From assembly GCA_020724775.1 (NCBI GenBank), contig DYGG01000003.1, forward strand, positions 1-64,000: DNA of 64,000 nt, read 5' to 3'. The position numbers and the translations under genes were made by a program. Of this stretch, positions 1 to 64,000 are shown in pieces. Numbering within the stretch: the first letter of the stretch is position 1; the number at the start of each line of letters is the position of its first letter. The stretch is from Ignavibacterium sp. (GTDB lineage Bacteria > Zixibacteria > MSB-5A5 > GN15 > PGXB01). Below the pieces are notes generated by a model. The model saw only the letters and a list, made by a program, of their open reading frames with translations, did not search any database and was not told the origin of the DNA.

Positions 1-36
1 AAAAACAAAGGACAGTCCCGAAAAACTGCCCTTTGT
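1..36 (-). terminator. Rho-independent terminator of the first secreted-protein gene
   Basis: Arms at 5-16 and 25-36 pair over 12 positions with one mismatch. On the minus strand the hairpin is followed by a T run (A's at 1-5 on the plus strand, cut by the window edge). It lies about 55 bases beyond the stop of the minus-strand gene at 90-1118. Confidence 0.6.
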
Positions 37-46
37 CATCAGTCTG

Positions 47-69
47 AGCCCCGCACGGCGGGGCTTTTT
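47..69 (+). terminator. Rho-independent terminator for a plus-strand unit left of the window
   Basis: A perfect 8-bp stem (47-54 with 58-65, AGCCCCGC/GCGGGGCT) is followed on the plus strand by TTTTT. No plus-strand gene in the window uses it, so it probably ends a gene lying to the left, converging with the minus-strand unit. The same stem arms occur at 25617-25638 on the other strand. Confidence 0.55.
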
Positions 70-89
70 AATTATCAAGTATGATGAAT

Positions 90-1118
90 TCACTTCAGGA
101 GAATCATCTTCCTCACATCAGAGAATTCTCCGGCAGAGAGTCGATAGAAATAAACACCGCTGGTTCGCGATGCCGCCGAATACTCAAAGGAATGGTGTCC
201 GGCGCTGAGGTGTCCCAAATCGAAACTCTCCAGTTGACGACCCAGGATATCATAAATTTCCAGCGAAACGGCGCTGGCACGGGGAAGTTCAAAGGAGATA
301 ACTGTCACCGGATTAAAGGGATTGGGACGGTTCTGGTGAAGGCTGAATCCGGCCGGCAAAAGAGTAGCGCCGTCATCAGGGGCATCGGTCATAACGATAT
401 GTGTAGTCACGGTGCCTTCTACAAAGACGGTCGGGTCAATGCCGGAACTGACTCGAAAAGTTATAATATCGGTTGTATCCTCAAACAGTACCGGCGGGAC
501 CAGAAAATCAAAGTACAGATAGGCGACCTGCCCGGCCGGGGCATAGACGAAGCCGAAAAATGGACGAACGATCCAGCCGTTATTGGAATTTGCCGAAATC
601 GTGTAGAAATCTATCCCCTGCCCTGTGTTCTGTACGCCGACCATATATCGAATGGTATCGCCGGGAGTGGCAAACCGGTCAGTCGGCATCGAATAGGGAG
701 CGATAGAAATTATTGCAGAGGCCGAGAGATTGACTTCTTTATCGTCGCCAAGAGCTCCGGTCCAATTGGGCATGTCGGGACCATGGACGGCGGCAAGACG
801 GCCGTTAATGACAAAAGTTATGGTCTCTCCTACTTCCGATGCCCCTTCATCAATGCCCGACAAGGGGTCATCCGCATAAACCGGCATGAAACCATAATTA
901 CCGGCGGTTGTGACCGTGTCGCTGCCGCAATGAGTCCCCTGACCGTCATAGGCATCGATTATGGAACCGACCGGAAGCGGCTGGCCATTGTAAGTCGAAA
1001 CCGACCCATAGAAATTCATCCATACGTTAGTAGGATGGACATCTCCGTATGCCAGAGACGCCAAAAACATCAAACTCATTCCTCCGACTATCAAAACCCT
1101 CAGAATTTTATCTTTCAC
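90..1118 (-). CDS. Secreted protein with FlgD-like C-terminal sorting domain
   Basis: 342 aa. A hydrophobic signal peptide (about residues 1-25) is followed by a module of roughly 90 residues with the motifs GSIIDAYDGQG, YGFMPVYADDP and DEGASEVGETI. A middle beta-rich region comes next, then a C-terminal segment (about 260-342) with QNRPNPFNPVTVISF, ILGRQLE and SGVYFYRL. That ending is the FlgD-like Ig/type A sorting tail of secreted FCB proteins. The first module is also found in the large upstream protein at 1183-5781. The start is GTG, chosen because AAGG lies 7 bases upstream and a signal peptide follows at once. It is probably exported and attached to or released from the surface; no enzymatic motif is visible. 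A 10-bp stem-loop separates it from the upstream gene, so the two may be co-transcribed. Confidence 0.8.
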   Translation of the reverse strand: MKDKILRVLIVGGMSLMFLASLAYGDVHPTNVWMNFYGSVSTYNGQPLPVGSIIDAYDGQGTHCGSDTVTTAGNYGFMPVYADDPLSGIDEGASEVGETITFVINGRLAAVHGPDMPNWTGALGDDKEVNLSASAIISIAPYSMPTDRFATPGDTIRYMVGVQNTGQGIDFYTISANSNNGWIVRPFFGFVYAPAGQVAYLYFDFLVPPVLFEDTTDIITFRVSSGIDPTVFVEGTVTTHIVMTDAPDDGATLLPAGFSLHQNRPNPFNPVTVISFELPRASAVSLEIYDILGRQLESFDLGHLSAGHHSFEYSAASRTSGVYFYRLSAGEFSDVRKMILLK

Positions 1119-1134
1119 GACTTCACCTTCCTTA

Positions 1135-1161
1135 TCCGGCTCCGCTTTACACGGAGCCGGA
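1135..1161 (-). other. Intercistronic stem-loop
   Basis: A perfect 10-bp inverted repeat (1135-1144 with 1152-1161, TCCGGCTCCG/CGGAGCCGGA) with a 7-base loop sits between the two secreted-protein genes, just upstream of the second gene's ribosome site. No T run follows on either strand, so it looks like an mRNA-processing or stability hairpin more than a terminator. Confidence 0.45.
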
Positions 1162-1182
1162 CCGAAGTTTATAGATTATACA

Positions 1183-4100
1183 CTACTTCATCAATACCAT
1201 TTTGCGGGTTTGCTCGAAGGCAGAGGTCTTCAGTTTGTAGAAATAGATACCGGATGCGACAGGATTACCGTCGGCATCGATACCTTCCCAAACGACCTGA
1301 TTCTCGCCGGCCTGTGCCAGACCGTCAAACAAAGTAATGACCTTGCGCCCGAGAATATTGTAAACATCAAGGGTGGCATGTCCGCCGGCAGGCAGAGAGA
1401 AGGAGATAGTCGTTGTGGGATTGAACGGATTGGGGTAGTTCTGACCAAGATAGAAACCGGTAGGCAGAATTGAGCCACTCTTGCTGGTCAGCGAGGAGAT
1501 TTCCACGCGGGCGCCAGCCTCTGACCAGGTAAAGGTCTCTTCAGATTCAATGCCGCCGATTTTGATGCGGAACTTCTCCCCTGCCGTCAGGCCATCACGC
1601 TCCGCCGTGGTTGGGTCGTCGCCATATACCGAGACGAAACCGAATTTTCCGTCCACGCCGACCGTTCCGGCGCCGACAATCCGGCCATCGGAGGTCATGG
1701 CAAGCAGGTCTGTTCCAGACGGCACAATCTGGCCGTCAAGAGTCAGAGATTTCGAGTAGATGCTCATCCAGAGACTGGATAGCGACAGGTTGTTCGGTTT
1801 GGCAACGCGGTTGACCTGTGCGAAGGTCTGGTCAAAGACCACTTTCGGTCCGATGCCGGGGTAAATCAGCATATCGTCCTGAGTAATTTTCAACCAGTAA
1901 CCGAGTCCCGGTTTCATCTCCAGCAAATCGGAGTAGTTGGGGAGGTCCGGGTCGTAGGTGCGACCGACGCCGTCGAATCCCAGGGCTACTATTAGGTGGT
2001 CATGGACTGATGCCAGAGCCTGGGGAGTCGGATAGGCGGTATCCGGCAGGTAACTAACCAGATTCCAACCGTATTCAAGCGCAATCGGGGTGGTAGGGGC
2101 AACAGGTACACCAGTTATGACCAGGGTATCTTCGCAAGTCATCTTAATCCAATAGCCGTGGAAGTGGTCCATATTCCAGAGAGTCGAGAAATCGGTCAGC
2201 GCGGGGTCATATGTGAAACCACCCTGTTCAAATCCGAGCACGACTTCGATGCAACCGGCTATGGGAGCCAGAAGCGCCTCGAGGTCGTCCATAGGAGTAT
2301 CGACATTCCATGAAATCAGGTTCCAGCCGCTGCGGAGCACGATGATGCGGTCTTCGACTGAAGCAACATCAAGGCAGACCTGCCAACTGTTGCCATTCTC
2401 TGTCCAGACCCGGTTGCCGGTTGCGGTCGCGGGATAACCGTTCACGAAGAAGGAAATGGTATCGCCCGGGTCGGCTCCTTCATCTTCTTCGGAGTACGGG
2501 TCATCGCGATAAACCGGCATTAAACCATAGTGACCGGCTTCGGTGACAAAATAACTGCCGCAAAGAATTCCATCGGGGTCATAGGCGTCAATCACCGAAC
2601 CGACCGGCAGCGGGACATTATAATATGTGTTCATATCACAATAGAAATTGACCCATTCGGGAGTCGGGGTGATATCAGGAATCGGGGTCAAAACGATATC
2701 AAAACCGATATTCCCGTATTCGATATCCTTCACCAGTCCGGGATAATACCCTGGCTTGTAAGCGTAGGCGTCAAAGGGGAACATAGAGAGTGAATTGCAG
2801 GCAAATTGGCCGTTGAAATCGGACATTTCTGTCGCCATGACGTATCCGGCAGGGAACTGATTCCAGAGTTCAACGGTGGCGCCTTCGATTTCATTGCCAT
2901 AAACATCGATGACCCGTCCGCAGACATAGCCTGAAATGCTGTCAATGACGATTCCACCATGGATAAAGGTCGGATTTATCGACATTCCGGTCGTGTCAGT
3001 AAAAACCAGATGATTCATCAGAATCGTGGTCGAATCGATCTTGACAAACGAGGTGGTAGCGGAATCGGAAACTGAGAAATGCAGTTTCGCCAGAAGTCCG
3101 CGACCCGGATTTATGAACGGGGTGAAGATGGTGAAAACGCCGAATTGCGCCTGTTGATTGGCGTTGTCGATAGCCACCGGTTTGGAGTCGGCATAACCGA
3201 CACGGGTACCATCAAAAGTGATGGAATCGAGAGTTACCTCATTGGAGTTCCAGCGGAATGGCATCTGCACACCCGAAAGGAGTTCATTATTCTTGAAATA
3301 AACCGGCACAGTGACAGAACTTCCGGTAGTTGCCGGTACCGTGGCAATCCAAAGCGAATCCTCATAACTGGGAGGAGCGCTGTTAATTCTGAGCATGACC
3401 GGCACGGCTACCGGTGAATTGCCGGCAGCCGGGGCGGCGACCCAGATGGTATCGATATAATCGCCCGGCGTCAGACCGAAAGGATTAACCGAGAATATGA
3501 CCGAATCGGGAGTGGTGCGCGGCCAGGCGGTATTGAAAGTAATCCACCCGCTGCTATTGGACGCGCTGTACGGAATGTGGTAGCCGTTCATCTCGTAAAC
3601 AACCATAGCGCGGTTCATGATGGGCGCGCCTTCATAAACCTCGATATCAAAGAGCGCCGGGCTGACCAGCAGCGTGGTCTCAGGCGGAGTGGCATCAAGC
3701 ACATTTATGGTCACATAAGCGGTATCGCTGAGAACACCGTCGGTAGCAATGAAAGTTACGTCATAAAGTCCGGCCTGGTCGAAGTCGGGCCAGAAGTAGA
3801 ATAATACCTCACCGAAACCGGAATCTTCAAAAAGAGCGTTCGGGGGAAGATTCTCCGCCAGAAGGGACGGAATCGTTCCGTCGGGGTCAATGGCGGAGAC
3901 TTCAAAATTCAGCAAGGCTCCTTCATAGACGCTGAAGACGGAACTGTCGGGAAATATGGAGATAACCGGCGGTCGAGGAATATCGACCACGGTAATCTGA
4001 ATCATCTCGGAGTCGACAAAGAATCCATCGGAGGCATAGAAGGTAATATCATAAGTTCCTGACTGGTTGAATTCAGGCCAGAATACAAATAATCCGGTGC

Positions 4101-5781
4101 CGTTGGCGCTGTCAAAGAAGGTTGCATTGGGTGGCAGAGTCGAAGCGCTTAATAGCGGTATAGTGCCATTGGGGTCGCTGGCAGTAATAAGGAAGAGCAA
4201 CTGGGCGCCCTCGTCGACCGACTTGTTTCCAATCGGGGCGAGAACCGGAGGGTCATTCACGTCGGTGACGGTGATGGTTACGATTTCGAGGGCGGTTTCG
4301 GCGCCGTCAAAAACAGAAAAGGTGACCAGATGGTCGCCGACCTGGGTTTCATCGGGTGTGAAATCGAAGGTTCCGGTGCCATCACCGTTATCGTTGAAAG
4401 TGGCATTGAGAGGAACATTGTCGGCGAATAGTTGGAGAGGGTCATTATCCGGGTCGCTTGCCGAGATATTGAAATTGAGATTTTCCAGTTTGGCGACCGA
4501 CTTAGGTCCAATCGGGTTTAAGACCGGCGGTCGATTGACATTGTTTACGGTTATTGTAACCAGTTCGGAATCAGAGTGACTCCCGGCTATAATATCGCTT
4601 ACAATGAAATAAAGGGGAATAGTGCCGCTCTGTTCGAAATTCGGTCTAAAAGTGAATGTCGCCGTGCCGTTATTGTGATTGGTCAGAGTGGCATTCAGAA
4701 GCGGCGCCGGCTCGAAGGTGAACAACAGACTGTTTCCATCGGGGTCGGTGCCAGAAATCAAAAAGGAAAGGGTATCTCCCTCATCGACCGACTTATCCCC
4801 TATCGCAGCGAGAACCGGGGGGCGATTGGTGTTGGATACCGTGATCGTTACCAATTCGGAATCAGCGGCGCCTTCATCATCGACCACTTTGAACCAGATC
4901 GGATATGAGCCCGACTGGGTATAGTCCGGCGAAAAGGAGAAACTGGCGGAAGTGGTATTTATGGGGGTTAGAGTGGCGTTGGCAGGAAGCGGCGTGGTGC
5001 TGAAAGTCAAGGGGTCGGTATCGGGGTCAGAGGCTGTAATGGTAAATTCAAGAGTGGCCCCTTCGGCGACCGATTTGTTGCCAATGGCATCGAGCACGGG
5101 AGGCTGGTTGGTCGGGGCATTCGGGTCAGCAACTTCCCAGCACCAGGGGTGCCCCTGAGCAAACGCATAGATGTCGGCGCCGGCATCATTGCCAAATGCC
5201 CAGTCGAACGATGGGTCATTCAACCAGGCGGAGTCGATACAGATAGTCCCCGGCTGGTTAATCTGGTAATGCAACTCGTAATAAGGGGTAGGGGCCGTCG
5301 TGGCGGGAAAACCAACGGTTGTGGCAAAGCTATGTCCAAAATAATCGGGCAGGGTGCCATCAAAATCGTCGATCTTAAAGGCATAGGGCCAATCGGACGG
5401 TTTCCCAAAAAGGCCCCACAAGGTTTCAGTATTGAAGCCATTCTTCAAAGCCACGTTATTGTATGGGGCAGGAAGGACTGCTCTACCCGTGCCGGTAGGA
5501 GCGTTCACTTTGGTAACAGAAGTTAGATTCGGCGAATTTATCGCCAAAGTGTAACCTCCTCCCAACATAGAATCCGCCGGGATCGGTTTGAAGTCCCAGT
5601 AGATTTCAAAGTAGAAAGGTTCTCCCATCCTGATCTTGTCAACTCCCCCTTGATTGAATAGGAATTGGCTTGGCACTACCGGATAGAGCCGGAGAGTGTC
5701 CGTATAAGATTGAGAATTGGCCGGCCCGGAGGCAATGATAATCAGGCAGACCAATGTAAGCAGAAACCATTTCGTCTTCAT
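1183..5781 (-). CDS. Giant secreted Ig/cadherin-repeat protein with cohesin-like and sorting domains
   Basis: 1532 aa. Order: signal peptide (about 1-24); N-terminal beta domain to about 222; four repeats of about 95 aa opening with N(Q/R/D)PPVL..IG.KSV..G, plus two more divergent ones, to about 800; a cohesin-like domain (about 804-935); a carboxypeptidase-regulatory-like domain (about 947-1035, GRVIDVYGNEIEGATVEL); the module shared with the 90-1118 protein (about 1040-1140, GSVIDAYDPDG, GLMPVYRDDP); two copies of a repeat with GWNLISWN/GWNLVSYL; a third, diverged copy of the shared module (about 1337-1430); and a FlgD-like sorting tail (QNYPNPFNPTTTISFSLP). The ATG at 5781 has AGGAG 7 bases upstream; an in-frame ATG 18 bases earlier lacks a ribosome site. 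Repeats of the PPVL type are cadherin-like and often calcium-binding, so an adhesive or scaffold role at the cell surface is inferred. The cohesin-like domain might bind dockerins, but no partner is shown. Confidence 0.85.
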   Translation of the reverse strand: MKTKWFLLTLVCLIIIASGPANSQSYTDTLRLYPVVPSQFLFNQGGVDKIRMGEPFYFEIYWDFKPIPADSMLGGGYTLAINSPNLTSVTKVNAPTGTGRAVLPAPYNNVALKNGFNTETLWGLFGKPSDWPYAFKIDDFDGTLPDYFGHSFATTVGFPATTAPTPYYELHYQINQPGTICIDSAWLNDPSFDWAFGNDAGADIYAFAQGHPWCWEVADPNAPTNQPPVLDAIGNKSVAEGATLEFTITASDPDTDPLTFSTTPLPANATLTPINTTSASFSFSPDYTQSGSYPIWFKVVDDEGAADSELVTITVSNTNRPPVLAAIGDKSVDEGDTLSFLISGTDPDGNSLLFTFEPAPLLNATLTNHNNGTATFTFRPNFEQSGTIPLYFIVSDIIAGSHSDSELVTITVNNVNRPPVLNPIGPKSVAKLENLNFNISASDPDNDPLQLFADNVPLNATFNDNGDGTGTFDFTPDETQVGDHLVTFSVFDGAETALEIVTITVTDVNDPPVLAPIGNKSVDEGAQLLFLITASDPNGTIPLLSASTLPPNATFFDSANGTGLFVFWPEFNQSGTYDITFYASDGFFVDSEMIQITVVDIPRPPVISIFPDSSVFSVYEGALLNFEVSAIDPDGTIPSLLAENLPPNALFEDSGFGEVLFYFWPDFDQAGLYDVTFIATDGVLSDTAYVTINVLDATPPETTLLVSPALFDIEVYEGAPIMNRAMVVYEMNGYHIPYSASNSSGWITFNTAWPRTTPDSVIFSVNPFGLTPGDYIDTIWVAAPAAGNSPVAVPVMLRINSAPPSYEDSLWIATVPATTGSSVTVPVYFKNNELLSGVQMPFRWNSNEVTLDSITFDGTRVGYADSKPVAIDNANQQAQFGVFTIFTPFINPGRGLLAKLHFSVSDSATTSFVKIDSTTILMNHLVFTDTTGMSINPTFIHGGIVIDSISGYVCGRVIDVYGNEIEGATVELWNQFPAGYVMATEMSDFNGQFACNSLSMFPFDAYAYKPGYYPGLVKDIEYGNIGFDIVLTPIPDITPTPEWVNFYCDMNTYYNVPLPVGSVIDAYDPDGILCGSYFVTEAGHYGLMPVYRDDPYSEEDEGADPGDTISFFVNGYPATATGNRVWTENGNSWQVCLDVASVEDRIIVLRSGWNLISWNVDTPMDDLEALLAPIAGCIEVVLGFEQGGFTYDPALTDFSTLWNMDHFHGYWIKMTCEDTLVITGVPVAPTTPIALEYGWNLVSYLPDTAYPTPQALASVHDHLIVALGFDGVGRTYDPDLPNYSDLLEMKPGLGYWLKITQDDMLIYPGIGPKVVFDQTFAQVNRVAKPNNLSLSSLWMSIYSKSLTLDGQIVPSGTDLLAMTSDGRIVGAGTVGVDGKFGFVSVYGDDPTTAERDGLTAGEKFRIKIGGIESEETFTWSEAGARVEISSLTSKSGSILPTGFYLGQNYPNPFNPTTTISFSLPAGGHATLDVYNILGRKVITLFDGLAQAGENQVVWEGIDADGNPVASGIYFYKLKTSAFEQTRKMVLMK

Positions 5782-6114
5782 CACTTGCTCCTGTTTCATT
5801 TGTATATTTGAGTCATTTATTTCGTGAGGATATTTTAGAGATACTCAGCCAATATAAGAATGCCATTTTTCACTCGCCTGTCCGGCGAAAGCAGCCGTTT
5901 GGGGTTCACCTTCTGTCCTTTCCCTCCCGTCAGAAATAGTTATAGATACCAGTCAACACTTTAGCAAAGCTAGTACCACTTATTTCTCAAAAATATGGCA
6001 AATGCAAGTAATCTAATGGGCTCAGCAACAATAAAATATGATTGTCGAAAATAAAGTCAAGTTAAATAATGATAACGAGATACGCAAAATTATGCACAAA
6101 AATGCCAAAACATA
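5782..6114. other. Long 5' leader of the giant Ig-repeat gene; no gene seen
   Basis: 333 bases without a credible ORF. Assuming the promoter at 6033-6060, the minus-strand transcript would have a leader of about 245 bases. Its part at about 5870-5940 is GC-richer than the surroundings and contains short stems, for example TCGCC/GGCGA at 5874-5888. I compared it from memory with c-di-GMP, TPP, FMN and SAM-I riboswitch cores and found no convincing match. Confidence 0.4.
6033..6060 (-). promoter_or_regulatory. Candidate sigma-70 promoter for the giant Ig-repeat gene
   Basis: On the minus strand TTGACT (6055-6060) is separated by 16 bases from TATTTT (6033-6038). The -35 matches consensus at 5 of 6 and the -10 at 4 of 6. 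It points at the gene starting at 5781, some 250 bases away. Confidence 0.35.
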
Positions 6115-6495
6115 TCACTTCGACTTGCGGCTTCTCCGACGCCAAAGCCAGAGCAAAATGAGGATAAGAATAGAGCCCGAAATATCGGAAATGGCGTCGG
6201 TCAAATCCGGCTGGCGCCCGGGAATAAACTTTTGATAAGTCTCATCAAGCGCGGCAAAGAGGCTGAGAAAGAGAATTGAGAGTAGAAATACGGAGCGGTC
6301 GGAAAGGCGATCGGAAATGTTAGAGAATGAGCGATAAACCAGGACCGCAAAAATTGCGTATTCGAGGAAATGAATTATTTTATCCACCCCGATAAACCTC
6401 AAGCGGGGCGTGTGAAAATGCGCGATGGAAGAGAGAATTATGATGAGAAGCCCGTAGAGAATTGCCGGAAGATGGTATTTCAGAAATTTATTCAT
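6115..6495 (-). CDS. VanZ-like membrane protein
   Basis: 126 aa with about four hydrophobic segments. The pattern DKIIHFLEYAIFAVLV in the second quarter and ALDETYQKFIPGR followed by DAISDISGS near the C terminus is the usual signature of short VanZ-family proteins. VanZ gives low-level teicoplanin resistance in enterococci, but the role of most homologues is unknown. The gene is alone on this strand, divergent from the acetyltransferase at 6694, with 198 bases between them. The ATG has no clear Shine-Dalgarno sequence. Family assignment is good; function is open. Confidence 0.8.
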   Translation of the reverse strand: MNKFLKYHLPAILYGLLIIILSSIAHFHTPRLRFIGVDKIIHFLEYAIFAVLVYRSFSNISDRLSDRSVFLLSILFLSLFAALDETYQKFIPGRQPDLTDAISDISGSILILILLWLWRRRSRKSK

Positions 6496-6693
6496 TGTCG
6501 CGCTTTCAGGTCAGCGCTAATCCTAAAGGATTAATATTATAGGGGCAAGTAAAAAAGCGCCAGAGCGCCAATATTCTGAAAACTGAAGGGGGGTACCAGA
6601 TTGCGATAAATAGTAAATTGCCTTGCCCCGATATAAGAAATAGAATAAACTTCCCGTAAAGGGAAAGCGCGGCGCGATCATGAGGAACAGGAA
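6496..6693. other. Divergent intergenic region with a small palindrome
   Basis: 198 bases between the divergent VanZ and GNAT genes, so it should carry both promoters; I could not pick a convincing pair. A 7-bp inverted repeat with a two-base loop lies at 6518-6533 (TAATCCT-AA-AGGATTA). It resembles the core of the larger palindrome at 10730-10751 and may be a decayed relative. Confidence 0.35.
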
Positions 6694-7257
6694 ATGAGCA
6701 ATGATGAGAATCCGGTAACTTTTCCAATTCTGATCGGCAAGAAAGTTTTCTTGCGGCCGATGGAGCCGGAAGATAACCGTCTCACATACCCCTGGTTTCT
6801 GGCATCCGACCCTCAGAGCCAGTCCTGTCATCAGGTCAAAGTAGCGGGTCTGGAAGAAGTGGTGGAGGCGTCACGGAAAAGAGAAGCCTGCGACAAAGAA
6901 GGCTCCTTCATGATTGTGCGGCGGGAAGACCGAGTGCCGGTCGGCAAGATCCGATATTTCAATCTTAATCTTCTCAATCGGACGGCAGAGATTGGATACC
7001 TGGTAAATCCTGCCGAGCAGAGGAAGGGATATGCCCGGGAAGGGTTGATTTTACTTGCCCGCTTCCTGTTTGAAAAATTAGACCTTAACAAAATTTATGC
7101 GCAGACAGGTGCGTTTAATAACGCCTCAGTGGCGCTGCTTCGCTCACTTAGTTTTCATCAGGATGCCACCTTGCGAGAGCATCATCTTTACAACGGAAAA
7201 GTGCACGACGACTTTATTTTTTCGCTGCTGCGGCGAGAATTTGAGGGAAGTGATTGA
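6694..7257 (+). CDS. GNAT-family N-acetyltransferase (RimJ/RimL-like)
   Basis: 187 aa. The N terminus has the RimL-type opening (VFLRPMEPEDNRLTYPW), and the acetyl-CoA binding region is seen at about 107-125 (EIGYLVNPAEQRKGYAREG, the R/Q-x-x-G-x-G/A loop being QRKGYA). The later stretch with FNNASVALLRSLSFHQ matches the usual NxxAxxLxxxxGF region, with S in place of G. The likely reaction is acetyl transfer from acetyl-CoA to an amino group of a protein, antibiotic or sugar; the substrate cannot be told. The ATG follows AGGAACAGGAA. It is the first gene of a short plus-strand group with the CBS and methyltransferase genes, though gaps of 100-130 bases suggest separate promoters. Confidence 0.8.
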   Translation: MSNDENPVTFPILIGKKVFLRPMEPEDNRLTYPWFLASDPQSQSCHQVKVAGLEEVVEASRKREACDKEGSFMIVRREDRVPVGKIRYFNLNLLNRTAEIGYLVNPAEQRKGYAREGLILLARFLFEKLDLNKIYAQTGAFNNASVALLRSLSFHQDATLREHHLYNGKVHDDFIFSLLRREFEGSD

Positions 7258-7386
7258 CCGTTCCGCGGGGGTCTCTGGGAAGACAGGTATCAGAAGGAAC
7301 AATAGAAGGACAGTCTCGGAAAGGGAGAATTTTTCGTATAAATTTCGGATTGAATTTGTAAACTATCAGGGATTGCTGGAGGCGAT

Positions 7387-7824
7387 ATGAAAGTTAGTGA
7401 TCTTCTCAAGAACAAAGGTTATGAAACCGAGACAATCGAGCCGGATAAGAGCATTAAAGAGGCGATGGATGTAATCGTCGCTAAGCGTATTGGGGCGCTT
7501 CCCGTTCTGGACAAGGGAGAACTGGTTGGAATCATAACGGAGCGTGATATTTTCCGTCTGCTTCATAAGAACGGCGCGGGGGCGTTTACTTTCAAAGTCA
7601 GCGATGTCATGACCAGAAAACTGGTGGTGGGAATTCTCGATGACGATATTGAGATGGTGCAAGCAATCATGACCAACAACCGCTTCCGACATCTGCCTAT
7701 AATGGACGGCAGAAAAATGGCGGGAATAATCTCTATCGGAGATATTGTCAAATCCCACGTCAAGAATCTTCAGATTGAAAATCGATACCTGATTGATTAT
7801 ATCACCGGAAAGTATCCCGGTTGA
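7387..7824 (+). CDS. Two-CBS-domain protein
   Basis: 145 aa consisting almost entirely of a tandem CBS pair (a Bateman module). The first runs about 1-65 (IGALPVLDKGELVGIITERDI), the second about 70-130 (RFRHLPIMDGRKMAGIISIGDI). Such stand-alone pairs bind adenosine nucleotides and act as sensors for partner proteins. There is no attached catalytic or DNA-binding domain, so the partner is unknown. The start is clear: GGAGG lies 4-5 bases before the ATG. The 86-base palindromic stretch at 7834-7920 begins just after the stop codon. Confidence 0.85.
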   Translation: MKVSDLLKNKGYETETIEPDKSIKEAMDVIVAKRIGALPVLDKGELVGIITERDIFRLLHKNGAGAFTFKVSDVMTRKLVVGILDDDIEMVQAIMTNNRFRHLPIMDGRKMAGIISIGDIVKSHVKNLQIENRYLIDYITGKYPG

Positions 7825-7833
7825 TTCAGGCTC

Positions 7834-7920
7834 TGTCTCAGACAACTAAAATTCTCCGGAATTTGTCCGATTACTAAATATAAATATTGGGCAGAAGCAA
7901 TTTCGGACGGTTGTGAGACA
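7834..7920. repeat. Imperfect long inverted repeat upstream of the methyltransferase
   Basis: The gap between two genes is almost wholly palindromic. TGTCTCA (7834-7840) and CAAC (7843-7846) pair with GTTG (7910-7913) and TGAGACA (7914-7920). Inside, GTCCGA (7865-7870) pairs with TCGGAC (7903-7908), and AAATTC/GAATTT (7849-7864) forms a small hairpin. It ends three bases before the ATG at 7924, so it could act on expression or be a small palindromic mobile repeat. Confidence 0.5.
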
Positions 7921-7923
7921 ATT

Positions 7924-8619
7924 ATGCACCTGACAGGAAATCCGGAAAAAGCCAGCGGTTATTACGACGAGATTTATGCCCGGGGCTACAACACCGGCGG
8001 CTATTATCCGCTGTACAACCGGGTTTTGCAGATGGTTCGTCAGATTCCCGAGCCGCGGGTGCTTGAAATTGGCTGTGGGATTGGTGATTTAGCCAAGATT
8101 CTGATTGAGAACCGGATACCGTACCGCGGCTTCGATTTCAGCGCGAAAGCGGTGGAATGCGCAAAAAATCTTTGCTTGACGGGGAATTTTGAGGTTGGTG
8201 ACGCCTACCAGCGCCGCTGTTATCTTCCTGAAGATTACAATATCGCCATCGCTCTTGAGGTCCTGGAGCATGTTGACGATTTTCGGGTCATTGAAAATAT
8301 CCCGGAAGGGGTGGAACTGATAGCCTCGGTGCCAAATTACTTTGATACCGCGCACCTCCGTCTTTATCAGGAACCACAACGAGACATTATCGAAAGATTT
8401 CGACCGTACCTCGAAGTTACCTATGTCGGAATTTTAACGCCGGACAATATCCCAACTCCCCAGAGCAAGATTATCTACCTATTTCGAGGCACCCGAAGGC
8501 AGTCGGCGGTAAAAGATGAAATCCGCCTTGAGAGCAAAACGGCGACGGTTGGCAGAAATGAACTCTGCCCCTGCGGCTCCGGGAAAAAGTTCAAGAAATG
8601 CTGTCTGCTGAATAATTGA
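7924..8619 (+). CDS. Class I SAM methyltransferase with C-terminal SEC-C zinc motif
   Basis: 231 aa. Residues about 40-150 form a Rossmann methyltransferase core: motif I is VLEIGCGIGDLAKIL, an acidic position follows in GFDFSAKAVE, and the motif IV region is IAIALEVLEHVDD. The last 20 residues carry a SEC-C zinc motif, NELCPCGSGKKFKKCC, which is known from the SecA tail and from various nucleic-acid or ribosome-linked proteins. I infer a small-molecule or macromolecule methyltransferase docked to a partner through the zinc tail; the substrate is unknown. The ATG has no strong ribosome site (GTGAGAC precedes it), and the palindrome at 7834-7920 covers the translation-initiation upstream region. 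Confidence 0.82.
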   Translation: MHLTGNPEKASGYYDEIYARGYNTGGYYPLYNRVLQMVRQIPEPRVLEIGCGIGDLAKILIENRIPYRGFDFSAKAVECAKNLCLTGNFEVGDAYQRRCYLPEDYNIAIALEVLEHVDDFRVIENIPEGVELIASVPNYFDTAHLRLYQEPQRDIIERFRPYLEVTYVGILTPDNIPTPQSKIIYLFRGTRRQSAVKDEIRLESKTATVGRNELCPCGSGKKFKKCCLLNN

Positions 8620-8641
8620 CCGGCCTCTTTCGGCGGTTTCT
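8619..8641 (+). terminator. Weak candidate terminator after the methyltransferase
   Basis: ACCGGCC (8619-8625) pairs with GGCGGT (8632-8637) with one bulged base, followed by TTTCTT. It lies directly after the stop codon, in the convergent gap with the RlmI-like gene. The short stem makes it uncertain. Confidence 0.35.
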
Positions 8642-8662
8642 TAAGTTCTCGTCTTTATCCAA

Positions 8663-9859
8663 TCAGCGTCTTATTACCCGGCAGATGAATGATTTCAAAT
8701 AAAATGATTCCGGGAAATAGAATGAAACGGGGTGGTCCGGACTCTGCCTGACAACTTGGAGCAACTCGAGAGAGAGATTAGCCTGCACCGAGGCGCGACG
8801 AAGAGTAAAAGCGAGGTCTTCCTCTGAGAAAAAGGATGAGCAACTGGAGGATACAAATATGCCGCGGTCACGCACCAGACGAAGCGCCGCCCGGCTGATA
8901 AAATGATATGCCTTCTGCCCCGATTCCCGGTCGTTCCGGGACTTGATTAGAGCCGGCGGGTCAAGAAGAACGAGGTCATACTCCGGTTTGCTTTGGGCGG
9001 CAAGCCAGTTGAAAATATCAGCCATCTTAAAATTATAGATATCCGCCGAAATATCGTTCAACTTTCTAATCTTTTCCGATAATGACAGCGCCTGCTCCGA
9101 ACTATCGATGTTCAGTACGGAAGTCGCCCCTCCTTTTAGAGCGGCAATACCGGAGGCACCGGAATAGGAAAAAAGATTGAGCGTTTTCCTGCCGGCAGAT
9201 ATCTTTGCTATCTCGGCGCGCAGTTCTTTTTGGTCAAGATAGAAACCGGTCTTCTGACCGCCTATGACATCAGCCAAAAAATTCAGTCCATTCTCCGTGA
9301 ATTCTACAAGTTCCGGGGTTTTGCCATGAAGGAGCCCTTTCGAATCGGGCAGTTTTTCCTCGGCGCGCACCGGGATGTCACTCCGCTCTACAATTGATTT
9401 CGGCTGGAACATCTCCAGCAGGATTTCGACGATTTGATTCTTGAGCAGTTCGGCTCCCGCAGTCGAGAATTGCAGAACAAAAACATCCTCATAGCGGTCG
9501 ATTACGATGCCGGGAAAAGAATCCGATTCGCCGAAGACAAGGCGATACCCGGTTGTAGCGCTTCTCGGACCATAGCCGAAAGCGACTCTCCTCTCTCCGG
9601 CAGCAGTCACCTTGTCCCGGAGCCACTCTTGATTTATTTCCACTTTGCTGAATTCAAAGATACGGACGGCGATGGTGGTATGCGCCGAATATGTGCCGGT
9701 GGCGAGAATATTTCCTTTGGTATCAGCCAACCAGACCAGCGAGCCGTGGGGGATATCGCGGTCAAGCGCGGCGAGCGCCCCGGAAAATATCCAGGGATGA
9801 CGGTAGACAAGATTGGCTTCTTTTCCTTCTTTCAGGGTTATAATCGGATAGCCGGACAT
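8663..9859 (-). CDS. rlmI: RlmI-like 23S rRNA cytosine-5 methyltransferase
   Basis: 398 aa, the usual length for the family. A PUA-like domain occupies about the first 75 residues (HPWIFSGALAALDRD), then an RlmI-type linker, then a class I methyltransferase: LNLFSYSGASGIAAL (motif I), DLVLLDPPALIKSRND (motif IV) and SSSCSSFFSEEDL. E. coli RlmI makes m5C1962 in 23S rRNA; the same reaction is likely here but not proven. A longer open frame upstream (to 9913) overlaps tRNA-Pro, so I use the ATG at 9859, whose protein begins like family members (MSGYPIITLKEGKE). The ribosome site is weak. It sits just downstream of tRNA-Pro on the same strand and may share its promoter. Confidence 0.85.
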   Translation of the reverse strand: MSGYPIITLKEGKEANLVYRHPWIFSGALAALDRDIPHGSLVWLADTKGNILATGTYSAHTTIAVRIFEFSKVEINQEWLRDKVTAAGERRVAFGYGPRSATTGYRLVFGESDSFPGIVIDRYEDVFVLQFSTAGAELLKNQIVEILLEMFQPKSIVERSDIPVRAEEKLPDSKGLLHGKTPELVEFTENGLNFLADVIGGQKTGFYLDQKELRAEIAKISAGRKTLNLFSYSGASGIAALKGGATSVLNIDSSEQALSLSEKIRKLNDISADIYNFKMADIFNWLAAQSKPEYDLVLLDPPALIKSRNDRESGQKAYHFISRAALRLVRDRGIFVSSSCSSFFSEEDLAFTLRRASVQANLSLELLQVVRQSPDHPVSFYFPESFYLKSFICRVIRR

Positions 9860-9883
9860 TTTGTACTCGCGGAGAAGATTATA

Positions 9884-9958
9884 TCGGGGTGAGAGGATTC
9901 GAACCTCCGACATCCGCGTCCCAAACGCGGCGCGCTGACCGGGCTGCGCTACACCCCG
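9884..9958 (-). tRNA. tRNA-Pro (anticodon TGG)
   Basis: 75 nt on the minus strand. The 7-bp acceptor stem CGGGGTG/CACCCCG is perfect with discriminator A. The anticodon arm is CCGCG-TTTGGGA-CGCGG, giving TGG (9921-9923), and the T arm has the usual GGTTCGAATCC. CCA is not encoded. A promoter with 16-base spacing lies directly upstream. Confidence 0.95.
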
Positions 9959-9975
9959 ATGAATACCGTACGCTC

Positions 9976-10003
9976 AATATATCGGCGAATAAATCTAAGT
10001 CAA
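9976..10003 (-). promoter_or_regulatory. Promoter of tRNA-Pro
   Basis: On the minus strand TTGACT (9998-10003) and TATATT (9976-9981) are 16 bases apart; each matches consensus at 5 of 6. The -10 ends 17 bases before the tRNA 5' end, a normal distance for a short tRNA leader. Confidence 0.6.
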
Positions 10004-10028
10004 GATAACAATAAGGAATACAACCGCG

Positions 10029-10637
10029 CTACAATTTGGCTGCTTTATTAAGGCGTGCCATGATTTTGTCGCGGGCTGCCTTAAGCGCCCTTCCCCGATG
10101 GGAAACGCCGTTTTTTTCGTCGAGGGTCATCTGCGCAAAAGTCTTCGCCGCCGGCGGGTAATAAAACACCGGGTCGTATCCGAATCCGGAACTGCCGGTC
10201 TTTTCCGAGGCAATGACGCCGTTGACCCGTCCCTCGACAACATCTATTTCCGAAACGCTCCAGGCGATAGCGATGACGGTTCGAAAGTGAGCGGTTCTCT
10301 TTTCGGCCGGAACGCCGTTTAGTTCTTGCAGGAGTTTTCGATTGTTGTCGTCATAGGTGCAGCCAGGTCCGGCATAGCGAGAAGAATAGACCCCCGGGGC
10401 GCCATTCAGATAATCTACTTCCAGGCCGGAGTCATCGGATAGGGATGGGAATCCGGAATGCTCATAGATACCTTTCGCCTTGAGAGTGGCGTTCTCTTCC
10501 AAAGTAGCGCCGGTTTCCTCGATTTCGGGAAAATCGAGGAAATCATCACAGGTCAAGATAGTCAACGGCAGGTCGGCGAGCGCCTGCCGGATTTCTTTGA
10601 TTTTGTCTTTATTTCTGGTAGCGAGGAGAAGTTGCAT
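10029..10637 (-). CDS. rdgB: XTP/dITP diphosphatase (RdgB/HAM1 family)
   Basis: 202 aa, full family length. The opening LLATRNKDKIKEI, the central SDDSGLEVDYLNGAPGVYSSRYAG and the late SGFGYDPVF with SHRGRALK are the standard HAM1/RdgB motifs for base and triphosphate binding. The enzyme hydrolyses dITP, XTP and ITP to monophosphates and pyrophosphate, keeping deaminated purines out of DNA and RNA. The ATG follows GGAG at 6-7 bases. It stands alone on the minus strand, with the REP-like palindrome at 10700-10779 upstream and tRNA-Pro downstream. Confidence 0.95.
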   Translation of the reverse strand: MQLLLATRNKDKIKEIRQALADLPLTILTCDDFLDFPEIEETGATLEENATLKAKGIYEHSGFPSLSDDSGLEVDYLNGAPGVYSSRYAGPGCTYDDNNRKLLQELNGVPAEKRTAHFRTVIAIAWSVSEIDVVEGRVNGVIASEKTGSSGFGYDPVFYYPPAAKTFAQMTLDEKNGVSHRGRALKAARDKIMARLNKAAKL

Positions 10638-10699
10638 GGTTGTCTCCGGGCAGTTGTGGAGAGGTTTTTCTCACATATCAAACGACTCAGTTAGGTCGA

Positions 10700-10779
10700 G
10701 CGGCAGGTCACAATTTCGCACGAGAGAAGTTGTAATCCCAAGGGATTACAATACAGGCTCGCGAATCAGGACCTGCCGC
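10700..10779. repeat. REP-like nested palindrome
   Basis: An 80-base element between rdgB and citryl-CoA lyase. The outer arms are perfect over 10 bp (GCGGCAGGTC 10700-10709, GACCTGCCGC 10770-10779). The inner arms are also perfect over 10 bp (TTGTAATCCC 10730-10739, GGGATTACAA 10742-10751, loop AA). The segments between them pair imperfectly (TTCGC..GAG against CTCGCGAA). No ORF or T run is associated. The shape is that of REP/BIME or MITE-like extragenic palindromes of the kind mobilised by RAYT transposases; no RAYT gene is in the window. Confidence 0.65.
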
Positions 10780-10879
10780 AACTCTTATAATTTCTTATAA
10801 TGGGATTGCCATTCATCAAACAACTGCTCCAATTTATTATTTCTTCCCACGATCTGCCTCTATATTAGCAAAGAGTAAT

Positions 10880-10904
10880 GTCAAAACCCAAGAGGGATTT
10901 TGAC
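10880..10904 (-). terminator. Candidate terminator of the citryl-CoA lyase gene
   Basis: GTCAAAACCC (10880-10889) pairs with GGGATTTTGAC (10894-10904) with one bulged base, directly abutting the stop codon of the gene ending at 10905. On the minus strand it is followed by ATTACTCTTT, so the T run is poor. An mRNA-protecting hairpin is the alternative. Confidence 0.45.
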
Positions 10905-11675
10905 CTACCTCGTAATTTTCCTATCCTCCGGGCCGTCGTATTTAAATGCCGTGTTTCCCAGCTGCCGCATCGGTTTCTCGCGGGTAAGTTCTTCATAGGC
11001 GTGCGCCAGAAGGCCCGGGACACGCGATATTATGAAAAATCCTTTTCCCAGACGCCAGTCAAACCCCATATCGGAGATAACCGCCGCAATAGCGCCATCC
11101 ACGTTGATGGGAAGTTCCTTGCCGGTTTTCGCTTTGAGGGCTGATTCCACCGCCCGGCACAACTCTATATGCCGCCCTGAGAATTGGTGTCGCGCCGCAA
11201 TCTCAAATAGTTTCACGGTGCGCGGGTCAACATTATGTAACCTATGTCCAAAGCCGGGCATTCTCTTTTTTCTGGCGTTGAAGTCATCAACCAACTGATT
11301 CGCCAGCGAGGCTATATCACCCTCTTTTTTTGCCCATTCCTGCAGAATCTTTGCGGCCTGTTCAATGGCGCCGCCATGACTGTCGCCGATGGTCAGAATA
11401 CCGCCGGCAATGGCGGCGTTGAGCGGATTGCCGCCGGAGATGACATTGCGCGTTCCCAGACTCGATGGCGGCGAGCAACCGTGGTCAACAGATGAAACCA
11501 GAATCGCCCGCATCATCTCCCCTTCCGCTTTCGACGGCAATTCTCCCTTTAAGATCAGAAATACCGTTTCGGCGAAAGAAAGACTCTCCATAATGTCGGT
11601 GATGTCATAGCCGCGGACCCGGATTCGCCCGGGACCGATATCGGTTATCGCTGAGACCCATTCGTTTTCCGCCAT
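10905..11675 (-). CDS. Citryl-CoA lyase (short citrate-synthase-fold enzyme)
   Basis: 256 aa, far shorter than citrate synthase (about 380-430 aa) and the size of stand-alone citryl-CoA lyase, which resembles the C-terminal lyase domain of ATP-citrate lyase. Key pieces are SHGGAIEQAA, MPGFGHRLHNVDPR (the catalytic-type GHR), KTGKELPINVDGAIAAV and ISRVPGLLAHAYEE. The reaction is citryl-CoA to acetyl-CoA and oxaloacetate, the second step of two-enzyme citrate cleavage in the reductive TCA cycle; related proteins of unknown substrate also exist. No citryl-CoA synthetase is in the window. The ATG follows GGGAGG. It lies 11 bases downstream of a lipoprotein gene and is probably co-transcribed with it. 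The redox operon starting at 19520 ends just upstream. Confidence 0.75.
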   Translation of the reverse strand: MAENEWVSAITDIGPGRIRVRGYDITDIMESLSFAETVFLILKGELPSKAEGEMMRAILVSSVDHGCSPPSSLGTRNVISGGNPLNAAIAGGILTIGDSHGGAIEQAAKILQEWAKKEGDIASLANQLVDDFNARKKRMPGFGHRLHNVDPRTVKLFEIAARHQFSGRHIELCRAVESALKAKTGKELPINVDGAIAAVISDMGFDWRLGKGFFIISRVPGLLAHAYEELTREKPMRQLGNTAFKYDGPEDRKITR

Positions 11676-11686
11676 TTATCCTCCCT

Positions 11687-12472
11687 TTATTGAACTTGCG
11701 ATGAATCAATCACCATCAGAGTGTCGGTTTTTACTCCCTGGTAGAACTGCCGGGCAAACTGATGCCAACCGTCTTCGAATCTCTTGAGGTCAACCCCGTA
11801 AAGTTGTCTGACCGATTCTTCAAACGTGGCAGTGGACTGCCAGAGCATTTTGAAGCGGTTGATGCCGAAATTGTAGGTCAGAAACGCTACCAGCGATGCC
11901 GCCTCCCAGTTGCGATAGAGGCTGTCGGCGCGACGATAACTTTCGTTATTAATTAAACTGTCCAGGGGAACATACTGCTTGATTTCCAGTAAGGAGACCG
12001 TGTTGTGGTGATAATCCTGATTGGAATAATCAAGCAGGGTCGATAAGCCGTCATGAAGAACCCGGAAATCGGTCATCCGTATATCCATTTTCCTAATCAG
12101 GTAGCGCGCCAGTTCCAGACCAAAAGGGGATTGCCCATCCCAGTGAATCTGATTCTCGGTGGAAAAGGGGACGGCACGCCCGGTCAATTTCATGCCGGCT
12201 TCCGGACTTTCATGAATATAGAAATGTATGGTGTCCCCGGGAATCTCCATTGCCAGATATTCACAATCCTCTTTAAGATATCGCTCGTAGGCTTCGGCGA
12301 AATCTGCCATTTCGTCTTTATAGATAGAATTTGAGGGATAATAGAAAACGAAATGGCGATAGGTATATTTGAGCCAGTCGGTATATTGCGGGGGCGGCTC
12401 CAGTTTCTTGCCGCAGCCGACAAAAGACAGGGTCAAAACGGACAGTGCCAGAAACTGCAAAATATATTTCAT
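11687..12472 (-). CDS. Lipoprotein resembling a peptidase-MA-like protein without HExxH
   Basis: 261 aa. A signal sequence ends in a lipobox-like SFVGC (Cys about residue 20), so it is probably lipid-anchored. The start of the mature part (HFVFYYPSN, AEAYERYLKEDCEYL, FYIHESPEAG) resembles the N-terminal half of peptidase-MA-like proteins, but the helix where HExxH would lie reads MTDFRVLHDGLSTLL, so no zinc-protease motif is present. I therefore make no enzymatic claim. The ATG at 12472 gives a clean signal peptide; GAGGAG lies 12 bases upstream, which is somewhat far. It is first in a unit with citryl-CoA lyase and has a good promoter at 12502-12530. Confidence 0.6.
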   Translation of the reverse strand: MKYILQFLALSVLTLSFVGCGKKLEPPPQYTDWLKYTYRHFVFYYPSNSIYKDEMADFAEAYERYLKEDCEYLAMEIPGDTIHFYIHESPEAGMKLTGRAVPFSTENQIHWDGQSPFGLELARYLIRKMDIRMTDFRVLHDGLSTLLDYSNQDYHHNTVSLLEIKQYVPLDSLINNESYRRADSLYRNWEAASLVAFLTYNFGINRFKMLWQSTATFEESVRQLYGVDLKRFEDGWHQFARQFYQGVKTDTLMVIDSSQVQ

Positions 12473-12501
12473 ACAATCAGTAATCTCCTCACAAGAGGGA
12501 C

Positions 12502-12530
12502 AAGATAGCAAGAGTGGTCGACAATGTCAA
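12502..12530 (-). promoter_or_regulatory. Promoter of the lipoprotein/citryl-CoA lyase unit
   Basis: Consensus TTGACA (12525-12530) and TATCTT (12502-12507, 4 of 6) are 17 bases apart on the minus strand, 30 bases before the start codon at 12472. Confidence 0.6.
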
Positions 12531-12574
12531 AATGATTTGCGTGATGATCTATTGTTTGAAGAGAAAGTATGCAA

Positions 12575-12596
12575 AATGGGGCTGAGGAGACTCAGC
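12575..12596 (-). terminator. Weak terminator at the end of the redox operon
   Basis: A 6-bp stem (GCTGAG/CTCAGC, 12581-12586 with 12591-12596) overlaps the stop codon of the four-cluster ferredoxin and is followed on the minus strand by CCCATTTT. The stem is short and the T run interrupted. Confidence 0.35.
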
Positions 12597-13008
12597 GCAC
12601 TGCGATTTTCGTATAACGGAGCGCCTTGGAGGGGCAGAAATGGGCGCAGGCCGGGTCGCCTTTACAGAGGTCGCATTTGACGATTTCATTGTGGACTTCA
12701 TCTACCAGCGCACAACCGAACGGGCAGGCGGCGATACATGCCATACACTTGACACAGCGGGCGACATCAAGGTCAATGGCGCCGGTCTCCTCGTTGCGGC
12801 GCAGGGCATCGAACATACAGGATTTGACGCAGGCAGCGTCATCACACTGGAGGCAGACCACCGGCACATATTTATCTTTTTCGTGCGTCAGAGGATAAAT
12901 GCGGCTTCTTCCCTGCTTGAGGTTACGGGCATGGCTGAAGGCGCAAGCCAGTTCGCAGGTGCGGCATCCGGTGCAAAGCACGGGGTCAACAATGAAGCGG
13001 TATTTCAT
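12592..13008 (-). CDS. Four-cluster [4Fe-4S] ferredoxin-like subunit (HycB/DmsB type)
   Basis: 138 aa. Four cysteine groups are visible: CTGCRTCELAC, CLQCDDAACVKSC, CVKCMACIAACP and CDLCKGDPACAHFCP. This is the arrangement of HycB/DmsB/FdhB-type electron-transfer subunits, which wire four [4Fe-4S] clusters. No membrane segment or Tat signal is present, so it is cytoplasmic. The ATG at 13008 overlaps the upstream stop (ATGA) and has GGAGG at 7 bases. As the last gene of the redox operon, it probably passes electrons between the NuoEFG-like module and a partner not encoded here, or stands in for the missing catalytic subunit's ferredoxin arm. Confidence 0.85.
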   Translation of the reverse strand: MKYRFIVDPVLCTGCRTCELACAFSHARNLKQGRSRIYPLTHEKDKYVPVVCLQCDDAACVKSCMFDALRRNEETGAIDLDVARCVKCMACIAACPFGCALVDEVHNEIVKCDLCKGDPACAHFCPSKALRYTKIAVR

Positions 13009-13781
13009 TTGAGAACCTCCTGAGCCGCCACGACGATTTTGCCCATAGTCTTCGCGGTCTCCGTTCGTTTGCAATCATCACATAGTTCGAAATATGCTGC
13101 CGGGAGATTCCGTTTCTTCATGAGGTATTCAGCGAAGTCACGAGTAATGGTCCTTTTTCCGCAGGTCCTGCACGATAGAAGTTCAAACTGCCGCTCCCAG
13201 ATAGTACGAGTACTGTCAAGGTCTTGCCATTTAATAAAGCCGGTCGGACAAATATGAGCGCAACTGAGACAGCCAATACAGTCGGGCGGAGGTTGACGCA
13301 AAGGTCCGGAGACCTTTTTGTCATGACCGCGGTCCACGGCCGATATGGCGAAGCAGCCCAGTTCTTCGCAGATACGAGTGCAGGCGTAACACATGATACA
13401 ATCGTCGCCGTCAGGTATCACGGGAAAACTGGAATGGGTGATGCCGTAATCTTCCGCCATCTTCTGAATAACTTCAGATTGAGAGCTGCGCGCCAGATAC
13501 AGTTCCAGAATGGTCTTGCGTAGTTCCAGAAGTTGCGGAGTATGGGTACTGACGATTAAGCCTGGCTCAACGGGATAAAGGCACGACGTCACCGAGCGGG
13601 TCCAACCCTCCCATTCTTTCTTCGTAATTTCCACCATACAGAGACGGCAGGAGCCGCAAGGCTCGATGGCGTCATGATGGCAGAGGGCCGGGGTATCAAT
13701 TCCCTGGCGACGTATCGCGGCGAGAAGCATCTCCCCTTCGTTAGCCTGAACCGCTTTGCCGTTTATAGTAATAGTTACCAT
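13005..13781 (-). CDS. NuoG/HoxU-like [2Fe-2S]/[4Fe-4S] subunit with Cys-rich tail
   Basis: 258 aa. An N-terminal plant-type [2Fe-2S] domain (CHHDAIEPCGSCRLC, with a further Cys at about 70) comes first. Then follow two [4Fe-4S] motifs at about 128-190 (CIMCYACTRICEELGC and CIGCLSCAHICP) in a CDGC-free arrangement like HoxU or the front of NuoG and HydA. The molybdopterin-type domain of NuoG and the H-cluster domain of HydA are absent. The tail has CRTCGKR and CDDCKR, two CxxC pairs about 40 residues apart that could bind zinc or a further cluster. It follows the NuoF-like gene by 7 bases. Its role is electron relay within the complex. Confidence 0.82.
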   Translation of the reverse strand: MVTITINGKAVQANEGEMLLAAIRRQGIDTPALCHHDAIEPCGSCRLCMVEITKKEWEGWTRSVTSCLYPVEPGLIVSTHTPQLLELRKTILELYLARSSQSEVIQKMAEDYGITHSSFPVIPDGDDCIMCYACTRICEELGCFAISAVDRGHDKKVSGPLRQPPPDCIGCLSCAHICPTGFIKWQDLDSTRTIWERQFELLSCRTCGKRTITRDFAEYLMKKRNLPAAYFELCDDCKRTETAKTMGKIVVAAQEVLK

Positions 13782-13788
13782 CGTTCGC

Positions 13789-15639
13789 CTATTTAACTTC
13801 TATTGCATCAAATTGACAGACGGCATAGCATGAGCCGCACTGGTCACAGATTGCCTGATTTATGAAATGTTTTTTCTTTTTTTCGCCGGTAATGGCGCCA
13901 ACGGGACAGACCGGAATACAGGCAAGGCAACCGGTGCAGGCATCAATGATTTCATATTTTATCAGAGCGCGGCAGACACCGGCCGGACATTTCTTATGAT
14001 TAATATGGGCTTCATACTCTTCGCGGAAATGCTCCAGCGTGCTCATAAAGGGATTCGGTCCCGACTGGCCCAGACCGCAGAGCGAGCCCAACTGAATATA
14101 TTTGGACAACTTTTCCATCAGTTCCAAATCGCCCGGTTCGCCCTTGCCTTCCGTGATTCTTACGCAAAGAGCGTGCAGTTGATACAATCCTTCCCGGCAT
14201 GGGACACATTTCCCGCAGGACTCTTCCACGAGAAAACCGAGGAAATATTTAGCGACATCGACCATGCAGGTGCGGTCATCCATGATAATCATGCCGCCGG
14301 AACCCATCATGGAGCCGGCCTCGGTGAGGCTGTCGAAATCGACCGGCAGGTCGAGTTTGGATTCCGGAAGACAGCCGCCCGATGGTCCACCAGTCTGAAC
14401 CGCCTTGAATTTGCGGCCATCGGGGATACCGCCGCCGATATCAAAAATGATCTCTCGAAGTGAGATTCCCATCGGGACTTCAATCAGCCCCGTATTGTTG
14501 ATTTTCCCGGCGAGAGAAAATGCTTTAGTGCCGGTGCTTCGAGGAGTGCCAATGCTGGCGAATTTCTTACCTCCTTCATTAATAATCACCGGTACCGTGG
14601 CAAAAGATTCGACATTGTTAAGGACGGTCGGTTTGTCGTGGAGTCCTTTTATGACGGAGCGGATATACTTAGCGCGCGGCTCTCCGACTTCGCCGGCAAC
14701 GGAGCGCATCAGGGCGGAGGATTCGCCGCAGACAAAGGCACCGCCGCCACGGGAAATCTTGATATCAAAATTCAAACCGGAGCCAAGAATATTCTTACCC
14801 AGTAAACCAAACTCGCGCGCCGCTTCAATTGCCTTCTGAAGATTCAGAATCGCCAGCGGATATTCTTCACGAACATAAATGTAACCGGAGATGGAGCCGA
14901 CCGCATGAGCGCAGATAATCATCCCCTCCAGCACGGAATGGGGGTCTCCTTCCATGATACAGCGGTCCATAAAGGCGCCCGGGTCGCCTTCGTCACCGTT
15001 ACAAATCACATAGCGGATATCGGAATCGACTTTACGGCAGGTTTCCCATTTTTTGCCGGTGGGAAATCCGGCGCCGCCACGGCCGCGGAGGCCGGAGGTT
15101 TTGACTTCGCTTATAACCTGCTCTGGCGTCATGGTCAAAGCCTTCGCCAATGCCTGATAGCCACCGACGGCGACATAATCTTTAATGTTTTCGGGGTCGA
15201 TCTGACCGACATTGCGCAACCCGATACGCATCTGGTGAGAGTAAAATGGAATGTCAGCCCATTTTTCGATTTTTTGACTCTTGCCGGGAGTGGAATAAAG
15301 GAGTTTTGTAATAACTTCGTTTTTCTCCAGAGTCTTCTCGATTATTTCCGGCACCCCCTTCGCCTGTATCCTAGTATAGAAAAGACCGTCCGGTTCTATC
15401 GTCACTAAGGGTCCCTGAGTGCACAGGCCGTGACAGCCGGTCTTCTTAACCGCCTCAACCGTTATTCCTTTGATATTTCGCTGAGCGATATGGTTAAGAA
15501 AAGCATCATAAATGCGGTCTGACCCGGCGGCAAGACATCCCGGACCAAGGCAGACCAGTATCTTCCGCGGAAATTTCGCGGCTTCCTTCTGATACTCTTT
15601 CTGCAGTTGCGTTAGATGTTCGGCTGAGGTAATCCGCAT
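13789..15639 (-). CDS. NuoF/HydB-like NADH- and FMN-binding subunit
   Basis: 616 aa, longer than NuoF (about 440) because of additions at both ends, as in HydB of bifurcating hydrogenases. Residues about 20-110 are a thioredoxin-like [2Fe-2S] domain (CLGPGCLAAGS, GCHGLCTQGP). The FMN/NADH core has GLRGRGGAGFPTGKKW, GDEGDPGAFMDR and GGGAFVCGESSAL. After an SLBB segment the [4Fe-4S] site reads ESCGKCVPCREG with a later Cys in SLCGLGQ. The C terminus adds two [4Fe-4S] motifs (CTGCLACIPVCP, CDQCGSCYAVCQ). It should oxidise or reduce NAD(H) and split electrons over its clusters. In the HydABC family this subunit holds the proposed bifurcating flavin. It is one base from the NuoE-like gene. Confidence 0.9.
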   Translation of the reverse strand: MRITSAEHLTQLQKEYQKEAAKFPRKILVCLGPGCLAAGSDRIYDAFLNHIAQRNIKGITVEAVKKTGCHGLCTQGPLVTIEPDGLFYTRIQAKGVPEIIEKTLEKNEVITKLLYSTPGKSQKIEKWADIPFYSHQMRIGLRNVGQIDPENIKDYVAVGGYQALAKALTMTPEQVISEVKTSGLRGRGGAGFPTGKKWETCRKVDSDIRYVICNGDEGDPGAFMDRCIMEGDPHSVLEGMIICAHAVGSISGYIYVREEYPLAILNLQKAIEAAREFGLLGKNILGSGLNFDIKISRGGGAFVCGESSALMRSVAGEVGEPRAKYIRSVIKGLHDKPTVLNNVESFATVPVIINEGGKKFASIGTPRSTGTKAFSLAGKINNTGLIEVPMGISLREIIFDIGGGIPDGRKFKAVQTGGPSGGCLPESKLDLPVDFDSLTEAGSMMGSGGMIIMDDRTCMVDVAKYFLGFLVEESCGKCVPCREGLYQLHALCVRITEGKGEPGDLELMEKLSKYIQLGSLCGLGQSGPNPFMSTLEHFREEYEAHINHKKCPAGVCRALIKYEIIDACTGCLACIPVCPVGAITGEKKKKHFINQAICDQCGSCYAVCQFDAIEVK

Positions 15640-15640
15640 A

Positions 15641-16096
15641 TCATTTTATCCCCAGAAGTTTCCTGGTCTGGTCGCAACGAACTTTGCCATGATACTTATT
15701 GTTGACTATAATCACCGGCGCCATGGCACAGGCGCCGACGCAGTTGACCACTTCGATGGTATATTTCATATCCTTGGTGGTTTCGCCGGCTTTGATACCA
15801 AGATTGCTTTCAATCTGTTCCTGAACCAGTTTGGCGCCCTTGATATGACAGGCGGTGCCCTGGCAGATTCTAATAATTTTCTCGCCGCGAGGCGTGAGAC
15901 TGAAAGCGTTGTAGAATGTCGAAACGGAAAAGACTTTGCTTAAAGGAACGCCGAGCGCTCTTGAGGTTGCCGTAAGCGCTTCGCAGGGGAGATAATGAAA
16001 TTCCCGCTGGATATCCTGGAGAACGGCAATCAGGGCGCCGGGCTCTTTGGGACTCCGGTCGATTATTTCCTCTATTTTGGAAAGGTCATGCATCAT
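15641..16096 (-). CDS. NuoE/HydC-like thioredoxin-fold [2Fe-2S] subunit
   Basis: 151 aa, typical NuoE/HydC length. The helical N terminus (GALIAVLQDIQREFHYLP) and the ligands CQGTACHIKGA and CVGACAMAPV (C-x4-C and C-x3-C) define the 24-kDa subunit family. It partners the NuoF-like protein next door and carries one [2Fe-2S] cluster. Two ATG codons in a row open the gene (16096 and 16093); either could be used. The NuoE-NuoF-NuoG order directly after the oxoacid oxidoreductase genes, with 8 bases between, indicates one transcript and probably one functional unit. Confidence 0.9.
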   Translation of the reverse strand: MMHDLSKIEEIIDRSPKEPGALIAVLQDIQREFHYLPCEALTATSRALGVPLSKVFSVSTFYNAFSLTPRGEKIIRICQGTACHIKGAKLVQEQIESNLGIKAGETTKDMKYTIEVVNCVGACAMAPVIIVNNKYHGKVRCDQTRKLLGIK

Positions 16097-16104
16097 ATTC
16101 TAAA

Positions 16105-16665
16105 TCAAACTTTCACTTTCTGCTGCAATTTCTCGGCCAGAGCGCGCCCTTCAGCGAGTGCGTGGCGGTTTATCTCCAGAAGCGCCTTCTTCTCCCCCAT
16201 CTTCTCTTCGAGCATTTTCAGTATAGTATCAAATTTGACAATGTCACTCAAGATAACATAAGCGGCAAGCATTACCATATTGGCGGCTTTGGCGTCGCCG
16301 ACCTTAAGGGCAATATCATTTGCCGGAATCAGGAATTCGGAAAGGTCATTTCGACCGGAGACGGTATCAATGAGAGAAGAATTAATAAGCAGCATTCCGC
16401 CAGACTTCACCAACGGACCAAACTTTTCAAGCGAGGGGCGATTGAACACGCAAGCGGCTTGCGGGTTGGTGATAATGGGAGAACCGATTCGATTCTCGGA
16501 GACCACCACTGTGCAGTTGGCGGTGCCGCCGCGCATTTCGGGACCGTAGGAGGGGATCCAGACTACCTGTTTACCCTCCGACATACCGGCGTAAGCCAGC
16601 AGTTGGCCTGCGGTCATAATCCCCTGCCCGCCAAAACCTGCCAATGTAACTTCCCGCTGGCGCAT
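16105..16665 (-). CDS. 2-oxoacid:ferredoxin oxidoreductase, gamma subunit
   Basis: 186 aa, the normal size. The opening LAGFGGQGIMTAGQLLAYAG, then SYGPEMRGGTANC and IITNPQAACVFNRPS, mark the gamma (POR/KOR-C) domain, which closes over coenzyme A in this enzyme class. It catalyses no step alone; together with alpha, beta and delta it forms the oxidoreductase that makes acyl-CoA and reduced ferredoxin from a 2-oxoacid. It is one base from the beta gene, in the order delta-alpha-beta-gamma. Confidence 0.9.
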   Translation of the reverse strand: MRQREVTLAGFGGQGIMTAGQLLAYAGMSEGKQVVWIPSYGPEMRGGTANCTVVVSENRIGSPIITNPQAACVFNRPSLEKFGPLVKSGGMLLINSSLIDTVSGRNDLSEFLIPANDIALKVGDAKAANMVMLAAYVILSDIVKFDTILKMLEEKMGEKKALLEINRHALAEGRALAEKLQQKVKV

Positions 16666-16666
16666 C

Positions 16667-17428
16667 CTATTTTAATTTCCCCTCAGGAGTTTTGAATGTG
16701 CCCAGCGGGTAGTACGGCATCATATTCTCTTCGAGCCATCGGGTAGAGGCCTCCGGGGCAATACCCCAGTTGGTAGGACAGGTGGAAAGGACCTCGACAA
16801 GAGAGAAACAGGTTCCCTTTACCTGATAACTGAAGGCTTTCTTAATCTTCTGTTTGGCGCCGATGGCATGCATAGGAGTATGAACCGCCGCCCGAGCGAT
16901 ATAAGCCGGGGTTGCCAGGCTGGATATCAGTTCCGCAACACGAATAGGGTACCCGGCCGTTTCAACGTTTCGCCCCATAGGAGAGGTAGTCGTTTTCTGA
17001 AGCGGCATGGTGGTGGGCGCCATCTGGCCACCAGTCATGCCATAAATAGCATTATTGACAAAAATCACGGTAAATTTCTCACCACGATTGGCGGCATGGA
17101 TAATCTCGCCCATTCCTATCGACGCCAGGTCGCCATCACCCTGATATGTAAAGACAATCATGTCAGGTCGAAGCCGCTTGAAGCCGGTTGCCAGCGCCGG
17201 GGCGCGGCCATGAGGAGATTCCATGAAATCGACATTAAAATAATTGTAAGCGAGAACGGAACAGCCCACCGGAGCGACACCGACCGTACGCTCCCGAACA
17301 GCGAGTTCGTCGATGACCTCCGCCACCAGACGGTGAATGATGCCATGAGTGCACCCGGGACAATAATGGGTAATATTGCTGCTCAGCGCTTCCGGACGAG
17401 ACAATATGGTGAGAAGGTCTTTTGTCAT
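16667..17428 (-). CDS. vorA: 2-oxoacid:ferredoxin oxidoreductase, beta subunit (TPP-binding)
   Basis: 253 aa. The N terminus has HYCPGCTHGIIHRL, and the thiamine diphosphate motif is GDGDLASIGMGEIIHAANRGEKFTV (cited in part), followed by NNAIYGMTGGQMAPTT, all standard for the beta subunit. VLSTCPTNWG near the C terminus fits the VorA/KorB group. It binds TPP-Mg and takes electrons from the hydroxyalkyl intermediate. Substrate choice between branched-chain 2-oxoacids and 2-oxoglutarate cannot be settled by eye; the resemblance to VorAB is the stronger. Confidence 0.9.
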   Translation of the reverse strand: MTKDLLTILSRPEALSSNITHYCPGCTHGIIHRLVAEVIDELAVRERTVGVAPVGCSVLAYNYFNVDFMESPHGRAPALATGFKRLRPDMIVFTYQGDGDLASIGMGEIIHAANRGEKFTVIFVNNAIYGMTGGQMAPTTMPLQKTTTSPMGRNVETAGYPIRVAELISSLATPAYIARAAVHTPMHAIGAKQKIKKAFSYQVKGTCFSLVEVLSTCPTNWGIAPEASTRWLEENMMPYYPLGTFKTPEGKLK

Positions 17429-17429
17429 A

Positions 17430-18515
17430 TTATACCTGCTTTTTCCGGCTCACCGATTCGAGTTGGCGCTTAACCGCATCTTTAACTTCATCCGGGGAGG
17501 GCACTATTCCTCCGGTGCGGCCAAAAAATCCTACCGGCTTCACGCCCACTACCGCCCGCTCAATATCTTCCACCATCTGACCCATACTCATTTCTATGGT
17601 CAAAAGAGCCTTAATATTTGGTTTGGATGCCTCTTCATATATTACTTTTTCCGGAAACGGGAATAGCGATATCGGTCTGAAAAGACCGACACTAATGCCC
17701 TCATCTGTCAGTTCATCAATAGCGGTCTGACATATCCGCGCCATCGTACCATAAGAGCAAATCAACAGCCGGTTGGAGTCATTGACATTATAGAGTTCCC
17801 AGCGCACTTCCTCTTCCTTGATAATTCTATATTTTTCCGCGAGAAGAATGCTGTTTTTCTCCAGCGCCACCGGGTCCAGGAAAAGAGATTTGATAATAAA
17901 GGGATTTCGACCTTTGGCGCCGGTCAAAGCCCAATCCTTTGGGGGAAGCGGCGGCTCCTGAACCTTGTCGGGGAATTCCACAGATTCCATCATCTGCCCA
18001 ATCATACCGTCGCCGATCATCATAACAGGTGAGCGATATTTGTCTGCCAGATGGAATGCCAGCATCATCAGATCGACCGCTTCCTGCACGGACGAGGGGG
18101 CAAGGACAATCAGACGATAGTCGCCATGCCCGCCACCTTTGACAGCCTGGAAATAATCGGATTGCGCCGGCAGGATGCCGCCAAGGCCCGGTCCGCCGCG
18201 CATAATATTGACAATCACGGCCGGAAGATGCGCTCCTGCCATGTACGAGATGGCCTCCTGCATTAGACTCACGCCGGGGCTGGAGGAGGTGGTGAAGACC
18301 CTCTTGCCGGCGCAGGCAGCGCCGAAAAGCATGTTTCCGACGGCCACTTCGCTTTCCGCCTGAACAAAAACTCCCCCTACTTCCGGCAGACGTCGCGCCA
18401 GATATTCGGCGACCTCGCTCTGAGGGGTAATGGGATAGGCGAAATAATAGGTCGCGCCGGCGCAAACCGCCGCTTCCGCAATCGCCTCATTCCCTTTCAT
18501 CAGTTTCTTTGCCAT
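17430..18515 (-). CDS. vorB: 2-oxoacid:ferredoxin oxidoreductase, alpha subunit (VorB-like)
   Basis: 361 aa. The opening KGNEAIAEAAVCAGATYYF with AYPITPQSEVAEYLARR, then FVQAESEVAVGNMLFGA and TTSSSPGVSLMQEAISYMAGA, followed by RGGPGLGGILPAQSDYFQ, is the pattern of the VorB (3-methyl-2-oxobutanoate dehydrogenase) group. The protein supplies the pyrimidine-binding and transketolase-C-like domains of the active site. KorA from 2-oxoglutarate enzymes is close, so 2-oxoglutarate remains possible, especially with citryl-CoA lyase nearby. It is 11 bases from the delta gene. Confidence 0.9.
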   Translation of the reverse strand: MAKKLMKGNEAIAEAAVCAGATYYFAYPITPQSEVAEYLARRLPEVGGVFVQAESEVAVGNMLFGAACAGKRVFTTSSSPGVSLMQEAISYMAGAHLPAVIVNIMRGGPGLGGILPAQSDYFQAVKGGGHGDYRLIVLAPSSVQEAVDLMMLAFHLADKYRSPVMMIGDGMIGQMMESVEFPDKVQEPPLPPKDWALTGAKGRNPFIIKSLFLDPVALEKNSILLAEKYRIIKEEEVRWELYNVNDSNRLLICSYGTMARICQTAIDELTDEGISVGLFRPISLFPFPEKVIYEEASKPNIKALLTIEMSMGQMVEDIERAVVGVKPVGFFGRTGGIVPSPDEVKDAVKRQLESVSRKKQV

Positions 18516-18526
18516 ATAAACATCCG

Positions 18527-18760
18527 TCAGTATTCAAACAGCGCGAACTGCGTCCCGTGCGTTTTGACCTCAATGGCGGCGTCGGGACAGGTTATAGCAC
18601 AGATGCGACAGCCGATACAATGGGTTGGTTCATGTACCTGAGCGCAGAAGTACCCTTTCTGATTCAACTCTTTTGACATCGAGATTATCTTCATAGGACA
18701 GGCATGGACGCAGAGTTCGCACCCTTTGCAATAGGTCTTATTTATTACGATGCCGGGCAT
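18527..18760 (-). CDS. 2-oxoacid:ferredoxin oxidoreductase, delta subunit (2[4Fe-4S] ferredoxin)
   Basis: 77 aa with two classical motifs, CKGCELCVHACP (about 11-22) and CIGCRICAITCP (about 48-59). It is the bacterial-ferredoxin-like subunit that carries electrons from the thiamine site to soluble ferredoxin, or here perhaps directly to the NuoEFG-like module. The stop codon of the P-loop ATPase gene lies one or two bases upstream, so translation is probably coupled. Confidence 0.92.
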   Translation of the reverse strand: MPGIVINKTYCKGCELCVHACPMKIISMSKELNQKGYFCAQVHEPTHCIGCRICAITCPDAAIEVKTHGTQFALFEY

Positions 18761-18761
18761 A

Positions 18762-19520
18762 TCATATTCCTTTAGAGAAGCCGCTTTTCCTCTCCCACGG
18801 TTTCAGCATCAGACGGGTAAGAGGTAAAACGGCACAATCAATGTCAGAGGGAGGAATCTGTTTCAGGACCTCTTCTTTACCACACAGAAACTGAAGCGGC
18901 AGACCGGTAACTTTTTCTACCTGACGGGCAAGTTTCAGCCCTTCCAGAATAATTTCCGGAGTTGTCTCATCAATCATATGACTGTTGGCAATCAAGCCCG
19001 TGAATTTCAACTTGCTTGACATTTCAATTCGTCTCATCGTATCTATGGTTCCGGCTACATCGGCGGTAAAGGGACGGCGACTATTGATAACCATTAACAT
19101 CTGATAAGCGCCGGCAACAAAGAGGTCGGACAGCGAGCCCAGAGCCCGAGAACCTTGTGCGTCACCGCCAACATCCAAAATCAGCCGTCCGGTCCGCTCT
19201 TCGACCGCGCCTCTAATTTCAGGCAGGAGAATGGGGAGGTCGGCATAGGAATTCCCCCCTTTGGGCGCAATCAGACGAACCCCCAGGCGCTCCATCTCTT
19301 CCCTGGCTTCCCGCGAACGAAAATAAGGATTAACCAGGTCAAGGTCGGCAATGGTAATCTGGCTTTCTCCAGAAAGCGCCAGATAGCGAGTCAGATTGAC
19401 CGAGATCTCGGTCTTGCCGCTTCCGAAACCGCCGACAATAATGAGAATTCCGGCAGGTAATGATGGATATCGCAAACTGTCGGTCATTGACAATAATTCT
19501 AAGCCTTTTGGCGGTATCAT
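18762..19520 (-). CDS. MinD/CobQ-like P-loop ATPase of the oxidoreductase operon
   Basis: 252 aa from the start chosen. Walker A is GGFGSGKTEIS, followed by ITIADLDLVNPYFRSREA (the second-aspartate loop of MinD-type ATPases), RLILDVGGDAQGSRAL (Walker B-like) and GLIANSHM. It lacks the membrane-targeting helix of MinD and any corrinoid-enzyme features, so CobQ would be a loose label. Its position at the head of the operon suggests a helper role, such as metal-centre insertion or assembly, which is inference. Three in-frame ATGs exist. The one at 19520 has GAGGA 9-10 bases upstream and is preferred over 19562 (no site) and 19487 (weak site). Confidence 0.75.
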   Translation of the reverse strand: MIPPKGLELLSMTDSLRYPSLPAGILIIVGGFGSGKTEISVNLTRYLALSGESQITIADLDLVNPYFRSREAREEMERLGVRLIAPKGGNSYADLPILLPEIRGAVEERTGRLILDVGGDAQGSRALGSLSDLFVAGAYQMLMVINSRRPFTADVAGTIDTMRRIEMSSKLKFTGLIANSHMIDETTPEIILEGLKLARQVEKVTGLPLQFLCGKEEVLKQIPPSDIDCAVLPLTRLMLKPWERKSGFSKGI

Positions 19521-19599
19521 TCTCGACCAGTCCTCAATGCCCGGCTGTCGAAAAATAAGCATTCATCGGTAACAAAACTTGTCCTATTTTTCTAATATT

Positions 19600-19628
19600 A
19601 ATATCGAACAATTCCGGACCCAAGTCAA
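19600..19628 (-). promoter_or_regulatory. Promoter of the nine-gene redox operon
   Basis: TTGACT (19623-19628, 5 of 6) and GATATT (19600-19605, 4 of 6) are 17 bases apart on the minus strand, upstream of the P-loop ATPase gene. It is the only good match in the gap 19521-19764. Confidence 0.5.
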
Positions 19629-19764
19629 GGATAATTGTGAAAAAAATCACGTGTCGTGGACAACTCTCTCAAGTATTCAAAGAAGTTATCGAACCGCTGA
19701 TTCTTTTTTTGGCAATTCTCCCTAAATTCGATAGGACAATGTGAAATGGTCCAAAGAATCCAGG

Positions 19765-20670
19765 TCATTTTTCTTCTGCCGGAAGCAAGTCCGGGTCGGA
19801 AAGGAGAAGTCTTTCCGGCAAGGAGAGGGGGCGGTTGTTGTCAAAGCAGGCGTCGCGCCGTTGATATAATTGGTCTTTCAGCGCCTGGGGCAGGGAGACA
19901 AATCTATAACCGCTGGTTTTAATTGCCTGGAGAATATCGTCGATAAAATAGGCGTTTATCTTATTTGCCTGGAGTTTTAGAATATGCCGCGGTTGCCGTC
20001 CGATAAGCCTATGCGACATTTCTTCGGCCCGGCTGAGCGAACTCAAAATGTGACCGATATACTGGTCGCGCAGAGCCTTCAATTTGGCGGAATCCTGGGT
20101 ATTCCCCAATTTTTCCAGTGACAGATTATAGACAAAATCTTCCGTAATAATCGAGGCATCCACAAGAGTTAACTTTTCTTTTCTGAAAAGCGCATACAAT
20201 TCCTCTCGATTAGAGCGGCTGCTGCCGGCATAAAGATAAGGAAGCCGAAAGTATCGTCCTTTCTGCTCATAACTGTCGAGCAGGTTTTCCAGAATGTCAC
20301 GCCCCTTAATAATGTCGTCAAAGAAGAAAGGCAGAGGGACATCATCAATACGTTGTCCCGAATAAGGGAGGGAACCGATGACATGACCATCATCAAGCCA
20401 CCTTGCAATCAGTTCCCAGTCCTTGTTGATAAATTCGCCGACCACGAATCCGGCCGCCTTTATTTCATTTTTCTTGAGAGATGACAGGATGTGACGGTTG
20501 ATTTCCTTCCGTTCGGCGGCGCTGTAAGTTGGCTCCGCCGGCAGATTGTCAAAAGTGATAGCGATGCTTTTTTGAGCCGGCCCGGATTCTTTAGAGGACG
20601 ATTGACCTGTCAGACTGCGGCTGGCGAGAAGCAGGGCTATCATTAAAAAAGAGAATGCGAATTTCTTCAT
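19765..20670 (-). CDS. Secreted polysaccharide-deacetylase-fold protein lacking catalytic residues
   Basis: 301 aa. A signal peptide (about 1-22, ending near LTGQS) precedes a NodB-like fold: SIAITFDNLPAEP, FVVGEFINKDWELI, WLDDGHVIGSLPYSG, YFRLPYLYAG and ILKLQANKINA. In active relatives these positions read TFDD, GNHTYSH with the two zinc His residues, and a His in LLLHAN. Here the second Asp is Asn, both zinc His positions are lost and the late His is Gln. The catalytic apparatus is therefore gone and the protein is best seen as a pseudo-deacetylase, perhaps a sugar-binding one. The reading frame is intact and has no frameshift. It stands alone, downstream of the terminator at 20718. Confidence 0.8.
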   Translation of the reverse strand: MKKFAFSFLMIALLLASRSLTGQSSSKESGPAQKSIAITFDNLPAEPTYSAAERKEINRHILSSLKKNEIKAAGFVVGEFINKDWELIARWLDDGHVIGSLPYSGQRIDDVPLPFFFDDIIKGRDILENLLDSYEQKGRYFRLPYLYAGSSRSNREELYALFRKEKLTLVDASIITEDFVYNLSLEKLGNTQDSAKLKALRDQYIGHILSSLSRAEEMSHRLIGRQPRHILKLQANKINAYFIDDILQAIKTSGYRFVSLPQALKDQLYQRRDACFDNNRPLSLPERLLLSDPDLLPAEEK

Positions 20671-20678
20671 CCTTTTAG

Positions 20679-20707
20679 ATGTAAGTCAAAGAGCCCTCTT
20701 TGGTCAA
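20679..20707 (-). promoter_or_regulatory. Possible promoter of the pseudo-deacetylase, giving a very short leader
   Basis: TTGACC (20702-20707) and TTACAT (20679-20684) are 17 bases apart, with the -10 only 9 bases before the ATG at 20670. If real, the mRNA would be almost leaderless. The -10 is poor (3 of 6). Confidence 0.25.
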
Positions 20708-20745
20708 CTAAAATTAAGAAGCGCGGAAACTTCTATCCGCGCTTC
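20708..20745 (-). terminator. Terminator after the M14 carboxypeptidase gene
   Basis: A perfect 10-bp stem (20718-20727 with 20736-20745, GAAGCGCGGA/TCCGCGCTTC) with an 8-base loop is followed on the minus strand by TTAATTTTAG. It begins about 22 bases past the stop of the gene ending at 20768. Confidence 0.75.
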
Positions 20746-20767
20746 GTGAAACCATTGCCCTTATAGG

Positions 20768-22939
20768 TTACTGGCAGAGCGGTTCAGGTCCGTTCTTGAA
20801 AAGGTACCCTATCAGGTAGGTGCCGTCCAGAATATTGACGGCGCCGTTGCCGTTGGCATCGGCCGCTTCCAGCGGCTGTGGAGCCGGGCCTCCTTTGTAG
20901 AGGAACGCCAGGATAGCAGTGACATCGAGAATATTAACAGCGCCGTTTCCGTTGGCGTCACCGCACGTATAAGTGACCATATCCCTCACCACTGTCATGC
21001 CGATACTGGAAAAATCGCCCCATTGATTTTCGGCGTCTTTCGCTCTGACCCGGTAATAGTAGGTACCGTTGGTCTTATTGAGGAACTGGTAAGTGGTGTC
21101 AGGTATGGCTGAAGAAATCAGCGTCTGAATGCCATATGCCTCCACCGGACAAATATCATCAAAGTATATTCCCTCTTCCAGCACGTAGGCGTCAGTTTCG
21201 TAACCAAAACGAATAAATACATTATTGCCGACAAATGACGACAAATCGAATTTCGCTTCCACCCAGCCGACCGAGGCTCCGGTGATACCATGTCCGCGGT
21301 TGTTACCGTTGGGATTATTGATGGTGGTGATGTTGCCCGGGATAGGCTGAAATGAGATGCCATCGAGCGAGACTTCAATATATCCATAATCGAAATCGGT
21401 TTCAATGTCATAAAAAGTCCAGAAACGGAGGGTGTCGTTGGGAAGTACCAGGACAGGATTTTGCGCGGTGAAATACTTAACGCTGCTGTTCTGGGCGCCC
21501 GAATAAAAACTGGAATTGCTGGAATGATAGCGGGCGCTGGAGAATACAAAACCGTTATTGAGCCAAGCGTTCCAGTTCTTGGCGGAATCAACGACTCGGC
21601 CTTTATTCTGCATCTCTATCAATTCGAATTGTACAGCCGGGTTCAAGGTATCGTCATGATTCCAATCGACGGTATAAGAAGCGGCATCAACGGTATCGGA
21701 AAGGACCAGGGTTGGGGCTTGCGGAGCCCTTAGTTGGTAAACTCTTTCCGCCACGCGGGCGATGAAGAGATTGGGTTGAAGGTTCTCTGAGATGAGTGCT
21801 GCCACACGATTCAAGGGGGGCCAGAAATTATCGCTGTAACTGCCTACTTCTAATGTGATGGCAAAATTCTTATTCTTGGCTGTCTGTTCGCCGTACCCCC
21901 AGTCGTCGCTATCTCCGTTGACAAGGTAAAGCGTCCAGGAAGGTCCGGGGGTATAGCCGTTAAATGCGGCAATGGAGTCCCCCATCTGCTCAAAGATGTC
22001 GTTATCAGACGTTACGGAGCGGACAAATCCCCAGGGCCAGAGCACCAGATTGGAATAGGAATGATAATAGACGGTAATCACAAAGTCGTGAGCGATGATA
22101 AAATCGCGGATATTCTGTGTCTCCGGTTCCGAGAAAGGTTCGGTACCGCGATATGTGTTCTGACTGCCATCCGGGGAGGAGCCGATATTATCGTATCCCC
22201 AGGCGTAGCCGAAATTGCGATTCAAATCGATTCCAAAGGAGCCATCGCCGTTGTTGCGGCGATTCTTGCGCCATAATCCTCCCCCGGAGGGGGCGATGAC
22301 TTCATTATGGAAATATCCGTCAGGATTGACAACCGGCACAAACCACATTTCGCGATTATCAACCAGATAAGTGACCTGTGGGTCGACACCGTAATTGCCC
22401 AGAAGATAATCCATGTAATAGAAGAGGACTTCCGGCGTTATCACTTCGCGGGCGTGGATCGCAGCGGTGTATAATATCTCAATTTCATCCTCGTCGACAT
22501 TGGGGTTGTCGGAGATCTTCACCGCCCAGGTGGGGCGGCCTTCGATAGTCTGACCAATGCTAACTTTATCAGAGACCAGTTCCGGATAGAATATGATCAA
22601 CAGGTCGATATAATCATTAATCTCGCTCAGGGTTTTATAGCCGCCCATATCTTTAGTGGCGAGGCGCGCCCGGCTAAAAGCCCCAAAATCGGCAATAACT
22701 GTCTCGGTCCGGTAACCGAGCGCCTGGAGTTGGGACAATTCGGTGGAATCGGTCAGTATCTCGATGTAGTTTTTCTCCTCCCAGACCTGGTCAAGGTGGA
22801 GCGAACGAAGTTGCAGGTATTGCGCCTTAGTGTCGATAAAGACACGAACTTGCATATTGGGCAGTTCGACTGCCGCGGTATTGCTACCACAGACAGCAAG
22901 AAGGATTAAAAAGGCGGCGATTGACAGGCGAGTAATCAT
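20768..22939 (-). CDS. Secreted M14 zinc carboxypeptidase with dockerin domain
   Basis: 723 aa. After a signal peptide (about 1-22) and a propeptide-like region, the M14 domain (about 95-400) has HAREVITPE (zinc His and Glu), PVVNPDGY, GIDLNRNFGYAW, VYYHSYSN (third zinc ligand) and FAITLEVGSY (catalytic Glu), so the catalytic set is complete. A jelly-roll domain (about 440-600, NDTLRFWTFYDIETDFDYGY in part) and an Fn3-like stretch follow. The C terminus is a type I dockerin with two calcium loops (DANGNGAVNILD, twice). It is a secreted peptidase trimming C-terminal residues; the dockerin may dock it to a cohesin-like partner. The ATG at 22939 has AGGAG at 7 bases, and longer in-frame starts lack this. 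Confidence 0.9.
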   Translation of the reverse strand: MITRLSIAAFLILLAVCGSNTAAVELPNMQVRVFIDTKAQYLQLRSLHLDQVWEEKNYIEILTDSTELSQLQALGYRTETVIADFGAFSRARLATKDMGGYKTLSEINDYIDLLIIFYPELVSDKVSIGQTIEGRPTWAVKISDNPNVDEDEIEILYTAAIHAREVITPEVLFYYMDYLLGNYGVDPQVTYLVDNREMWFVPVVNPDGYFHNEVIAPSGGGLWRKNRRNNGDGSFGIDLNRNFGYAWGYDNIGSSPDGSQNTYRGTEPFSEPETQNIRDFIIAHDFVITVYYHSYSNLVLWPWGFVRSVTSDNDIFEQMGDSIAAFNGYTPGPSWTLYLVNGDSDDWGYGEQTAKNKNFAITLEVGSYSDNFWPPLNRVAALISENLQPNLFIARVAERVYQLRAPQAPTLVLSDTVDAASYTVDWNHDDTLNPAVQFELIEMQNKGRVVDSAKNWNAWLNNGFVFSSARYHSSNSSFYSGAQNSSVKYFTAQNPVLVLPNDTLRFWTFYDIETDFDYGYIEVSLDGISFQPIPGNITTINNPNGNNRGHGITGASVGWVEAKFDLSSFVGNNVFIRFGYETDAYVLEEGIYFDDICPVEAYGIQTLISSAIPDTTYQFLNKTNGTYYYRVRAKDAENQWGDFSSIGMTVVRDMVTYTCGDANGNGAVNILDVTAILAFLYKGGPAPQPLEAADANGNGAVNILDGTYLIGYLFKNGPEPLCQ

Positions 22940-23015
22940 GCGGTGCTCCTGATTGGCGTAAAATTTCTTAAGATAATATAGATAAGGAATCGGCTTTTCA
23001 AAGCGGAAATTCAGG

Positions 23016-23050
23016 TAAAAAGAAAACCCGCAGACTTTGGAACTGCGGGT
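23016..23050 (-). terminator. Terminator of the glycolysis/secG/tRNA-Leu operon
   Basis: A perfect 8-bp stem (23026-23033 with 23043-23050, ACCCGCAG/CTGCGGGT) is followed on the minus strand by TTTTCTTTTT. It starts 8 bases after the tRNA-Leu 3' end. Confidence 0.85.
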
Positions 23051-23058
23051 CACTTTTA

Positions 23059-23140
23059 TGCGGAAGGGGGGATTTGAACCCCCACGCCGTGAAGCGCCAC
23101 CCCCTCAAGATGGCGTGTCTGCCAATTTCACCACTTCCGC
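23059..23140 (-). tRNA. tRNA-Leu (anticodon GAG)
   Basis: 82 nt with a perfect acceptor stem GCGGAAG/CTTCCGC, anticodon arm CCATC-TTGAGGG-GGTGG (anticodon at 23104-23106), a type II variable arm and T arm GGGTTCAAATCCC. CCA is not encoded. It lies 16 bases after secG on the same strand with a terminator right behind it, so it is probably processed from the secG transcript. Confidence 0.95.
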
Positions 23141-23156
23141 AAGTCGTAAACTTCCT

Positions 23157-23600
23157 CTATTTGCCGCCACCTTCAGGAGGTGTGGCAGGTGTCCCAGACG
23201 GCTCTCCAGAAGGCTGTTGCGGGGTTTCTCCCGGCTGAGACGGTAACTGACCCGGTTGACCCTGCTCTATAGGTAGTTGCTGCTGTTGCGCCTGACGTTC
23301 CAGTTCCTTAGCTGCTTCCCTTGTAACCGCGGATTCAGCGGCAGTTGCTTGAGCGCCGGTGCGATCGCTGGACATATAAGCGAGGGCGCCGCAATTAATC
23401 ATAAATACTATTGCCAGCACCGTAGTCGATTTGGAGAGAAATGACGCAGCGCCTCGTCCTCCAAATACCGCTCCAGTCAAACCGGAACCGCCGCCGCCAA
23501 AGGCGCCTGCCAGACCCTCCCCTTTCGACGACTGCATTAAAACCACGATTATCAGGAGTATGCAGACCAGGGTGTGAAAAATCACCATTGCCGTAAACAA
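23157..23600 (-). CDS. secG: SecG, protein-export membrane subunit
   Basis: 147 aa. Two membrane segments (about 4-22 and 58-75) flank the conserved QSSKGEGLAGAFGGGGSGLTGAVFGGRGA (cited in part: QSSKGEGLAGAFGGG), the SecG signature. The C-terminal 65 residues are a long Q/P/G/E-rich tail absent from most SecG proteins and probably disordered. SecG stimulates SecYE-SecA translocation. The start is probably TTG at 23600, because GGAGG lies 8 bases upstream, while the first ATG (23588) is 20 bases away from it. Position after tpiA is a common secG context. Confidence 0.92.
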   Translation of the reverse strand: MFTAMVIFHTLVCILLIIVVLMQSSKGEGLAGAFGGGGSGLTGAVFGGRGAASFLSKSTTVLAIVFMINCGALAYMSSDRTGAQATAAESAVTREAAKELERQAQQQQLPIEQGQPGQLPSQPGETPQQPSGEPSGTPATPPEGGGK

Positions 23601-23634
23601 TTCTTATTCCTCCGTTTCAAGCATTATTTCAGTA

Positions 23635-24384
23635 TCAAGCCGACTTTATAATCTTTGTGAACTGGTCAATCTTAAGGCTGGCGCCGCCAACCAGAGCGCC
23701 GTCGATATCCGGCATGCTCAATAATCCGTGGGCGTTTTCGCCGGTAACAGAACCGCCGTAGAGAATTGAAACCTGCCGGGCGAGTTCCGAATACCTCTTC
23801 TCCAGACGCTCTCGTATAAAGCGGTGTACCTCCTGAGCCATTTCCGGTGTTGCCGTTCTGCCGGTACCAATTGCCCAGACCGGCTCATAAGCGATGACAA
23901 CCTTGCGGAATTCTTCCTCACTCAAATTTGCCAGGGAGCCATCCAGTTGACGTCCTACAACCTCTTCCGTTTTACCCTGTTCACGCTCTTCGAGTTTTTC
24001 ACCTATACAGACAATTGGGATAAGTCCTGTCTTAATCGCCAGTTTGACTTTCTCATTGACTATCCCGTCACTTTCGGAAAAGTACTCTCTTCTTTCCGAG
24101 TGTCCCAAAATAACATAGGAGACCCCTATTGTCAAGAGCATGGCGGGAGCAATCTCCCCGGTAAAAGCGCCCGATTCCTTAGAATACATATTTTGAGCGC
24201 CAAGGAAATAAGAATGCCCTTTCAAAAGTCTGGCTACTTCGCTCAAGGCGGTAAACGGCGGGCAAAGCACCACACGGGGATTATCGACATGCCCCACGCT
24301 GCTTATCAGACCTCTTACCAGTTCCAACGCTTCCGGGTTGGTCTTGTTCATTTTCCAGTTGCCGGCGATAATCTTGAGTCTCAT
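23635..24384 (-). CDS. tpiA: Triosephosphate isomerase
   Basis: 249 aa, full length. Active-site residues are all in place: Lys in GNWKMNK, His in LGHSERR, Glu in AYEPVWAIGTG, with the phosphate-gripping loop at the last motif and GGSVTGEN and GALVGGASL near the end. It interconverts dihydroxyacetone phosphate and glyceraldehyde-3-phosphate. The gene follows pgk by 9 bases and precedes secG by 34 bases in the glycolysis operon. Confidence 0.97.
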   Translation of the reverse strand: MRLKIIAGNWKMNKTNPEALELVRGLISSVGHVDNPRVVLCPPFTALSEVARLLKGHSYFLGAQNMYSKESGAFTGEIAPAMLLTIGVSYVILGHSERREYFSESDGIVNEKVKLAIKTGLIPIVCIGEKLEEREQGKTEEVVGRQLDGSLANLSEEEFRKVVIAYEPVWAIGTGRTATPEMAQEVHRFIRERLEKRYSELARQVSILYGGSVTGENAHGLLSMPDIDGALVGGASLKIDQFTKIIKSA

Positions 24385-24393
24385 ATAACTCTC

Positions 24394-25596
24394 TTAGTTC
24401 GGTGAATCCGTTAGTGCCGCCACACCGGGAAGAATCTTTCCTTCAAGAAATTCCAGGGAGGCGCCGCCGCCGGTGGAAATGTGAGTCAGTTTGTTGTCAA
24501 GTCCCCGCCGGCTGACGGCGGCGGCGGAATCTCCCCCGCCGACTATAGTGGTTGCCCCCTTTGAAGTCATTCTTGCCAGTATATCTGCCACGGCGTAGGT
24601 TCCCCTGGCGAACTTCTCGACTTCAAAAACACCCATAGGACCATTCCAAATGACCATTCGTGCCGGTTCCAGTTCATTCTGGAACAGAGTGATTGTCTCG
24701 GGACCGACATCAAGCCCTTTCATATTATCCGGGATATCGTCGATAGAGACAACTGAACTATGCGCCGTTTCGGAGACATCATCGGCAACGACACAGTCAA
24801 CCGGCAGAATCAGTTTCAAACCCTTGGCATTTGCGTTATTCAGAATCTGACGAGCCAGATCGATTTTATCTTCCTCCAAAAGCGATTTTCCGATTTTCTT
24901 ATTCATTGCCTTGAAGAAGGTAAACATCATTCCGCCGCCAATCAGGATGGCATCAACTTTATCCATCAGGTTCTGAATTACATCGATTTTCCCTGAGATT
25001 TTGGCTCCTCCCAGAATGGCGACAAAAGGTCTTTTGGGGTCGTGAAGGGCGCCTCCGAGATATTTCAATTCCTTTTCCATGAGGAATCCGGCGGCAGAGG
25101 TCTTGATGAATTTGGTAACACCCTCGGTGGAGGCATGGGCACGGTGCGCGGAGCCGAAGGCATCATTGACATAGACCTCCCCCAGTTTAGCCAACTGGGC
25201 GGCGAATGCCGGGTCGTTTTTCTCCTCCTCCGGGTGAAAACGGAGGTTTTCCAGCAGAAGAATCTCACCATCTTTGAGGGCATGAACCATCTGAACCGCT
25301 TCCGGTCCGACACAGTCGGGGGCGAAGCCAACTTTCTTGCTCAAGAGTTCCCCCAGACGAGTCGCCGCCGGTTTCAACGACATTTCCAGCACCGGTTTTC
25401 CTTTGGGACGGCCCAGATGACTGCAGAGAATCGCCCGCCCGCCATCATCCATAATCTTCTTAATGGTCGGGAGAGTTTCTTTGATGCGGCGGTCATCGGT
25501 TATCTTGCATTCTTTGTCGAGGGGGACATTGAAATCGACCCGCACCAGAATCCGTTTCCCTTTAAGGCTGATATCGGCAATCGACATCTTCTTCAT
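24394..25596 (-). CDS. pgk: Phosphoglycerate kinase
   Basis: 400 aa. Standard motifs are visible: [13 protein letters not shown] at the N terminus, [32 protein letters not shown] and [13 protein letters not shown] with [13 protein letters not shown] at the C terminus. It moves phosphate from 1,3-bisphosphoglycerate to ADP. The ATG at 25596 has AAGGG 6 bases upstream; another ATG two codons earlier would lie on top of that ribosome site. A strong terminator sits between gap and this gene, so its expression probably depends on read-through or a separate start. Confidence 0.97.
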
Positions 25597-25610
25597 ATTC
25601 ATCCCTTCTA

Positions 25611-25638
25611 TTAAAAAGCCCCGCCGGAAAGCGGGGCT
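25611..25638 (-). terminator. Internal terminator between gap and pgk
   Basis: A perfect 8-bp stem (25617-25624 with 25631-25638, AGCCCCGC/GCGGGGCT) is followed on the minus strand by TTTTTAA. It lies 8 bases after the gap stop codon and ends 15 bases before the pgk ATG, inside an otherwise continuous operon. It may act as a partial terminator or attenuator that lowers pgk-tpiA-secG expression relative to gap. Confidence 0.75.
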
Positions 25639-25645
25639 CATAGAT

Positions 25646-26635
25646 TCAGAGCATTTTTTCCAGCATCTCTTTCATTCTGACGGAGAATCCCCATTCGTTA
25701 TCATACCAGGAAAATACCTTGGCGAAGTTTCCTCTGACCGAGGTTAACTCCGAGTCCAGAATGGAACTGTGGGGATTACCGACAATGTCAGAAGAGACAA
25801 TCGGTTCGGTGCAGTATTGCAGAATCCCTTTCATAGGACCGTCCGCCGCCTTCATGAATGTGGCATTGACCTCATCCTTGGTGGTTTCTTTGCTCAGAAT
25901 TACAGCAAGGTCAACCAGGGAGCCATCCGGAGTAGGAACACGGATAGCGATACCGTCCATTTTGCCTTTGAGAGCGGGGAGCACTTCGGAAATCGCCTTG
26001 GCGGCTCCGGTCGATGTAGGAATCATGGAAAGCGCGGCGGCGCGAGCGCGGCGCAGGTCTTTGTGCGGCAGGTCAAGAATCCGCTGGTCGTTGGTATAGG
26101 AATGTATAGTTGTCATCAATCCTTTTTCAATTCCAAAATTGTCCAGAAGAACCTTGGCAATCGGCGCCAGGCAGTTGGTCGTGCAACTGCCGATGGAGAT
26201 GACATCATGTTTGCTTTTGTCATAATCTTTATCATTGACGCCTAATACGTATGTGCCGTCATGCCCCTTGGCGGGCGCCGATATCAAAACCTTCTTCGCA
26301 CCAGCGGTGATATGCTTTGCGGCGTCATTCTTGTCCTTCATTATGCCGGTAGATTCGCAAATGACCTGCGCCCCCAGTTTTCCCCAGGGGAGTTTCGACG
26401 GGTCCTTTTCGGCCGTTACCGGGATTTTCTTACCGTCAACAATCAGATTACTGGAATCATATCCGATTTCACCCTGGTATTTGCCATGAATGGAATCGTA
26501 TTTTAGCAGGTGCGCCAGAGTAGCGGCGTCAGTGATATCATTAATCCCGACAATTTCAAGTTTGGAATTACGGGCGGCCCGGAAAACGAGACGTCCGATT
26601 CTTCCAAATCCGTTAATTCCCACTTTAATTGCCAT
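25646..26635 (-). CDS. gap: Type I glyceraldehyde-3-phosphate dehydrogenase
   Basis: 329 aa. The N terminus has the NAD fold [14 protein letters not shown]. The catalytic cysteine lies in [15 protein letters not shown], the catalytic His in [10 protein letters not shown], and the C-terminal phosphate region reads [13 protein letters not shown]. It oxidises glyceraldehyde-3-phosphate with NAD and phosphate. The Asp after the first fold strand is not obvious (IVGINDITD), so NAD versus NADP use is left open, with NAD more likely. GGAGG lies 8 bases before the ATG. It is 22 bases from the upstream outer-membrane protein gene. Confidence 0.97.
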
Positions 26636-26656
26636 CGCATTCCTCCTTGAAAATAT

Positions 26657-27319
26657 TCAATATCGTCGCTTTGAATGGAAAGTGTAGGCAAGCCCTACCG
26701 AGAGTTGCCATCCCGAATAATCTTTTATACCGACCAGGGGGCTGCTGAATTTGACCGGCAGATATTTGAAATTAGCCAATAAGCATATCTGCTCCGCCAC
26801 CGGAAAGTCGATCCCTCCGCCAAGCGTGTAAGTAAGTTCGGTCTCGCTTTCGTCGGTAAACTCAACACCATAATAATAATCGATGCCGCTGCGGCTGGCG
26901 TGAATGATACCGCCGCCAAACTGGAAGTAGGGGTGAATAGCGATATTCCGAATCTGCGCCAGCGGATACAACTTCCCTGTCAGGAATACCGGGTAAATAT
27001 TGACAGAGCCGAGAAGCACGTCCTCGCGGGTCAGATATTTGAAATCACCGCGGCTAAAAATACCTATCGAAATCTCCGCTGCGAATGAGGGCGCCAGACG
27101 GTGCGCATAGAAAAATTCGCCATAAAAACTTGACTTGGAGGGCTCAAAACGGTCGCCGTCAGTCTCGACGGTGGTCTTATCACCGGTTGAAGTCCAGACG
27201 CCGAGTCTGCCGCCGGCCGAGTGCATCTGAAGATAATCATTACTGACAATCTCCACGGCAAAAAGAGATGCCGGCAAGAGAAGAACGGCTGCAAATACTA
27301 TCCGGAGAAAGCACCTCAT
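26657..27319 (-). CDS. Predicted outer-membrane beta-barrel protein
   Basis: 220 aa. A signal peptide (about 1-21, ending in SLFA) is followed by alternating hydrophobic/polar strands with aromatic ends. The pattern suggests about eight strands: YLQMHSAGGRLGVWTST, FYAHRLAPSFAAEISIG, ILFGGGIIHAS-like, WQLSVGLAYTFHSKRRY at the end (quoted in part). It resembles the small OmpA/OmpW-type barrels that are common in this lineage. No function can be assigned. The ATG at 27319 is favoured because the longer frame runs into pfk. It is wedged between pfk and gap with 7 and 21 base gaps, an unusual place for a surface protein. Confidence 0.65.
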   Translation of the reverse strand: MRCFLRIVFAAVLLLPASLFAVEIVSNDYLQMHSAGGRLGVWTSTGDKTTVETDGDRFEPSKSSFYGEFFYAHRLAPSFAAEISIGIFSRGDFKYLTREDVLLGSVNIYPVFLTGKLYPLAQIRNIAIHPYFQFGGGIIHASRSGIDYYYGVEFTDESETELTYTLGGGIDFPVAEQICLLANFKYLPVKFSSPLVGIKDYSGWQLSVGLAYTFHSKRRY

Positions 27320-27326
27320 GCCTATT

Positions 27327-28376
27327 TTAACCAAAGAATACCTCGGCGGTTTCAATCATTTCCGGATCGATGGTTTTAATTCTGGAGACGACATCTTTGA
27401 GCGGATAGGGCACAATTTTCACGCCCTGTAATGCCACCATCTGGCCAAACTGGCCATTATGCACCAGGTCGATGGCATGGACGCCGAAGCGCGTCGCCAG
27501 CACCCGGTCAAAGGCGGTAGGAGAGCCGCCCCGTTGAATATGCCCGAGGATGACCACCCTGGTTTCAAAACCGGTACCGGCTTCGATCAGTTCGGCCAGT
27601 TTATAACCGATGCCGCCCAGACGAACATGGCCGAAGGCATCAAGTTTCTTATCCTGCAGCACCAGTTCTTCTTCCTGTGAATCGGGGGACATTTTGATTT
27701 TGGCGCCCTCGGCTACCACCACGATTGAGAAATCCTTCCCCCGGCTATGGCGCCGATTTATCAGTGTGCAGACGTTGCTAACGAAAGTAATCTTTTCCGG
27801 AATAAGAATTATATCGGCGCCGCCGGCGATACCTGACTCGATAGCTATCCAGCCGGCATGACGTCCCATGACTTCCACCACCATAACACGGTTATGGGCT
27901 TCGGCAGTAGTATGCACGCGGTCGATAGCCTCGGTGGCGATATTGAGCGCCGTATCGAACCCAAAGGTCCGGTCGGTGCCCATAACATCATTATCGATAG
28001 TCTTCGGCACCCCCACCACTTTCATACCGTCCTGATAAAGTTTAGCCGCAACTCCCAGTGTGTCCTCGCCACCGATAGCAATGAGGGCGTCTATATTGTG
28101 CTTCTTGAGAGTGGCTTTTATAGTATCAACGCCGTTTTCGACCTTGAAAGGGTTGGTGCGGGAGGTTCTTAAAATAGTCCCTCCGCGATGCAGAATGCCG
28201 GTAACATCAACGAGACTCAAGGGCTTAATCTTGTCCTCTTTCATAAGACCCTTCCAGCCTTCAAAAATACCGAGTATCTCATAGTTATAATTGAGGATTC
28301 CTTTTCTAACTATAGCGCGGATTACGGCATTAAGTCCCGGACAATCGCCCCCGCCAGTCAACACGCCTACTCTCAT
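27327..28376 (-). CDS. pfkA: 6-phosphofructokinase, PPi-type active-site residues
   Basis: 349 aa. The PFK-A fold is clear: TGGGDCPGLNAVIRA, IGGEDTLGVAAKLY, VPKTIDNDV, TDRTFGFDTA, MGRHAGWIA and LGHIQRGGSPTAFD. At the two positions that separate phosphoryl donors in this family (104 and 124 of E. coli PfkA) it has Asp (GGED) and Lys (PKTIDND), the combination of pyrophosphate-dependent enzymes such as that of Amycolatopsis methanolica. ATP-dependent forms have Gly at the first position. A PPi enzyme would be reversible and save ATP. It is first in the glycolysis operon, behind a consensus promoter, with AAGGA before the ATG. Confidence 0.92.
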   Translation of the reverse strand: MRVGVLTGGGDCPGLNAVIRAIVRKGILNYNYEILGIFEGWKGLMKEDKIKPLSLVDVTGILHRGGTILRTSRTNPFKVENGVDTIKATLKKHNIDALIAIGGEDTLGVAAKLYQDGMKVVGVPKTIDNDVMGTDRTFGFDTALNIATEAIDRVHTTAEAHNRVMVVEVMGRHAGWIAIESGIAGGADIILIPEKITFVSNVCTLINRRHSRGKDFSIVVVAEGAKIKMSPDSQEEELVLQDKKLDAFGHVRLGGIGYKLAELIEAGTGFETRVVILGHIQRGGSPTAFDRVLATRFGVHAIDLVHNGQFGQMVALQGVKIVPYPLKDVVSRIKTIDPEMIETAEVFFG

Positions 28377-28412
28377 TTAATCCTTCTTTCCTAATATTAA
28401 ATTTAGCCAGTA

Positions 28413-28441
28413 ATTATAGTTGCAATAAGTTGCTCTGTCAA
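28413..28441 (-). promoter_or_regulatory. Perfect consensus sigma-70 promoter of the glycolysis operon
   Basis: TTGACA (28436-28441) and TATAAT (28413-28418) with exactly 17 bases between them on the minus strand, 37 bases before the pfk ATG. Every consensus position matches. Confidence 0.85.
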
Positions 28442-28473
28442 GATTCAATTCCCCTGCCGGGCAAGCATGCGGG

Positions 28474-30027
28474 TTATAGTGACGGAAGCAGGTACAATTT
28501 CTGATTTCTATAGTCAAAGATGATGGTGTATTGCCTTAACGCCATAGTCCCAAGATTTCCATCAAGTTCGCTTGATTTCAGGACTCCCGATTCTCCTTCG
28601 ACAATCAGCAACTGCGGTTTGTCAATCTCCAGACTTCCAATTTTCAGTTTGCTGCCGAGAGCAGATTTGGTGCGACTGGAGCCACCAATTCCGCTGACTC
28701 GACCGCTCACTTCTCTGATATCGGTAAATCGGCTAACGAGATTATTCCTATCCACGAACGGTTCATGTAAAATGACCCCAAAAGCGCTCCCCAGGTCAAC
28801 CAAGAACCTGCCTTTATATCCATCTATGATGACATCTACAGCAGGCACTTTCGATATAAGACTCAGAGGGACAGCAAATTGCGAGTCCGGCGCGATAAAT
28901 GACGGAGGGTTGTAAAAAATTAGATGCTGCTTGCCGAAGTCAACTTTTGCCGGCATCCGGGACAGAAGGTCATAGCCAATCAGCCCTCCCAATTCTCCTG
29001 GAGAGGCCAACGCCAATTCGGATAGGTCGACGACGGCCGCAATTTGATTAAATAAACGAACCTCCCCTATAGTCAATGAATCGATGACCGCTACGGAGGC
29101 GGAATCGTATCCCCCGATTCCCTTGGCAGGAAATCGGCCTTCCGATATCAGCCCTTTACGGCGCGCGAATTCCTTGTCAATTATGTTAATGCCGGCGCCG
29201 GAATCCAGCATGAAGAAGACTTCATCATCGTCGTTGACTCTCACTTTAACATAGATATGACCCGCCTGGTAATGAAACGGCACAATTACAGAGTCATTGC
29301 CGGGTGGATAACTGAAATCGACTTCAGATTCTCTTGACAATCTAAAAGTACCGGGATTTATTTCGAGATTGCAATCAAGCCGGGAAACCGCTATTTCGGA
29401 ATTCATTTGCGGAAGGGATGCCTCGGTGACATATCGAAAGGGGAATTCCGCACCACAGACCACTCGGAATTGGGAGAGATAAGTGACGAGAGTGACTTCA
29501 TCGAGCCTTTCGGCCGTAAGTTCAATCCTTTTTGTATTCTGATTCAGAAAAATCCAGAGCGAATCTCCCCCCTCCGGAAGCGCCAGAAAGAGATGATGGT
29601 TGGCGGAGTTGACCAGAGTATCTTTCAGATGGAGACATCTGCCTGCCATTCTGCCAATGTCAAGATATGACTCTCCTGCCAGATAGGCGGCATTGATGAT
29701 TTTCTTCCTTTCATTTCCGCTGAGAATCACGATTTGCTGATTCTGGTCAAGAGTCCAGGCGACGGTGCCATCAAAGCCCTGGGAGATCTTCATAGGACCG
29801 AGGGTATAGGAGGCAAGGAATTTGTCCGGCGCCTGATAGAGAATCTCGATATCACCGTTCAGTCCATAGACTGACGCCTTGCCGTTCTGCCGATAATTAG
29901 TTATCTGCGCTACCGAATCGGCGTATCCGGGCGGAAGAACCATTTCTATAGTCATGGCTCGGGAGTTGTCTGCAAAAAACGTAAGCAGAAGAGCAACACC
30001 GAAGGAAATCGACGGCCGCGATATCAC
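28474..30027 (-). CDS. Secreted protein with tandem retropepsin-like aspartyl protease domains
   Basis: 517 aa. A signal peptide (about 1-24) and an LolA/outer-membrane-lipoprotein-sorting-like N-terminal beta region (about 25-250) precede two clan AA aspartyl protease domains. The first has FMLDSGAGINIID (a normal D-S-G) and GLIGYDLLSR. The second has FLVDLGSAFGVIL, where the triplet D-T/S-G is broken, and GNLGTMALRQYTIIFDYRNQ (cited in part). The pair might fold like one pepsin-type unit with a single good aspartate loop. It is the last gene of the envelope superoperon. Its GTG directly follows the rodA stop codon and has GGAG 6 bases upstream, so translation is coupled. A cell-envelope protease role is inferred. 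Confidence 0.78.
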   Translation of the reverse strand: MISRPSISFGVALLLTFFADNSRAMTIEMVLPPGYADSVAQITNYRQNGKASVYGLNGDIEILYQAPDKFLASYTLGPMKISQGFDGTVAWTLDQNQQIVILSGNERKKIINAAYLAGESYLDIGRMAGRCLHLKDTLVNSANHHLFLALPEGGDSLWIFLNQNTKRIELTAERLDEVTLVTYLSQFRVVCGAEFPFRYVTEASLPQMNSEIAVSRLDCNLEINPGTFRLSRESEVDFSYPPGNDSVIVPFHYQAGHIYVKVRVNDDDEVFFMLDSGAGINIIDKEFARRKGLISEGRFPAKGIGGYDSASVAVIDSLTIGEVRLFNQIAAVVDLSELALASPGELGGLIGYDLLSRMPAKVDFGKQHLIFYNPPSFIAPDSQFAVPLSLISKVPAVDVIIDGYKGRFLVDLGSAFGVILHEPFVDRNNLVSRFTDIREVSGRVSGIGGSSRTKSALGSKLKIGSLEIDKPQLLIVEGESGVLKSSELDGNLGTMALRQYTIIFDYRNQKLYLLPSL

Positions 30028-31248
30028 TTAATACTCCGACCTGTGATAATCAGCCAGGACGATGATTCCGATGAGAGTCCAGTTGAGCAGAAGCGAAGTG
30101 CCGCCATAACTGAGGAACGGCAGAGGAAGACCTGTGACCGGCATGAGGCCGAAAGTCATTCCGACATTGACAAAAAATTGAAAGAAAATAATGGTGAGAG
30201 CCCCCCAGACCAGGTTGGAGGTGAATTTGGAGCGACAGCGGGAGGCGATTCTGATTCCTCGATAGAATATAAAGCCAAAAAGCAATACAACTGTCAGGGT
30301 GCCGACAAACCCGAATTCTTCTCCGAGGACGGAAAAGACAAAGTCGGTATGCCGTTCGGGAAGAAATTTCAACTGGCTCTGCGACCCCTCGAGATACCCT
30401 TTTCCGATTATCCCGCCGGAGCCGATGGCGATTTTCGACTGAATTATCTGATAACCGGCGCGCTGGGGGTCTCGCCCCGGATCGAGAAAGGTAATGACAC
30501 GCAGTTTCTGATAATCTTCAAGATGATTCCAAATGAAAGGAGTAATCATTCCGAAGGCGAGATTGGAAATGAAGACAATTACGCCGAACAGAATCCCCGG
30601 CTTGAGAACCAGCATGAAGATGATTAGAAGCACAAGATATATGACCCAGGTGACCCAGTGGAAAGCGGCAACAAGAGAAACAAGAGGTGAAATAATCAGA
30701 ATCAGATATGCCGGAGATAAACCGGACCAGAACCAGAGGCTGAAAAGAAGGACGACAAAGACAAGCGAAGAGCCGAGGTCGGGTTGCTTCATTACCAGAA
30801 GCGCCGGAATAAATGCCAGCATCGCCGAAAAAGCGAGCCGTCGTTTAGACTGAGGCGGTAGTTTGGTGTAGGCAAAAAATCGGGAAAGAGCCACGATTAG
30901 TGCCAATTTGGCGATGTCCGAGGGCGATACACTCATAAATCCCAGGGAGAACCAGCGCGAGGCGCCCATGCGGGTCTCTCCGGCTACCAACACAAGTGCC
31001 AGCAGAAGGAGGGCTAAACCATAAAGCGGATAGGCAATGAAATCGATTACCCGCACCGGAATATGAATTACTGCATTGAAGAGTATAATGGCAAGCAGAA
31101 GCCAGATTGACTGCCTCATATAGAAATTCAGCGAGGAGCCGGTGCTGCTGTCGTAATGGGCGGAATAGATCAGCAAAATACCGATTAGAGAGAGTCCGGC
31201 GGTCGCCAGGACGAATTTCCAGTCAAGGCTCTTGTAATCAACTGTCAT
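30028..31248 (-). CDS. rodA: RodA, SEDS-family peptidoglycan glycosyltransferase
   Basis: 406 aa with about ten membrane segments. SEDS signatures are present: GETRMGASRWFSLGF (with the W-x-x-x-G region), KQPDLGSSLVF (containing the catalytic-type Asp), FLPERHTDFVFSVLGEEFGF and TGLPLPFLSYGGTS. RodA polymerises glycan strands from lipid II in the elongasome and works with PBP2, whose gene overlaps it by four bases (ATGA). The order mreC-mreD-mrdA-rodA is the classic rod-shape cluster, here without mreB. Confidence 0.97.
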   Translation of the reverse strand: MTVDYKSLDWKFVLATAGLSLIGILLIYSAHYDSSTGSSLNFYMRQSIWLLLAIILFNAVIHIPVRVIDFIAYPLYGLALLLLALVLVAGETRMGASRWFSLGFMSVSPSDIAKLALIVALSRFFAYTKLPPQSKRRLAFSAMLAFIPALLVMKQPDLGSSLVFVVLLFSLWFWSGLSPAYLILIISPLVSLVAAFHWVTWVIYLVLLIIFMLVLKPGILFGVIVFISNLAFGMITPFIWNHLEDYQKLRVITFLDPGRDPQRAGYQIIQSKIAIGSGGIIGKGYLEGSQSQLKFLPERHTDFVFSVLGEEFGFVGTLTVVLLFGFIFYRGIRIASRCRSKFTSNLVWGALTIIFFQFFVNVGMTFGLMPVTGLPLPFLSYGGTSLLLNWTLIGIIVLADYHRSEY

Positions 31249-33068
31249 TCCGAAACCAGGCTTTCCGCGACATTGTGGGCAATAACATTATGGGTGGAAT
31301 CGCCGAGAAGATATCGTTTAATAATCTTGCCAGCCAGAGGGGCGGCGACTTCGGAACCGTGGCCGGCATTCTCCACCAGGGCACAGACCAGAATTTTGGG
31401 GTCGTTTGACGGCGCATAGCCGACAAACCAGGAGTGATCTTTACCATGGGGGTTCTGCGCCGTGCCCGTTTTGCCCGCAATGGTGTAATATTTATTGCGC
31501 AATCCTTTGGCTGTTCCGCGGTCGCCCTGCACCACCAGTTCCAATGAACGCGAAAGAACCGAAATTGTATTATTGGCGAAGGGCAGAGTAAAAGACAGGC
31601 TTGGTTCGATTTTCTGAATGGCTTTCCCGGGATACCGAATTTCCTTGAGCAGATGCGGCTTGAAAACTTTCCCGCCATTTGCCAGACCGGCATAAAACTG
31701 CGTCAGTTGAAGGGGCGTAACAATGAACTCCCCCTGTCCGATGGCTATATTCAGAATCAAAAGTTTGGACCATCGGTTCTGGCCAAAGGCTTTGTCATAA
31801 TAGGCGCGGCTTGGCGCAATCCCGGAGAGTTCGCCGCTGATATCGATGCCGCTTTTCCTGCCAAAACCGCTCTTTACGGCAAATTCATTCCAGGCGTCTA
31901 AACCGAGAATCTGCCCTACCTGATAGAAGTAGACGTTGCAGGATTGCTCAACAGCGTGATAGAGGTCTAATCGTCCATGCCCCTGTTCCTGCCAGCATTT
32001 GAACACGCGATTTCCAAAGCGCATTCCGCCACCGCAACCGCGAAGCATGGTCTCGGGTGTTAAGACCCCTTTTTCGAGGGCGGCGCCGGCAGTAAGCAGT
32101 TTCGCCGTGGAGCCGGGCGGATACATGCTGGAGGTGGGGCGGTTGAGGAGCGGATGGCGCGGGTCATCAATAATGCTGCGCCAGACATCATCGGGGATGA
32201 CGCCGGAAAACAGGTTGGGGTCGAGTCCCGGAAATGACGCCAGCGCCAGAATTTCCCCCGTGGTCGGGTCAAGCGCCACCACTCCCCCGCTCGACTGCAA
32301 ACTATCGTAAAATCTGACAATTTCCCTCTGAAGAGCGGCATCGATGGTAAGCACCAGGTCGGCGCCCGGCACGGCCGGAACCCTTTCCCTGCCGCCGTAA
32401 GTCCCGATTATTTGCCCGCGGGCCGATACCTCAATGAAATCGGTGCCTTCGATTCCGCGCAGTTCGCGGTCATAAGCCTTCTCAATCCCTTTCTTCCCTA
32501 TTAACCGTCCCGGACGATAACCCCATTGTGATTCTTTGTCGATTTCATCCGGCGCTACTTCGGCAATGTATCCGATAAAAGTTTCCGCGGAAATTCCTTC
32601 GACATATCGTCGTACTGATTCAACACTATAAGTTACGCCGGGAAAATGTTCGCTATTCTCTTCCAGAGCCGAAATGACGCTGATATCCTGGTCCCTGAGC
32701 ACAGCGGCCGGGATATATTTGCTAATGAAGTTGGCGTTCAGTTTCTGTTTTATAGCAGAGGTGTCCGCTCCGGTCAACCCCGCCAGACGCGGAAGAGTGA
32801 CCTCTTTTGCCATCTCCATAGGCACTATGGAGACCGTGAAGGAAAGGCGGTTGTCGGCAATCATCTCCTTATTGCGGTCAAAAATCACTCCCCGCTTCGG
32901 TATGATCGGTCTGATGCGGATGCGGTTTTCCTCCGATTGCGCCAGAAAGGATTTATATCTGATGATTTGGTGATAAAACAGCCCCGATATGATTGTCATT
33001 AGGGCAATAACCAGTAAAACGCTTGCCAATCTGGCGCGACGGTCTTTCTCTATGAAGTACGCAGACAT
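31245..33068 (-). CDS. mrdA: PBP2, elongation-specific peptidoglycan transpeptidase
   Basis: 607 aa. One N-terminal membrane segment (about 13-33), a pedestal domain (about 50-230) and the transpeptidase domain with SxxK as PPGSTAKLL, SxN as EQSCNVYFYQ and KTG as AGKTGTAQNP. All three active-site motifs are intact. It cross-links peptidoglycan in side-wall synthesis and activates RodA. It is one base from mreD and shares an ATGA overlap with rodA. Confidence 0.97.
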   Translation of the reverse strand: MSAYFIEKDRRARLASVLLVIALMTIISGLFYHQIIRYKSFLAQSEENRIRIRPIIPKRGVIFDRNKEMIADNRLSFTVSIVPMEMAKEVTLPRLAGLTGADTSAIKQKLNANFISKYIPAAVLRDQDISVISALEENSEHFPGVTYSVESVRRYVEGISAETFIGYIAEVAPDEIDKESQWGYRPGRLIGKKGIEKAYDRELRGIEGTDFIEVSARGQIIGTYGGRERVPAVPGADLVLTIDAALQREIVRFYDSLQSSGGVVALDPTTGEILALASFPGLDPNLFSGVIPDDVWRSIIDDPRHPLLNRPTSSMYPPGSTAKLLTAGAALEKGVLTPETMLRGCGGGMRFGNRVFKCWQEQGHGRLDLYHAVEQSCNVYFYQVGQILGLDAWNEFAVKSGFGRKSGIDISGELSGIAPSRAYYDKAFGQNRWSKLLILNIAIGQGEFIVTPLQLTQFYAGLANGGKVFKPHLLKEIRYPGKAIQKIEPSLSFTLPFANNTISVLSRSLELVVQGDRGTAKGLRNKYYTIAGKTGTAQNPHGKDHSWFVGYAPSNDPKILVCALVENAGHGSEVAAPLAGKIIKRYLLGDSTHNVIAHNVAESLVSE

Positions 33069-33069
33069 C

Positions 33070-33555
33070 TCAAGCGCTTTCCTTGACCCTTCGCGGCGAA
33101 GCGATTATCTCCGAAATCACAAAATATGCCCAGGCAAAGATCAAAGTATAGAGGACTCCCGGGAGAACGGAACGATAGAATAGATAGAATAGGTCCTCTC
33201 CCTCAGCAATAATGCTAATCAGCAGTCCGTGAAGCAGCAGAAAGAAGCCAAGCAGGGTCAATTTGGACATCGAGGTTTCGAGATTGAGACGGGAACTGAG
33301 GTTCTTTATAGCCAGAGCAATCAGTCCAAGCACAAGAATTTCCCAGGGCATGACGGCAATATAGGGAGTGGAGACGACCACAGCCGTCACGATGGCGAAC
33401 CAAAGCGCCACTGTCTCGCTCTTGCGAAACGCAACCATAATGACCAGCAGCGCGGCAAAGTCAATAGTTACGCCATAGATGGAAAGCATATCGGCCAGGA
33501 TGGTCTGATAGAAGGCGAGAGCGAAAAGTCCGGCTATATATAGAATCAGAGTCAT
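33070..33555 (-). CDS. mreD: MreD, rod-shape membrane protein
   Basis: 161 aa with about five membrane segments and the family pattern near the start: LILYIAGLFALAFYQTILADML then GVTIDFAALLVIMVAF (parts quoted). MreD connects MreC to PBP2/RodA in the elongation complex. Sequence conservation in this family is low, so the call leans on size, topology and location between mreC and mrdA, with gaps of 1-2 bases on both sides. Confidence 0.9.
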   Translation of the reverse strand: MTLILYIAGLFALAFYQTILADMLSIYGVTIDFAALLVIMVAFRKSETVALWFAIVTAVVVSTPYIAVMPWEILVLGLIALAIKNLSSRLNLETSMSKLTLLGFFLLLHGLLISIIAEGEDLFYLFYRSVLPGVLYTLIFAWAYFVISEIIASPRRVKESA

Positions 33556-33557
33556 AT

Positions 33558-34343
33558 TCAGTTTTCCATCAGTACATATAATTCGTCAATCTCAAAGAAA
33601 TTTACAGCGGGACGCAGGTTTACCTTCTTGATTATTTCACCGGCGTTGGCATAGACCGAATCGACCTGGGCAATGGCCAATCCGGGGGGATAGACACCGC
33701 CCAGCCCCGAGGAAATTATCAGGTCGCCTTTCTTGACTTGAGCGTCAGCGGGGAGGTTATCCATATACAAACCCCGTCTTGGGGCAAAGCGGACAATGCC
33801 GATCTGGCGGCTTTCCCCCACCCGTCCCGAAACGGCGTTGGAGGGGTCGGTGAGCAGTTGGACAGTGGCATAGTTGGTCATGACATCGACTATTTTACCC
33901 GCCAGACCGTAACGATTAACCACCGCCAGGTTTGCCCTGATGCCATCATTGGAGCCTTTGTTTATGATGGCGGCGACAGGATATAACTGTTGATACAAGG
34001 AGATGATTTTCACCGGGACCAGCCGGAAATTATCGGGCGGTTCGAATCCGAGAAGTTCGCGGAGCCGCTGATTTTCGCGCCGGGCTTCGTTAAGCCAGAC
34101 CAACTGCAGAGAAGTCTCGGTCAGTTGCCGTCGCAGAAAGCGATTCTCCTCGGCGACATTCTGCAACTCCTGGATATGACTTTTGAGGCGAAAAAAAGGA
34201 GAGTAGAAAACAGTCGCCGAAATTTTGGCGAGACTTATACGAACCGGGTCATTGATGACCGTGACCAGCAGAAGGAAGGCAGCCGCCAGAATGTAATTGA
34301 GGATACGACGATTTTTATGGAAAATCGTCGAGAACCATCTCAT
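33558..34343 (-). CDS. mreC: MreC, rod-shape periplasmic protein
   Basis: 261 aa. A membrane anchor (about 16-34) is followed by a coiled coil (about 55-100, with EENRFLRRQLTETSLQL and ENQRLRELLGF) and the beta domains that pack into MreC filaments (AAIINKGSNDGIRANLAVV, VQLLTDPSNAVSGRV, GDLIISSGLGGVYPPGL). MreC activates PBP2. The usual upstream neighbour mreB is replaced here by a PtsN-like gene 30 bases away. Confidence 0.96.
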   Translation of the reverse strand: MRWFSTIFHKNRRILNYILAAAFLLLVTVINDPVRISLAKISATVFYSPFFRLKSHIQELQNVAEENRFLRRQLTETSLQLVWLNEARRENQRLRELLGFEPPDNFRLVPVKIISLYQQLYPVAAIINKGSNDGIRANLAVVNRYGLAGKIVDVMTNYATVQLLTDPSNAVSGRVGESRQIGIVRFAPRRGLYMDNLPADAQVKKGDLIISSGLGGVYPPGLAIAQVDSVYANAGEIIKKVNLRPAVNFFEIDELYVLMEN

Positions 34344-34373
34344 AAATTAAACGCCTCCGTGCGTTGCCGTCGA

Positions 34374-34826
34374 TTATTCGATGGCATCAAGCATTTGCAG
34401 CAGTTCCCCCGGAGAAGTAACAGCCATCATCTTGTTGCGATTTTCCTCCGACTTCATGATATAAGAGAGGCGTGCCATGACATTCAGATGAGCGCCTATG
34501 GCATCTTCGGGGGCGGCAATCAGAAAGAAAAGATGCGCCGGTTTGTGGTCCATGGCATCGAATTCAACTCCTTTATCGGAGCGGCCGAATGCGATGACAA
34601 TCCCCTTGGTGGCTTTGGTTTTGGCGTGCGGAAAGGCCACCCCGTAACCAACTCCGGTCGTGACCAGATTTTCCCTTTCCCGGACATCCTGCAAGAGTTC
34701 CGCCGAGTCTTTGACCAGATTCGATTTGGACGCCAGTTCTACCAGTTCCTTTAGAATTCCGTCCTTGGTAGTCGCCTTGAGATTAAAAGTAATTAAGTCT
34801 TCGGAACAGAATTTGGATAGTTTCAT
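34374..34826 (-). CDS. PTS EIIA-like (PtsN/fructose-type) protein
   Basis: 150 aa, one EIIA type 2 domain. The phospho-accepting His is in GYGVAFPHAKTKATKG. Other family stretches are TTKDGILKELVELA and LFFLIAAPEDAIGAHLNVMARLS. Proteins of this type take phosphate from HPr or NPr; stand-alone ones are usually regulatory. There is no EIIB/EIIC here, so a PtsN-like regulatory role is more likely than sugar uptake. The ATG at 34826 has GAGG 6-7 bases upstream and leaves out five residues of a longer frame. It stands between the Trm112-like gene and mreC. Confidence 0.85.
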   Translation of the reverse strand: MKLSKFCSEDLITFNLKATTKDGILKELVELASKSNLVKDSAELLQDVRERENLVTTGVGYGVAFPHAKTKATKGIVIAFGRSDKGVEFDAMDHKPAHLFFLIAAPEDAIGAHLNVMARLSYIMKSEENRNKMMAVTSPGELLQMLDAIE

Positions 34827-34837
34827 ATTTACCTCAA

Positions 34838-35005
34838 TCAATATTTTTCCGCTTCCTCGATTAGTAGGATGGGCAGGTCATCTTCCACCCGATAAATCAA
34901 TCTGCATTTTTCGCACTTCAGTTTCTCGGGATCCGGCAGATAAATCAAGGTTCCTTTGCACTGGGGACAAACAATCAGTTCCAGCAAGTCTTTAGAAAGG
35001 CTCAT
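34838..35005 (-). CDS. Trm112/YcaR-like zinc mini-protein
   Basis: 55 aa, read directly from the sequence. It begins MSLSKDLLELIVCPQCKG and continues with KLKCEKCRLIYRVEDDLP then ILLIEEAEKY. The two CxxC pairs (CPQC, CEKC), the YRV..DLPILL segment and the length are those of the Trm112-family (UPF0434) proteins, which bind zinc and in eukaryotes and archaea activate methyltransferases; the bacterial role is poorly known. GGAGG lies 5 bases before the ATG, which directly follows the accA stop codon. The stop is 11 bases before the PtsN-like ATG. Confidence 0.88.
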   Translation of the reverse strand: MSLSKDLLELIVCPQCKGTLIYLPDPEKLKCEKCRLIYRVEDDLPILLIEEAEKY

Positions 35006-35974
35006 TCAATCCTCCGCAATCCGAAAGACCCCCATCCGGCGGAATTTCATTAAACGATTCTGAAGCAACTGGTCCTGAGGAAGGGTCTGCAATTCATCCA
35101 GGGCGCTTACGATTTCGTTTTTGACGGATGTCGCCATGCTTTTATAGTCATTATGCGCCCCGCCGGGAGGCTCTTTGACTATCTTGTCAACAATCTGCAA
35201 ATCCATCAGGTCATCAGCGGTCAATTTCAGCGCTTCCGCCGCCTGTGGCGCCTGGGCGGCATCACGCCAGAGTATCGCTGAACAGCCCTCCGGGGAGATT
35301 ACCGAATACCAGGAATACTCCAGCATGAAAATCTTATCTCCAATGCCAATACCAAGGGCGCCACCGGATGCCCCCTCCCCGATGATGACTATCACAATCG
35401 GCACGGTCAGAACTGCCATTTCGCGAAGATTTCTGGCAATTGCCTCGGCCTGTCCCCGCTCTTCCGCACCGATACCGGGATAAGCGCCCGGGGTGTCTAT
35501 CAGGATTACGATCGGCTTGTTGAATTTTTCAGCCAGTTTGAATAGTCGCAATGCCTTGCGGTAGCCTTCAGGATGCATCATCCCGAAGTTGCGCAGGAGT
35601 TTCTGCTTGGTATCGCGCCCTTTCTGCTGACCTACAATCAGCACCGGCCGCCCTTCCAATTTGGCAAATCCGCCCACCAGCGCTTTGTCATCGGCGAAGT
35701 AGCGGTCGCCGTGAATTTCAATAAAGTCGGTGGTCATCAATTCTATATAGTCGAGGGTATGAGGGCGGCGCGGATGGCGCGCCAGTTGAACTTTCTGCCA
35801 GCGGGTCAGACTGGAGAATATCTCCTCCCGCATTTTATTGACTTTGGACTGCAAAGAAGAGATTTCTTCGGATAACTGTATATTCGAGCCGGCGGCAAAA
35901 TCTCTCATATCGGAGATTTTTTTCTCCAGTTCCAGGATTGGTCGCTCAAACTCAAGGCAAAGTTTGTCCTGCAT
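35006..35974 (-). CDS. accA: Acetyl-CoA carboxylase carboxyltransferase subunit alpha
   Basis: 322 aa. The family opening is seen ([17 protein letters not shown]), then [58 protein letters not shown] (in part), [18 protein letters not shown] and [15 protein letters not shown]. It transfers carboxyl from carboxybiotin to acetyl-CoA, giving malonyl-CoA, in complex with AccD, which is not in the window. Start: a TTG two codons earlier exists but the ATG at 35974 fits family length; neither has a good ribosome site. Its presence in an envelope operon links lipid and wall synthesis. Confidence 0.96.
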
Positions 35975-35976
35975 AT

Positions 35977-37044
35977 TCAATCGCCGTTACGAGACGGCTT
36001 ATTCTCCTTGCGAATTTTGCCCATTAAGATAAAAAATAATATAAAAATTACAACCATAAAAAGGATGAGCAAGCCCAGAAGGAGAACTCTCTCAAAGTAG
36101 AACATTATGACAGCGACGGTCCCCAAGAGTATCCCGGAGAGATAGAAAAGATAAACCACCTGGCGTTGTGAAAGACCGAGATATGCCAGATAATGGAAAA
36201 TATGCCGTCGGTCGGCTTTCATGACATCTTTTCCGGCGGCAAAGCGCCGCAGGAAGGAGGAGCCGATTTCAATCAAGGGGACGCCGAGCACCATGAGTGG
36301 CAGAAAGAGAGCGGCGGCAGTGAAAGATTTAATGGGGACAATCAATGAAATGAAGGCAAATATATATCCGATTAAGAGAGAGCCGCCATCGCCGAGAAAT
36401 ATTTTCGCGGGATGTCGATTAAACAGCCAGAAAGCGAGAATGGCTCCGGCGAGGGTCAGGGAAATTGCCACCACTGATGAAATTTCAAAGAGGAATCCGA
36501 TAAGCGCCATCGAGACCGCGGCAATGAACGACACTCCCGAGGCAAGGCCGTCAAGTCCATCAATTACATTAATGGCATTGGTAAGACCTACCACCCAGAG
36601 TATCGTAATCAAAGCGGACAAATGCCCCAGCGATACCGAGTCGAAACCGGGTATGGAAAGCCAGTCCGCTTTTAATCCTCCCAGGTAGAGTATCAAACCG
36701 ACAATCATTTCGACGGCTAACTTATGTTTGGCGCGGAGAGGATGAAGATCATCAATCACCCCCAGCAGAAAGATAATCGCCCCACCACCCAAGATATAAA
36801 GGAAGGGCGCGGTAATTTCAGCAACCGCGTTCGGTTTGAAAAGGACAAGCCCGGTTATCACCATCCAGAAGGAGAGAAAGATGGCGGCACCCCCCAGATT
36901 GGGAGTAGGCCGCTTATGGCGCTTGTGCAATCCGGGATAGTCGAGTATAACATACTTTTCGCACAGCTTGATTACCCCCAGCACCGAGATAATGGCAAGG
37001 ACAAAAGAAGAAAGGAAGACCAGTATATTGAGAGGGTGGTTCAT
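35977..37044 (-). CDS. Undecaprenyl-phosphate GlcNAc-1-phosphate transferase (WecA/TagO-like)
   Basis: 355 aa with about ten or eleven membrane segments. The MraY/WecA motifs are present: [35 protein letters not shown] (the DD site), [30 protein letters not shown] and [16 protein letters not shown]. The GlcNAc-1-phosphate branch is favoured over MraY by the HxxR-type ADRRHIFH segment. It would start a lipid-linked polysaccharide or wall polymer. The stop codon region lies beside accA with three bases shared or less, in the same operon. Confidence 0.93.
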
Positions 37045-37047
37045 CGT

Positions 37048-37920
37048 TCAATTCACTTGAGCACGGGGCTTTCTGCCCGGCCCTTTGAGGATGGTCTTAA
37101 CGGCAAAGTTGATTGCCAGCAGCGCCGGGAGCGCCAGAACCGAGAAGCCGTTGGGATAATATTTCAGAAAATATTTCCAGACTGAGAAATGCTGATGAAA
37201 ATCTCTTTTCCAGGCGGCGATATTTGAGCCGCGGCCCCAGAGATGTATCGCTCCGGCGTGAGGAGTGAAATAGGTGCTTTTGCCGGCCTGGCGCGTTCGC
37301 TGGCAGAGGTCGGTATCTTCCATGAAAAGAAAAAAGCGAGAGTCAAACCCCTTCAGTTCATTGAATAAGGAGCGTCGAATCATTAAACAGGTTGCCGAGG
37401 TCGCCGGAACACTGGTTATTTCGGAATAATCAGGCAGAGTATGGGCGCCGTTGTCTTTGAGCAACCTGTATCGTTGCAGAATTGAGCCGCGGGAGAGGAA
37501 GATATTTGAAATGGTCGGAAATTGACGACAATTAGCCTGAAAGCGGCCGTCGGGGTGTCGCAGGCGGGCCGTTACGATGCCGCAATCGCCCCGGCGTTCA
37601 TAACAATCAATCATCATCGAAATGGCGTTATCATCCAGAATGAGGTCGGGATTGACAAACAGCAAGTACTCCCCGACCGCCGAGCGCGCGGCGGCGTTGC
37701 AGGCGGCAGCAAAACCGATATTCTTGGGGGATGTGATAATTTTGACTTCAGGATATCTCCCCTTGACGGACAATACCGTGGAATCAGTCGACTTGTTATC
37801 GATTAGAATTATCTCTCCCCCGGCAGGCATTAACTGGGGCAGCAAAGATGCAAGGCAATTGTTAATCGAATCGGCGGAGTTAAAGGTGACGATGACGGCG
37901 GTTACTGATTTTCCAGTCAT
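37048..37920 (-). CDS. Family 2 glycosyltransferase (rhamnosyltransferase-like)
   Basis: 290 aa. GT2 features: AVIVTFNSADSINNCLASL, ILIDNKSTDST, PKNIGFAAACNAAAR, LFVNPDLILDD and the acceptor-site FLFMEDTDLCQRTRQAGK. This is the WbbL-like group that often adds rhamnose in O-antigen, arabinogalactan-type or other glycans; the sugar is not certain. A hydrophobic segment near 255-275 may tether it to the membrane. The start could be GTG at 37932, right after the preceding stop, or ATG at 37920; neither has a well-spaced ribosome site. Confidence 0.88.
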   Translation of the reverse strand: MTGKSVTAVIVTFNSADSINNCLASLLPQLMPAGGEIILIDNKSTDSTVLSVKGRYPEVKIITSPKNIGFAAACNAAARSAVGEYLLFVNPDLILDDNAISMMIDCYERRGDCGIVTARLRHPDGRFQANCRQFPTISNIFLSRGSILQRYRLLKDNGAHTLPDYSEITSVPATSATCLMIRRSLFNELKGFDSRFFLFMEDTDLCQRTRQAGKSTYFTPHAGAIHLWGRGSNIAAWKRDFHQHFSVWKYFLKYYPNGFSVLALPALLAINFAVKTILKGPGRKPRAQVN

Positions 37921-37932
37921 TGCCTCAGGCAC

Positions 37933-38661
37933 TTATTTAAGACGTCCCAGAATCGACATTAAACGGAGATACCAGACTTTCCATATCGCCTCGCGAACAA
38001 TCTTCTTGGACATTTTGGATGCCCCTAAACGGCGGTCGACAAAGACAATAGGAATCTCTTTGAGGCGCATTCCTTTTTTCCATATTCTGAGAGAAACCTC
38101 GATTTGAAAAATATATCCGTTCGATTTGATGGAATCAAGCGGGATAGCCTCCAGCGCCTGACGTCGGAAACATTTGAACCCGCCGGTGGCGTCACGCACC
38201 GGCAATCCGGTAATAATCCGAGTATAGACATTGGCGAAATATGACAAGAGCAGTCGGCTCATGGGCCAGTTTATGACGTTGACTCCGGAAATATAACGAG
38301 AGCCTATTACCAGGTCACTTTCTTCGATAGCTTTTAAGAAGTCCGGAATGTATTCCGGTCCGTGCGAAAAATCGGCATCCATTTCAAAAATGAAGTCATA
38401 ATTTCTCTCAATCGCCCATTTGAAGCCGGCGATATAAGCCCGCCCCAACCCCTCTTTCTTCTCTCGATGCAATATATGAATTCTCTTGTTGGCGGCGGCA
38501 AGTTTGTCAACTATCAGCCCGGTTCCATCCGGCGAGTTATCATCCACCACCAGGACCTCGATAGAAGCGTCCTGCCCAAGAACGGCATTGATTATCCGTT
38601 CGATATTCTCCATTTCGTTGTATGTGGGAAAGATTATAAGAGGTTTTTTACTTGATGTCAT
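37933..38661 (-). CDS. Polyprenol-phosphate mannosyltransferase-like GT2 enzyme
   Basis: 242 aa, the length of soluble DPM1-type enzymes. Motifs: IIFPTYNEMENIERI, VLVVDDNSPDGTG, EKKEGLGRAYIAGFKWA, FIFEMDADFSHGPEYIP (DAD), VIGSRYISG and GGFKCFRRQALE, ending with VFVDRRLGASKMS. It should transfer a hexose from a nucleotide sugar to polyprenyl phosphate, giving a membrane-linked sugar donor for the GT39-type enzymes of this operon. It overlaps the yfhO-like gene by four bases (ATGA). Confidence 0.92.
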   Translation of the reverse strand: MTSSKKPLIIFPTYNEMENIERIINAVLGQDASIEVLVVDDNSPDGTGLIVDKLAAANKRIHILHREKKEGLGRAYIAGFKWAIERNYDFIFEMDADFSHGPEYIPDFLKAIEESDLVIGSRYISGVNVINWPMSRLLLSYFANVYTRIITGLPVRDATGGFKCFRRQALEAIPLDSIKSNGYIFQIEVSLRIWKKGMRLKEIPIVFVDRRLGASKMSKKIVREAIWKVWYLRLMSILGRLK

Positions 38662-41087
38662 AATTTCGCCGGCGACTTTTTCCTTTCCCGCGATTGCTGG
38701 AACAGATGTACCGCCACGACACCTGCGACAAGCAGCAGCGCCAGATAAGTAATGGTTTTTGCCCGATTGTTCAGAGACTTGTTGTACTTGAAGATGACCT
38801 GCCTCGCCCCGGCGGGAACCGGAACGGCGCGGAATGAGCCATCGGCTCGAAGCACTTCTGTTTTGACCCCGTCCACAAAAGCCTCCCAGGCAAAGTAATA
38901 ATTATCGGTCAGGACCAGGATGCTGTTTTCAGTCGTCTGAATATCGACCACGACAGAGTCGATGGCGTATGAAACGACCTCGGATATGCCGCCGACAGAA
39001 TCTGACGGATTGACCGTAATGGCCGGCTCCTTTTCAAGGAAGACCTTCTTACGTAAATCCACAGCGCCGCTCAAGACTCGGGGATAGATATCTTTCCGTT
39101 CCGGAATGACTTCATAAGCGGAAACAAGGAAGGCGCGAGGAAAAGCATTGTTATTCTTATATAGCATCGCTCCGCTGAAATCTCGCTCCGTTACCAGCGG
39201 TTCGGTGCCGAAATAATTGGGAGGCAGTTTGGCATTGTTCGGCGCCAGAATATATCTTGTCCCCACCAGGTTCAAAAAATAGGGATTGCCCTGATTGGTG
39301 AGTGACGGTCCCCCCAGCAGGTCATCATACCAGCGCAACTGGTTTCCATGATACCCCGTTACTACTTCGATTCCGAAGAAAGGAAGATAATCATGCGGAA
39401 CCGTGCCCAGATTCAGGATGCGGAATTTCCCCGGCAGACCGATTATATAGTTGGTCATCGGATTGGGTGAAAATTGCTGACGATAATCGAAAGTTCTCAC
39501 AAAGCGAGAATTGAATCTGATACCATCAAGCATCGCCAGCAGCGGTATAACCAGAAGGATGACTAGTCCGATCTTTCTTGATAAGAATAAATAAATCGAT
39601 GCGGAGACCGCCGCCACGAAGAAAAAGACAATCCATAAACCAGTTTTGATATTAGGAAGATTCAAAAGCGCCAATTGCCACTTGGAGATATTCGGCTGAC
39701 CGGGTATCGGATTCTTGATATCGCCATAAAAGAGGGCGCTATAGAAAGAGAGCATTGTCTCCCCCGCCACCAGATAAAGAAATGCCAAGACAAGCAGAGT
39801 GCCGGAGCAGACGGCAAGATACCGATATATCTTTCGCTTTGCTGCGTCACTCAGTTCTCGCCCCTTTTCAATCAAATACTGCATCCCCATTCCGGCAAGC
39901 AGCGAAATCGAGAAGAGGAAAATGAACATTATGGTACTGGGGGCGCGTAGTGATTTGACGTTTGGAATCAGATAATAGAATATTTTGAAAAGGGGAGTTG
40001 TGCCACCCAGGGCGTATATCAATGCAAACAGCGCCAGGCCGGCGAAAAAATAGGTTTCTCGTCGCCTGCTGAAAAAAACGGCCAGCAATGCCAGCAACAG
40101 CGGTATCACTCCCACATATTCTGAATTGTCTTTGAAAACATTTTTCCCCCAGTAATAGTCACCCTCCCCACCGGTGCTTCCGGAAAATTCCGGAACAACC
40201 AGCGAGAAAGCCTCTTCCTCATGCATTGACCAGGAGGTCGCCCATTCATAACCGCGTTTGGTATCGGCTCGCGGAGAATACTCGGTGGTATAGATAAACC
40301 CCGGATAAAATTGGACAGCAGAGACCATGAGCCCGATTATGACGGCACCGGCAAGCAAAGCCGAAGGCATTACAATAGCGCCGAGACTTTTCTTTTCCCG
40401 GAAGCGGATAATCAGTTTGAAAATTGAGTATGCCGCAATAGCCCAGAGCGAATAATACGACAACTGTGGATGCGGGCTGAGGACGATAACACCGATAACC
40501 AGTCCCAGCAGCGCAAAATTCAACATTGCCTTCTTTTCGAAGCCGCGGTCCAGGAAAAGTATTGTCAAAGGGAACAAAGTAGTAACAAAGATTTTGCCGT
40601 CATGTCCCGGCGCCACCAGCGATATCAGCAAGCCGGAGAACATGTACCCCAGAGCCGACAGTGTGGATGCGATTCGACCGAGACGAAACCGCCGGGCGGT
40701 GAAAAACATGAAGATACCGGCAAGCAGAATATGAAGGACCAGGTTAATGCCGAGCATTCTGTAAAAATTGCCGAAAAATTTCAGAATCGAAAGAGGATAG
40801 AAGATATCGCCGTGAAAGGCGTCAATGTACGGCATCCCCCCAAAAATGAAAGGATTCCACACCGGCACCTGACCGTGGGCTTTGAAATACTCAACATAGA
40901 AATGTCGAAAGAAGATTCCGGCGTTTATTGTGTCGGAACCGTAGAGCATCTGATTGGAAAAGATAAACTCGCCAAATATAAGTATTACCCCAATCAGCAT
41001 CACGGCCAGCAAGACAGGCAGATAGTACTGGAAATTTTCAAAATTCGCCGGCGCTGGGGTTTTCTTTGATTCCGACTTCCTGTTCAA
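38658..41087 (-). CDS. YfhO-family polytopic membrane protein
   Basis: 809 aa with about thirteen membrane segments and a large C-terminal extracytoplasmic domain (about 560-770), ended by one more membrane helix. The family hallmarks are DTINAGIFFRHFYVEYFKAHGQVPVWNP (in part) with FGGMPYIDAFHGD near the N terminus. Proteins of this family are glycosyltransferase-like (GT-C fold); Bacillus YfhO is implicated in glycosylating lipoteichoic acid. It may use the polyprenol-linked sugar made by the next gene. The start is TTG with GGGAG 7 bases upstream; no ATG is near. Confidence 0.88.
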   Translation of the reverse strand: MNRKSESKKTPAPANFENFQYYLPVLLAVMLIGVILIFGEFIFSNQMLYGSDTINAGIFFRHFYVEYFKAHGQVPVWNPFIFGGMPYIDAFHGDIFYPLSILKFFGNFYRMLGINLVLHILLAGIFMFFTARRFRLGRIASTLSALGYMFSGLLISLVAPGHDGKIFVTTLFPLTILFLDRGFEKKAMLNFALLGLVIGVIVLSPHPQLSYYSLWAIAAYSIFKLIIRFREKKSLGAIVMPSALLAGAVIIGLMVSAVQFYPGFIYTTEYSPRADTKRGYEWATSWSMHEEEAFSLVVPEFSGSTGGEGDYYWGKNVFKDNSEYVGVIPLLLALLAVFFSRRRETYFFAGLALFALIYALGGTTPLFKIFYYLIPNVKSLRAPSTIMFIFLFSISLLAGMGMQYLIEKGRELSDAAKRKIYRYLAVCSGTLLVLAFLYLVAGETMLSFYSALFYGDIKNPIPGQPNISKWQLALLNLPNIKTGLWIVFFFVAAVSASIYLFLSRKIGLVILLVIPLLAMLDGIRFNSRFVRTFDYRQQFSPNPMTNYIIGLPGKFRILNLGTVPHDYLPFFGIEVVTGYHGNQLRWYDDLLGGPSLTNQGNPYFLNLVGTRYILAPNNAKLPPNYFGTEPLVTERDFSGAMLYKNNNAFPRAFLVSAYEVIPERKDIYPRVLSGAVDLRKKVFLEKEPAITVNPSDSVGGISEVVSYAIDSVVVDIQTTENSILVLTDNYYFAWEAFVDGVKTEVLRADGSFRAVPVPAGARQVIFKYNKSLNNRAKTITYLALLLVAGVVAVHLFQQSRERKKSPAKL

Positions 41088-41128
41088 TTATCGCTCCCGG
41101 TTAATCTGAATAATATTTATTATAATCT

Positions 41129-42049
41129 TTACTTCTGTTTCCGGTCAAAATCGTTCAGTTTTTTTCTGATGACCGCCAATTCTTCTTTCAGAGCGGCCAG
41201 CGCTTCGGCGAGAAATCCCAGAATAAAAAATCCCATGCCGAGCCCGGAGAGCAGCATAACCAAGTAGAGCATCGGACGGTACCCCTCTCCCTCCACGAAG
41301 CGGAAATAGAGCGCCACCAGACCGACCAGGAGACCGAGCAGCAGAAAGATGGAGCCGGTGAAACCGAAGAAGAGAAGCGGCTTTTTCAGCAGAGTCAATT
41401 GCGTTTTGACGGCAATCATATCGAGAACGCCAACCGGTATTCGCCAGATAGAAAATTTCGATTTTCCCCAGCGTCTATCATACAGTGGTATTTTTACCTC
41501 GGCTATTTTATACCCCCGGTCGGCCGCCAGGACGACCAGGTAACGATGCCAGTCGCGGCGAAGAAACATATCGCGGGTAACCTCGGCGCGAAACGCCTTA
41601 ACCGAATTCTGATCATGTATTTTGAGATTGAAAATTTTCCGGGAAAGATAGTTGTAAATTCCGGAGACAAGCCGTTTCCGGTATTTTCCCTGTTTCCATC
41701 CCGCCACGACATCGGCGCCGTCAAAAATCGGTTGTACCAGCGCTGGGATATCTTCCGGCAGGTACTGCAGGTCGGCCGGATAGAAAACATAAATCTCTCC
41801 TGAGGAATTGACAAAGCCGGTCTGCAACGCCTCGGTCAGTCCGCGATTTACCGGGTGTTGGGCGCAGCGGATGAAATCATACTTTCCGGCTTGTTCCCGA
41901 ATCACCCCCCAGGTGCCGTCGGCGGAACCGTCATCAATAAGTATCAACTCATACGGATGACTTGCCTTGCGGCGCATCTGGTCAAACCGGCGGCAGAATT
42001 CGGCAATATTGCCTTCTTCATTGTACGCCGGCACGATTACCGAAATCAT
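41129..42049 (-). CDS. Membrane-anchored GT2 glycosyltransferase (GtrB/DPM-like)
   Basis: 306 aa. The GT2 domain has SVIVPAYNEEGNIAEF, LILIDDGSADGTW, QHPVNRGLTEALQTGF, EIYVFYPADLQYLPED (PAD) and VVAGWKQGKYRKR. Two membrane helices follow (about 230-285), then a short charged, coiled-coil-like tail (ALAALKEELAVIRKKL). This is the arrangement of GtrB-type polyprenol phosphate glucosyl- or related transferases. It overlaps the GT39-like gene by four bases (ATGA) and has GGAG before the ATG. Confidence 0.9.
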   Translation of the reverse strand: MISVIVPAYNEEGNIAEFCRRFDQMRRKASHPYELILIDDGSADGTWGVIREQAGKYDFIRCAQHPVNRGLTEALQTGFVNSSGEIYVFYPADLQYLPEDIPALVQPIFDGADVVAGWKQGKYRKRLVSGIYNYLSRKIFNLKIHDQNSVKAFRAEVTRDMFLRRDWHRYLVVLAADRGYKIAEVKIPLYDRRWGKSKFSIWRIPVGVLDMIAVKTQLTLLKKPLLFFGFTGSIFLLLGLLVGLVALYFRFVEGEGYRPMLYLVMLLSGLGMGFFILGFLAEALAALKEELAVIRKKLNDFDRKQK

Positions 42050-44199
42050 TCTATTTCTCCTGTAGATTTGCCGGCAAGCAAATCATCTACATTATTCCAC
42101 ACTTGCTTTGAAATTGGATTGTATTTTTTGACCAACTCCAATTCTCTCCTGCCTTTTTCATAAAACTCGGGACGTCCACTCTCGCGATTCATGGCAATAT
42201 AGAATTCTCCCAATCGATAACGCAAGTGGAAATCGGTAGGAGAAAAAGCGACAGCCTCCTTGAAGAACATCTCCGCCTCGTCATAAAACTTGAACTCATG
42301 CGCCAGCAGGGCCGAGGCGTAGTTAGCAGACATGTTCCGGGGAAACTGTGTCTGATGCCGTCTCATGTGAAGATGACCGGTTTCGTACTGGTTCCGAAAG
42401 TAGTTATCGATAGCGATTTCGTAATTGGAAAGTTGATACTGGTCAGCCATCAGATTGCCGGTGCTGCCGGCTACTCGATAAAGCGTGACCCGAAAAGTCC
42501 CAATATAATAGAAGGAAACCTGCTTTGCCTGACGCATAATCTCCGGATAGTTGTTCTTCGCCTGTTCTTCATTGGACTTGTCCAGGAGCAGATGAGTAAT
42601 GGGATATCTTTTGAAAAACGCCGTATCGACATTGGCGACGCCAAACATATGAATCAGATTGGAATTGATATTTCCCAGCGTGAGGGTGGCGGCGTACGGT
42701 CCCGAGATGACCGCCTCGGGAGACAAGACCGTATTGATGTCACGAGAATTGGATTCAATGCAGTAGGTGGCGCGGCCGGACCAATCCAGATATTTGATAA
42801 TACCCGGAAGTATTGCTCCCGTTATCAGTACAGTCAATAGTATGTACCGTGCCACTCGGGTCGAGAACGAGCGGGAAATGCCGGAAAAATTGGTAATGAA
42901 ATAAGCCAAAAGAGTTAGCCCGACACCAATAGCAAGGAAAAGAAAAGGCACGGTGGTCAGATCAAAGGAACCTTTCTCATAACCTATACCCTGTTGAAGC
43001 AACTGATAAAGAGGCACCAGCAAAAGGACGAAAAAGATCGCCCAGAAGAGAAGAGTTCGATTTGGTTTAGACGTTGATTTCAAATTCTTTCTTACGAGGT
43101 TTGAGACCATAATAGCGGCAAGAGCGTAGAGAGAATAGATGAGCATTGTCTGGTAGCGCAAGGGGCGATAATTCCAGATCATCAGCGCGCAGTAACATCC
43201 CAGGGCGGCGGCAACGAAGAATATCAGACCGGGCGGCAAATCGACCAGTCTTTTGCGGAGGTCAGAGAAGGAGGTCAATCTATATATGGTAAATACTATC
43301 ATCCCCCAGCCGAGCAATGCCGGCACCGGCATTCGCTCAAAGAGACGGCTTTTCATCCCCAGCGAGACATATTTGTAAAGGAAATCACCGAACGATTTCA
43401 AGGCGGTCGGCGCGCCATACAAATCAAACGCCTGTTCCTCGACATATCCGGTAACCGAAGTCGCCATCGGTCGGTAACTGAAGAAATACCAGAACACCGC
43501 GATGCCCGCAAAACCTCCGGCAAACAGTATGTATTTCCTTATAATTTTCTTGGCTTCCGACGGAAATCCCAGATAGAACTCATACAGGGCATAACAGAAA
43601 AGAGGAAAGAAATAGGTCATACCGATAAGTTTGCCGAAGAAGATCCCGGCGCCGAGCAGAAGCCCCGCCAATGGCATTAGAGCGGCCTTTCGGGACAGGT
43701 ATAGAACGGCAAAGGATGCCACCGCAAAGAAGTTCATGCTGTTTTCAAGGAACGAGAGTCGGCCGTAGAAGATCTGATTAAAGTCAAAGGTAATGAATAG
43801 CAGGAATAGCAGCGCCGCCAGAACTCCGGCCGCTTTTCGGATAATAAAATATAGGAGAATTAGAGTCGAGAAGGAGAAGACCAGTCCGACGGCATTGGCC
43901 GATGAATAACTGACTCCGAAAAGTTTGAAGACCGTCACCGCCAGAAGTGTGGTGGCTGATTTGAGGAAGAATACCAGACGAAAATCATGGAGAGGATTGA
44001 AACTCCCGAATAGTACATAATTCCGGGCAAAGGAAGTGTATTGTGCCGGGTCGGTATAGACATCCTGACTGGTCGTCAGTTCAATTGGCGGATCGGCGGA
44101 AAGATGATTTATCCTGACAAGAAGCGCCAGGAGGGTGACCACCAGAAACAGAGTCAGTTCCCAGCGAGGCGAAATCTCCAGAGTCCTCTTATTGCCCAA
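42046..44199 (-). CDS. GT39/ArnT-like membrane glycosyltransferase with TPR-like tail
   Basis: 717 aa. About eleven membrane segments span residues 12-480. The first loop holds SADPPIELTTSQDVYTDPAQYTSF (in part), with the acidic residues expected for a GT-C fold near DPAQY. After the last helix a water-soluble region (about 500-717) ends with two TPR-like units (FKFYDEAEMFFKEAVAFSP, GEFYIAMNRES). It probably moves a sugar from a polyprenyl carrier to an acceptor outside the membrane. The start is TTG with GGGAG 4-5 bases upstream. Its N terminus overlaps the end of the DegT gene by 11 bases. Confidence 0.8.
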   Translation of the reverse strand: MGNKRTLEISPRWELTLFLVVTLLALLVRINHLSADPPIELTTSQDVYTDPAQYTSFARNYVLFGSFNPLHDFRLVFFLKSATTLLAVTVFKLFGVSYSSANAVGLVFSFSTLILLYFIIRKAAGVLAALLFLLFITFDFNQIFYGRLSFLENSMNFFAVASFAVLYLSRKAALMPLAGLLLGAGIFFGKLIGMTYFFPLFCYALYEFYLGFPSEAKKIIRKYILFAGGFAGIAVFWYFFSYRPMATSVTGYVEEQAFDLYGAPTALKSFGDFLYKYVSLGMKSRLFERMPVPALLGWGMIVFTIYRLTSFSDLRKRLVDLPPGLIFFVAAALGCYCALMIWNYRPLRYQTMLIYSLYALAAIMVSNLVRKNLKSTSKPNRTLLFWAIFFVLLLVPLYQLLQQGIGYEKGSFDLTTVPFLFLAIGVGLTLLAYFITNFSGISRSFSTRVARYILLTVLITGAILPGIIKYLDWSGRATYCIESNSRDINTVLSPEAVISGPYAATLTLGNINSNLIHMFGVANVDTAFFKRYPITHLLLDKSNEEQAKNNYPEIMRQAKQVSFYYIGTFRVTLYRVAGSTGNLMADQYQLSNYEIAIDNYFRNQYETGHLHMRRHQTQFPRNMSANYASALLAHEFKFYDEAEMFFKEAVAFSPTDFHLRYRLGEFYIAMNRESGRPEFYEKGRRELELVKKYNPISKQVWNNVDDLLAGKSTGEIE

Positions 44200-45292
44200 A
44201 GAACTCCCTTATCCTGCTTGATATATAATCAACCTGCTGGTCGGTCAGTTCCGGGTATATTGGAAGGGAGAGAATTCTATTCGCTAAATACTCTGTTACA
44301 GGAAGCGCCCCGGTCTTAATGCCGGTTTCGATGAATGCCCGCTGCTTGTGTACCGGCACCGGGTAGTGAATCATGGTAGGAATGTCGGCCTCAGCCAGAT
44401 ACTTCTGAAGTTCATCACGTCTGTCGGTCTCTATGACAAATTGGTGGTAAACCTGGTAATATTCGGATGATTCCAACGGCAGCCCCAGAGGCAGGCTGGA
44501 AAGATTCACTCGATATCGTGATGCCACCCGGTTTCTTTCCTGATTCCATTTGTCAAGATGCCGAAGTTTTACATCCAGAATCGCCCCCTGTAACCCTTCC
44601 ATCCGCGCATTGTAACCAATCATATCATGATAATATTTTTTTTCACTCCCATGGTCGCGAAGAATTCTGATTCTGCGCGCCAGTTCTTTATCGGATGTCG
44701 TAACCGCTCCCCCTTCCCCGTAAGCGCCGAGATTTTTGCCGGGATAGAAGGAAAAAGCGGCGGCGATTCCGAATGAGCCGACCGGTTTTCCCCGAAACTT
44801 TGCCCCGTGTGCCTGACAGGCATCTTCCACCACCCAAAGAGAATGTTTAATCGCGAGGCTTATCAGCCGTTCCATATCGACCATTCGACCATAAAGATGA
44901 ACCGGCATGATGACTTTAGTATGCGGGCTAATCGCCGCGCTTAGTTTGTCCAGGTCGATATTTCTTGTGTGTGGGTCAATATCGACCAGTACCGGTCTGG
45001 CTCCGGTATAGACAATTGACGCCACCGTGGCGATAAAAGTATTGGCGGCGGTGATTACCTCATCCCCCTGCCCTACGCCCAGGGCTCTGAGAATCAGATG
45101 CAGCGCAGATGTGCCGGAATTAAGGGCCACCGCTTCGGCAGAATCGCAGTAGGCGGCAAAATTCTTCTCAAAGGATAATACCCGGGGACCGAGTATGAAC
45201 GAAGAGGATGCGATTGTCTCGGCAATAGCCGCATCGATTTCACTCCGGATACTGTCGTACTGCGCTTTAAGGTCGAGAAATTTTATTTGCAT
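44189..45292 (-). CDS. DegT/DnrJ/EryC1/StrS aminotransferase
   Basis: 367 aa. Family features: MQIKFLDLKAQYDSI at the start, LNSGTSALHLILRALGVG, VVEDACQAHGAKFRG and the PLP lysine in FSFYPGKNLGAYGEGGAV. It makes an amino sugar by transamination of a nucleotide-linked keto sugar, or acts as a related dehydratase-type enzyme; the first is more likely here. The longer frame to 45394 lacks family similarity at its front, so the ATG at 45292 is used. It is the first gene of the envelope superoperon and lies about 20 bases after a promoter. Confidence 0.92.
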   Translation of the reverse strand: MQIKFLDLKAQYDSIRSEIDAAIAETIASSSFILGPRVLSFEKNFAAYCDSAEAVALNSGTSALHLILRALGVGQGDEVITAANTFIATVASIVYTGARPVLVDIDPHTRNIDLDKLSAAISPHTKVIMPVHLYGRMVDMERLISLAIKHSLWVVEDACQAHGAKFRGKPVGSFGIAAAFSFYPGKNLGAYGEGGAVTTSDKELARRIRILRDHGSEKKYYHDMIGYNARMEGLQGAILDVKLRHLDKWNQERNRVASRYRVNLSSLPLGLPLESSEYYQVYHQFVIETDRRDELQKYLAEADIPTMIHYPVPVHKQRAFIETGIKTGALPVTEYLANRILSLPIYPELTDQQVDYISSRIREFFGQ

Positions 45293-45311
45293 AAATTTGA
45301 ACTTGGGGTGG

Positions 45312-45340
45312 AAAATAACACGGGAACGGGATGACGTCAA
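45312..45340 (-). promoter_or_regulatory. Promoter of the envelope superoperon
   Basis: TTGACG (45335-45340, 5 of 6) and TATTTT (45312-45317, 4 of 6) with a 17-base spacer on the minus strand, 19 bases before the DegT ATG. It implies a very short leader. Confidence 0.55.
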
Positions 45341-45360
45341 GCGATTCGAGGGCAAACATA

Positions 45361-45386
45361 AAAGAGGTGGCTCGGGACAAGCCGCC
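45361..45386 (-). terminator. Candidate terminator of the cohesin-like/dockerin gene
   Basis: GGTGGCT (45366-45372) pairs with AGCCGCC (45380-45386), seven pairs including one G-T, followed on the minus strand by TCTTTTA. It lies about 38 bases past the stop codon and just before the superoperon promoter. Confidence 0.5.
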
Positions 45387-45423
45387 ACTTTCAAGATTCC
45401 TGCGGGGCAGTTTTGCAGCGGGC

Positions 45424-46347
45424 TTAACGGTAATAGAGCGGTACCGAGCCTCCCTTGAACAGGTAGTTAATAAGATAAGTGACGTCAAGGATATTTATAC
45501 TACCGTTGCCGTCAGCATCGCCCGCAAGGAGAGCGGGCGGCGGCGGTCCCTGCTGATAGAGGTAACTCAGAACATAGGTGCCATCAAGAATATTTATGGT
45601 GCCGTTACCGTTGGCGTCGCCACATTGATGAATGACGAATAGCCCGTCAATGATATCCACCATATTAGTGTCCAGCACCGGCACTACTGAAGTATCCACC
45701 GAGATTGAATCGGCGGGAGGACCGGCCACCTGTATCCAGTTCAAACAAGTAGTACCTTGCCAGGTATTACAGCGATACCAACTGGTGTCGTAAATAGTAT
45801 CGTAGGTCAATCCAATCATCTGGCCATACTGGTCGGAAAACTGAAAGGCATCCAGGTTATTAACGATATGGAGAAAGGCAAATCTGTCGGAGGTGGTATC
45901 GGGCACATTGAGGACATCGGCTTTAATCTTAATCAGCGGTACATTACCGCTCTGCGGCACAATAGGGGGAACAATGGGCCCCGGAAACGTGGATGCCAGA
46001 GCCACAATCCTGATATCATGCCCGGTCCCGCCCAGCGATTTGGCATTTATATAACTCCATCCGGACACGAGTGTCCCGGTGGTATCAATCAGGTCTGCCG
46101 TTGTTCCCTGAAAGACAATCATATCGGGACGATTCAGGATGATTTGAATGAGGAATCCAGCGATTGAATCGGAAGGGTTCTGTAGGAATAGCGGTATAGT
46201 GACATCCTGCTGATTGGGATAGCCGCTGGTGGTCCCAATCCAGAAACTCAGGGTCAATGAATCCTGGCCGCTAACGGAACTTGCAAGGCTGAGAATCAGG
46301 AAGAAAATAAATGCCATGAAAATCCTGATTTTCCTCGGATTAAACAT
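45424..46347 (-). CDS. Secreted protein with cohesin-like domain and C-terminal dockerin
   Basis: 307 aa. Signal peptide about 1-27 (ending in SVSG), then a beta-rich domain of about 140 residues with the cohesin-like pattern (DVTIPLFLQNPSDSIAGFLIQI, partial), and at about 240-305 a type I dockerin: CGDANGNGTINILDGTYVLSYL and GDADGNGSINILDVTYLINYLF (quoted in part). Both calcium loops are intact. Carrying a cohesin-like and a dockerin module in the same chain suggests that it could bridge or self-associate. GGAGGAAGAG before the ATG is a strong ribosome site. It is a single-gene unit with its own promoter. Confidence 0.82.
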   Translation of the reverse strand: MFNPRKIRIFMAFIFFLILSLASSVSGQDSLTLSFWIGTTSGYPNQQDVTIPLFLQNPSDSIAGFLIQIILNRPDMIVFQGTTADLIDTTGTLVSGWSYINAKSLGGTGHDIRIVALASTFPGPIVPPIVPQSGNVPLIKIKADVLNVPDTTSDRFAFLHIVNNLDAFQFSDQYGQMIGLTYDTIYDTSWYRCNTWQGTTCLNWIQVAGPPADSISVDTSVVPVLDTNMVDIIDGLFVIHQCGDANGNGTINILDGTYVLSYLYQQGPPPPALLAGDADGNGSINILDVTYLINYLFKGGSVPLYYR

Positions 46348-46802
46348 CTCTTCCTCCAGTTTATGAGGGTTTGGGGCTGTAAGAATCCGTTAGCAGTAGT
46401 TCTGTAGAGTTCTTCTGAATCTAATTGTGAGCACTTGTAACAAGATTAATATATACTCTCGATAAGGATTGTCAACCCTTTTTCTTCCGGCAACTTGAAT
46501 CATCAGCAAGCATTTTGTGCAAAGGTCTGCATAAATTGGTTTTTTCCGGTTCTTTTTTGGCATTTCACTATGATGGAAAGTACATTCAATAAAGTACTGT
46601 AACCTGTTGCAGTTAAAATATATAAGTCAATATTGCGCATTTGGAACGACAGTTGCTATTATCTTTATGTCTATCGCAACAGCATACAATTCTGGATTGA
46701 GAAGACTGAACTGCTATGATTGACGAGTGGCTGAGAGTTCTAACATATATCACGAAAATAATAACCAATTCATCTATTTAACCATTCTTGGAGGAATGAT
46801 TC
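46348..46802. other. 455-base divergent regulatory region
   Basis: AT-rich gap between two divergent secreted-protein genes with no supported ORF. It holds the minus-strand promoter at 46448-46475 and, on the plus strand, a weaker pair TTGCGC (46633-46638) and TATTAT (46657-46662) with 18 bases between, about 140 bases before the ATG at 46803. I see no long inverted repeat in it. Confidence 0.45.
46448..46475 (-). promoter_or_regulatory. Promoter of the cohesin-like/dockerin gene
   Basis: Consensus TTGACA (46470-46475) and TATATT (46448-46453, 5 of 6) are 16 bases apart on the minus strand, giving a leader of roughly 95 bases before the ATG at 46347. Confidence 0.65.
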
Positions 46803-48224
46803 ATGAAAAAGACCGTCTATCTGACACTTCTTATTGCGGTGCTTGGACTTGCCATAATGGGCTGTCAGAACGAACCAAACCCGGTTGTTTCTCGTCATAT
46901 AACCGGCTCGATGCCGACTAATCTGCTATCGAAAGTTAGCATCCCGGAAAATGCCGTGCTGGATTCCGCCATCTTATATCTCTATGTAACGCAAGCCAAT
47001 AATCAGACCATCAGGATTCACCGTGTGACCTCCGATTGGGATGAATATACCGTTACCTGGAGCAATTTCGGAACCTATGACCCGACCGAGGTCTCTAATT
47101 TTGTGGCTGATGGTTTAGGGTGGCGTTTTGCCAACATTACCGCTCTGGTCGCCGGTTGGCTTGATGGTGATTACAGCAATTTTGGACTTTTGATCCGGCA
47201 GGATGAACTAACCTATCCCCGCGCCCGTTTTAACAGCCGTGAAGCGGCATCCAATCATCCTTATATCAAGGTCTGCTACACCGTCGACGACACTCCGACC
47301 TGCGTGACAGATGAGACTATTGCCGATGTTTATATTTCCGAGTTGAGTCCTAATTACAATTTCGGAGATTGGGATATTCTGCACACCGGCTGGGCTAATC
47401 CGACCGCTCTGGAGAAGCAGAGCCTTCTTCGCTTTGACTTTGAAGAGACTCCCTGCCTGAACTGCATTGGCAACTTTGTCTGGCATGATATCAACCGCAA
47501 CGGTATCCAGGATGAGGGTGAACTCGGTATCGGCGGCGTGGCTGTCCATCTGTTTGACTGCACCGGCGCCCCGATTGCTTCGACCGTCACCAATGCTGAA
47601 GGTTACTATCAGTTCTGCGAACTTCCTTCGGGCGATTATTATCTGCAGTTTGTTGCCCCGATGGGATATGTTTTCACCATGCAGGACCAGGGGATGAATG
47701 ACGCCCTTGATAGCGATGCCAACCCCACGACCGGCATGACCGCCTGCACCAATCTCAGTTGCGAAGATGATATGACCTGGGATGCCGGGCTGTACATTCC
47801 GGAGGAACTGGGCTGCTCCTTTACCATTGGATACTGGAAGACCCATGCCGGTCTAAAGAGACAGCCGGATATGGTAACGGCGCTTCTTCCTCTCTGGCTT
47901 GGCAATGCCGGCGGGGCTAAGAGTTACCAGGTTACGACGGCTCTGATGGCGGTTAATTTCCTGAGCCAGAATGTTTACGGAACCGCGGATAACGGCATTA
48001 CCAAACTGTACGCTCAACTTCTGGGCGCGAAATTGAATATTGAAAACGGCGCTTCGGATATGACCATCAGCGCTGTAATCACTGCCGCTGACAACTTCCT
48101 TGCTACGCACAACTATCTGGATTGGAGCGGTCTGAGCGAATCTGACCGTCAGATGGTTCTCGGCTGGCATGCTATGCTCGATGATTACAACAACGGACTT
48201 CTCGGTCCGATGCACTGCGAATAA
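46803..48224 (+). CDS. Lipoprotein with DNRLRE-like, SdrD B-like and novel C-terminal domains
   Basis: 473 aa. The signal sequence ends in a lipobox-like AIMGC (Cys about 21). Residues about 45-225 look like a DNRLRE-type beta domain (AILYLYVTQANNQTIRIHRV, then SDWDEYTVTWSNF). Residues about 220-330 are an SdrD B-like repeat (IGNFVWHDINRNGIQDEGE, with GIGGVAVHLFD and NAEGYYQFCELPSGDYYLQF in part). The last 140 residues begin with CSFTIGYWKTHAGL and are alpha-helical and unlike the rest. GYWK(N/T)H segments occur at this place in other secreted proteins, but I know no function. GGAGG lies 8 bases before the ATG. It is probably a surface lipoprotein, transcribed alone. Confidence 0.78.
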   Translation: MKKTVYLTLLIAVLGLAIMGCQNEPNPVVSRHITGSMPTNLLSKVSIPENAVLDSAILYLYVTQANNQTIRIHRVTSDWDEYTVTWSNFGTYDPTEVSNFVADGLGWRFANITALVAGWLDGDYSNFGLLIRQDELTYPRARFNSREAASNHPYIKVCYTVDDTPTCVTDETIADVYISELSPNYNFGDWDILHTGWANPTALEKQSLLRFDFEETPCLNCIGNFVWHDINRNGIQDEGELGIGGVAVHLFDCTGAPIASTVTNAEGYYQFCELPSGDYYLQFVAPMGYVFTMQDQGMNDALDSDANPTTGMTACTNLSCEDDMTWDAGLYIPEELGCSFTIGYWKTHAGLKRQPDMVTALLPLWLGNAGGAKSYQVTTALMAVNFLSQNVYGTADNGITKLYAQLLGAKLNIENGASDMTISAVITAADNFLATHNYLDWSGLSESDRQMVLGWHAMLDDYNNGLLGPMHCE

Positions 48225-48249
48225 GCAGATATTTCTCGATTGATTAAAG

Positions 48250-48285
48250 CCCGTGGGCGCCGGCATGGCGCCTGCGGGTTTTTTT
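48250..48285 (+). terminator. Terminator of the SdrD B-like lipoprotein gene
   Basis: A 12-bp stem with two G-T pairs (48250-48261 with 48267-48278), 5-base loop and T7 right behind it (48279-48285). It is 25 bases after the stop codon. Confidence 0.85.
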
Positions 48286-48297
48286 GGCATTAAAAAA

Positions 48298-48390
48298 CGG
48301 AAGGGGTAGGAATCGAACCTACCAGAGGCGGCGTAACCGCCTCCCCACGGTTTTGAAGACCGCAAGGGCCACCAGACCCTATCCGCTTCC
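48298..48390 (-). tRNA. selC: tRNA-Sec (anticodon TCA)
   Basis: 93 nt. The anticodon arm is GCGGT-CTTCAAA-ACCGT with anticodon TCA. The D arm is the long selenocysteine type (AGGGTC-TGGT-GGCCCT, six pairs and a four-base loop). The variable arm is long (GAGGCGG/CCGCCTC), and the T arm is GTAGG-TTCGATT-CCTAC. The acceptor starts GGAAG as in most selC genes and the discriminator is G. One oddity: the 3' side reads CCCTTCC, leaving a C-C mismatch at position 6 and only seven bases instead of the usual eight. A consensus-like promoter directly precedes it. Confidence 0.9.
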
Positions 48391-48397
48391 GGTCGAA

Positions 48398-48426
48398 ATT
48401 ATAGCGAATAGGCTTAGTTCTGGCAA
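48398..48426 (-). promoter_or_regulatory. Promoter of tRNA-Sec
   Basis: TTGCCA (48421-48426) and perfect TATAAT (48398-48403) with 17 bases between on the minus strand. The -10 ends seven bases before the tRNA 5' end. Confidence 0.75.
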
Positions 48427-48476
48427 GAGTTGTTCTCTAACATTTAACTACACAATTGAAATCTAGCGGCATCAAT

Positions 48477-49628
48477 TCAATGCGGTGGAGCCCAAAAGAC
48501 TCTATTGTCATTGGTGTAATAATCAATGAATTTCACCGTTTCCTTATGCTCAGTCCAGGTTGTATCAGCCGTACCGGCCATATCATCTGCGTATCCAATT
48601 GGATTCAAATACACCCATTCTCGCAGCCCCAATTTAGATTCATAATTGAATTCGCTGCTTACCGGGCAAGAGAACCGAAACAAGTTCTTAGACATATATC
48701 TATAATATATCTGCTTATCGTGGGGCTGGCCATTATAGTCTATATCATCATTTACAAATAACTGATGTCCAGACGCCATTAATTGTCGGACGTCTTCAAT
48801 GCTCAGCAATTGACCGACAGAATCCATAAAGTACGCCTGAAAAGTGGGATCCATATAGAGCCATTTTTTCAGAGAATCGGAATAGACAATATTTATCACG
48901 TGGCAATCAGGGTCTTTTGGGTCTTTTGGCAGGCAGGTGATATGGCGTGAGCCAAAACCCATTGCAAGATAAACTTCATTCAAAAGTGTCGCAATCATAC
49001 GACAGTTTACGCCTCGGTTTGTAGCACGGCAGGAATCAAGTATGGTCAAAGCGTTTCTGTCTTTCAGATTCAGAGGATTGACCGACCCATCGTGTTTGAC
49101 TGAGCGATGAGCCCATTTCATAAGGCTAACGATTCTATCGACTTCACCCTTTTCTCTGCATACACTATCAAGCGCGTACAAGCTTCTTAATTTCATCAAA
49201 CCGGAATCGGTTGTGGGAGAATAAATGAAAGGTGGCATATTGGTCGGCACAGCATTGCCAAAAACCGAATACTCCCTCAGATTTCCCGTAATACTCAAAG
49301 GAAACTCAACATGCGCGATTCTATCATATTTTTCGTATTTCATTCTTACCACTGGGACAGCCAACTGCGGAATGATTATGAGAGTATCCTTTCCAGAGTA
49401 GAGCATTAAGGTATCGTTTTTGGGTAAGCGAAAGTGGCTGATGCTGTCGATCGCACTAAGAGTGAATGACCCGACTTCACCTTGAAAGTTGTACCAAACC
49501 GTATCATTCGATGATTCGAGAAGATATTTTGAATCCAACGCAGATGAATCATTGGCGTCGGTTATATGCTGAGCGGTCGCGCTCATACATAAGAAGGAGA
49601 AAGTGAGAGTATAGGTGAGCATTCTCAT
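48477..49628 (-). CDS. Secreted transglutaminase-like protein
   Basis: 383 aa. Signal peptide about 1-20 (ending in SATAQ), a beta-rich N-terminal half, and a transglutaminase-like core at about 185-290: RGVNCRMIATLLNEVYLAMG (Cys), DCHVINIVYSDSLKKWLYMDPT (His and Asp, in part). The Cys-His-Asp triad is complete, so a thiol peptidase, deamidase or cross-linking activity is possible; substrate unknown. GGAGGG lies 8 bases before the ATG at 49628; the longer frame has no such site. By eye the gene is more AT-rich than its neighbours and stands alone, which could mean recent acquisition. Confidence 0.72.
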   Translation of the reverse strand: MRMLTYTLTFSFLCMSATAQHITDANDSSALDSKYLLESSNDTVWYNFQGEVGSFTLSAIDSISHFRLPKNDTLMLYSGKDTLIIIPQLAVPVVRMKYEKYDRIAHVEFPLSITGNLREYSVFGNAVPTNMPPFIYSPTTDSGLMKLRSLYALDSVCREKGEVDRIVSLMKWAHRSVKHDGSVNPLNLKDRNALTILDSCRATNRGVNCRMIATLLNEVYLAMGFGSRHITCLPKDPKDPDCHVINIVYSDSLKKWLYMDPTFQAYFMDSVGQLLSIEDVRQLMASGHQLFVNDDIDYNGQPHDKQIYYRYMSKNLFRFSCPVSSEFNYESKLGLREWVYLNPIGYADDMAGTADTTWTEHKETVKFIDYYTNDNRVFWAPPH

Positions 49629-49739
49629 GACGAGTCCCTCCAAAATCAGGTTTCTTGACAATATTTCCGATATCCAAGATGGCAAAGAACTGCAATAGAT
49701 TTTTACGATCGGGGCGGAGAAAAGTTACGGAGGGATAAT

Positions 49740-50459
49740 CTATATCGACCGCACCGGCATCTCGGAAGGGTCGGCGATAAGAATGACTTCTTTGACGACA
49801 AAGGCTTCGGCGTACTTCACCCCCACTTTGTGCCCGTAATGCTGCGCCGTGACCGTCATATACTCAAAGATGTCAACGCCGGGCTTGTAGATTTCTTTCG
49901 CCGAAGGAGTGCCGTCGAATTGAGACTTATATGCGGCGACCGCCTTCAATTTCCGCTCCATCTGGTCGGTAATATCAACGAAGAATGAGTGCTGCCCCTC
50001 CCGAAAAGAGGAAGTGTAGATTATTTTGCGGGGACGGTGGGCCTCGCCGCGCAGATTCAATTTCTTCAAGCCGGCAAGAAAACCGGCATCATATCCCAGA
50101 AGCGAGGCGGCCAGATGGTCGGGGTGTCGCTGAACCCAGTACGGCAGGATGATCAGTTCCGGTTTGGTGTCCCGGATAACCTGGGCGATTTTCAGTTTGT
50201 TTTCCCGGGTCAACTCGATTCCGGCGTCAGGGAAGTTCAGATTCTGGCGGAAAACAACGCCCATTATTTTGGCCGCTTTTTCGGCTTCTGCTCCCCTTTC
50301 TTCGGCAGTTCCTTTGGTGCCCATCTCTCCAGCGGTAAGGTCGAGTATGCCAACTTTCTTTCCCCGGTCGGCAAGTTTAATAATTGTTCCGCCACAAGTG
50401 ATTTCCACGTCATCACGATGGGCTGCTATCGCCAGAACATCAAGTTTGATATTATCCAT
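49740..50459 (-). CDS. bshB1: Bacillithiol biosynthesis deacetylase BshB1
   Basis: 239 aa. LmbE/PIG-L zinc deacetylase motifs AAHRDDVEITCGGTI (the AHxDD zinc site) and QRHPDHLAASLLGYDA, followed by the BshB1-type end (YKSQFDGTPSAKEIY, KYAEAFVVKEV). It removes the acetyl group from GlcNAc-malate, giving GlcN-malate, the second step of bacillithiol synthesis. Its start overlaps the end of bshA by eight bases. Location beside bshA and bshC makes the assignment firm. Confidence 0.95.
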   Translation of the reverse strand: MDNIKLDVLAIAAHRDDVEITCGGTIIKLADRGKKVGILDLTAGEMGTKGTAEERGAEAEKAAKIMGVVFRQNLNFPDAGIELTRENKLKIAQVIRDTKPELIILPYWVQRHPDHLAASLLGYDAGFLAGLKKLNLRGEAHRPRKIIYTSSFREGQHSFFVDITDQMERKLKAVAAYKSQFDGTPSAKEIYKPGVDIFEYMTVTAQHYGHKVGVKYAEAFVVKEVILIADPSEMPVRSI

Positions 50460-51573
50460 TTAGTACCTGCCGGTAAAATTCTTCATATTGAGGAACGATT
50501 TTATCGTCCCGGAATCGCTCGGCGGAAAGGGTATGCGCTGCTTCCTTGAACCCAGCAAGTCTTTTCGAGTCGGAGAGAAGTTCAATTCCGGCTTGCGCCA
50601 TCTCGGCAGTATGCCCCACCGGGAAAAGAAATCCATTGACCCCCGCTTCGACCACTTCCACCAACCCGGTACCGGAGGTGCCAATCACCGGCAGCCCGCA
50701 GGCGAGCGCTTCCAGAGCGGCCAGTCCGAACGATTCTTCCTCGGAGGGGAGCAGGAAGAGGTCGGCCAGCGGCAGGACCGCTTCCACTCGGTTCTGGTTG
50801 CCGAGGAAAATGACGCGGTCAGTCAGGTTTTTCTTGGTTACCTGTCGTCGCGCCAGAATAGCATCGGGTCCCTCACCTATCAGCAGTAATTTCGACGGCA
50901 ACACTTTGTGTATACGGTCAAAGATGTCGATGACATCGATGATTCTTTTCACCGGGCGGAAGTTGGAAATATGAGCGATGACAAATTCAGTGTCTTCGGC
51001 AAAAGAGCGACGTTTGCAGGCCTGGCTGTCAGGGCTGAAACGGGCGCTATCGTAAAAGTTGTGGATTACCTTAATCGGTTTTTCAATCTTGAAAACGTTT
51101 TTGGTCTCATCGGCAAGATAAGTAGAAACGGCGGTGATGCCGTCGGATGCATTGATGGAAAATCGTGTGATATCGTAGTATGACGGGTCCGACCCGACCA
51201 GAGTTATATCGGTTCCGTGCAGAGTTGTGATTATTTTCGGGATTTTACAAGTAATGAGTTGTTTGGCTAAGAAAGCCGATGTGGCATGGGGTATGGCATA
51301 ATGAACATGCAGAATTTCCAGGTTATATTGACAGGTGACTTCGGCCATTTTGGCGGCAAGAGATAAGGTGTACGGAGGATGTTTAAAGAGCGGATAGGCG
51401 GTTGTTTCCACGCCGTGAAAGTAGAGGTTCTGTTGATAACTGTCGAGACGAAATGGGAGGGCGTAACTGATGAAATGGACCTGATGCCCGCGCGCCGCCA
51501 GTTTTTGACCCAGTTCTGTAGCGACAATACCTGAGCCGCCCGCGACAGGATAACAGGTGATGCCAATATTCAT
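50452..51573 (-). CDS. bshA: N-acetyl-alpha-D-glucosaminyl L-malate synthase BshA
   Basis: 373 aa, a GT4 glycosyltransferase. The BshA opening GITCYPVAGGSGIVATELG and ALPFRLD, then HVHYAIPHATSAFLAK, TLHGTDITLVGSDPSY, VIHNFYDSARF and the donor site PSEEESFGLAALEALACG (EX7E) match the family closely. It joins GlcNAc from UDP-GlcNAc to L-malate, the first step. Overlaps of four bases with bshC (ATGA) and eight with bshB1 indicate translational coupling. Confidence 0.96.
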   Translation of the reverse strand: MNIGITCYPVAGGSGIVATELGQKLAARGHQVHFISYALPFRLDSYQQNLYFHGVETTAYPLFKHPPYTLSLAAKMAEVTCQYNLEILHVHYAIPHATSAFLAKQLITCKIPKIITTLHGTDITLVGSDPSYYDITRFSINASDGITAVSTYLADETKNVFKIEKPIKVIHNFYDSARFSPDSQACKRRSFAEDTEFVIAHISNFRPVKRIIDVIDIFDRIHKVLPSKLLLIGEGPDAILARRQVTKKNLTDRVIFLGNQNRVEAVLPLADLFLLPSEEESFGLAALEALACGLPVIGTSGTGLVEVVEAGVNGFLFPVGHTAEMAQAGIELLSDSKRLAGFKEAAHTLSAERFRDDKIVPQYEEFYRQVLNG

Positions 51574-53204
51574 TTTAATTCCGGCATTTCCGAAAGATAA
51601 ATCATCTGTATCTTGCCGCTTTCCACATTGGTTTTCTGCACGATAAAATCTACGATAGAATACCCGTATTTGGCTATGAAATAGTTGATGTTATAAACCC
51701 TTTCCTGAAGAATCCGATTGGGGTAAAGGGCATTAGTCAGACGGTAAATCTGAGAACGGACAGCCGCAACTTTCTTTTTGTGATGGTCGAAGATTTTCTT
51801 CTCAAAACCGTTTACAGCAAAATCTATTTTACCGTAAGTCTGTTTCCCCATCGGTTCCAGAGTTTCATCGAAGCGCTTGACAGCCGCCAGAAATTCATCA
51901 TAAAGTCGCTCCAGCCGATTTCTGAAGTCAGCCACCGCTGATTCGACTTCTTTGGGGAAAGATTGCAGGGAAACGCGGTTAATTATCGTTTCAATGTCAC
52001 CGGCGAAATCGCTCAGGCGAAGATCATACTTCTCCAGCAGCTCCTCGTTGCGCTTCTCCACGAGAACATTGGAGGGGCGAAAATAGTAATAGGGCTGAAT
52101 CAGTCCAAAGGCTTCAAAGAGTTTCGATGCCTGCGCAAAGTAGGCAATTTCCGAGGGACCGGCCATCTGCGCCACCACCGGAAAGAGGTATGATTGCCAT
52201 AGAGGACGAGACAGTACATCAGGCGAAAACTTCTCCGGAGTCTTATCGATTAAATCAAGCAAGCCCGGAAGCCCCAATCGTTTCTCCCCCACCAAGAAAT
52301 AATCACCCTCCGCGTGAAGCGGAATTCGTCCCGGATTGTGATAGAACAGGTGGGTGGCGCTCTCTTTCTTTTCGACCTGAAGGTGATAACTGTCCTTCCG
52401 CAGTTGGCGACCGGTTTTGTCGAGCAGTTCTTTGATACGAAAGTGCCCCTCTATCAGTCTTTTGAAAAATCCCTTGGAGGCTGTTTTTACTTCTTTATCC
52501 GCAGGAGAGAAAATTATAAGGCCGAAATCAGGGAGAATGTTAAGCAGATAGCGGGCAAAGGCGTCGACAAAACCGGCCCCAAAGGTATATGCTTCAAACA
52601 GACGGCTATAAAGTTCTGGGGTGAATTCCGTGGCGCCGTAAGCCTCCTTGGCGAGTTGATGAATCTTGTCGTACTCTTTCTGATTGTCGAAGAGCATTTC
52701 GGCCGCGGGGACTTCCTGCGCCGGCGGGGAATCATAACTTATGGAACTTATTTCACCCTGCTGGGACAGATATTCTATATGATTTATTTCGGCGAAATCA
52801 TGGTCGTCGGCGGCGACCCAGAAAACCGGCACAACTTTTCTCTGGAGGATTTTTTCGAGACGTTCCGCCTGTTTGACTATCCCGACCGCCTTGTACAAAG
52901 TGAAAAGAGGGCCTCCGAAAAGACCGGCCTGCTGCCCGCTGAAGATGCACAGGGTCTCCTCGCGCCGGAATTTTTCGATGGCGCGAAAGGTGGCCGGCTT
53001 GGCCCCGAAATGGGCATTCTGGCGGACAAGAAGATCGGCTAATAGATTGCGGTCAACCTTTGCCTGTTCCAATCTCCCTGCCACCGGAAGCGGGTCATCA
53101 GCCGGGAAATACTGATTGAGGCTTCCCTTTCGCTCGAGAAAATCAAGAAACAGGTCCGTGAATTTGAAAATCTTATCCGGCTTGACCAACCGTTCCTTTG
53201 TCAT
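51570..53204 (-). CDS. bshC: Bacillithiol biosynthesis cysteine-adding enzyme BshC
   Basis: 544 aa, normal for BshC. Family pieces are CIFSGQQAGLFGGPLFTLYKAVG, PVFWVAADDHDFAEINHIEYL (in part), GPSEIAYFAQASKLFEAFG and NVLVEKRNEELLEKY. It is thought to add cysteine to GlcN-malate, the last step. The start lies 32 bases inside the 3' end of the RND permease gene, in another frame, which ties the thiol pathway to the efflux operon. A coiled coil is likely at about 410-470, as in the known structure. Confidence 0.94.
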   Translation of the reverse strand: MTKERLVKPDKIFKFTDLFLDFLERKGSLNQYFPADDPLPVAGRLEQAKVDRNLLADLLVRQNAHFGAKPATFRAIEKFRREETLCIFSGQQAGLFGGPLFTLYKAVGIVKQAERLEKILQRKVVPVFWVAADDHDFAEINHIEYLSQQGEISSISYDSPPAQEVPAAEMLFDNQKEYDKIHQLAKEAYGATEFTPELYSRLFEAYTFGAGFVDAFARYLLNILPDFGLIIFSPADKEVKTASKGFFKRLIEGHFRIKELLDKTGRQLRKDSYHLQVEKKESATHLFYHNPGRIPLHAEGDYFLVGEKRLGLPGLLDLIDKTPEKFSPDVLSRPLWQSYLFPVVAQMAGPSEIAYFAQASKLFEAFGLIQPYYYFRPSNVLVEKRNEELLEKYDLRLSDFAGDIETIINRVSLQSFPKEVESAVADFRNRLERLYDEFLAAVKRFDETLEPMGKQTYGKIDFAVNGFEKKIFDHHKKKVAAVRSQIYRLTNALYPNRILQERVYNINYFIAKYGYSIVDFIVQKTNVESGKIQMIYLSEMPELK

Positions 53205-56200
53205 CCAGCGATTCCTTTCGCGCCTGAATGGTTTCCCGTTTCAGGAAATAGGCGATTATATCATCAATAATAGTATAAACTACCGGCACTACCACCAGCG
53301 TCAGGAGCGTCGAACTGACCAGTCCGCCGATAACAGCGCGCGCCATCGGGGCGCGGAGTTCCGCCCCCGGACCGAATCCGAGCGCCAGCGGCAGCATCCC
53401 GAACACCATGGCAAAAGTGGTCATCAAAATCGGCCTTAGTCTTATCGGTCCGGCGATAAGAATTGCCTCGGTTCGGGCGATTCCACGGTACCGATTCTGC
53501 TTCACAAAGTCAATTAAAAGAATGGCGTTCTTGGTGACCAGCCCCATAAGCATAATGATGCCGATGAGCGACATAACCGAAATAGAATTTCCGAATATCA
53601 GTAGCGCGACGATGGCGCCCACCAGCGACATCGGTAAAGAAAACATAATGGAAAAGGGGTCAAAAAACGATTCGAACTGCGACGCCAGAAGAAGATAAAC
53701 GAAAATGACAGCAAGCATCAGCGCCGCGAATATATTGGCAAAAGATTCCTCCTGAATTTCCCCCATGCCGGTGACAGCAATATGATATCCGGGGGGAACA
53801 TCTATCTCGCGAACTTTATTCGTTATCTCTTCAAGAACGGTTCCCGAGAAATATCCCGGCAATGTATTGGCGCCTACCCGGGCTTCACGCAGACGGTCAT
53901 AGCGGTTATACCGACCTATCGATTCCCCTTTTTCTATTCGGGCAAAGTGCGACAAAGGCACCAGGAAAGTCTTCTTCCCCTCTACTTCTTTGCTGCTCGC
54001 TATCAGTAATCTGCCAATCTGCTCCGCGGAGACTCTCGATTCTTCTTGCAGGCGAATTCTCACATCGTATTCCTTGTCCCCCTCTTTATAGCGAGTGACC
54101 ACTTCGCCATCAATGAAACTCCGTACCGTTGAGGCTACCTGCATGACATTGACGCCAAGGTCATTGGCAAGGTCGCGGTCGATGATAATGCGGACTTCCG
54201 GTTTGCCTTCTTCAAGATTATTGTAAATGTCGATAGTCCCGAGGGTGGCGCGGAAGATTTTCTCGACCTCATGAGTCAAATCGGTCAGGACATCGAGCTC
54301 AATGCCGCGGATAGAGATTTCCATCTGCCGTGAGCCGCCGCCTTCCGATTCTTCGGGTGAAACAGCATACTCAATTCCGGGAACAACCGCAATCGCTTTC
54401 CTCAGGGTATCGACCATCTGGAGCGCTGTTAATTGGCGCTTATCGCGCGCCACCAACTTGACATAAATGGTACCTTCATTTACCGGGTTCTGGCCCGAGC
54501 CAATGGTGGTGAAGATGAGGTCTATCCCTTCGAACTTTGAGATGATTTCCTCAATCTGCGCCAGCCGATCGGAGTTGGTTTTCAAGTCGGTGCCGGGAGG
54601 GGTTTCGACACTTATCAGGACTTTTCCTTCATCGGTCTGAGGCATGAATTCGGAGCCGGCCAGCGAGCCGAGCATGAGCGAACCGATGAAAGTTACAATA
54701 GCCAGAGCAATTACGGCCAGACGATGCCGAAGCGCCCAGGCGAGGGTAGTGCGATACTTCACATTGACAAAATTGAAGAAGCGATTCCAGGGAGCGATTA
54801 CTTTCAAAATCCAGCGATAAGACCGCCATATATATCGAAATGGAGCGAATGAGGGGGAAATGGTTTCTTCGCCTTCTTTTCTGAGAAACCGTGATGAAAG
54901 CATGGGAGTCAATGTGAAGGCGACAAAAAGAGAGACCAGCACTGCAAAAGCGACGGTCATACCGAACTGATAGAAAAACCGGCCGACAATTCCCTGCATA
55001 AAAGCCACCGGCAGGAAGACCACCACAATGGAGAAGGTGGTCGCCATTACTGCCAAGCCTATCTCTTTTGTCCCGTTAAAGGCCGCTTTGAAAGCCGATT
55101 CGCCCTCATCCAGATGGCGAAAAATATTTTCAATTACGACAATGGCGTCATCAATCAGCAACCCTACCGCCAGCGACAATCCCATAAGAGAGAGAATATT
55201 CAGCGTGAACCCGAGGGCGTTCATAAAAGTGAAAGTGGCTATGATAGATGTCGGGATAGCCACGGCGGAAATGATGGTAGAGCGTATATCGGCAAGGAAA
55301 AGAAATATGACCAGAATCGCAAGTAATCCGCCATAATAGATATTCAGCAGAACTTCGTGGATGGAGTCTTCAATATAAGTTGAATTATCAACCACCATAT
55401 TGAGGGAAATGTCCGGAGGCAATTCTTTCTGAAGTTTCGCGACTTCGTCTTTTACCGCCCGCGCTACCGCCACAGTATTAGCCCCTGACTGTTTGGAAAT
55501 ATCCAGCGTCACCGCATCCCTGCCATTGACTCGCGCCAGTGAGCGCTGCTCTTCAATGCCGTCAATGACATAAGCGATATCTTTCAAGTAAATCGGCTGT
55601 CCATCCGGATTGTCGATTGGGATGTTGTTAAACTGGCTGACTGAGGTCAATTTTCCCATCGTTCGAACCAGATATTCATTGTGACTTTCGTTAACTCGAC
55701 CGCCCGGTATCTCCAGATTTGCCGCCGCCAGCGCCATTTTGACCCGGTCAATTGATATTCCGTAAGAATCCATTTTATCAATGTCCAGAAAGACATTGAT
55801 TTCCCGTTCCGAACCGCCGACCAGAGTGACCGCCCCCACTCCGGGAATCGATTCCAGCCGTTTCTGAATCTCATCCTGAGTGAAAGTCGTTATATCACGG
55901 GCGGGGCGACTGCTGGAAACAGTGAGAGACATTATGGGCCGCGATTCCGGGTCATAGCGTGCAATAACCGGCTCTTCAATGTCACGGGGGAGGTCGCCGC
56001 GAATGGCGGTTACTTTTTCCCGCACTTCCTGAGCGGCAACCTGAGGGTCCTTTTCGAGAACAAATTCCGCCACCAGAAGCGAATACCCCTCTTCAGAGAA
56101 GGATGTAATATGTTTTATGCCGGAGATAGGATTTATCGCATCCTCCAGTTTCTTTGTCACATCCGTCTCAACCGCCTCGGCTCCTGCCCCGGGATATATG

Positions 56201-56346
56201 GTAGTGACCACCACAAAGGGGAAATCTACGTCTGGCAGCAAATCGATGCTCATCTGCTCGAAAGAAAAATATCCCAGAACCACCAGGGCGGCAATCATCA
56301 TGACCGTAAAGACCGGCCGTCTTATGGCAACGTCGGCAAGTTTCAA
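53173..56346 (-). CDS. RND-family efflux permease (HAE-1/AcrB-like)
   Basis: 1057 aa with twelve membrane segments and two large periplasmic loops. Signatures: RRPVFTVMMIAALVVLGYF at the N terminus, DFPFVVVTTIYPGAGAEAVE, the TM4 proton-relay GLLIDDAIVVIENIFRHLDEG (in part), and GIIMLMGLVTKNAILLIDFVKQ. The acidic pair in TM4 is intact, so it should be a proton-driven exporter. Substrates could be drugs, lipids or thiol conjugates. The TTG start overlaps the adaptor stop (TTGA) and has AGGAG 8 bases upstream. Confidence 0.95.
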   Translation of the reverse strand: MKLADVAIRRPVFTVMMIAALVVLGYFSFEQMSIDLLPDVDFPFVVVTTIYPGAGAEAVETDVTKKLEDAINPISGIKHITSFSEEGYSLLVAEFVLEKDPQVAAQEVREKVTAIRGDLPRDIEEPVIARYDPESRPIMSLTVSSSRPARDITTFTQDEIQKRLESIPGVGAVTLVGGSEREINVFLDIDKMDSYGISIDRVKMALAAANLEIPGGRVNESHNEYLVRTMGKLTSVSQFNNIPIDNPDGQPIYLKDIAYVIDGIEEQRSLARVNGRDAVTLDISKQSGANTVAVARAVKDEVAKLQKELPPDISLNMVVDNSTYIEDSIHEVLLNIYYGGLLAILVIFLFLADIRSTIISAVAIPTSIIATFTFMNALGFTLNILSLMGLSLAVGLLIDDAIVVIENIFRHLDEGESAFKAAFNGTKEIGLAVMATTFSIVVVFLPVAFMQGIVGRFFYQFGMTVAFAVLVSLFVAFTLTPMLSSRFLRKEGEETISPSFAPFRYIWRSYRWILKVIAPWNRFFNFVNVKYRTTLAWALRHRLAVIALAIVTFIGSLMLGSLAGSEFMPQTDEGKVLISVETPPGTDLKTNSDRLAQIEEIISKFEGIDLIFTTIGSGQNPVNEGTIYVKLVARDKRQLTALQMVDTLRKAIAVVPGIEYAVSPEESEGGGSRQMEISIRGIELDVLTDLTHEVEKIFRATLGTIDIYNNLEEGKPEVRIIIDRDLANDLGVNVMQVASTVRSFIDGEVVTRYKEGDKEYDVRIRLQEESRVSAEQIGRLLIASSKEVEGKKTFLVPLSHFARIEKGESIGRYNRYDRLREARVGANTLPGYFSGTVLEEITNKVREIDVPPGYHIAVTGMGEIQEESFANIFAALMLAVIFVYLLLASQFESFFDPFSIMFSLPMSLVGAIVALLIFGNSISVMSLIGIIMLMGLVTKNAILLIDFVKQNRYRGIARTEAILIAGPIRLRPILMTTFAMVFGMLPLALGFGPGAELRAPMARAVIGGLVSSTLLTLVVVPVVYTIIDDIIAYFLKRETIQARKESLDDKGTVGQAG

Positions 56347-57422
56347 AGCGCCCGCTCCTTTCCCGATTCATCGACAAATCGAGCGAGGTTGACCCTGCTG
56401 CCATCCTGCAAATAATTCTGACCGACTACTATCAGGGTATCGCCGCTCTGCAGACCGGACAAAACCTGAGTGGCGCCGTTAAAATCGACCCCGAGACTCA
56501 CTTCGCGCATCCGAGCGGCGCCGTCGGAGACTACAAATGTATAATTGCGTCCGTCACGGGTGAGAATCGCCTGCCGCGGCGCCACAATGACATTCGCAAA
56601 ATCATCAATTACGATGGTTGCGCGAGCAAACATCCCGGGTTTGAAGCGACGCGCGTAATTACTTATCGCGACATCTACTTGAAAGGTTCGCGTTACCGGG
56701 TCGGCGGAACGAGCCACTGTCAATATGCTCCCATCCCCCGTTATAACCGAATCGGCCTCGGCGGAGATTGTGACTTTCTGACCTTCTTTAAAGTAGGCAA
56801 CATCATTGCCGCTGACGCCCAATTTCATCCGAACCTGCTCGGTCGATGCCACTGTTGCCACTTGCTGACCGGGTGCGACATACTGGCCGACATAGACATC
56901 AATAGAGGTAACCCGGCCGTCTATCGGAGAGCGGAGTTCCACCATCTGCAATGCCGCTTCGTAATTGGCGCGGGCAACTTCAAACTCCGTCTGGGCGGCG
57001 TCAAATTGCGACTCGGAAACGGCTCCCTCCACGAAAAGATACTTTATCTTACTGAAATTCTTTTCGGCATTCTGGTAAACCGAATAAGCCTGAGTAAAAT
57101 TCGAAGTCGGCCCGGTGCGGTCAAGGCTGATGATGACGTCGTTAGTCTTCACAATGTCACCGACCCGGAAATTTATTTTCTCTACTGCCTCCGCGATTTT
57201 AGCCCTGATTACCGCCTGCTTTTCTCCTTCAATAGAGCCGGTGAAGGTTCGGCTCAGTTGCTTGGAAGTAGGGACAACCAGCACCCCCTTGACCGCTATC
57301 GCCTGGATCAGGTTGGCGTCATTATTGTTTTTGTTTCCCGAACAACCGGTCAGAAACAGCCCGGCTACAATTCCAAAACTAAATAACCGCCTTAGATTTT
57401 TCATTTTTGCCATAGTCCTCAT
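56343..57422 (-). CDS. RND periplasmic adaptor subunit (membrane fusion lipoprotein)
   Basis: 359 aa. A signal sequence with lipobox-like FLTGC is followed by the usual adaptor domains: barrel-sandwich halves (AEAVEKINFRVGDIVKTNDVI, then LRSPIDGRVTSIDVYVGQYV, in part) around a helical hairpin (about 115-165), a beta-barrel and a membrane-proximal end. It links the permease to the TolC-like channel. Three in-frame ATGs (57422, 57413, 57404) are possible; the first is just after the tolC-like stop codon. It is second in the pump genes. Confidence 0.93.
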   Translation of the reverse strand: MRTMAKMKNLRRLFSFGIVAGLFLTGCSGNKNNNDANLIQAIAVKGVLVVPTSKQLSRTFTGSIEGEKQAVIRAKIAEAVEKINFRVGDIVKTNDVIISLDRTGPTSNFTQAYSVYQNAEKNFSKIKYLFVEGAVSESQFDAAQTEFEVARANYEAALQMVELRSPIDGRVTSIDVYVGQYVAPGQQVATVASTEQVRMKLGVSGNDVAYFKEGQKVTISAEADSVITGDGSILTVARSADPVTRTFQVDVAISNYARRFKPGMFARATIVIDDFANVIVAPRQAILTRDGRNYTFVVSDGAARMREVSLGVDFNGATQVLSGLQSGDTLIVVGQNYLQDGSRVNLARFVDESGKERAL

Positions 57423-57425
57423 CTA

Positions 57426-58736
57426 TCACATTTCAACGCTTATTGCTTTTTTGAGAGCGGCTCGTGCCAGGCGGTAATTATAAATCGCCCGGGCGAGATT
57501 GGTGCGGGCATCGGTCAACGCCGTCTGCGCGGAGAGGACTTCCAGTTGGGTTCCGATTCCCGATTGATAGCGCAGATTGGCGATTCGCAGCCCTTCTTCC
57601 GCCTGAGTAATGGTCTCTTTCTGGACTTCCAGCGCCTTGCGCGCCATCTGAAGATTATCATTTGCCTGCTCCACTTCCAGACGAATATCATCCAGCGCCT
57701 GCTGTTCGGCAAGCATGGCGTTATAGTAATCGACCCGCGCTTTTCGAACCTCTCCTATTGTCTTGCCCCCGTCAAACAGCGGTATATTTATTACCAGAGC
57801 GGCGGACCAGGATTTGGAAACCTCCCTCTCGCGCAGTTTGAAATCGTCAGAAGAGGCGGTTACCTGATAGGTTGTGTTAAAACTCACATTGGGATAAATC
57901 CAGTTCCCCTTCGCTATTCGAACTGCTTTGTCATAGACCTTCTTTTGCAAATCGGCCTGCCTCAGTTCCGGCCGATTGTTAAGCGCCGCCGATTCCAATG
58001 AGTCAAGCGCCGGCAGAGTGACAATGGAGGTATCGCTCAAATCGATCGCCAAAGTGATTTCTTCATTCAAAGGTAACCCCAGGAAAGATTTGAGTCGTTT
58101 CTGAGCCAGGCTGACTTCCGACTCCGCCCCAATTAACTGCGGCTCCAGATTCCCCTTCTCCACCCGGGCACGAAGTCGTTCATACTCCGATATCATCCCC
58201 TGTCCGTACTGTTTTTCAACTACTTCAAGATTGTAATTCAATTGCTCGTAAGCCTTGCGAATCACTTCCAGATTGGACTCCGCCAGCGCTGCCGCGAAGA
58301 AGATCGATTCCGCCTGGAAAACTATGTCTGCTTCGACCTGGCGCAGTACTTCCTTCGAATACTCTTCATAATACCGGGCAATTTTCATCGCCGCCCCGAC
58401 TTTTCCTCCAACATATAACGGCTGGCTGAAGGTGAGAGCCAGGTCAAAATCGTTGTTCAGACTGATAGGAATCTTCTCACCGCCGAAGAAAAGTTCCCGG
58501 TCCAGCAGATTCCGAGCATAATAGCCGTTTAAAGACACTTGAGGCAGCGCCCCGGAACGAACGGAAATGATTTCGCCGCGCGCCTTTTCCAGATTTTTCT
58601 TTGCCGCCAGGTATTGACGATTATACTCCAGCGCTATTTCTCGAACATTCTCCACCGTCAGCACCGTTTCTGCTTTGGCGCTGCATACAAGGGCGGTGGC
58701 GACAAAAAATACGACAGATAACAAGCGCATACTCAT
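57426..58736 (-). CDS. TolC-family outer-membrane efflux channel
   Basis: 436 aa. Signal peptide about 1-22, then two OEP repeats rich in long helices, with YNRQYLAAKKNLEKARGEI, VSLNGYYARN, LEVVEKQYGQGMISEYERL and RIANLRYQSGIGTQLEVL, the last being the classic second-repeat motif. It should form the trimeric exit duct for the RND pump next door. It starts six bases after the TetR gene stop. A second ATG two codons later is slightly better placed against the AGG upstream. Confidence 0.93.
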   Translation of the reverse strand: MSMRLLSVVFFVATALVCSAKAETVLTVENVREIALEYNRQYLAAKKNLEKARGEIISVRSGALPQVSLNGYYARNLLDRELFFGGEKIPISLNNDFDLALTFSQPLYVGGKVGAAMKIARYYEEYSKEVLRQVEADIVFQAESIFFAAALAESNLEVIRKAYEQLNYNLEVVEKQYGQGMISEYERLRARVEKGNLEPQLIGAESEVSLAQKRLKSFLGLPLNEEITLAIDLSDTSIVTLPALDSLESAALNNRPELRQADLQKKVYDKAVRIAKGNWIYPNVSFNTTYQVTASSDDFKLREREVSKSWSAALVINIPLFDGGKTIGEVRKARVDYYNAMLAEQQALDDIRLEVEQANDNLQMARKALEVQKETITQAEEGLRIANLRYQSGIGTQLEVLSAQTALTDARTNLARAIYNYRLARAALKKAISVEM

Positions 58737-58742
58737 CCTATA

Positions 58743-59330
58743 TTACTTTTTTGTTCCCAGGTAAATCTTGCACATTTCCACGACCAGGTCGATAATTTTC
58801 TGCTGTCGCTTTTTCTCCCGATGATAACAGCGGTGCACCAGTAAGCCATCAGCAATAGCATGCACTACCCAGACCAGTGTCTCCGCCTGCCGATAACTCA
58901 TACGGCTGCTCTCTTTCAGGTACGTTGCCATGCGGCCGGCTATTCGCCGATGCGCACGGGACATATATTCCCGCACGCGCGGCATACGGAAGGCTTGATG
59001 CCAGTTTTCAATCGGCTTGTTTGACTTTTTTCCGAGAAGTTCAAAGGTTGTCCGAATAACATTTTCAATCACTTTTTCCGGCGGCAGGGGGCTTTCCAGG
59101 TGTTTGAATATTGCCGCGAAAAGGGTTTCTGTTTCCGCCTTAAGGGTCTCCACAAAGATATCCTCTTTGCTGCGAAAGTGGAAATAGAGAGCGCCCTTGG
59201 TTACCCCGGCTTCACGCGCAATGTTCTCCGTGGTGGCTTCAACATACCCGACTCGCTCAAACACCCGGGAGGCGGCGCGAATCAATTCCGCCCGTCGCTG
59301 CTGCGGGGGAAGTTTAGGACTCTGCTTCAA
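58743..59330 (-). CDS. TetR-family regulator of the efflux/bacillithiol operon
   Basis: 195 aa. The N-terminal TetR helix-turn-helix is at about 28-50 (TTENIAREAGVTKGALYFHF with FRSKEDIFVE after it, quoted in part). The C-terminal ligand domain (about 70-195) is helical and not closely recognisable. It is first in the operon, so it probably represses itself and the pump until a ligand binds. A palindrome fitting a TetR operator sits at 59350-59361. The start is TTG with GAGGAG 5-6 bases upstream, which would limit its own translation. Confidence 0.92.
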   Translation of the reverse strand: MKQSPKLPPQQRRAELIRAASRVFERVGYVEATTENIAREAGVTKGALYFHFRSKEDIFVETLKAETETLFAAIFKHLESPLPPEKVIENVIRTTFELLGKKSNKPIENWHQAFRMPRVREYMSRAHRRIAGRMATYLKESSRMSYRQAETLVWVVHAIADGLLVHRCYHREKKRQQKIIDLVVEMCKIYLGTKK

Positions 59331-59349
59331 ATATTTCTCCTCATATACC

Positions 59350-59361
59350 TACTGGTCAGTA
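59350..59361 (-). promoter_or_regulatory. Likely TetR operator
   Basis: TACTG-GT-CAGTA is a 5-bp dyad with a two-base centre, within GATACTGACCAGTAGGTAT on the minus strand, the form common for TetR regulators of RND pumps. It lies between the promoter and the ribosome site, about where transcription would start. Confidence 0.6.
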
Positions 59362-59364
59362 TCT

Positions 59365-59393
59365 AAGATTGATTATTTAGACGATTTTGTCAA
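59365..59393 (-). promoter_or_regulatory. Promoter of the TetR-efflux-bacillithiol operon
   Basis: Consensus TTGACA (59388-59393) and AATCTT (59365-59370, 3 of 6) at 17 bases on the minus strand. The weak -10 leaves the exact position open, but the site adjoins the operator at 59350-59361. Confidence 0.45.
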
Positions 59394-59430
59394 CGATTGG
59401 TTACAAAATTTATGAAGAAATCTTGGCGGC

Positions 59431-59456
59431 AAGAAAGAAGCGGCTACAGCCACTTC
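59431..59456 (-). terminator. Terminator of the corA unit
   Basis: GAAGCGGCT (59437-59445) pairs with AGCCACTTC (59448-59456) over nine positions with one G-T, and TTTCTT follows on the minus strand. The stem overlaps the corA stop codon. Confidence 0.7.
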
Positions 59457-60430
59457 TTTTTCTTGAAGTAAAACAGCATGATTATCATCATAATTACCAG
59501 CAATATCCAGAAAAACAGATAGCCGTATTTCCATTCCAATTCCGGCATATAGCGGAAGTTCATGCCCCACATGCCGACCAGAAATGTCGGCGGCATCAGA
59601 ATAACGGTGAATACTGTCAGAACTTTAATAATCTCATTAGTTTTGGTGGAAACGCTGGAGTAGTTCGCTTCCAGCGCCGAAACAAGCGTATCTCTATGGG
59701 ATTCTGATAGTTCGATGATTCTTGTCAGATGGTCATAGATATCATTGAAGTAAAGTTGCGCCCGTTCAGAAATGAGGGCGAATTGTCCTCGAAGAATATG
59801 CCCAATCATTTCTTTCTGTGGCAGCGCGATGCGCTTCAACTGGTAAATATCGCGTCTCAAAGTAAAGATTTTCTTCACTGTCTCGGCATCTGGTTCGCGC
59901 AAGACCGACTCTTCAATCTGGTCAACTTCCATCTCAAAGAATTCCAGTATGTTATTGTAATTGTCCACCATGACATCAAGGAGGGTGTGAAAGAGGAATT
60001 CCGCTCCCCGCGAAAGGAGACGCTCATCGCGGGTGGCGCGGTTATAAAGATAGTTGAAAATACGATGCGGCTCATAATGAACCGTGACCACGGTATTGCG
60101 GGTCAAAAAGAGGCTAACCTCCTGAACGCGTATCCCCTCTTTCCGGTTGACATAATCGGCAATCTGGAATTCGGCATAAATATAATTCTTGTAGTCGTCT
60201 ATTTTGGAACGGGGCAATTCCGATATGGCATCCTCCTCCGATATAACATCTTCGATAGCCAGCGGATGAAAGTGGAAATCGTGAGTCAGAATGAACGATT
60301 CCTGGTCGGTCGGGTCGAGCAGGTCAATCCAGAGAACAATGTCGGGGTCGGCAAACAGGGAGTCGAAATCGGCAATCCCCTCGATTTTCTGAACCGGCTG
60401 ACCGGACTTCCAGTAGAAGGAGCGAATCAT
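59444..60430 (-). CDS. corA: CorA-family magnesium/divalent cation transporter
   Basis: 328 aa. A large cytoplasmic domain (about 1-265) is followed by two C-terminal membrane helices. The selectivity signature is GMN in FLVGMWGMNFRYMPE, preceded by TVILMPPTFLVG; the last residues (KKKKWL) are the usual basic tail. It forms a pentameric channel for Mg2+ (possibly Co2+ or Ni2+). It follows the YbhN-like gene by two bases and shares its promoter. Confidence 0.95.
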   Translation of the reverse strand: MIRSFYWKSGQPVQKIEGIADFDSLFADPDIVLWIDLLDPTDQESFILTHDFHFHPLAIEDVISEEDAISELPRSKIDDYKNYIYAEFQIADYVNRKEGIRVQEVSLFLTRNTVVTVHYEPHRIFNYLYNRATRDERLLSRGAEFLFHTLLDVMVDNYNNILEFFEMEVDQIEESVLREPDAETVKKIFTLRRDIYQLKRIALPQKEMIGHILRGQFALISERAQLYFNDIYDHLTRIIELSESHRDTLVSALEANYSSVSTKTNEIIKVLTVFTVILMPPTFLVGMWGMNFRYMPELEWKYGYLFFWILLVIMMIIMLFYFKKKKWL

Positions 60431-60432
60431 TG

Positions 60433-61476
60433 CTACTTCTTCCCCATCATGACATCGGTCATTTCCACCTGCTCCAGGACTTCTTCCTTAGAGCCTTCTT
60501 CTTTGATTTCCTTGATATTGACCTTTTCGGTCCAGAAGAAAAACATGCCCATCAGGAAAATCGGTATCAGGTCAAGAATATGGAGTGCCAGGGCAAAGAG
60601 GACGGCATCGGACTTGACGATCTTAAAAGCGAGAAGCGAGGCGACAACGGCCAATTCGAAGGTGCCGGCATTGCCGGGGGTAATCGGTATCATGAGCGCC
60701 ACGGTGTTAATGACCATAATCACCACTGCCGAAATCATGGGGAGTTCAAAACCAAAGGCATGAATCAGAAAATAGACAACCAATATATGCGCTACCCAGG
60801 AAAGCAGCGACAGCACCAGGGTGCGGATGAAATACTGGCTGTAGCGAAGCATCTCGATTCCTTTGGTGAAGGAGCCGGCAAATTTCTTGAGAGTCAGGTA
60901 GAGCGCCGGGGAACGACCCCGCAAGCCCCGTCGTCCGAATTTTCCGATTCTCTCCTTGAAATGAAGTATCAAATAGAGAACAGCAAAGACGAGGACGGTG
61001 ATGACAGCGATGACGTAACCGATGGGTCGATATTCCGGAGGGAAAACAAACGATGCCGTTGACAGTAGAACTATAAAAATCAAGAGACTGACGGCATCAA
61101 AAAGAACTTCAATGACAATTGTGGAAAAGACATATGATTTCGAAAGGCCCTCTTTCTTGGAGAAAAGAAGAAGCCGCCCTACCTGGCCGGTCAGGGCAGG
61201 CATTATGATGTTAATTACCTGTCCGGCGGAAAAGAGCGGGATGACCCGAAGCACTCTGATTTTCTTGGTTTTCTCCACGATAGTTCGCCAGCGGAGAGCT
61301 TTGAAAATTATCATGGCAAATTCCATCGCCAGCGCCGGGATAAGATAATAGAAATCGACCCGTCCCATAAGTCGCTGCAGGTCCTCCATTCGAATATCCT
61401 TGAGGCAGTACACCAGGAGAACGACTGCAATCAGAGAACCCCAGAAATGCTTCTTTTTCAGAATCGACGGCATCAT
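60433..61476 (-). CDS. YbhN/UPF0104-type membrane protein (LPG synthase TM-region family)
   Basis: 347 aa with about eight membrane segments. Family features are ALRWRTIVEKTKKIRVL, FSAGQVINIIMPALTGQVGRLLLF (in part), ISAVVIMVINTVALMIPITPGNAGTFE (in part) with the P-x-x-P-G-x-x-G-x-x-E motif. It corresponds to the flippase-like half of MprF without the synthase half. A role in lipid movement or glycolipid export is inferred from that relation. Two ATGs adjoin; the second (61473) is better placed after GAGGG. Confidence 0.88.
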   Translation of the reverse strand: MMPSILKKKHFWGSLIAVVLLVYCLKDIRMEDLQRLMGRVDFYYLIPALAMEFAMIIFKALRWRTIVEKTKKIRVLRVIPLFSAGQVINIIMPALTGQVGRLLLFSKKEGLSKSYVFSTIVIEVLFDAVSLLIFIVLLSTASFVFPPEYRPIGYVIAVITVLVFAVLYLILHFKERIGKFGRRGLRGRSPALYLTLKKFAGSFTKGIEMLRYSQYFIRTLVLSLLSWVAHILVVYFLIHAFGFELPMISAVVIMVINTVALMIPITPGNAGTFELAVVASLLAFKIVKSDAVLFALALHILDLIPIFLMGMFFFWTEKVNIKEIKEEGSKEEVLEQVEMTDVMMGKK

Positions 61477-61522
61477 TCCCTCAAAAATTAAACCCGCCAG
61501 AGCGGACGAAAAATATCGAAGA

Positions 61523-61551
61523 ATTATAGAAATTTACGGCTGGGCTGTCAA
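61523..61551 (-). promoter_or_regulatory. Perfect consensus promoter of the YbhN-like/corA unit
   Basis: TTGACA (61546-61551), 17 bases, TATAAT (61523-61528) on the minus strand, 47 bases before the start at 61476. Every consensus position matches. Confidence 0.85.
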
Positions 61552-61574
61552 TCTAAATTAAAGTGACCGGCAGG

Positions 61575-62333
61575 TCAAATTATGGCAACTTCAGCCTTAC
61601 GAATCCATCCCTTGCGTTTGTTCTCAAAAATCACCTGATAGTAGTCATTAAGTTCCTTCTGAACTACAAAGGTCAGACCGGCGCCGCCAGTGAATTCGAT
61701 GTCGTTATCCTCACCGGGACCGCTCAGGACTCTTGCTTCCGAGGCAACTATAACCCCTTTCCGAGCCAGATAATCGACACGATACTTGTAGGTCGTCAGC
61801 CCCGATGAGACCAGGAGCAATATCAGAAGCAGATAGGATACTACTTTTGAGAGCAAGCCGGAATTCTGAAAGTAGATATGTATGCCTATGGTCAGCATGA
61901 GAAGCACAAAGAAGAGCGATGATATCCATGCCAGGCTATTCAAAGTAAAAGGGGCCGTGATTGTATCAATGAATCCGGACACGGGATTAATCTTTACCCC
62001 CTCCATAATGGTCGGCATGAATTGACGGGCGAATTCCAGGTTGGTTTTGATTTCATCGTCACCCGGGTCAAGCCTCTGGGCTCGCAAGTAGTAGAGCATG
62101 GCATGTCCGAGGTCCCCTTCCTTGAAATAGCAGTTGCCGATATTGAAAAAAAGCGCCGCGGACTGATATCCGCCATTTTCCAGTTCCAGGTAAGAATCGA
62201 GAGCCTGACGGTACTGGGCGCTGTCGTAAAGGTGATGTCCGGAGACGAAAAGGGAATCGGTATTTAGCGCCGATGCAGTCTGCAGCAAAAGCATAAGCCA
62301 CAAGAGCGCCAATATGGAAGTTTTATGCGCCAA
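61575..62333 (-). CDS. batE: BatE-like TPR and SH3-like protein
   Basis: 252 aa. Signal peptide about 1-22, TPR repeats (about 30-105: ALFFNIGNCYFKEGDLGHAM, then YYLRAQRLDPGD), two membrane helices (about 130-185) and a C-terminal SH3-like domain (about 195-252, VLSGPGEDNDIEFTGGAGL then GWIRKAEV). This is the BatE layout of the Bacteroides aerotolerance (Bat) operon, where BatA/B carry VWA domains and BatD is next. The function is tied to oxidative or envelope stress and is poorly known. The TTG start has GGAGG 9 bases upstream and overlaps the batD end. Confidence 0.88.
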   Translation of the reverse strand: MAHKTSILALLWLMLLLQTASALNTDSLFVSGHHLYDSAQYRQALDSYLELENGGYQSAALFFNIGNCYFKEGDLGHAMLYYLRAQRLDPGDDEIKTNLEFARQFMPTIMEGVKINPVSGFIDTITAPFTLNSLAWISSLFFVLLMLTIGIHIYFQNSGLLSKVVSYLLLILLLVSSGLTTYKYRVDYLARKGVIVASEARVLSGPGEDNDIEFTGGAGLTFVVQKELNDYYQVIFENKRKGWIRKAEVAII

Positions 62334-64000
62334 TCTTCGCCGCCTCCAGTTTCACGAGAAGTTCCGCGGCTTCTTTGAGGGCAACCGGCACCAATGCCGG
62401 GGAAACCGCCGCCGAGGCATACTGCGCAAAGTCAGCCTGTTTCATTATCTCTTGAAATTTGAGAGTTATATCTTCCGGCAGATTATGATTCTTGAGAATT
62501 TCGAGAACCATATCAGATGTCAAACCGTGCGGAGACAAATTCATTTTGTCAGCCAGATAGGTAATAAGGGCACGGCGAATCTCGGCATAGAACTGCGGGA
62601 TTTGACCGGTCTGGCTCAGGCGGCTCGCCTTGGAAAGATGTTTTCTGGCGAGTCTTTTAGCCATCCGGGAACGGGCGTAACCGACATCATTGGCCAGTTT
62701 TTGACGGCGCCGCTGTGTTATCCAGACCGCCAGAAGGGCCATTGCCGAGACTCCATTGACAAACAGATAAAGCGGAGTAAACAGCACCAGAGGTTCCGGT
62801 CGCCGGAGATTACTGTCAGTCTTGATATATAGGATATCTTTTGCTTTGGGGTCAATCACTCTTCCCGCAACAGGCCTTAGCGGCAGCTCACCATAATCGG
62901 CAACCTCGGCCGCCGGTCGTACCTCCAGGTCTATTGGCTTGGTAGAGATGACTTTGTACTTTCTGGTGGCGGGATCAAAGAAACTCAGGAAGACCGGCGG
63001 AATGGTCAGTTTTCCGGCTCTTCGGGGTATATAGACCTCGTCGAATATCTTGGTGCCGCCGACCACCCCCCCGACTTTCGAGATTTTTTCATCGGTCGAT
63101 GCACGGTAAACACGGAAGTCCTTCAACTCCTCAATAACCGGCTCAGCCACGGTTTTGATATTTCCAGTTCCGGTAATTTTGTACTTAACGGTCACCGGCT
63201 GATTGGCATCGACAATCGTCTTGTCCGGAACGGCATCAATACTGAAATTCCCCACGGTTCCGGAGAAACTCTCCGGCTTTCCTTCTGCCGGAAGCGGCTT
63301 GATATTCACTGTTATCGGTCTGGAGCGAACGGTGCGTTGCTCCCCCTGGACGAGAAAATCGTCAAATAGAGAAAAGGGGTCGTTGCGCCGCGGAGCGCGC
63401 CGCGAGGGGACATTGACTGTCACCATAGCCGGTCCGATTGTCAGGTCACCGGAACGGGTCGGGAATAGAGCCGACGAGATCTCCACAACTTTGTATCTCT
63501 GGCCATTGACGATTTCGTAGTACGACCTTTGCCCTTCAAGAATGTCAGTCCAGAAATCGGTAGTCTGCGGCGCGGTATATTCCGGCTGGGAAAGTATCTG
63601 AACGGCATGATAGAATTTGACGGTAAGAATCATCTGCTCGTTCACGAAAGCCGATTTTTTGTTGACTTCGGCCGTCAGGAAAACCTCCCGGTTCTCGCCG
63701 GTCTGTGTTATAGCCTCCTTTTGAACCGATTTTGAGGTTCCTTCACCTCCCGAAAGCACTGTCAATGTCAATTCATTAGATTCATAACGTTTGCGGTCGA
63801 TTACCAGAAAAGCCGGCTTGATAGGGTAAGATCCCTGTTTCTTGGGTTGAAGCAGATACTGGTAACTGTAAGAGGCCTGCATTTTGCCGTTGACAATAGA
63901 GATATTGGTGGACGTCCCCTGGGAATAGACATTAAACATGGTCAGATTGGGAAGTTCCGGGCCGGGAAGATTCTGCCGTGGCCCTGAGACCGATATTGTG
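62323..64000 (-). CDS. batD: BatD-like protein (partial, 5' end beyond the window)
   Basis: At least 558 aa; the reading frame stays open to position 64000, so the N terminus and signal peptide lie outside. An ATG at 63939 is internal: the 20 codons before it (ISVSGPRQNLPGPELPNLT) read as normal BatD sequence. Visible parts are NISIVNGKMQASYSYQYLL, several beta domains with VTVNVPSRRAP and VKYKITGTGNIKTV, one membrane helix (about residue 400 of the visible part) and a cytoplasmic helical tail. BatD (oxygen-tolerance family) is a periplasmic beta-domain protein anchored in the inner membrane. The batA/B genes are expected upstream, outside the window. Confidence 0.9.
   Translation of the reverse strand, partial: TISVSGPRQNLPGPELPNLTMFNVYSQGTSTNISIVNGKMQASYSYQYLLQPKKQGSYPIKPAFLVIDRKRYESNELTLTVLSGGEGTSKSVQKEAITQTGENREVFLTAEVNKKSAFVNEQMILTVKFYHAVQILSQPEYTAPQTTDFWTDILEGQRSYYEIVNGQRYKVVEISSALFPTRSGDLTIGPAMVTVNVPSRRAPRRNDPFSLFDDFLVQGEQRTVRSRPITVNIKPLPAEGKPESFSGTVGNFSIDAVPDKTIVDANQPVTVKYKITGTGNIKTVAEPVIEELKDFRVYRASTDEKISKVGGVVGGTKIFDEVYIPRRAGKLTIPPVFLSFFDPATRKYKVISTKPIDLEVRPAAEVADYGELPLRPVAGRVIDPKAKDILYIKTDSNLRRPEPLVLFTPLYLFVNGVSAMALLAVWITQRRRQKLANDVGYARSRMAKRLARKHLSKASRLSQTGQIPQFYAEIRRALITYLADKMNLSPHGLTSDMVLEILKNHNLPEDITLKFQEIMKQADFAQYASAAVSPALVPVALKEAAELLVKLEAAKIGA

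Follow-up and report, generated by a model that had tools for sequence, protein, structure and literature searches.

The selenocysteine tRNA gene in the window

The window, the whole stretch of 64,000 nucleotides of contig DYGG01000003.1 that was analysed, holds a selenocysteine tRNA gene (selC) with a shortened acceptor 3' strand, and this raises the question of whether the gene is functional and, if so, how its acceptor stem folds and how it is expressed. The analysis makes it very probable that it encodes a functional selenocysteine tRNA of the 7/5 class with bulge 5a and a 12-bp acceptor plus T domain, expressed from its own sigma-70 promoter with the transcript starting within one base of G1. 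ARAGORN called tRNA-SeC(tca) at 48297-48391 (-), and Infernal matched the Rfam tRNA-Sec family RF01852 at 48299-48390 (-) with 73.2 bits (E 7.5e-15; gathering score 47). Both programs and direct reading agree with the earlier note, made from the letters alone, on the UCA anticodon, the six-pair D stem with its four-base loop and the long variable arm. The 5' strand GGAAGCGG is followed by an AU linker and by the D stem AGGGUC/GGCCCU (6 bp, loop UGGU), CCA is not encoded and the discriminator is G73 (Table 1). From the T loop to G73 there are 12 nt, one fewer than the canonical 13, so the 3' strand is indeed one base short, as had been claimed. The minimum-energy fold of the sequence is a 7/5 cloverleaf with C6 bulged.

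Table 1. Coordinates of selC and its parts in the window, and of associated genes elsewhere in the host genome
Feature	Position	Strand	Remarks
selC, tRNA-Sec(UCA)	48298..48390	-	G1 = 48390, G73 = 48298; RF01852 covers 92 nt, plus G73
5' acceptor strand GGAAGCGG	48383..48390	-	C6 = 48385, partnerless
3' acceptor strand CCCUUCC	48299..48305	-	7 nt, canonical = 8
T arm GUAGG-UUCGAUU-CCUAC	48306..48322	-	5 bp, all standard pairs in all rows
UCA anticodon	48354..48356	-	loop CUUCAAA 48352-48358
sigma-70-type promoter TTGCCA-17-TATAAT	48398..48426	-	-10 box at -13 to -8 in tRNA numbering; predicted start C-1 or G1
selA	C75:15873-17207		484.9 bits
selB	C75:13992-15842		324.6 bits; adjoins selA
selD	C25:8996-9916		393.3 bits
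selD in-frame TGA	C25:9026		single one in the matched region
rnpB (RNase P RNA)	C28:65065-65446		

The gene thus has the features of a bacterial tRNASec, namely UCA in a CUUCAAA loop, a 6-bp D stem, a long variable arm and G73, together with selA, selB and selD in the genome. It lacks those of the canonical 8/5 form (a 13-bp acceptor plus T domain with an 8-bp acceptor) and is not classed there because its 3' strand, like those of all 103 parsed homologues, is 12 nt long. The traits given for the bulged 7/5 form in the available text of PMC5330540, seven residues from the T stem to G73 and one bulge in the 5' strand, are both present. Escherichia coli selC (NC_000913.3) shares the UCA anticodon, the 6-bp D stem, G73 and the SelA/SelB pathway, and differs in its 8-bp acceptor and encoded CCA. 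Next to selC, and convergent with it, lies a large, secreted-looking protein (46803-48224, +); by eye, the spacer between the two genes (48225-48297) contains a GC-rich hairpin that could terminate both.

Selenocysteine machinery in the genome and the phylum

The host genome (G000; 3.07 Mb in 87 contigs, 95.66% complete) groups with Candidatus Zixiibacteriota genomes in the scan of the collection. It carries selA, selB and selD, all with matches above the curated NCBI cut-offs, and the in-frame TGA of selD aligns with the catalytic Cys17 of E. coli SelD (3u0o_A; residue number counted from the alignment). Absence of the selenocysteine machinery, which the earlier note had named as the finding that would overturn its claim of UGA decoding, is thereby ruled out. 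Because the three genes are present and selD carries TGA in frame where E. coli SelD has its catalytic cysteine, the sequences support this claim, that the Zixiibacteriota lineage of G000 decodes UGA as selenocysteine. The window itself holds no selA, selB or selD, again as previously reported, the sole matches over cut-off in the genome lying on C75 and C25 and not on C81; apart from selC, no other component of the selenocysteine pathway was found within the window. Among 132 genomes of the phylum, SelB exceeds its cut-off in 113 and SelD with an in-frame TGA occurs in 109.

In about 20 genomes of the phylum there is a second, TGA-free SelD frame, mostly of about 735-900 aa (for example, G064:C30:4222-5142 and G005:C1:2006013-2006936), often alongside a TGA-containing SelD and probably representing a fusion. 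Formate dehydrogenase alpha was considered as a second selenoprotein and rejected: the TIGR01591 matches in four genomes were all below cut-off (0/4 above) and had no internal stop.

With this machinery in place, the tRNA would be expected to follow the bacterial route, in which the transcript from its sigma-70 promoter would begin at G1 or one base off, its 3' end would be trimmed and CCA added, SerRS would charge it with serine, SelA would convert the product to Sec-tRNA with selenophosphate from SelD, and SelB would bring it to UGA codons, that of selD among them. It could instead be a UGA suppressor or a tRNA of the selC* type, carrying cysteine or serine, and a relative (G084) does possess a selC*-like tRNA with a GCA anticodon and a T discriminator. 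The U73 and Cys identity elements that mark selC* tRNACys or suppressor genes are lacking in the window gene, which has UCA and G73, the latter in all 103 parsed genes of the phylum; together with selA, selB, selD and the in-frame TGA aligned with the catalytic cysteine, this leaves such a role most improbable. The tRNA of G084 (L089/L304; G084:C141:3355-3446, -) is a second tRNASec-like tRNA with a long D stem, GCA (Cys) and, by eye, an 8-bp stem AAGGCTGG/CCGGCCTT, and resembles selC*-type tRNACys; on inspection by eye, neither SelB nor CysRS was seen among the ORFs of the 4.5-kb contig that carries it.

The acceptor stem: an unpaired base 6 fixed across the phylum

The comparison of selC with relatives that had been proposed was made with 106 loci of the phylum, of which 103 could be parsed. 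Outside these stand G099, whose anticodon loop ends in C and whose stem is the same by eye, G112 with a degenerate 5' acceptor, and G116 with a degenerate D stem and a UUA anticodon. In all 103 genes the 3' strand has 12 nt and base 73 is G. The 5' strand reads GGAAGNGG in every one, with N (base 6) being C in 50, A in 43, U in 10 and G in none; the lack of G at the bulge would fit selection against pairing in a shifted register.

A missing 3' nucleotide could be due to a base error or to decay of the gene, and there are reasons to consider this: the window gene does not follow the 8/5 consensus, the assembly consists of 87 contigs, and two relatives (G112 and G116) have degenerate copies. The same strand length in 103/103 parsed genes from separate genomes nevertheless refutes both a base error and a pseudogene, pairing elsewhere is perfect, and selA, selB and the TGA-containing selD are intact, so we attach almost no weight to this explanation; the suggested error at 48300-48308 is accordingly dropped. 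As judged from the phylum alignment, the bulge is a phylum-wide feature of an already described type and no sequencing error.

The strand length by itself cannot exclude an 8/4 fold, in which C6 faces C in a mismatch and the T stem has four pairs, and variants with a bulged base have been published according to the available text of PMC7609411. Drawn in this way, position 6 forms a standard pair in 0/103 genes, facing C throughout. With 7/5 pairing and base 6 bulged, every one of the 103 genes forms standard pairs throughout, seven in the acceptor and five in the T stem. The fifth T-stem pair, which the 8/4 fold would leave free, is standard in all of them (G-C in 64 and G-U in 3 of 67 alignment rows). 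An 8/4 stem is therefore improbable, and the comparison favours C6 as an unpaired bulge over a C-C mismatch, even if the two drawings differ little physically. Of the mismatch claimed at position 6, the unpaired C6 stands and the mismatch drawing does not, since a bulge without a partner fits all 103 genes.

Pairing partners in other phyla point the same way. A cross-phylum pattern scan, which detects only genes starting GGAAGNGG, returned at least 118 stretches. Among the matches listed, 18 selC genes of other phyla with this start have a 13-nt 3' strand, and in 18/18 base 6 faces its complement (C-G 12, U-A 3, A-U 2, G-C 1); therefore, the 12-nt form corresponds to the canonical one without this complement. 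Base 6 would have become a bulge when its partner on the 3' strand of the 8-bp stem was lost. The 12-nt form was also seen, among the matches listed for genes with this start, in 25/25 Spirochaetota and in 10 of 13 Pseudomonadota rows, these ten being Photobacterium and Aliivibrio. A G-G opposition at position 8, which leaves the canonical 8-bp stem unpaired at its end, occurs in 11/18 of the 13-nt genes among the matches listed (L141, L164, L174, L193 and others), which come mostly from Myxococcota and Thermodesulfobacteriota.

Over the whole selC structure, the covariation score exceeded those of all 500 shuffles. Two-sided changes occur in the D, variable and T stems and in one anticodon-stem pair; the acceptor stem is nearly constant, with six of its seven pairs invariant, and so contributes no covariation signal. 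In columns 27-28 and 44-46 of alignment A1, the foot of the anticodon stem is unpaired as aligned in 30-31 of 67 Zixiibacteriota rows, which a bulged U at 43a would fit.

Relation to described 12-bp selenocysteine tRNAs

Bulged 7/5 tRNASec is known in other phyla, and the Zixiibacteriota are a phylum-wide addition to this described class. The available text of PMC5330540 (Santesmasses et al. 2017) reports 47 top-scoring tRNASec whose acceptor and T stems add up to 12 bp and in most of which an acceptor base is bulged; they come from Gammaproteobacteria, Clostridiales, Spirochaetes, two Alphaproteobacteria, Rubrobacter and Dehalogenimonas, and the legend of the paper's S2 figure distinguishes bulge types 3a, 4a and 5a. 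The window selC shares with these a 7-bp acceptor, a 5-bp T stem, one 5'-strand bulge (of type 5a) and G73; the 43a anticodon-stem bulge, common in that set, would suit many Zixiibacteriota rows. In contrast to that set, as far as the same text describes it, where most genes lie in selABC operons, the selC of G000 stands alone on another contig than selAB, and the bulged form is fixed in 103/103 parsed genes of another phylum. By description only, a 12-bp acceptor plus T domain is also shared with the 7/5 tRNASec proposed for Epsilonproteobacteria (PMC4607533, in the text available) and with the Cloacimonetes type (as summarised in the available text of PMC5330540), the latter having 7 + 5 bp and lacking a linker base. 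Zixiibacteriota were not found in the available parts of PMC5330540 and PMC4607533 on 12-bp tRNASec, and among the literature matches listed for Zixibacteria with selenocysteine or selenoprotein, the group appears only as a reconstructed genome.

Besides the lack of covariation in the acceptor stem, two observations count against a functional 7/5 bulged tRNASec. First, according to the available text of PMC7609411 and PMC4607533, work on E. coli showed that tRNASec is directed to SelB rather than EF-Tu mainly by its 8-bp stem, a rule that a predicted 7-bp stem would fail; the bulge probably replaces the eighth pair, keeping the tRNA off EF-Tu and being fitted to SelA and SelB. Secondly, in 17 of the 132 genomes SelB exceeds its cut-off but selC was found neither by RF01852 nor by the phylum covariance model R1 (G008, G009, G025, G029, G031, G047, G051, G052, G056, G061, G066, G067, G070, G072, G074, G118 and G131), where misses are possible, the first round of the R1 search having covered, in each genome, 150 candidates out of a pool of up to about 2,200; one of these, G051, is a single contig. 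A functional tRNASec of this class extends the bulged 7/5 form from scattered species to a fixed phylum-wide state, accompanied by SelB and TGA-containing SelD, and offers, in the Zixiibacteriota, a natural setting for testing how a tRNASec without an eighth acceptor pair is discriminated by SelB and EF-Tu.

Both degenerate copies belong to family f17. That of G112 (L303; G112:C8:27559-27650) is a selC whose 5' acceptor half, preceded by an A-rich flank, is degenerate. L343 (G116:C55:4452-4545), the sole match of G116 to the phylum model (57.7 bits), has a CUUUAAA loop and a broken D stem, and its contig also carries a TGA-containing selD close by; it could represent decay, contamination or recoding.

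Promoter placement and a possible leaderless transcript

The good promoter that had been attributed to selC was recovered: TTGCCA-17-TATAAT has 11 of 12 consensus bases and is the sole promoter-like site in 48200-48520, shuffled versions of which gave a mean of 0.3 such sites. When 74 distinct upstream sequences of Zixiibacteriota selC genes were aligned on G1, a TATATT-like -10 hexamer stood at -12 to -7, and TT at -35/-34 within a -35 box at -35 to -30, a 17-nt spacer separating the two. No fixed promoter column was seen in the controls, 63 first-of-cluster tRNA genes of nine Zixiibacteriota genomes around 60 loci (the best 30 of 39 matches in G000 and 30 loci of 356 matches in eight genomes). 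TANNNT at exactly -12 to -7 was present in 74/103 selC genes vs 0/63 controls, and TANNNT ending at -8 to -6 in 82/103 vs 5/63, where ARAGORN starts of the controls may be one base off. Shuffling of the upstream sequences predicted the -10 box in 8.1 of 74, whereas 54 of 74 had it. The Fisher p of the placement (7e-21) is too small, the Zixiibacteriota rows being related; counted by taxon, the placement prevails in 54 of 69 genera and is seen in 13 of 19 families. In families f16 and f14 the box lies farther upstream, and family f2 has TATNAA at the same place and hence scored 0/4.

Counted from the transcription start, a -10 hexamer usually spans -12 to -7, so that with the box at these positions of the tRNA the start is expected on or beside G1. 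A pyrimidine at -1 with G at +1 is the usual initiator pair, and 99 of the 103 parsed selC genes carry C or U at -1. On this basis, we consider it somewhat more probable than its negation that the tRNASec of Zixiibacteriota would be made without a 5' leader, starting on G1 with a 5'-triphosphate and bypassing RNase P, most other tRNAs having leaders. A general loss of RNase P as the cause of leaderless tRNAs was rejected: rnpB was found in 113/132 genomes, including G000. Leaderlessness would then be specific to selC rather than due to a lack of RNase P, because the RNase P RNA is present here and in those 113 genomes.

The same RNA also allows for the promoter boxes being real and the start lying elsewhere, or for a short leader that RNase P cuts, so that the tRNA would not be leaderless. 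Start sites scatter by 1-2 bases around the usual distance from the -10 box, and in the window this box (-13 to -8) lies one base farther upstream than the phylum column, making C-1 as good a geometric start as G1; the upstream boxes of f16 and f14 agree with such a reading. Against it stand the -35 and -10 columns of the phylum, absent from the 63 controls, and the initiator pair at -1 and +1, and we hold a start elsewhere or a removed leader to be a real possibility but a less than even one.

If true, a leaderless start would avoid a -1 base able to pair with G73. It would also provide a bacterial counterpart, via another polymerase, of the vertebrate tRNASec gene (Trsp), which is transcribed from the first tRNA nucleotide while other tRNAs have leaders, according to the available text of PMC8744743. 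The Zixiibacteriota promoter is placed like the Trsp start described there, the bacterial start being predicted only. Trsp differs in its use of RNA polymerase III, its 9/4 fold and its PSTK/SepSecS route (see also PMC7609411, in the text available). In E. coli selC, 31 nt lie between TATAAT and G1, so that a leader is expected there, unlike the placement in Zixiibacteriota. Among the matches listed for leaderless tRNA, no literature was found on bacterial tRNASec. Should the placement be confirmed, leaderless tRNASec would have arisen separately in bacteria and animals, which raises the question of why tRNASec in particular avoids RNase P.

A linkage of the bulge with leaderlessness as one trait was considered and is unsupported: among the matches listed, all 25 Spirochaetota genes have the 12-nt form and only 1/25 has TANNNT ending at -8 to -6, although this phylum is a weak control for the promoter, as many of its selC genes may lack one of their own. 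Finally, two tRNASer genes of Zixiibacteriota (L090, G083:C139; L093, G080:C8) have TATATT at -12 to -7 too, and a few other tRNAs such as these may also be leaderless.
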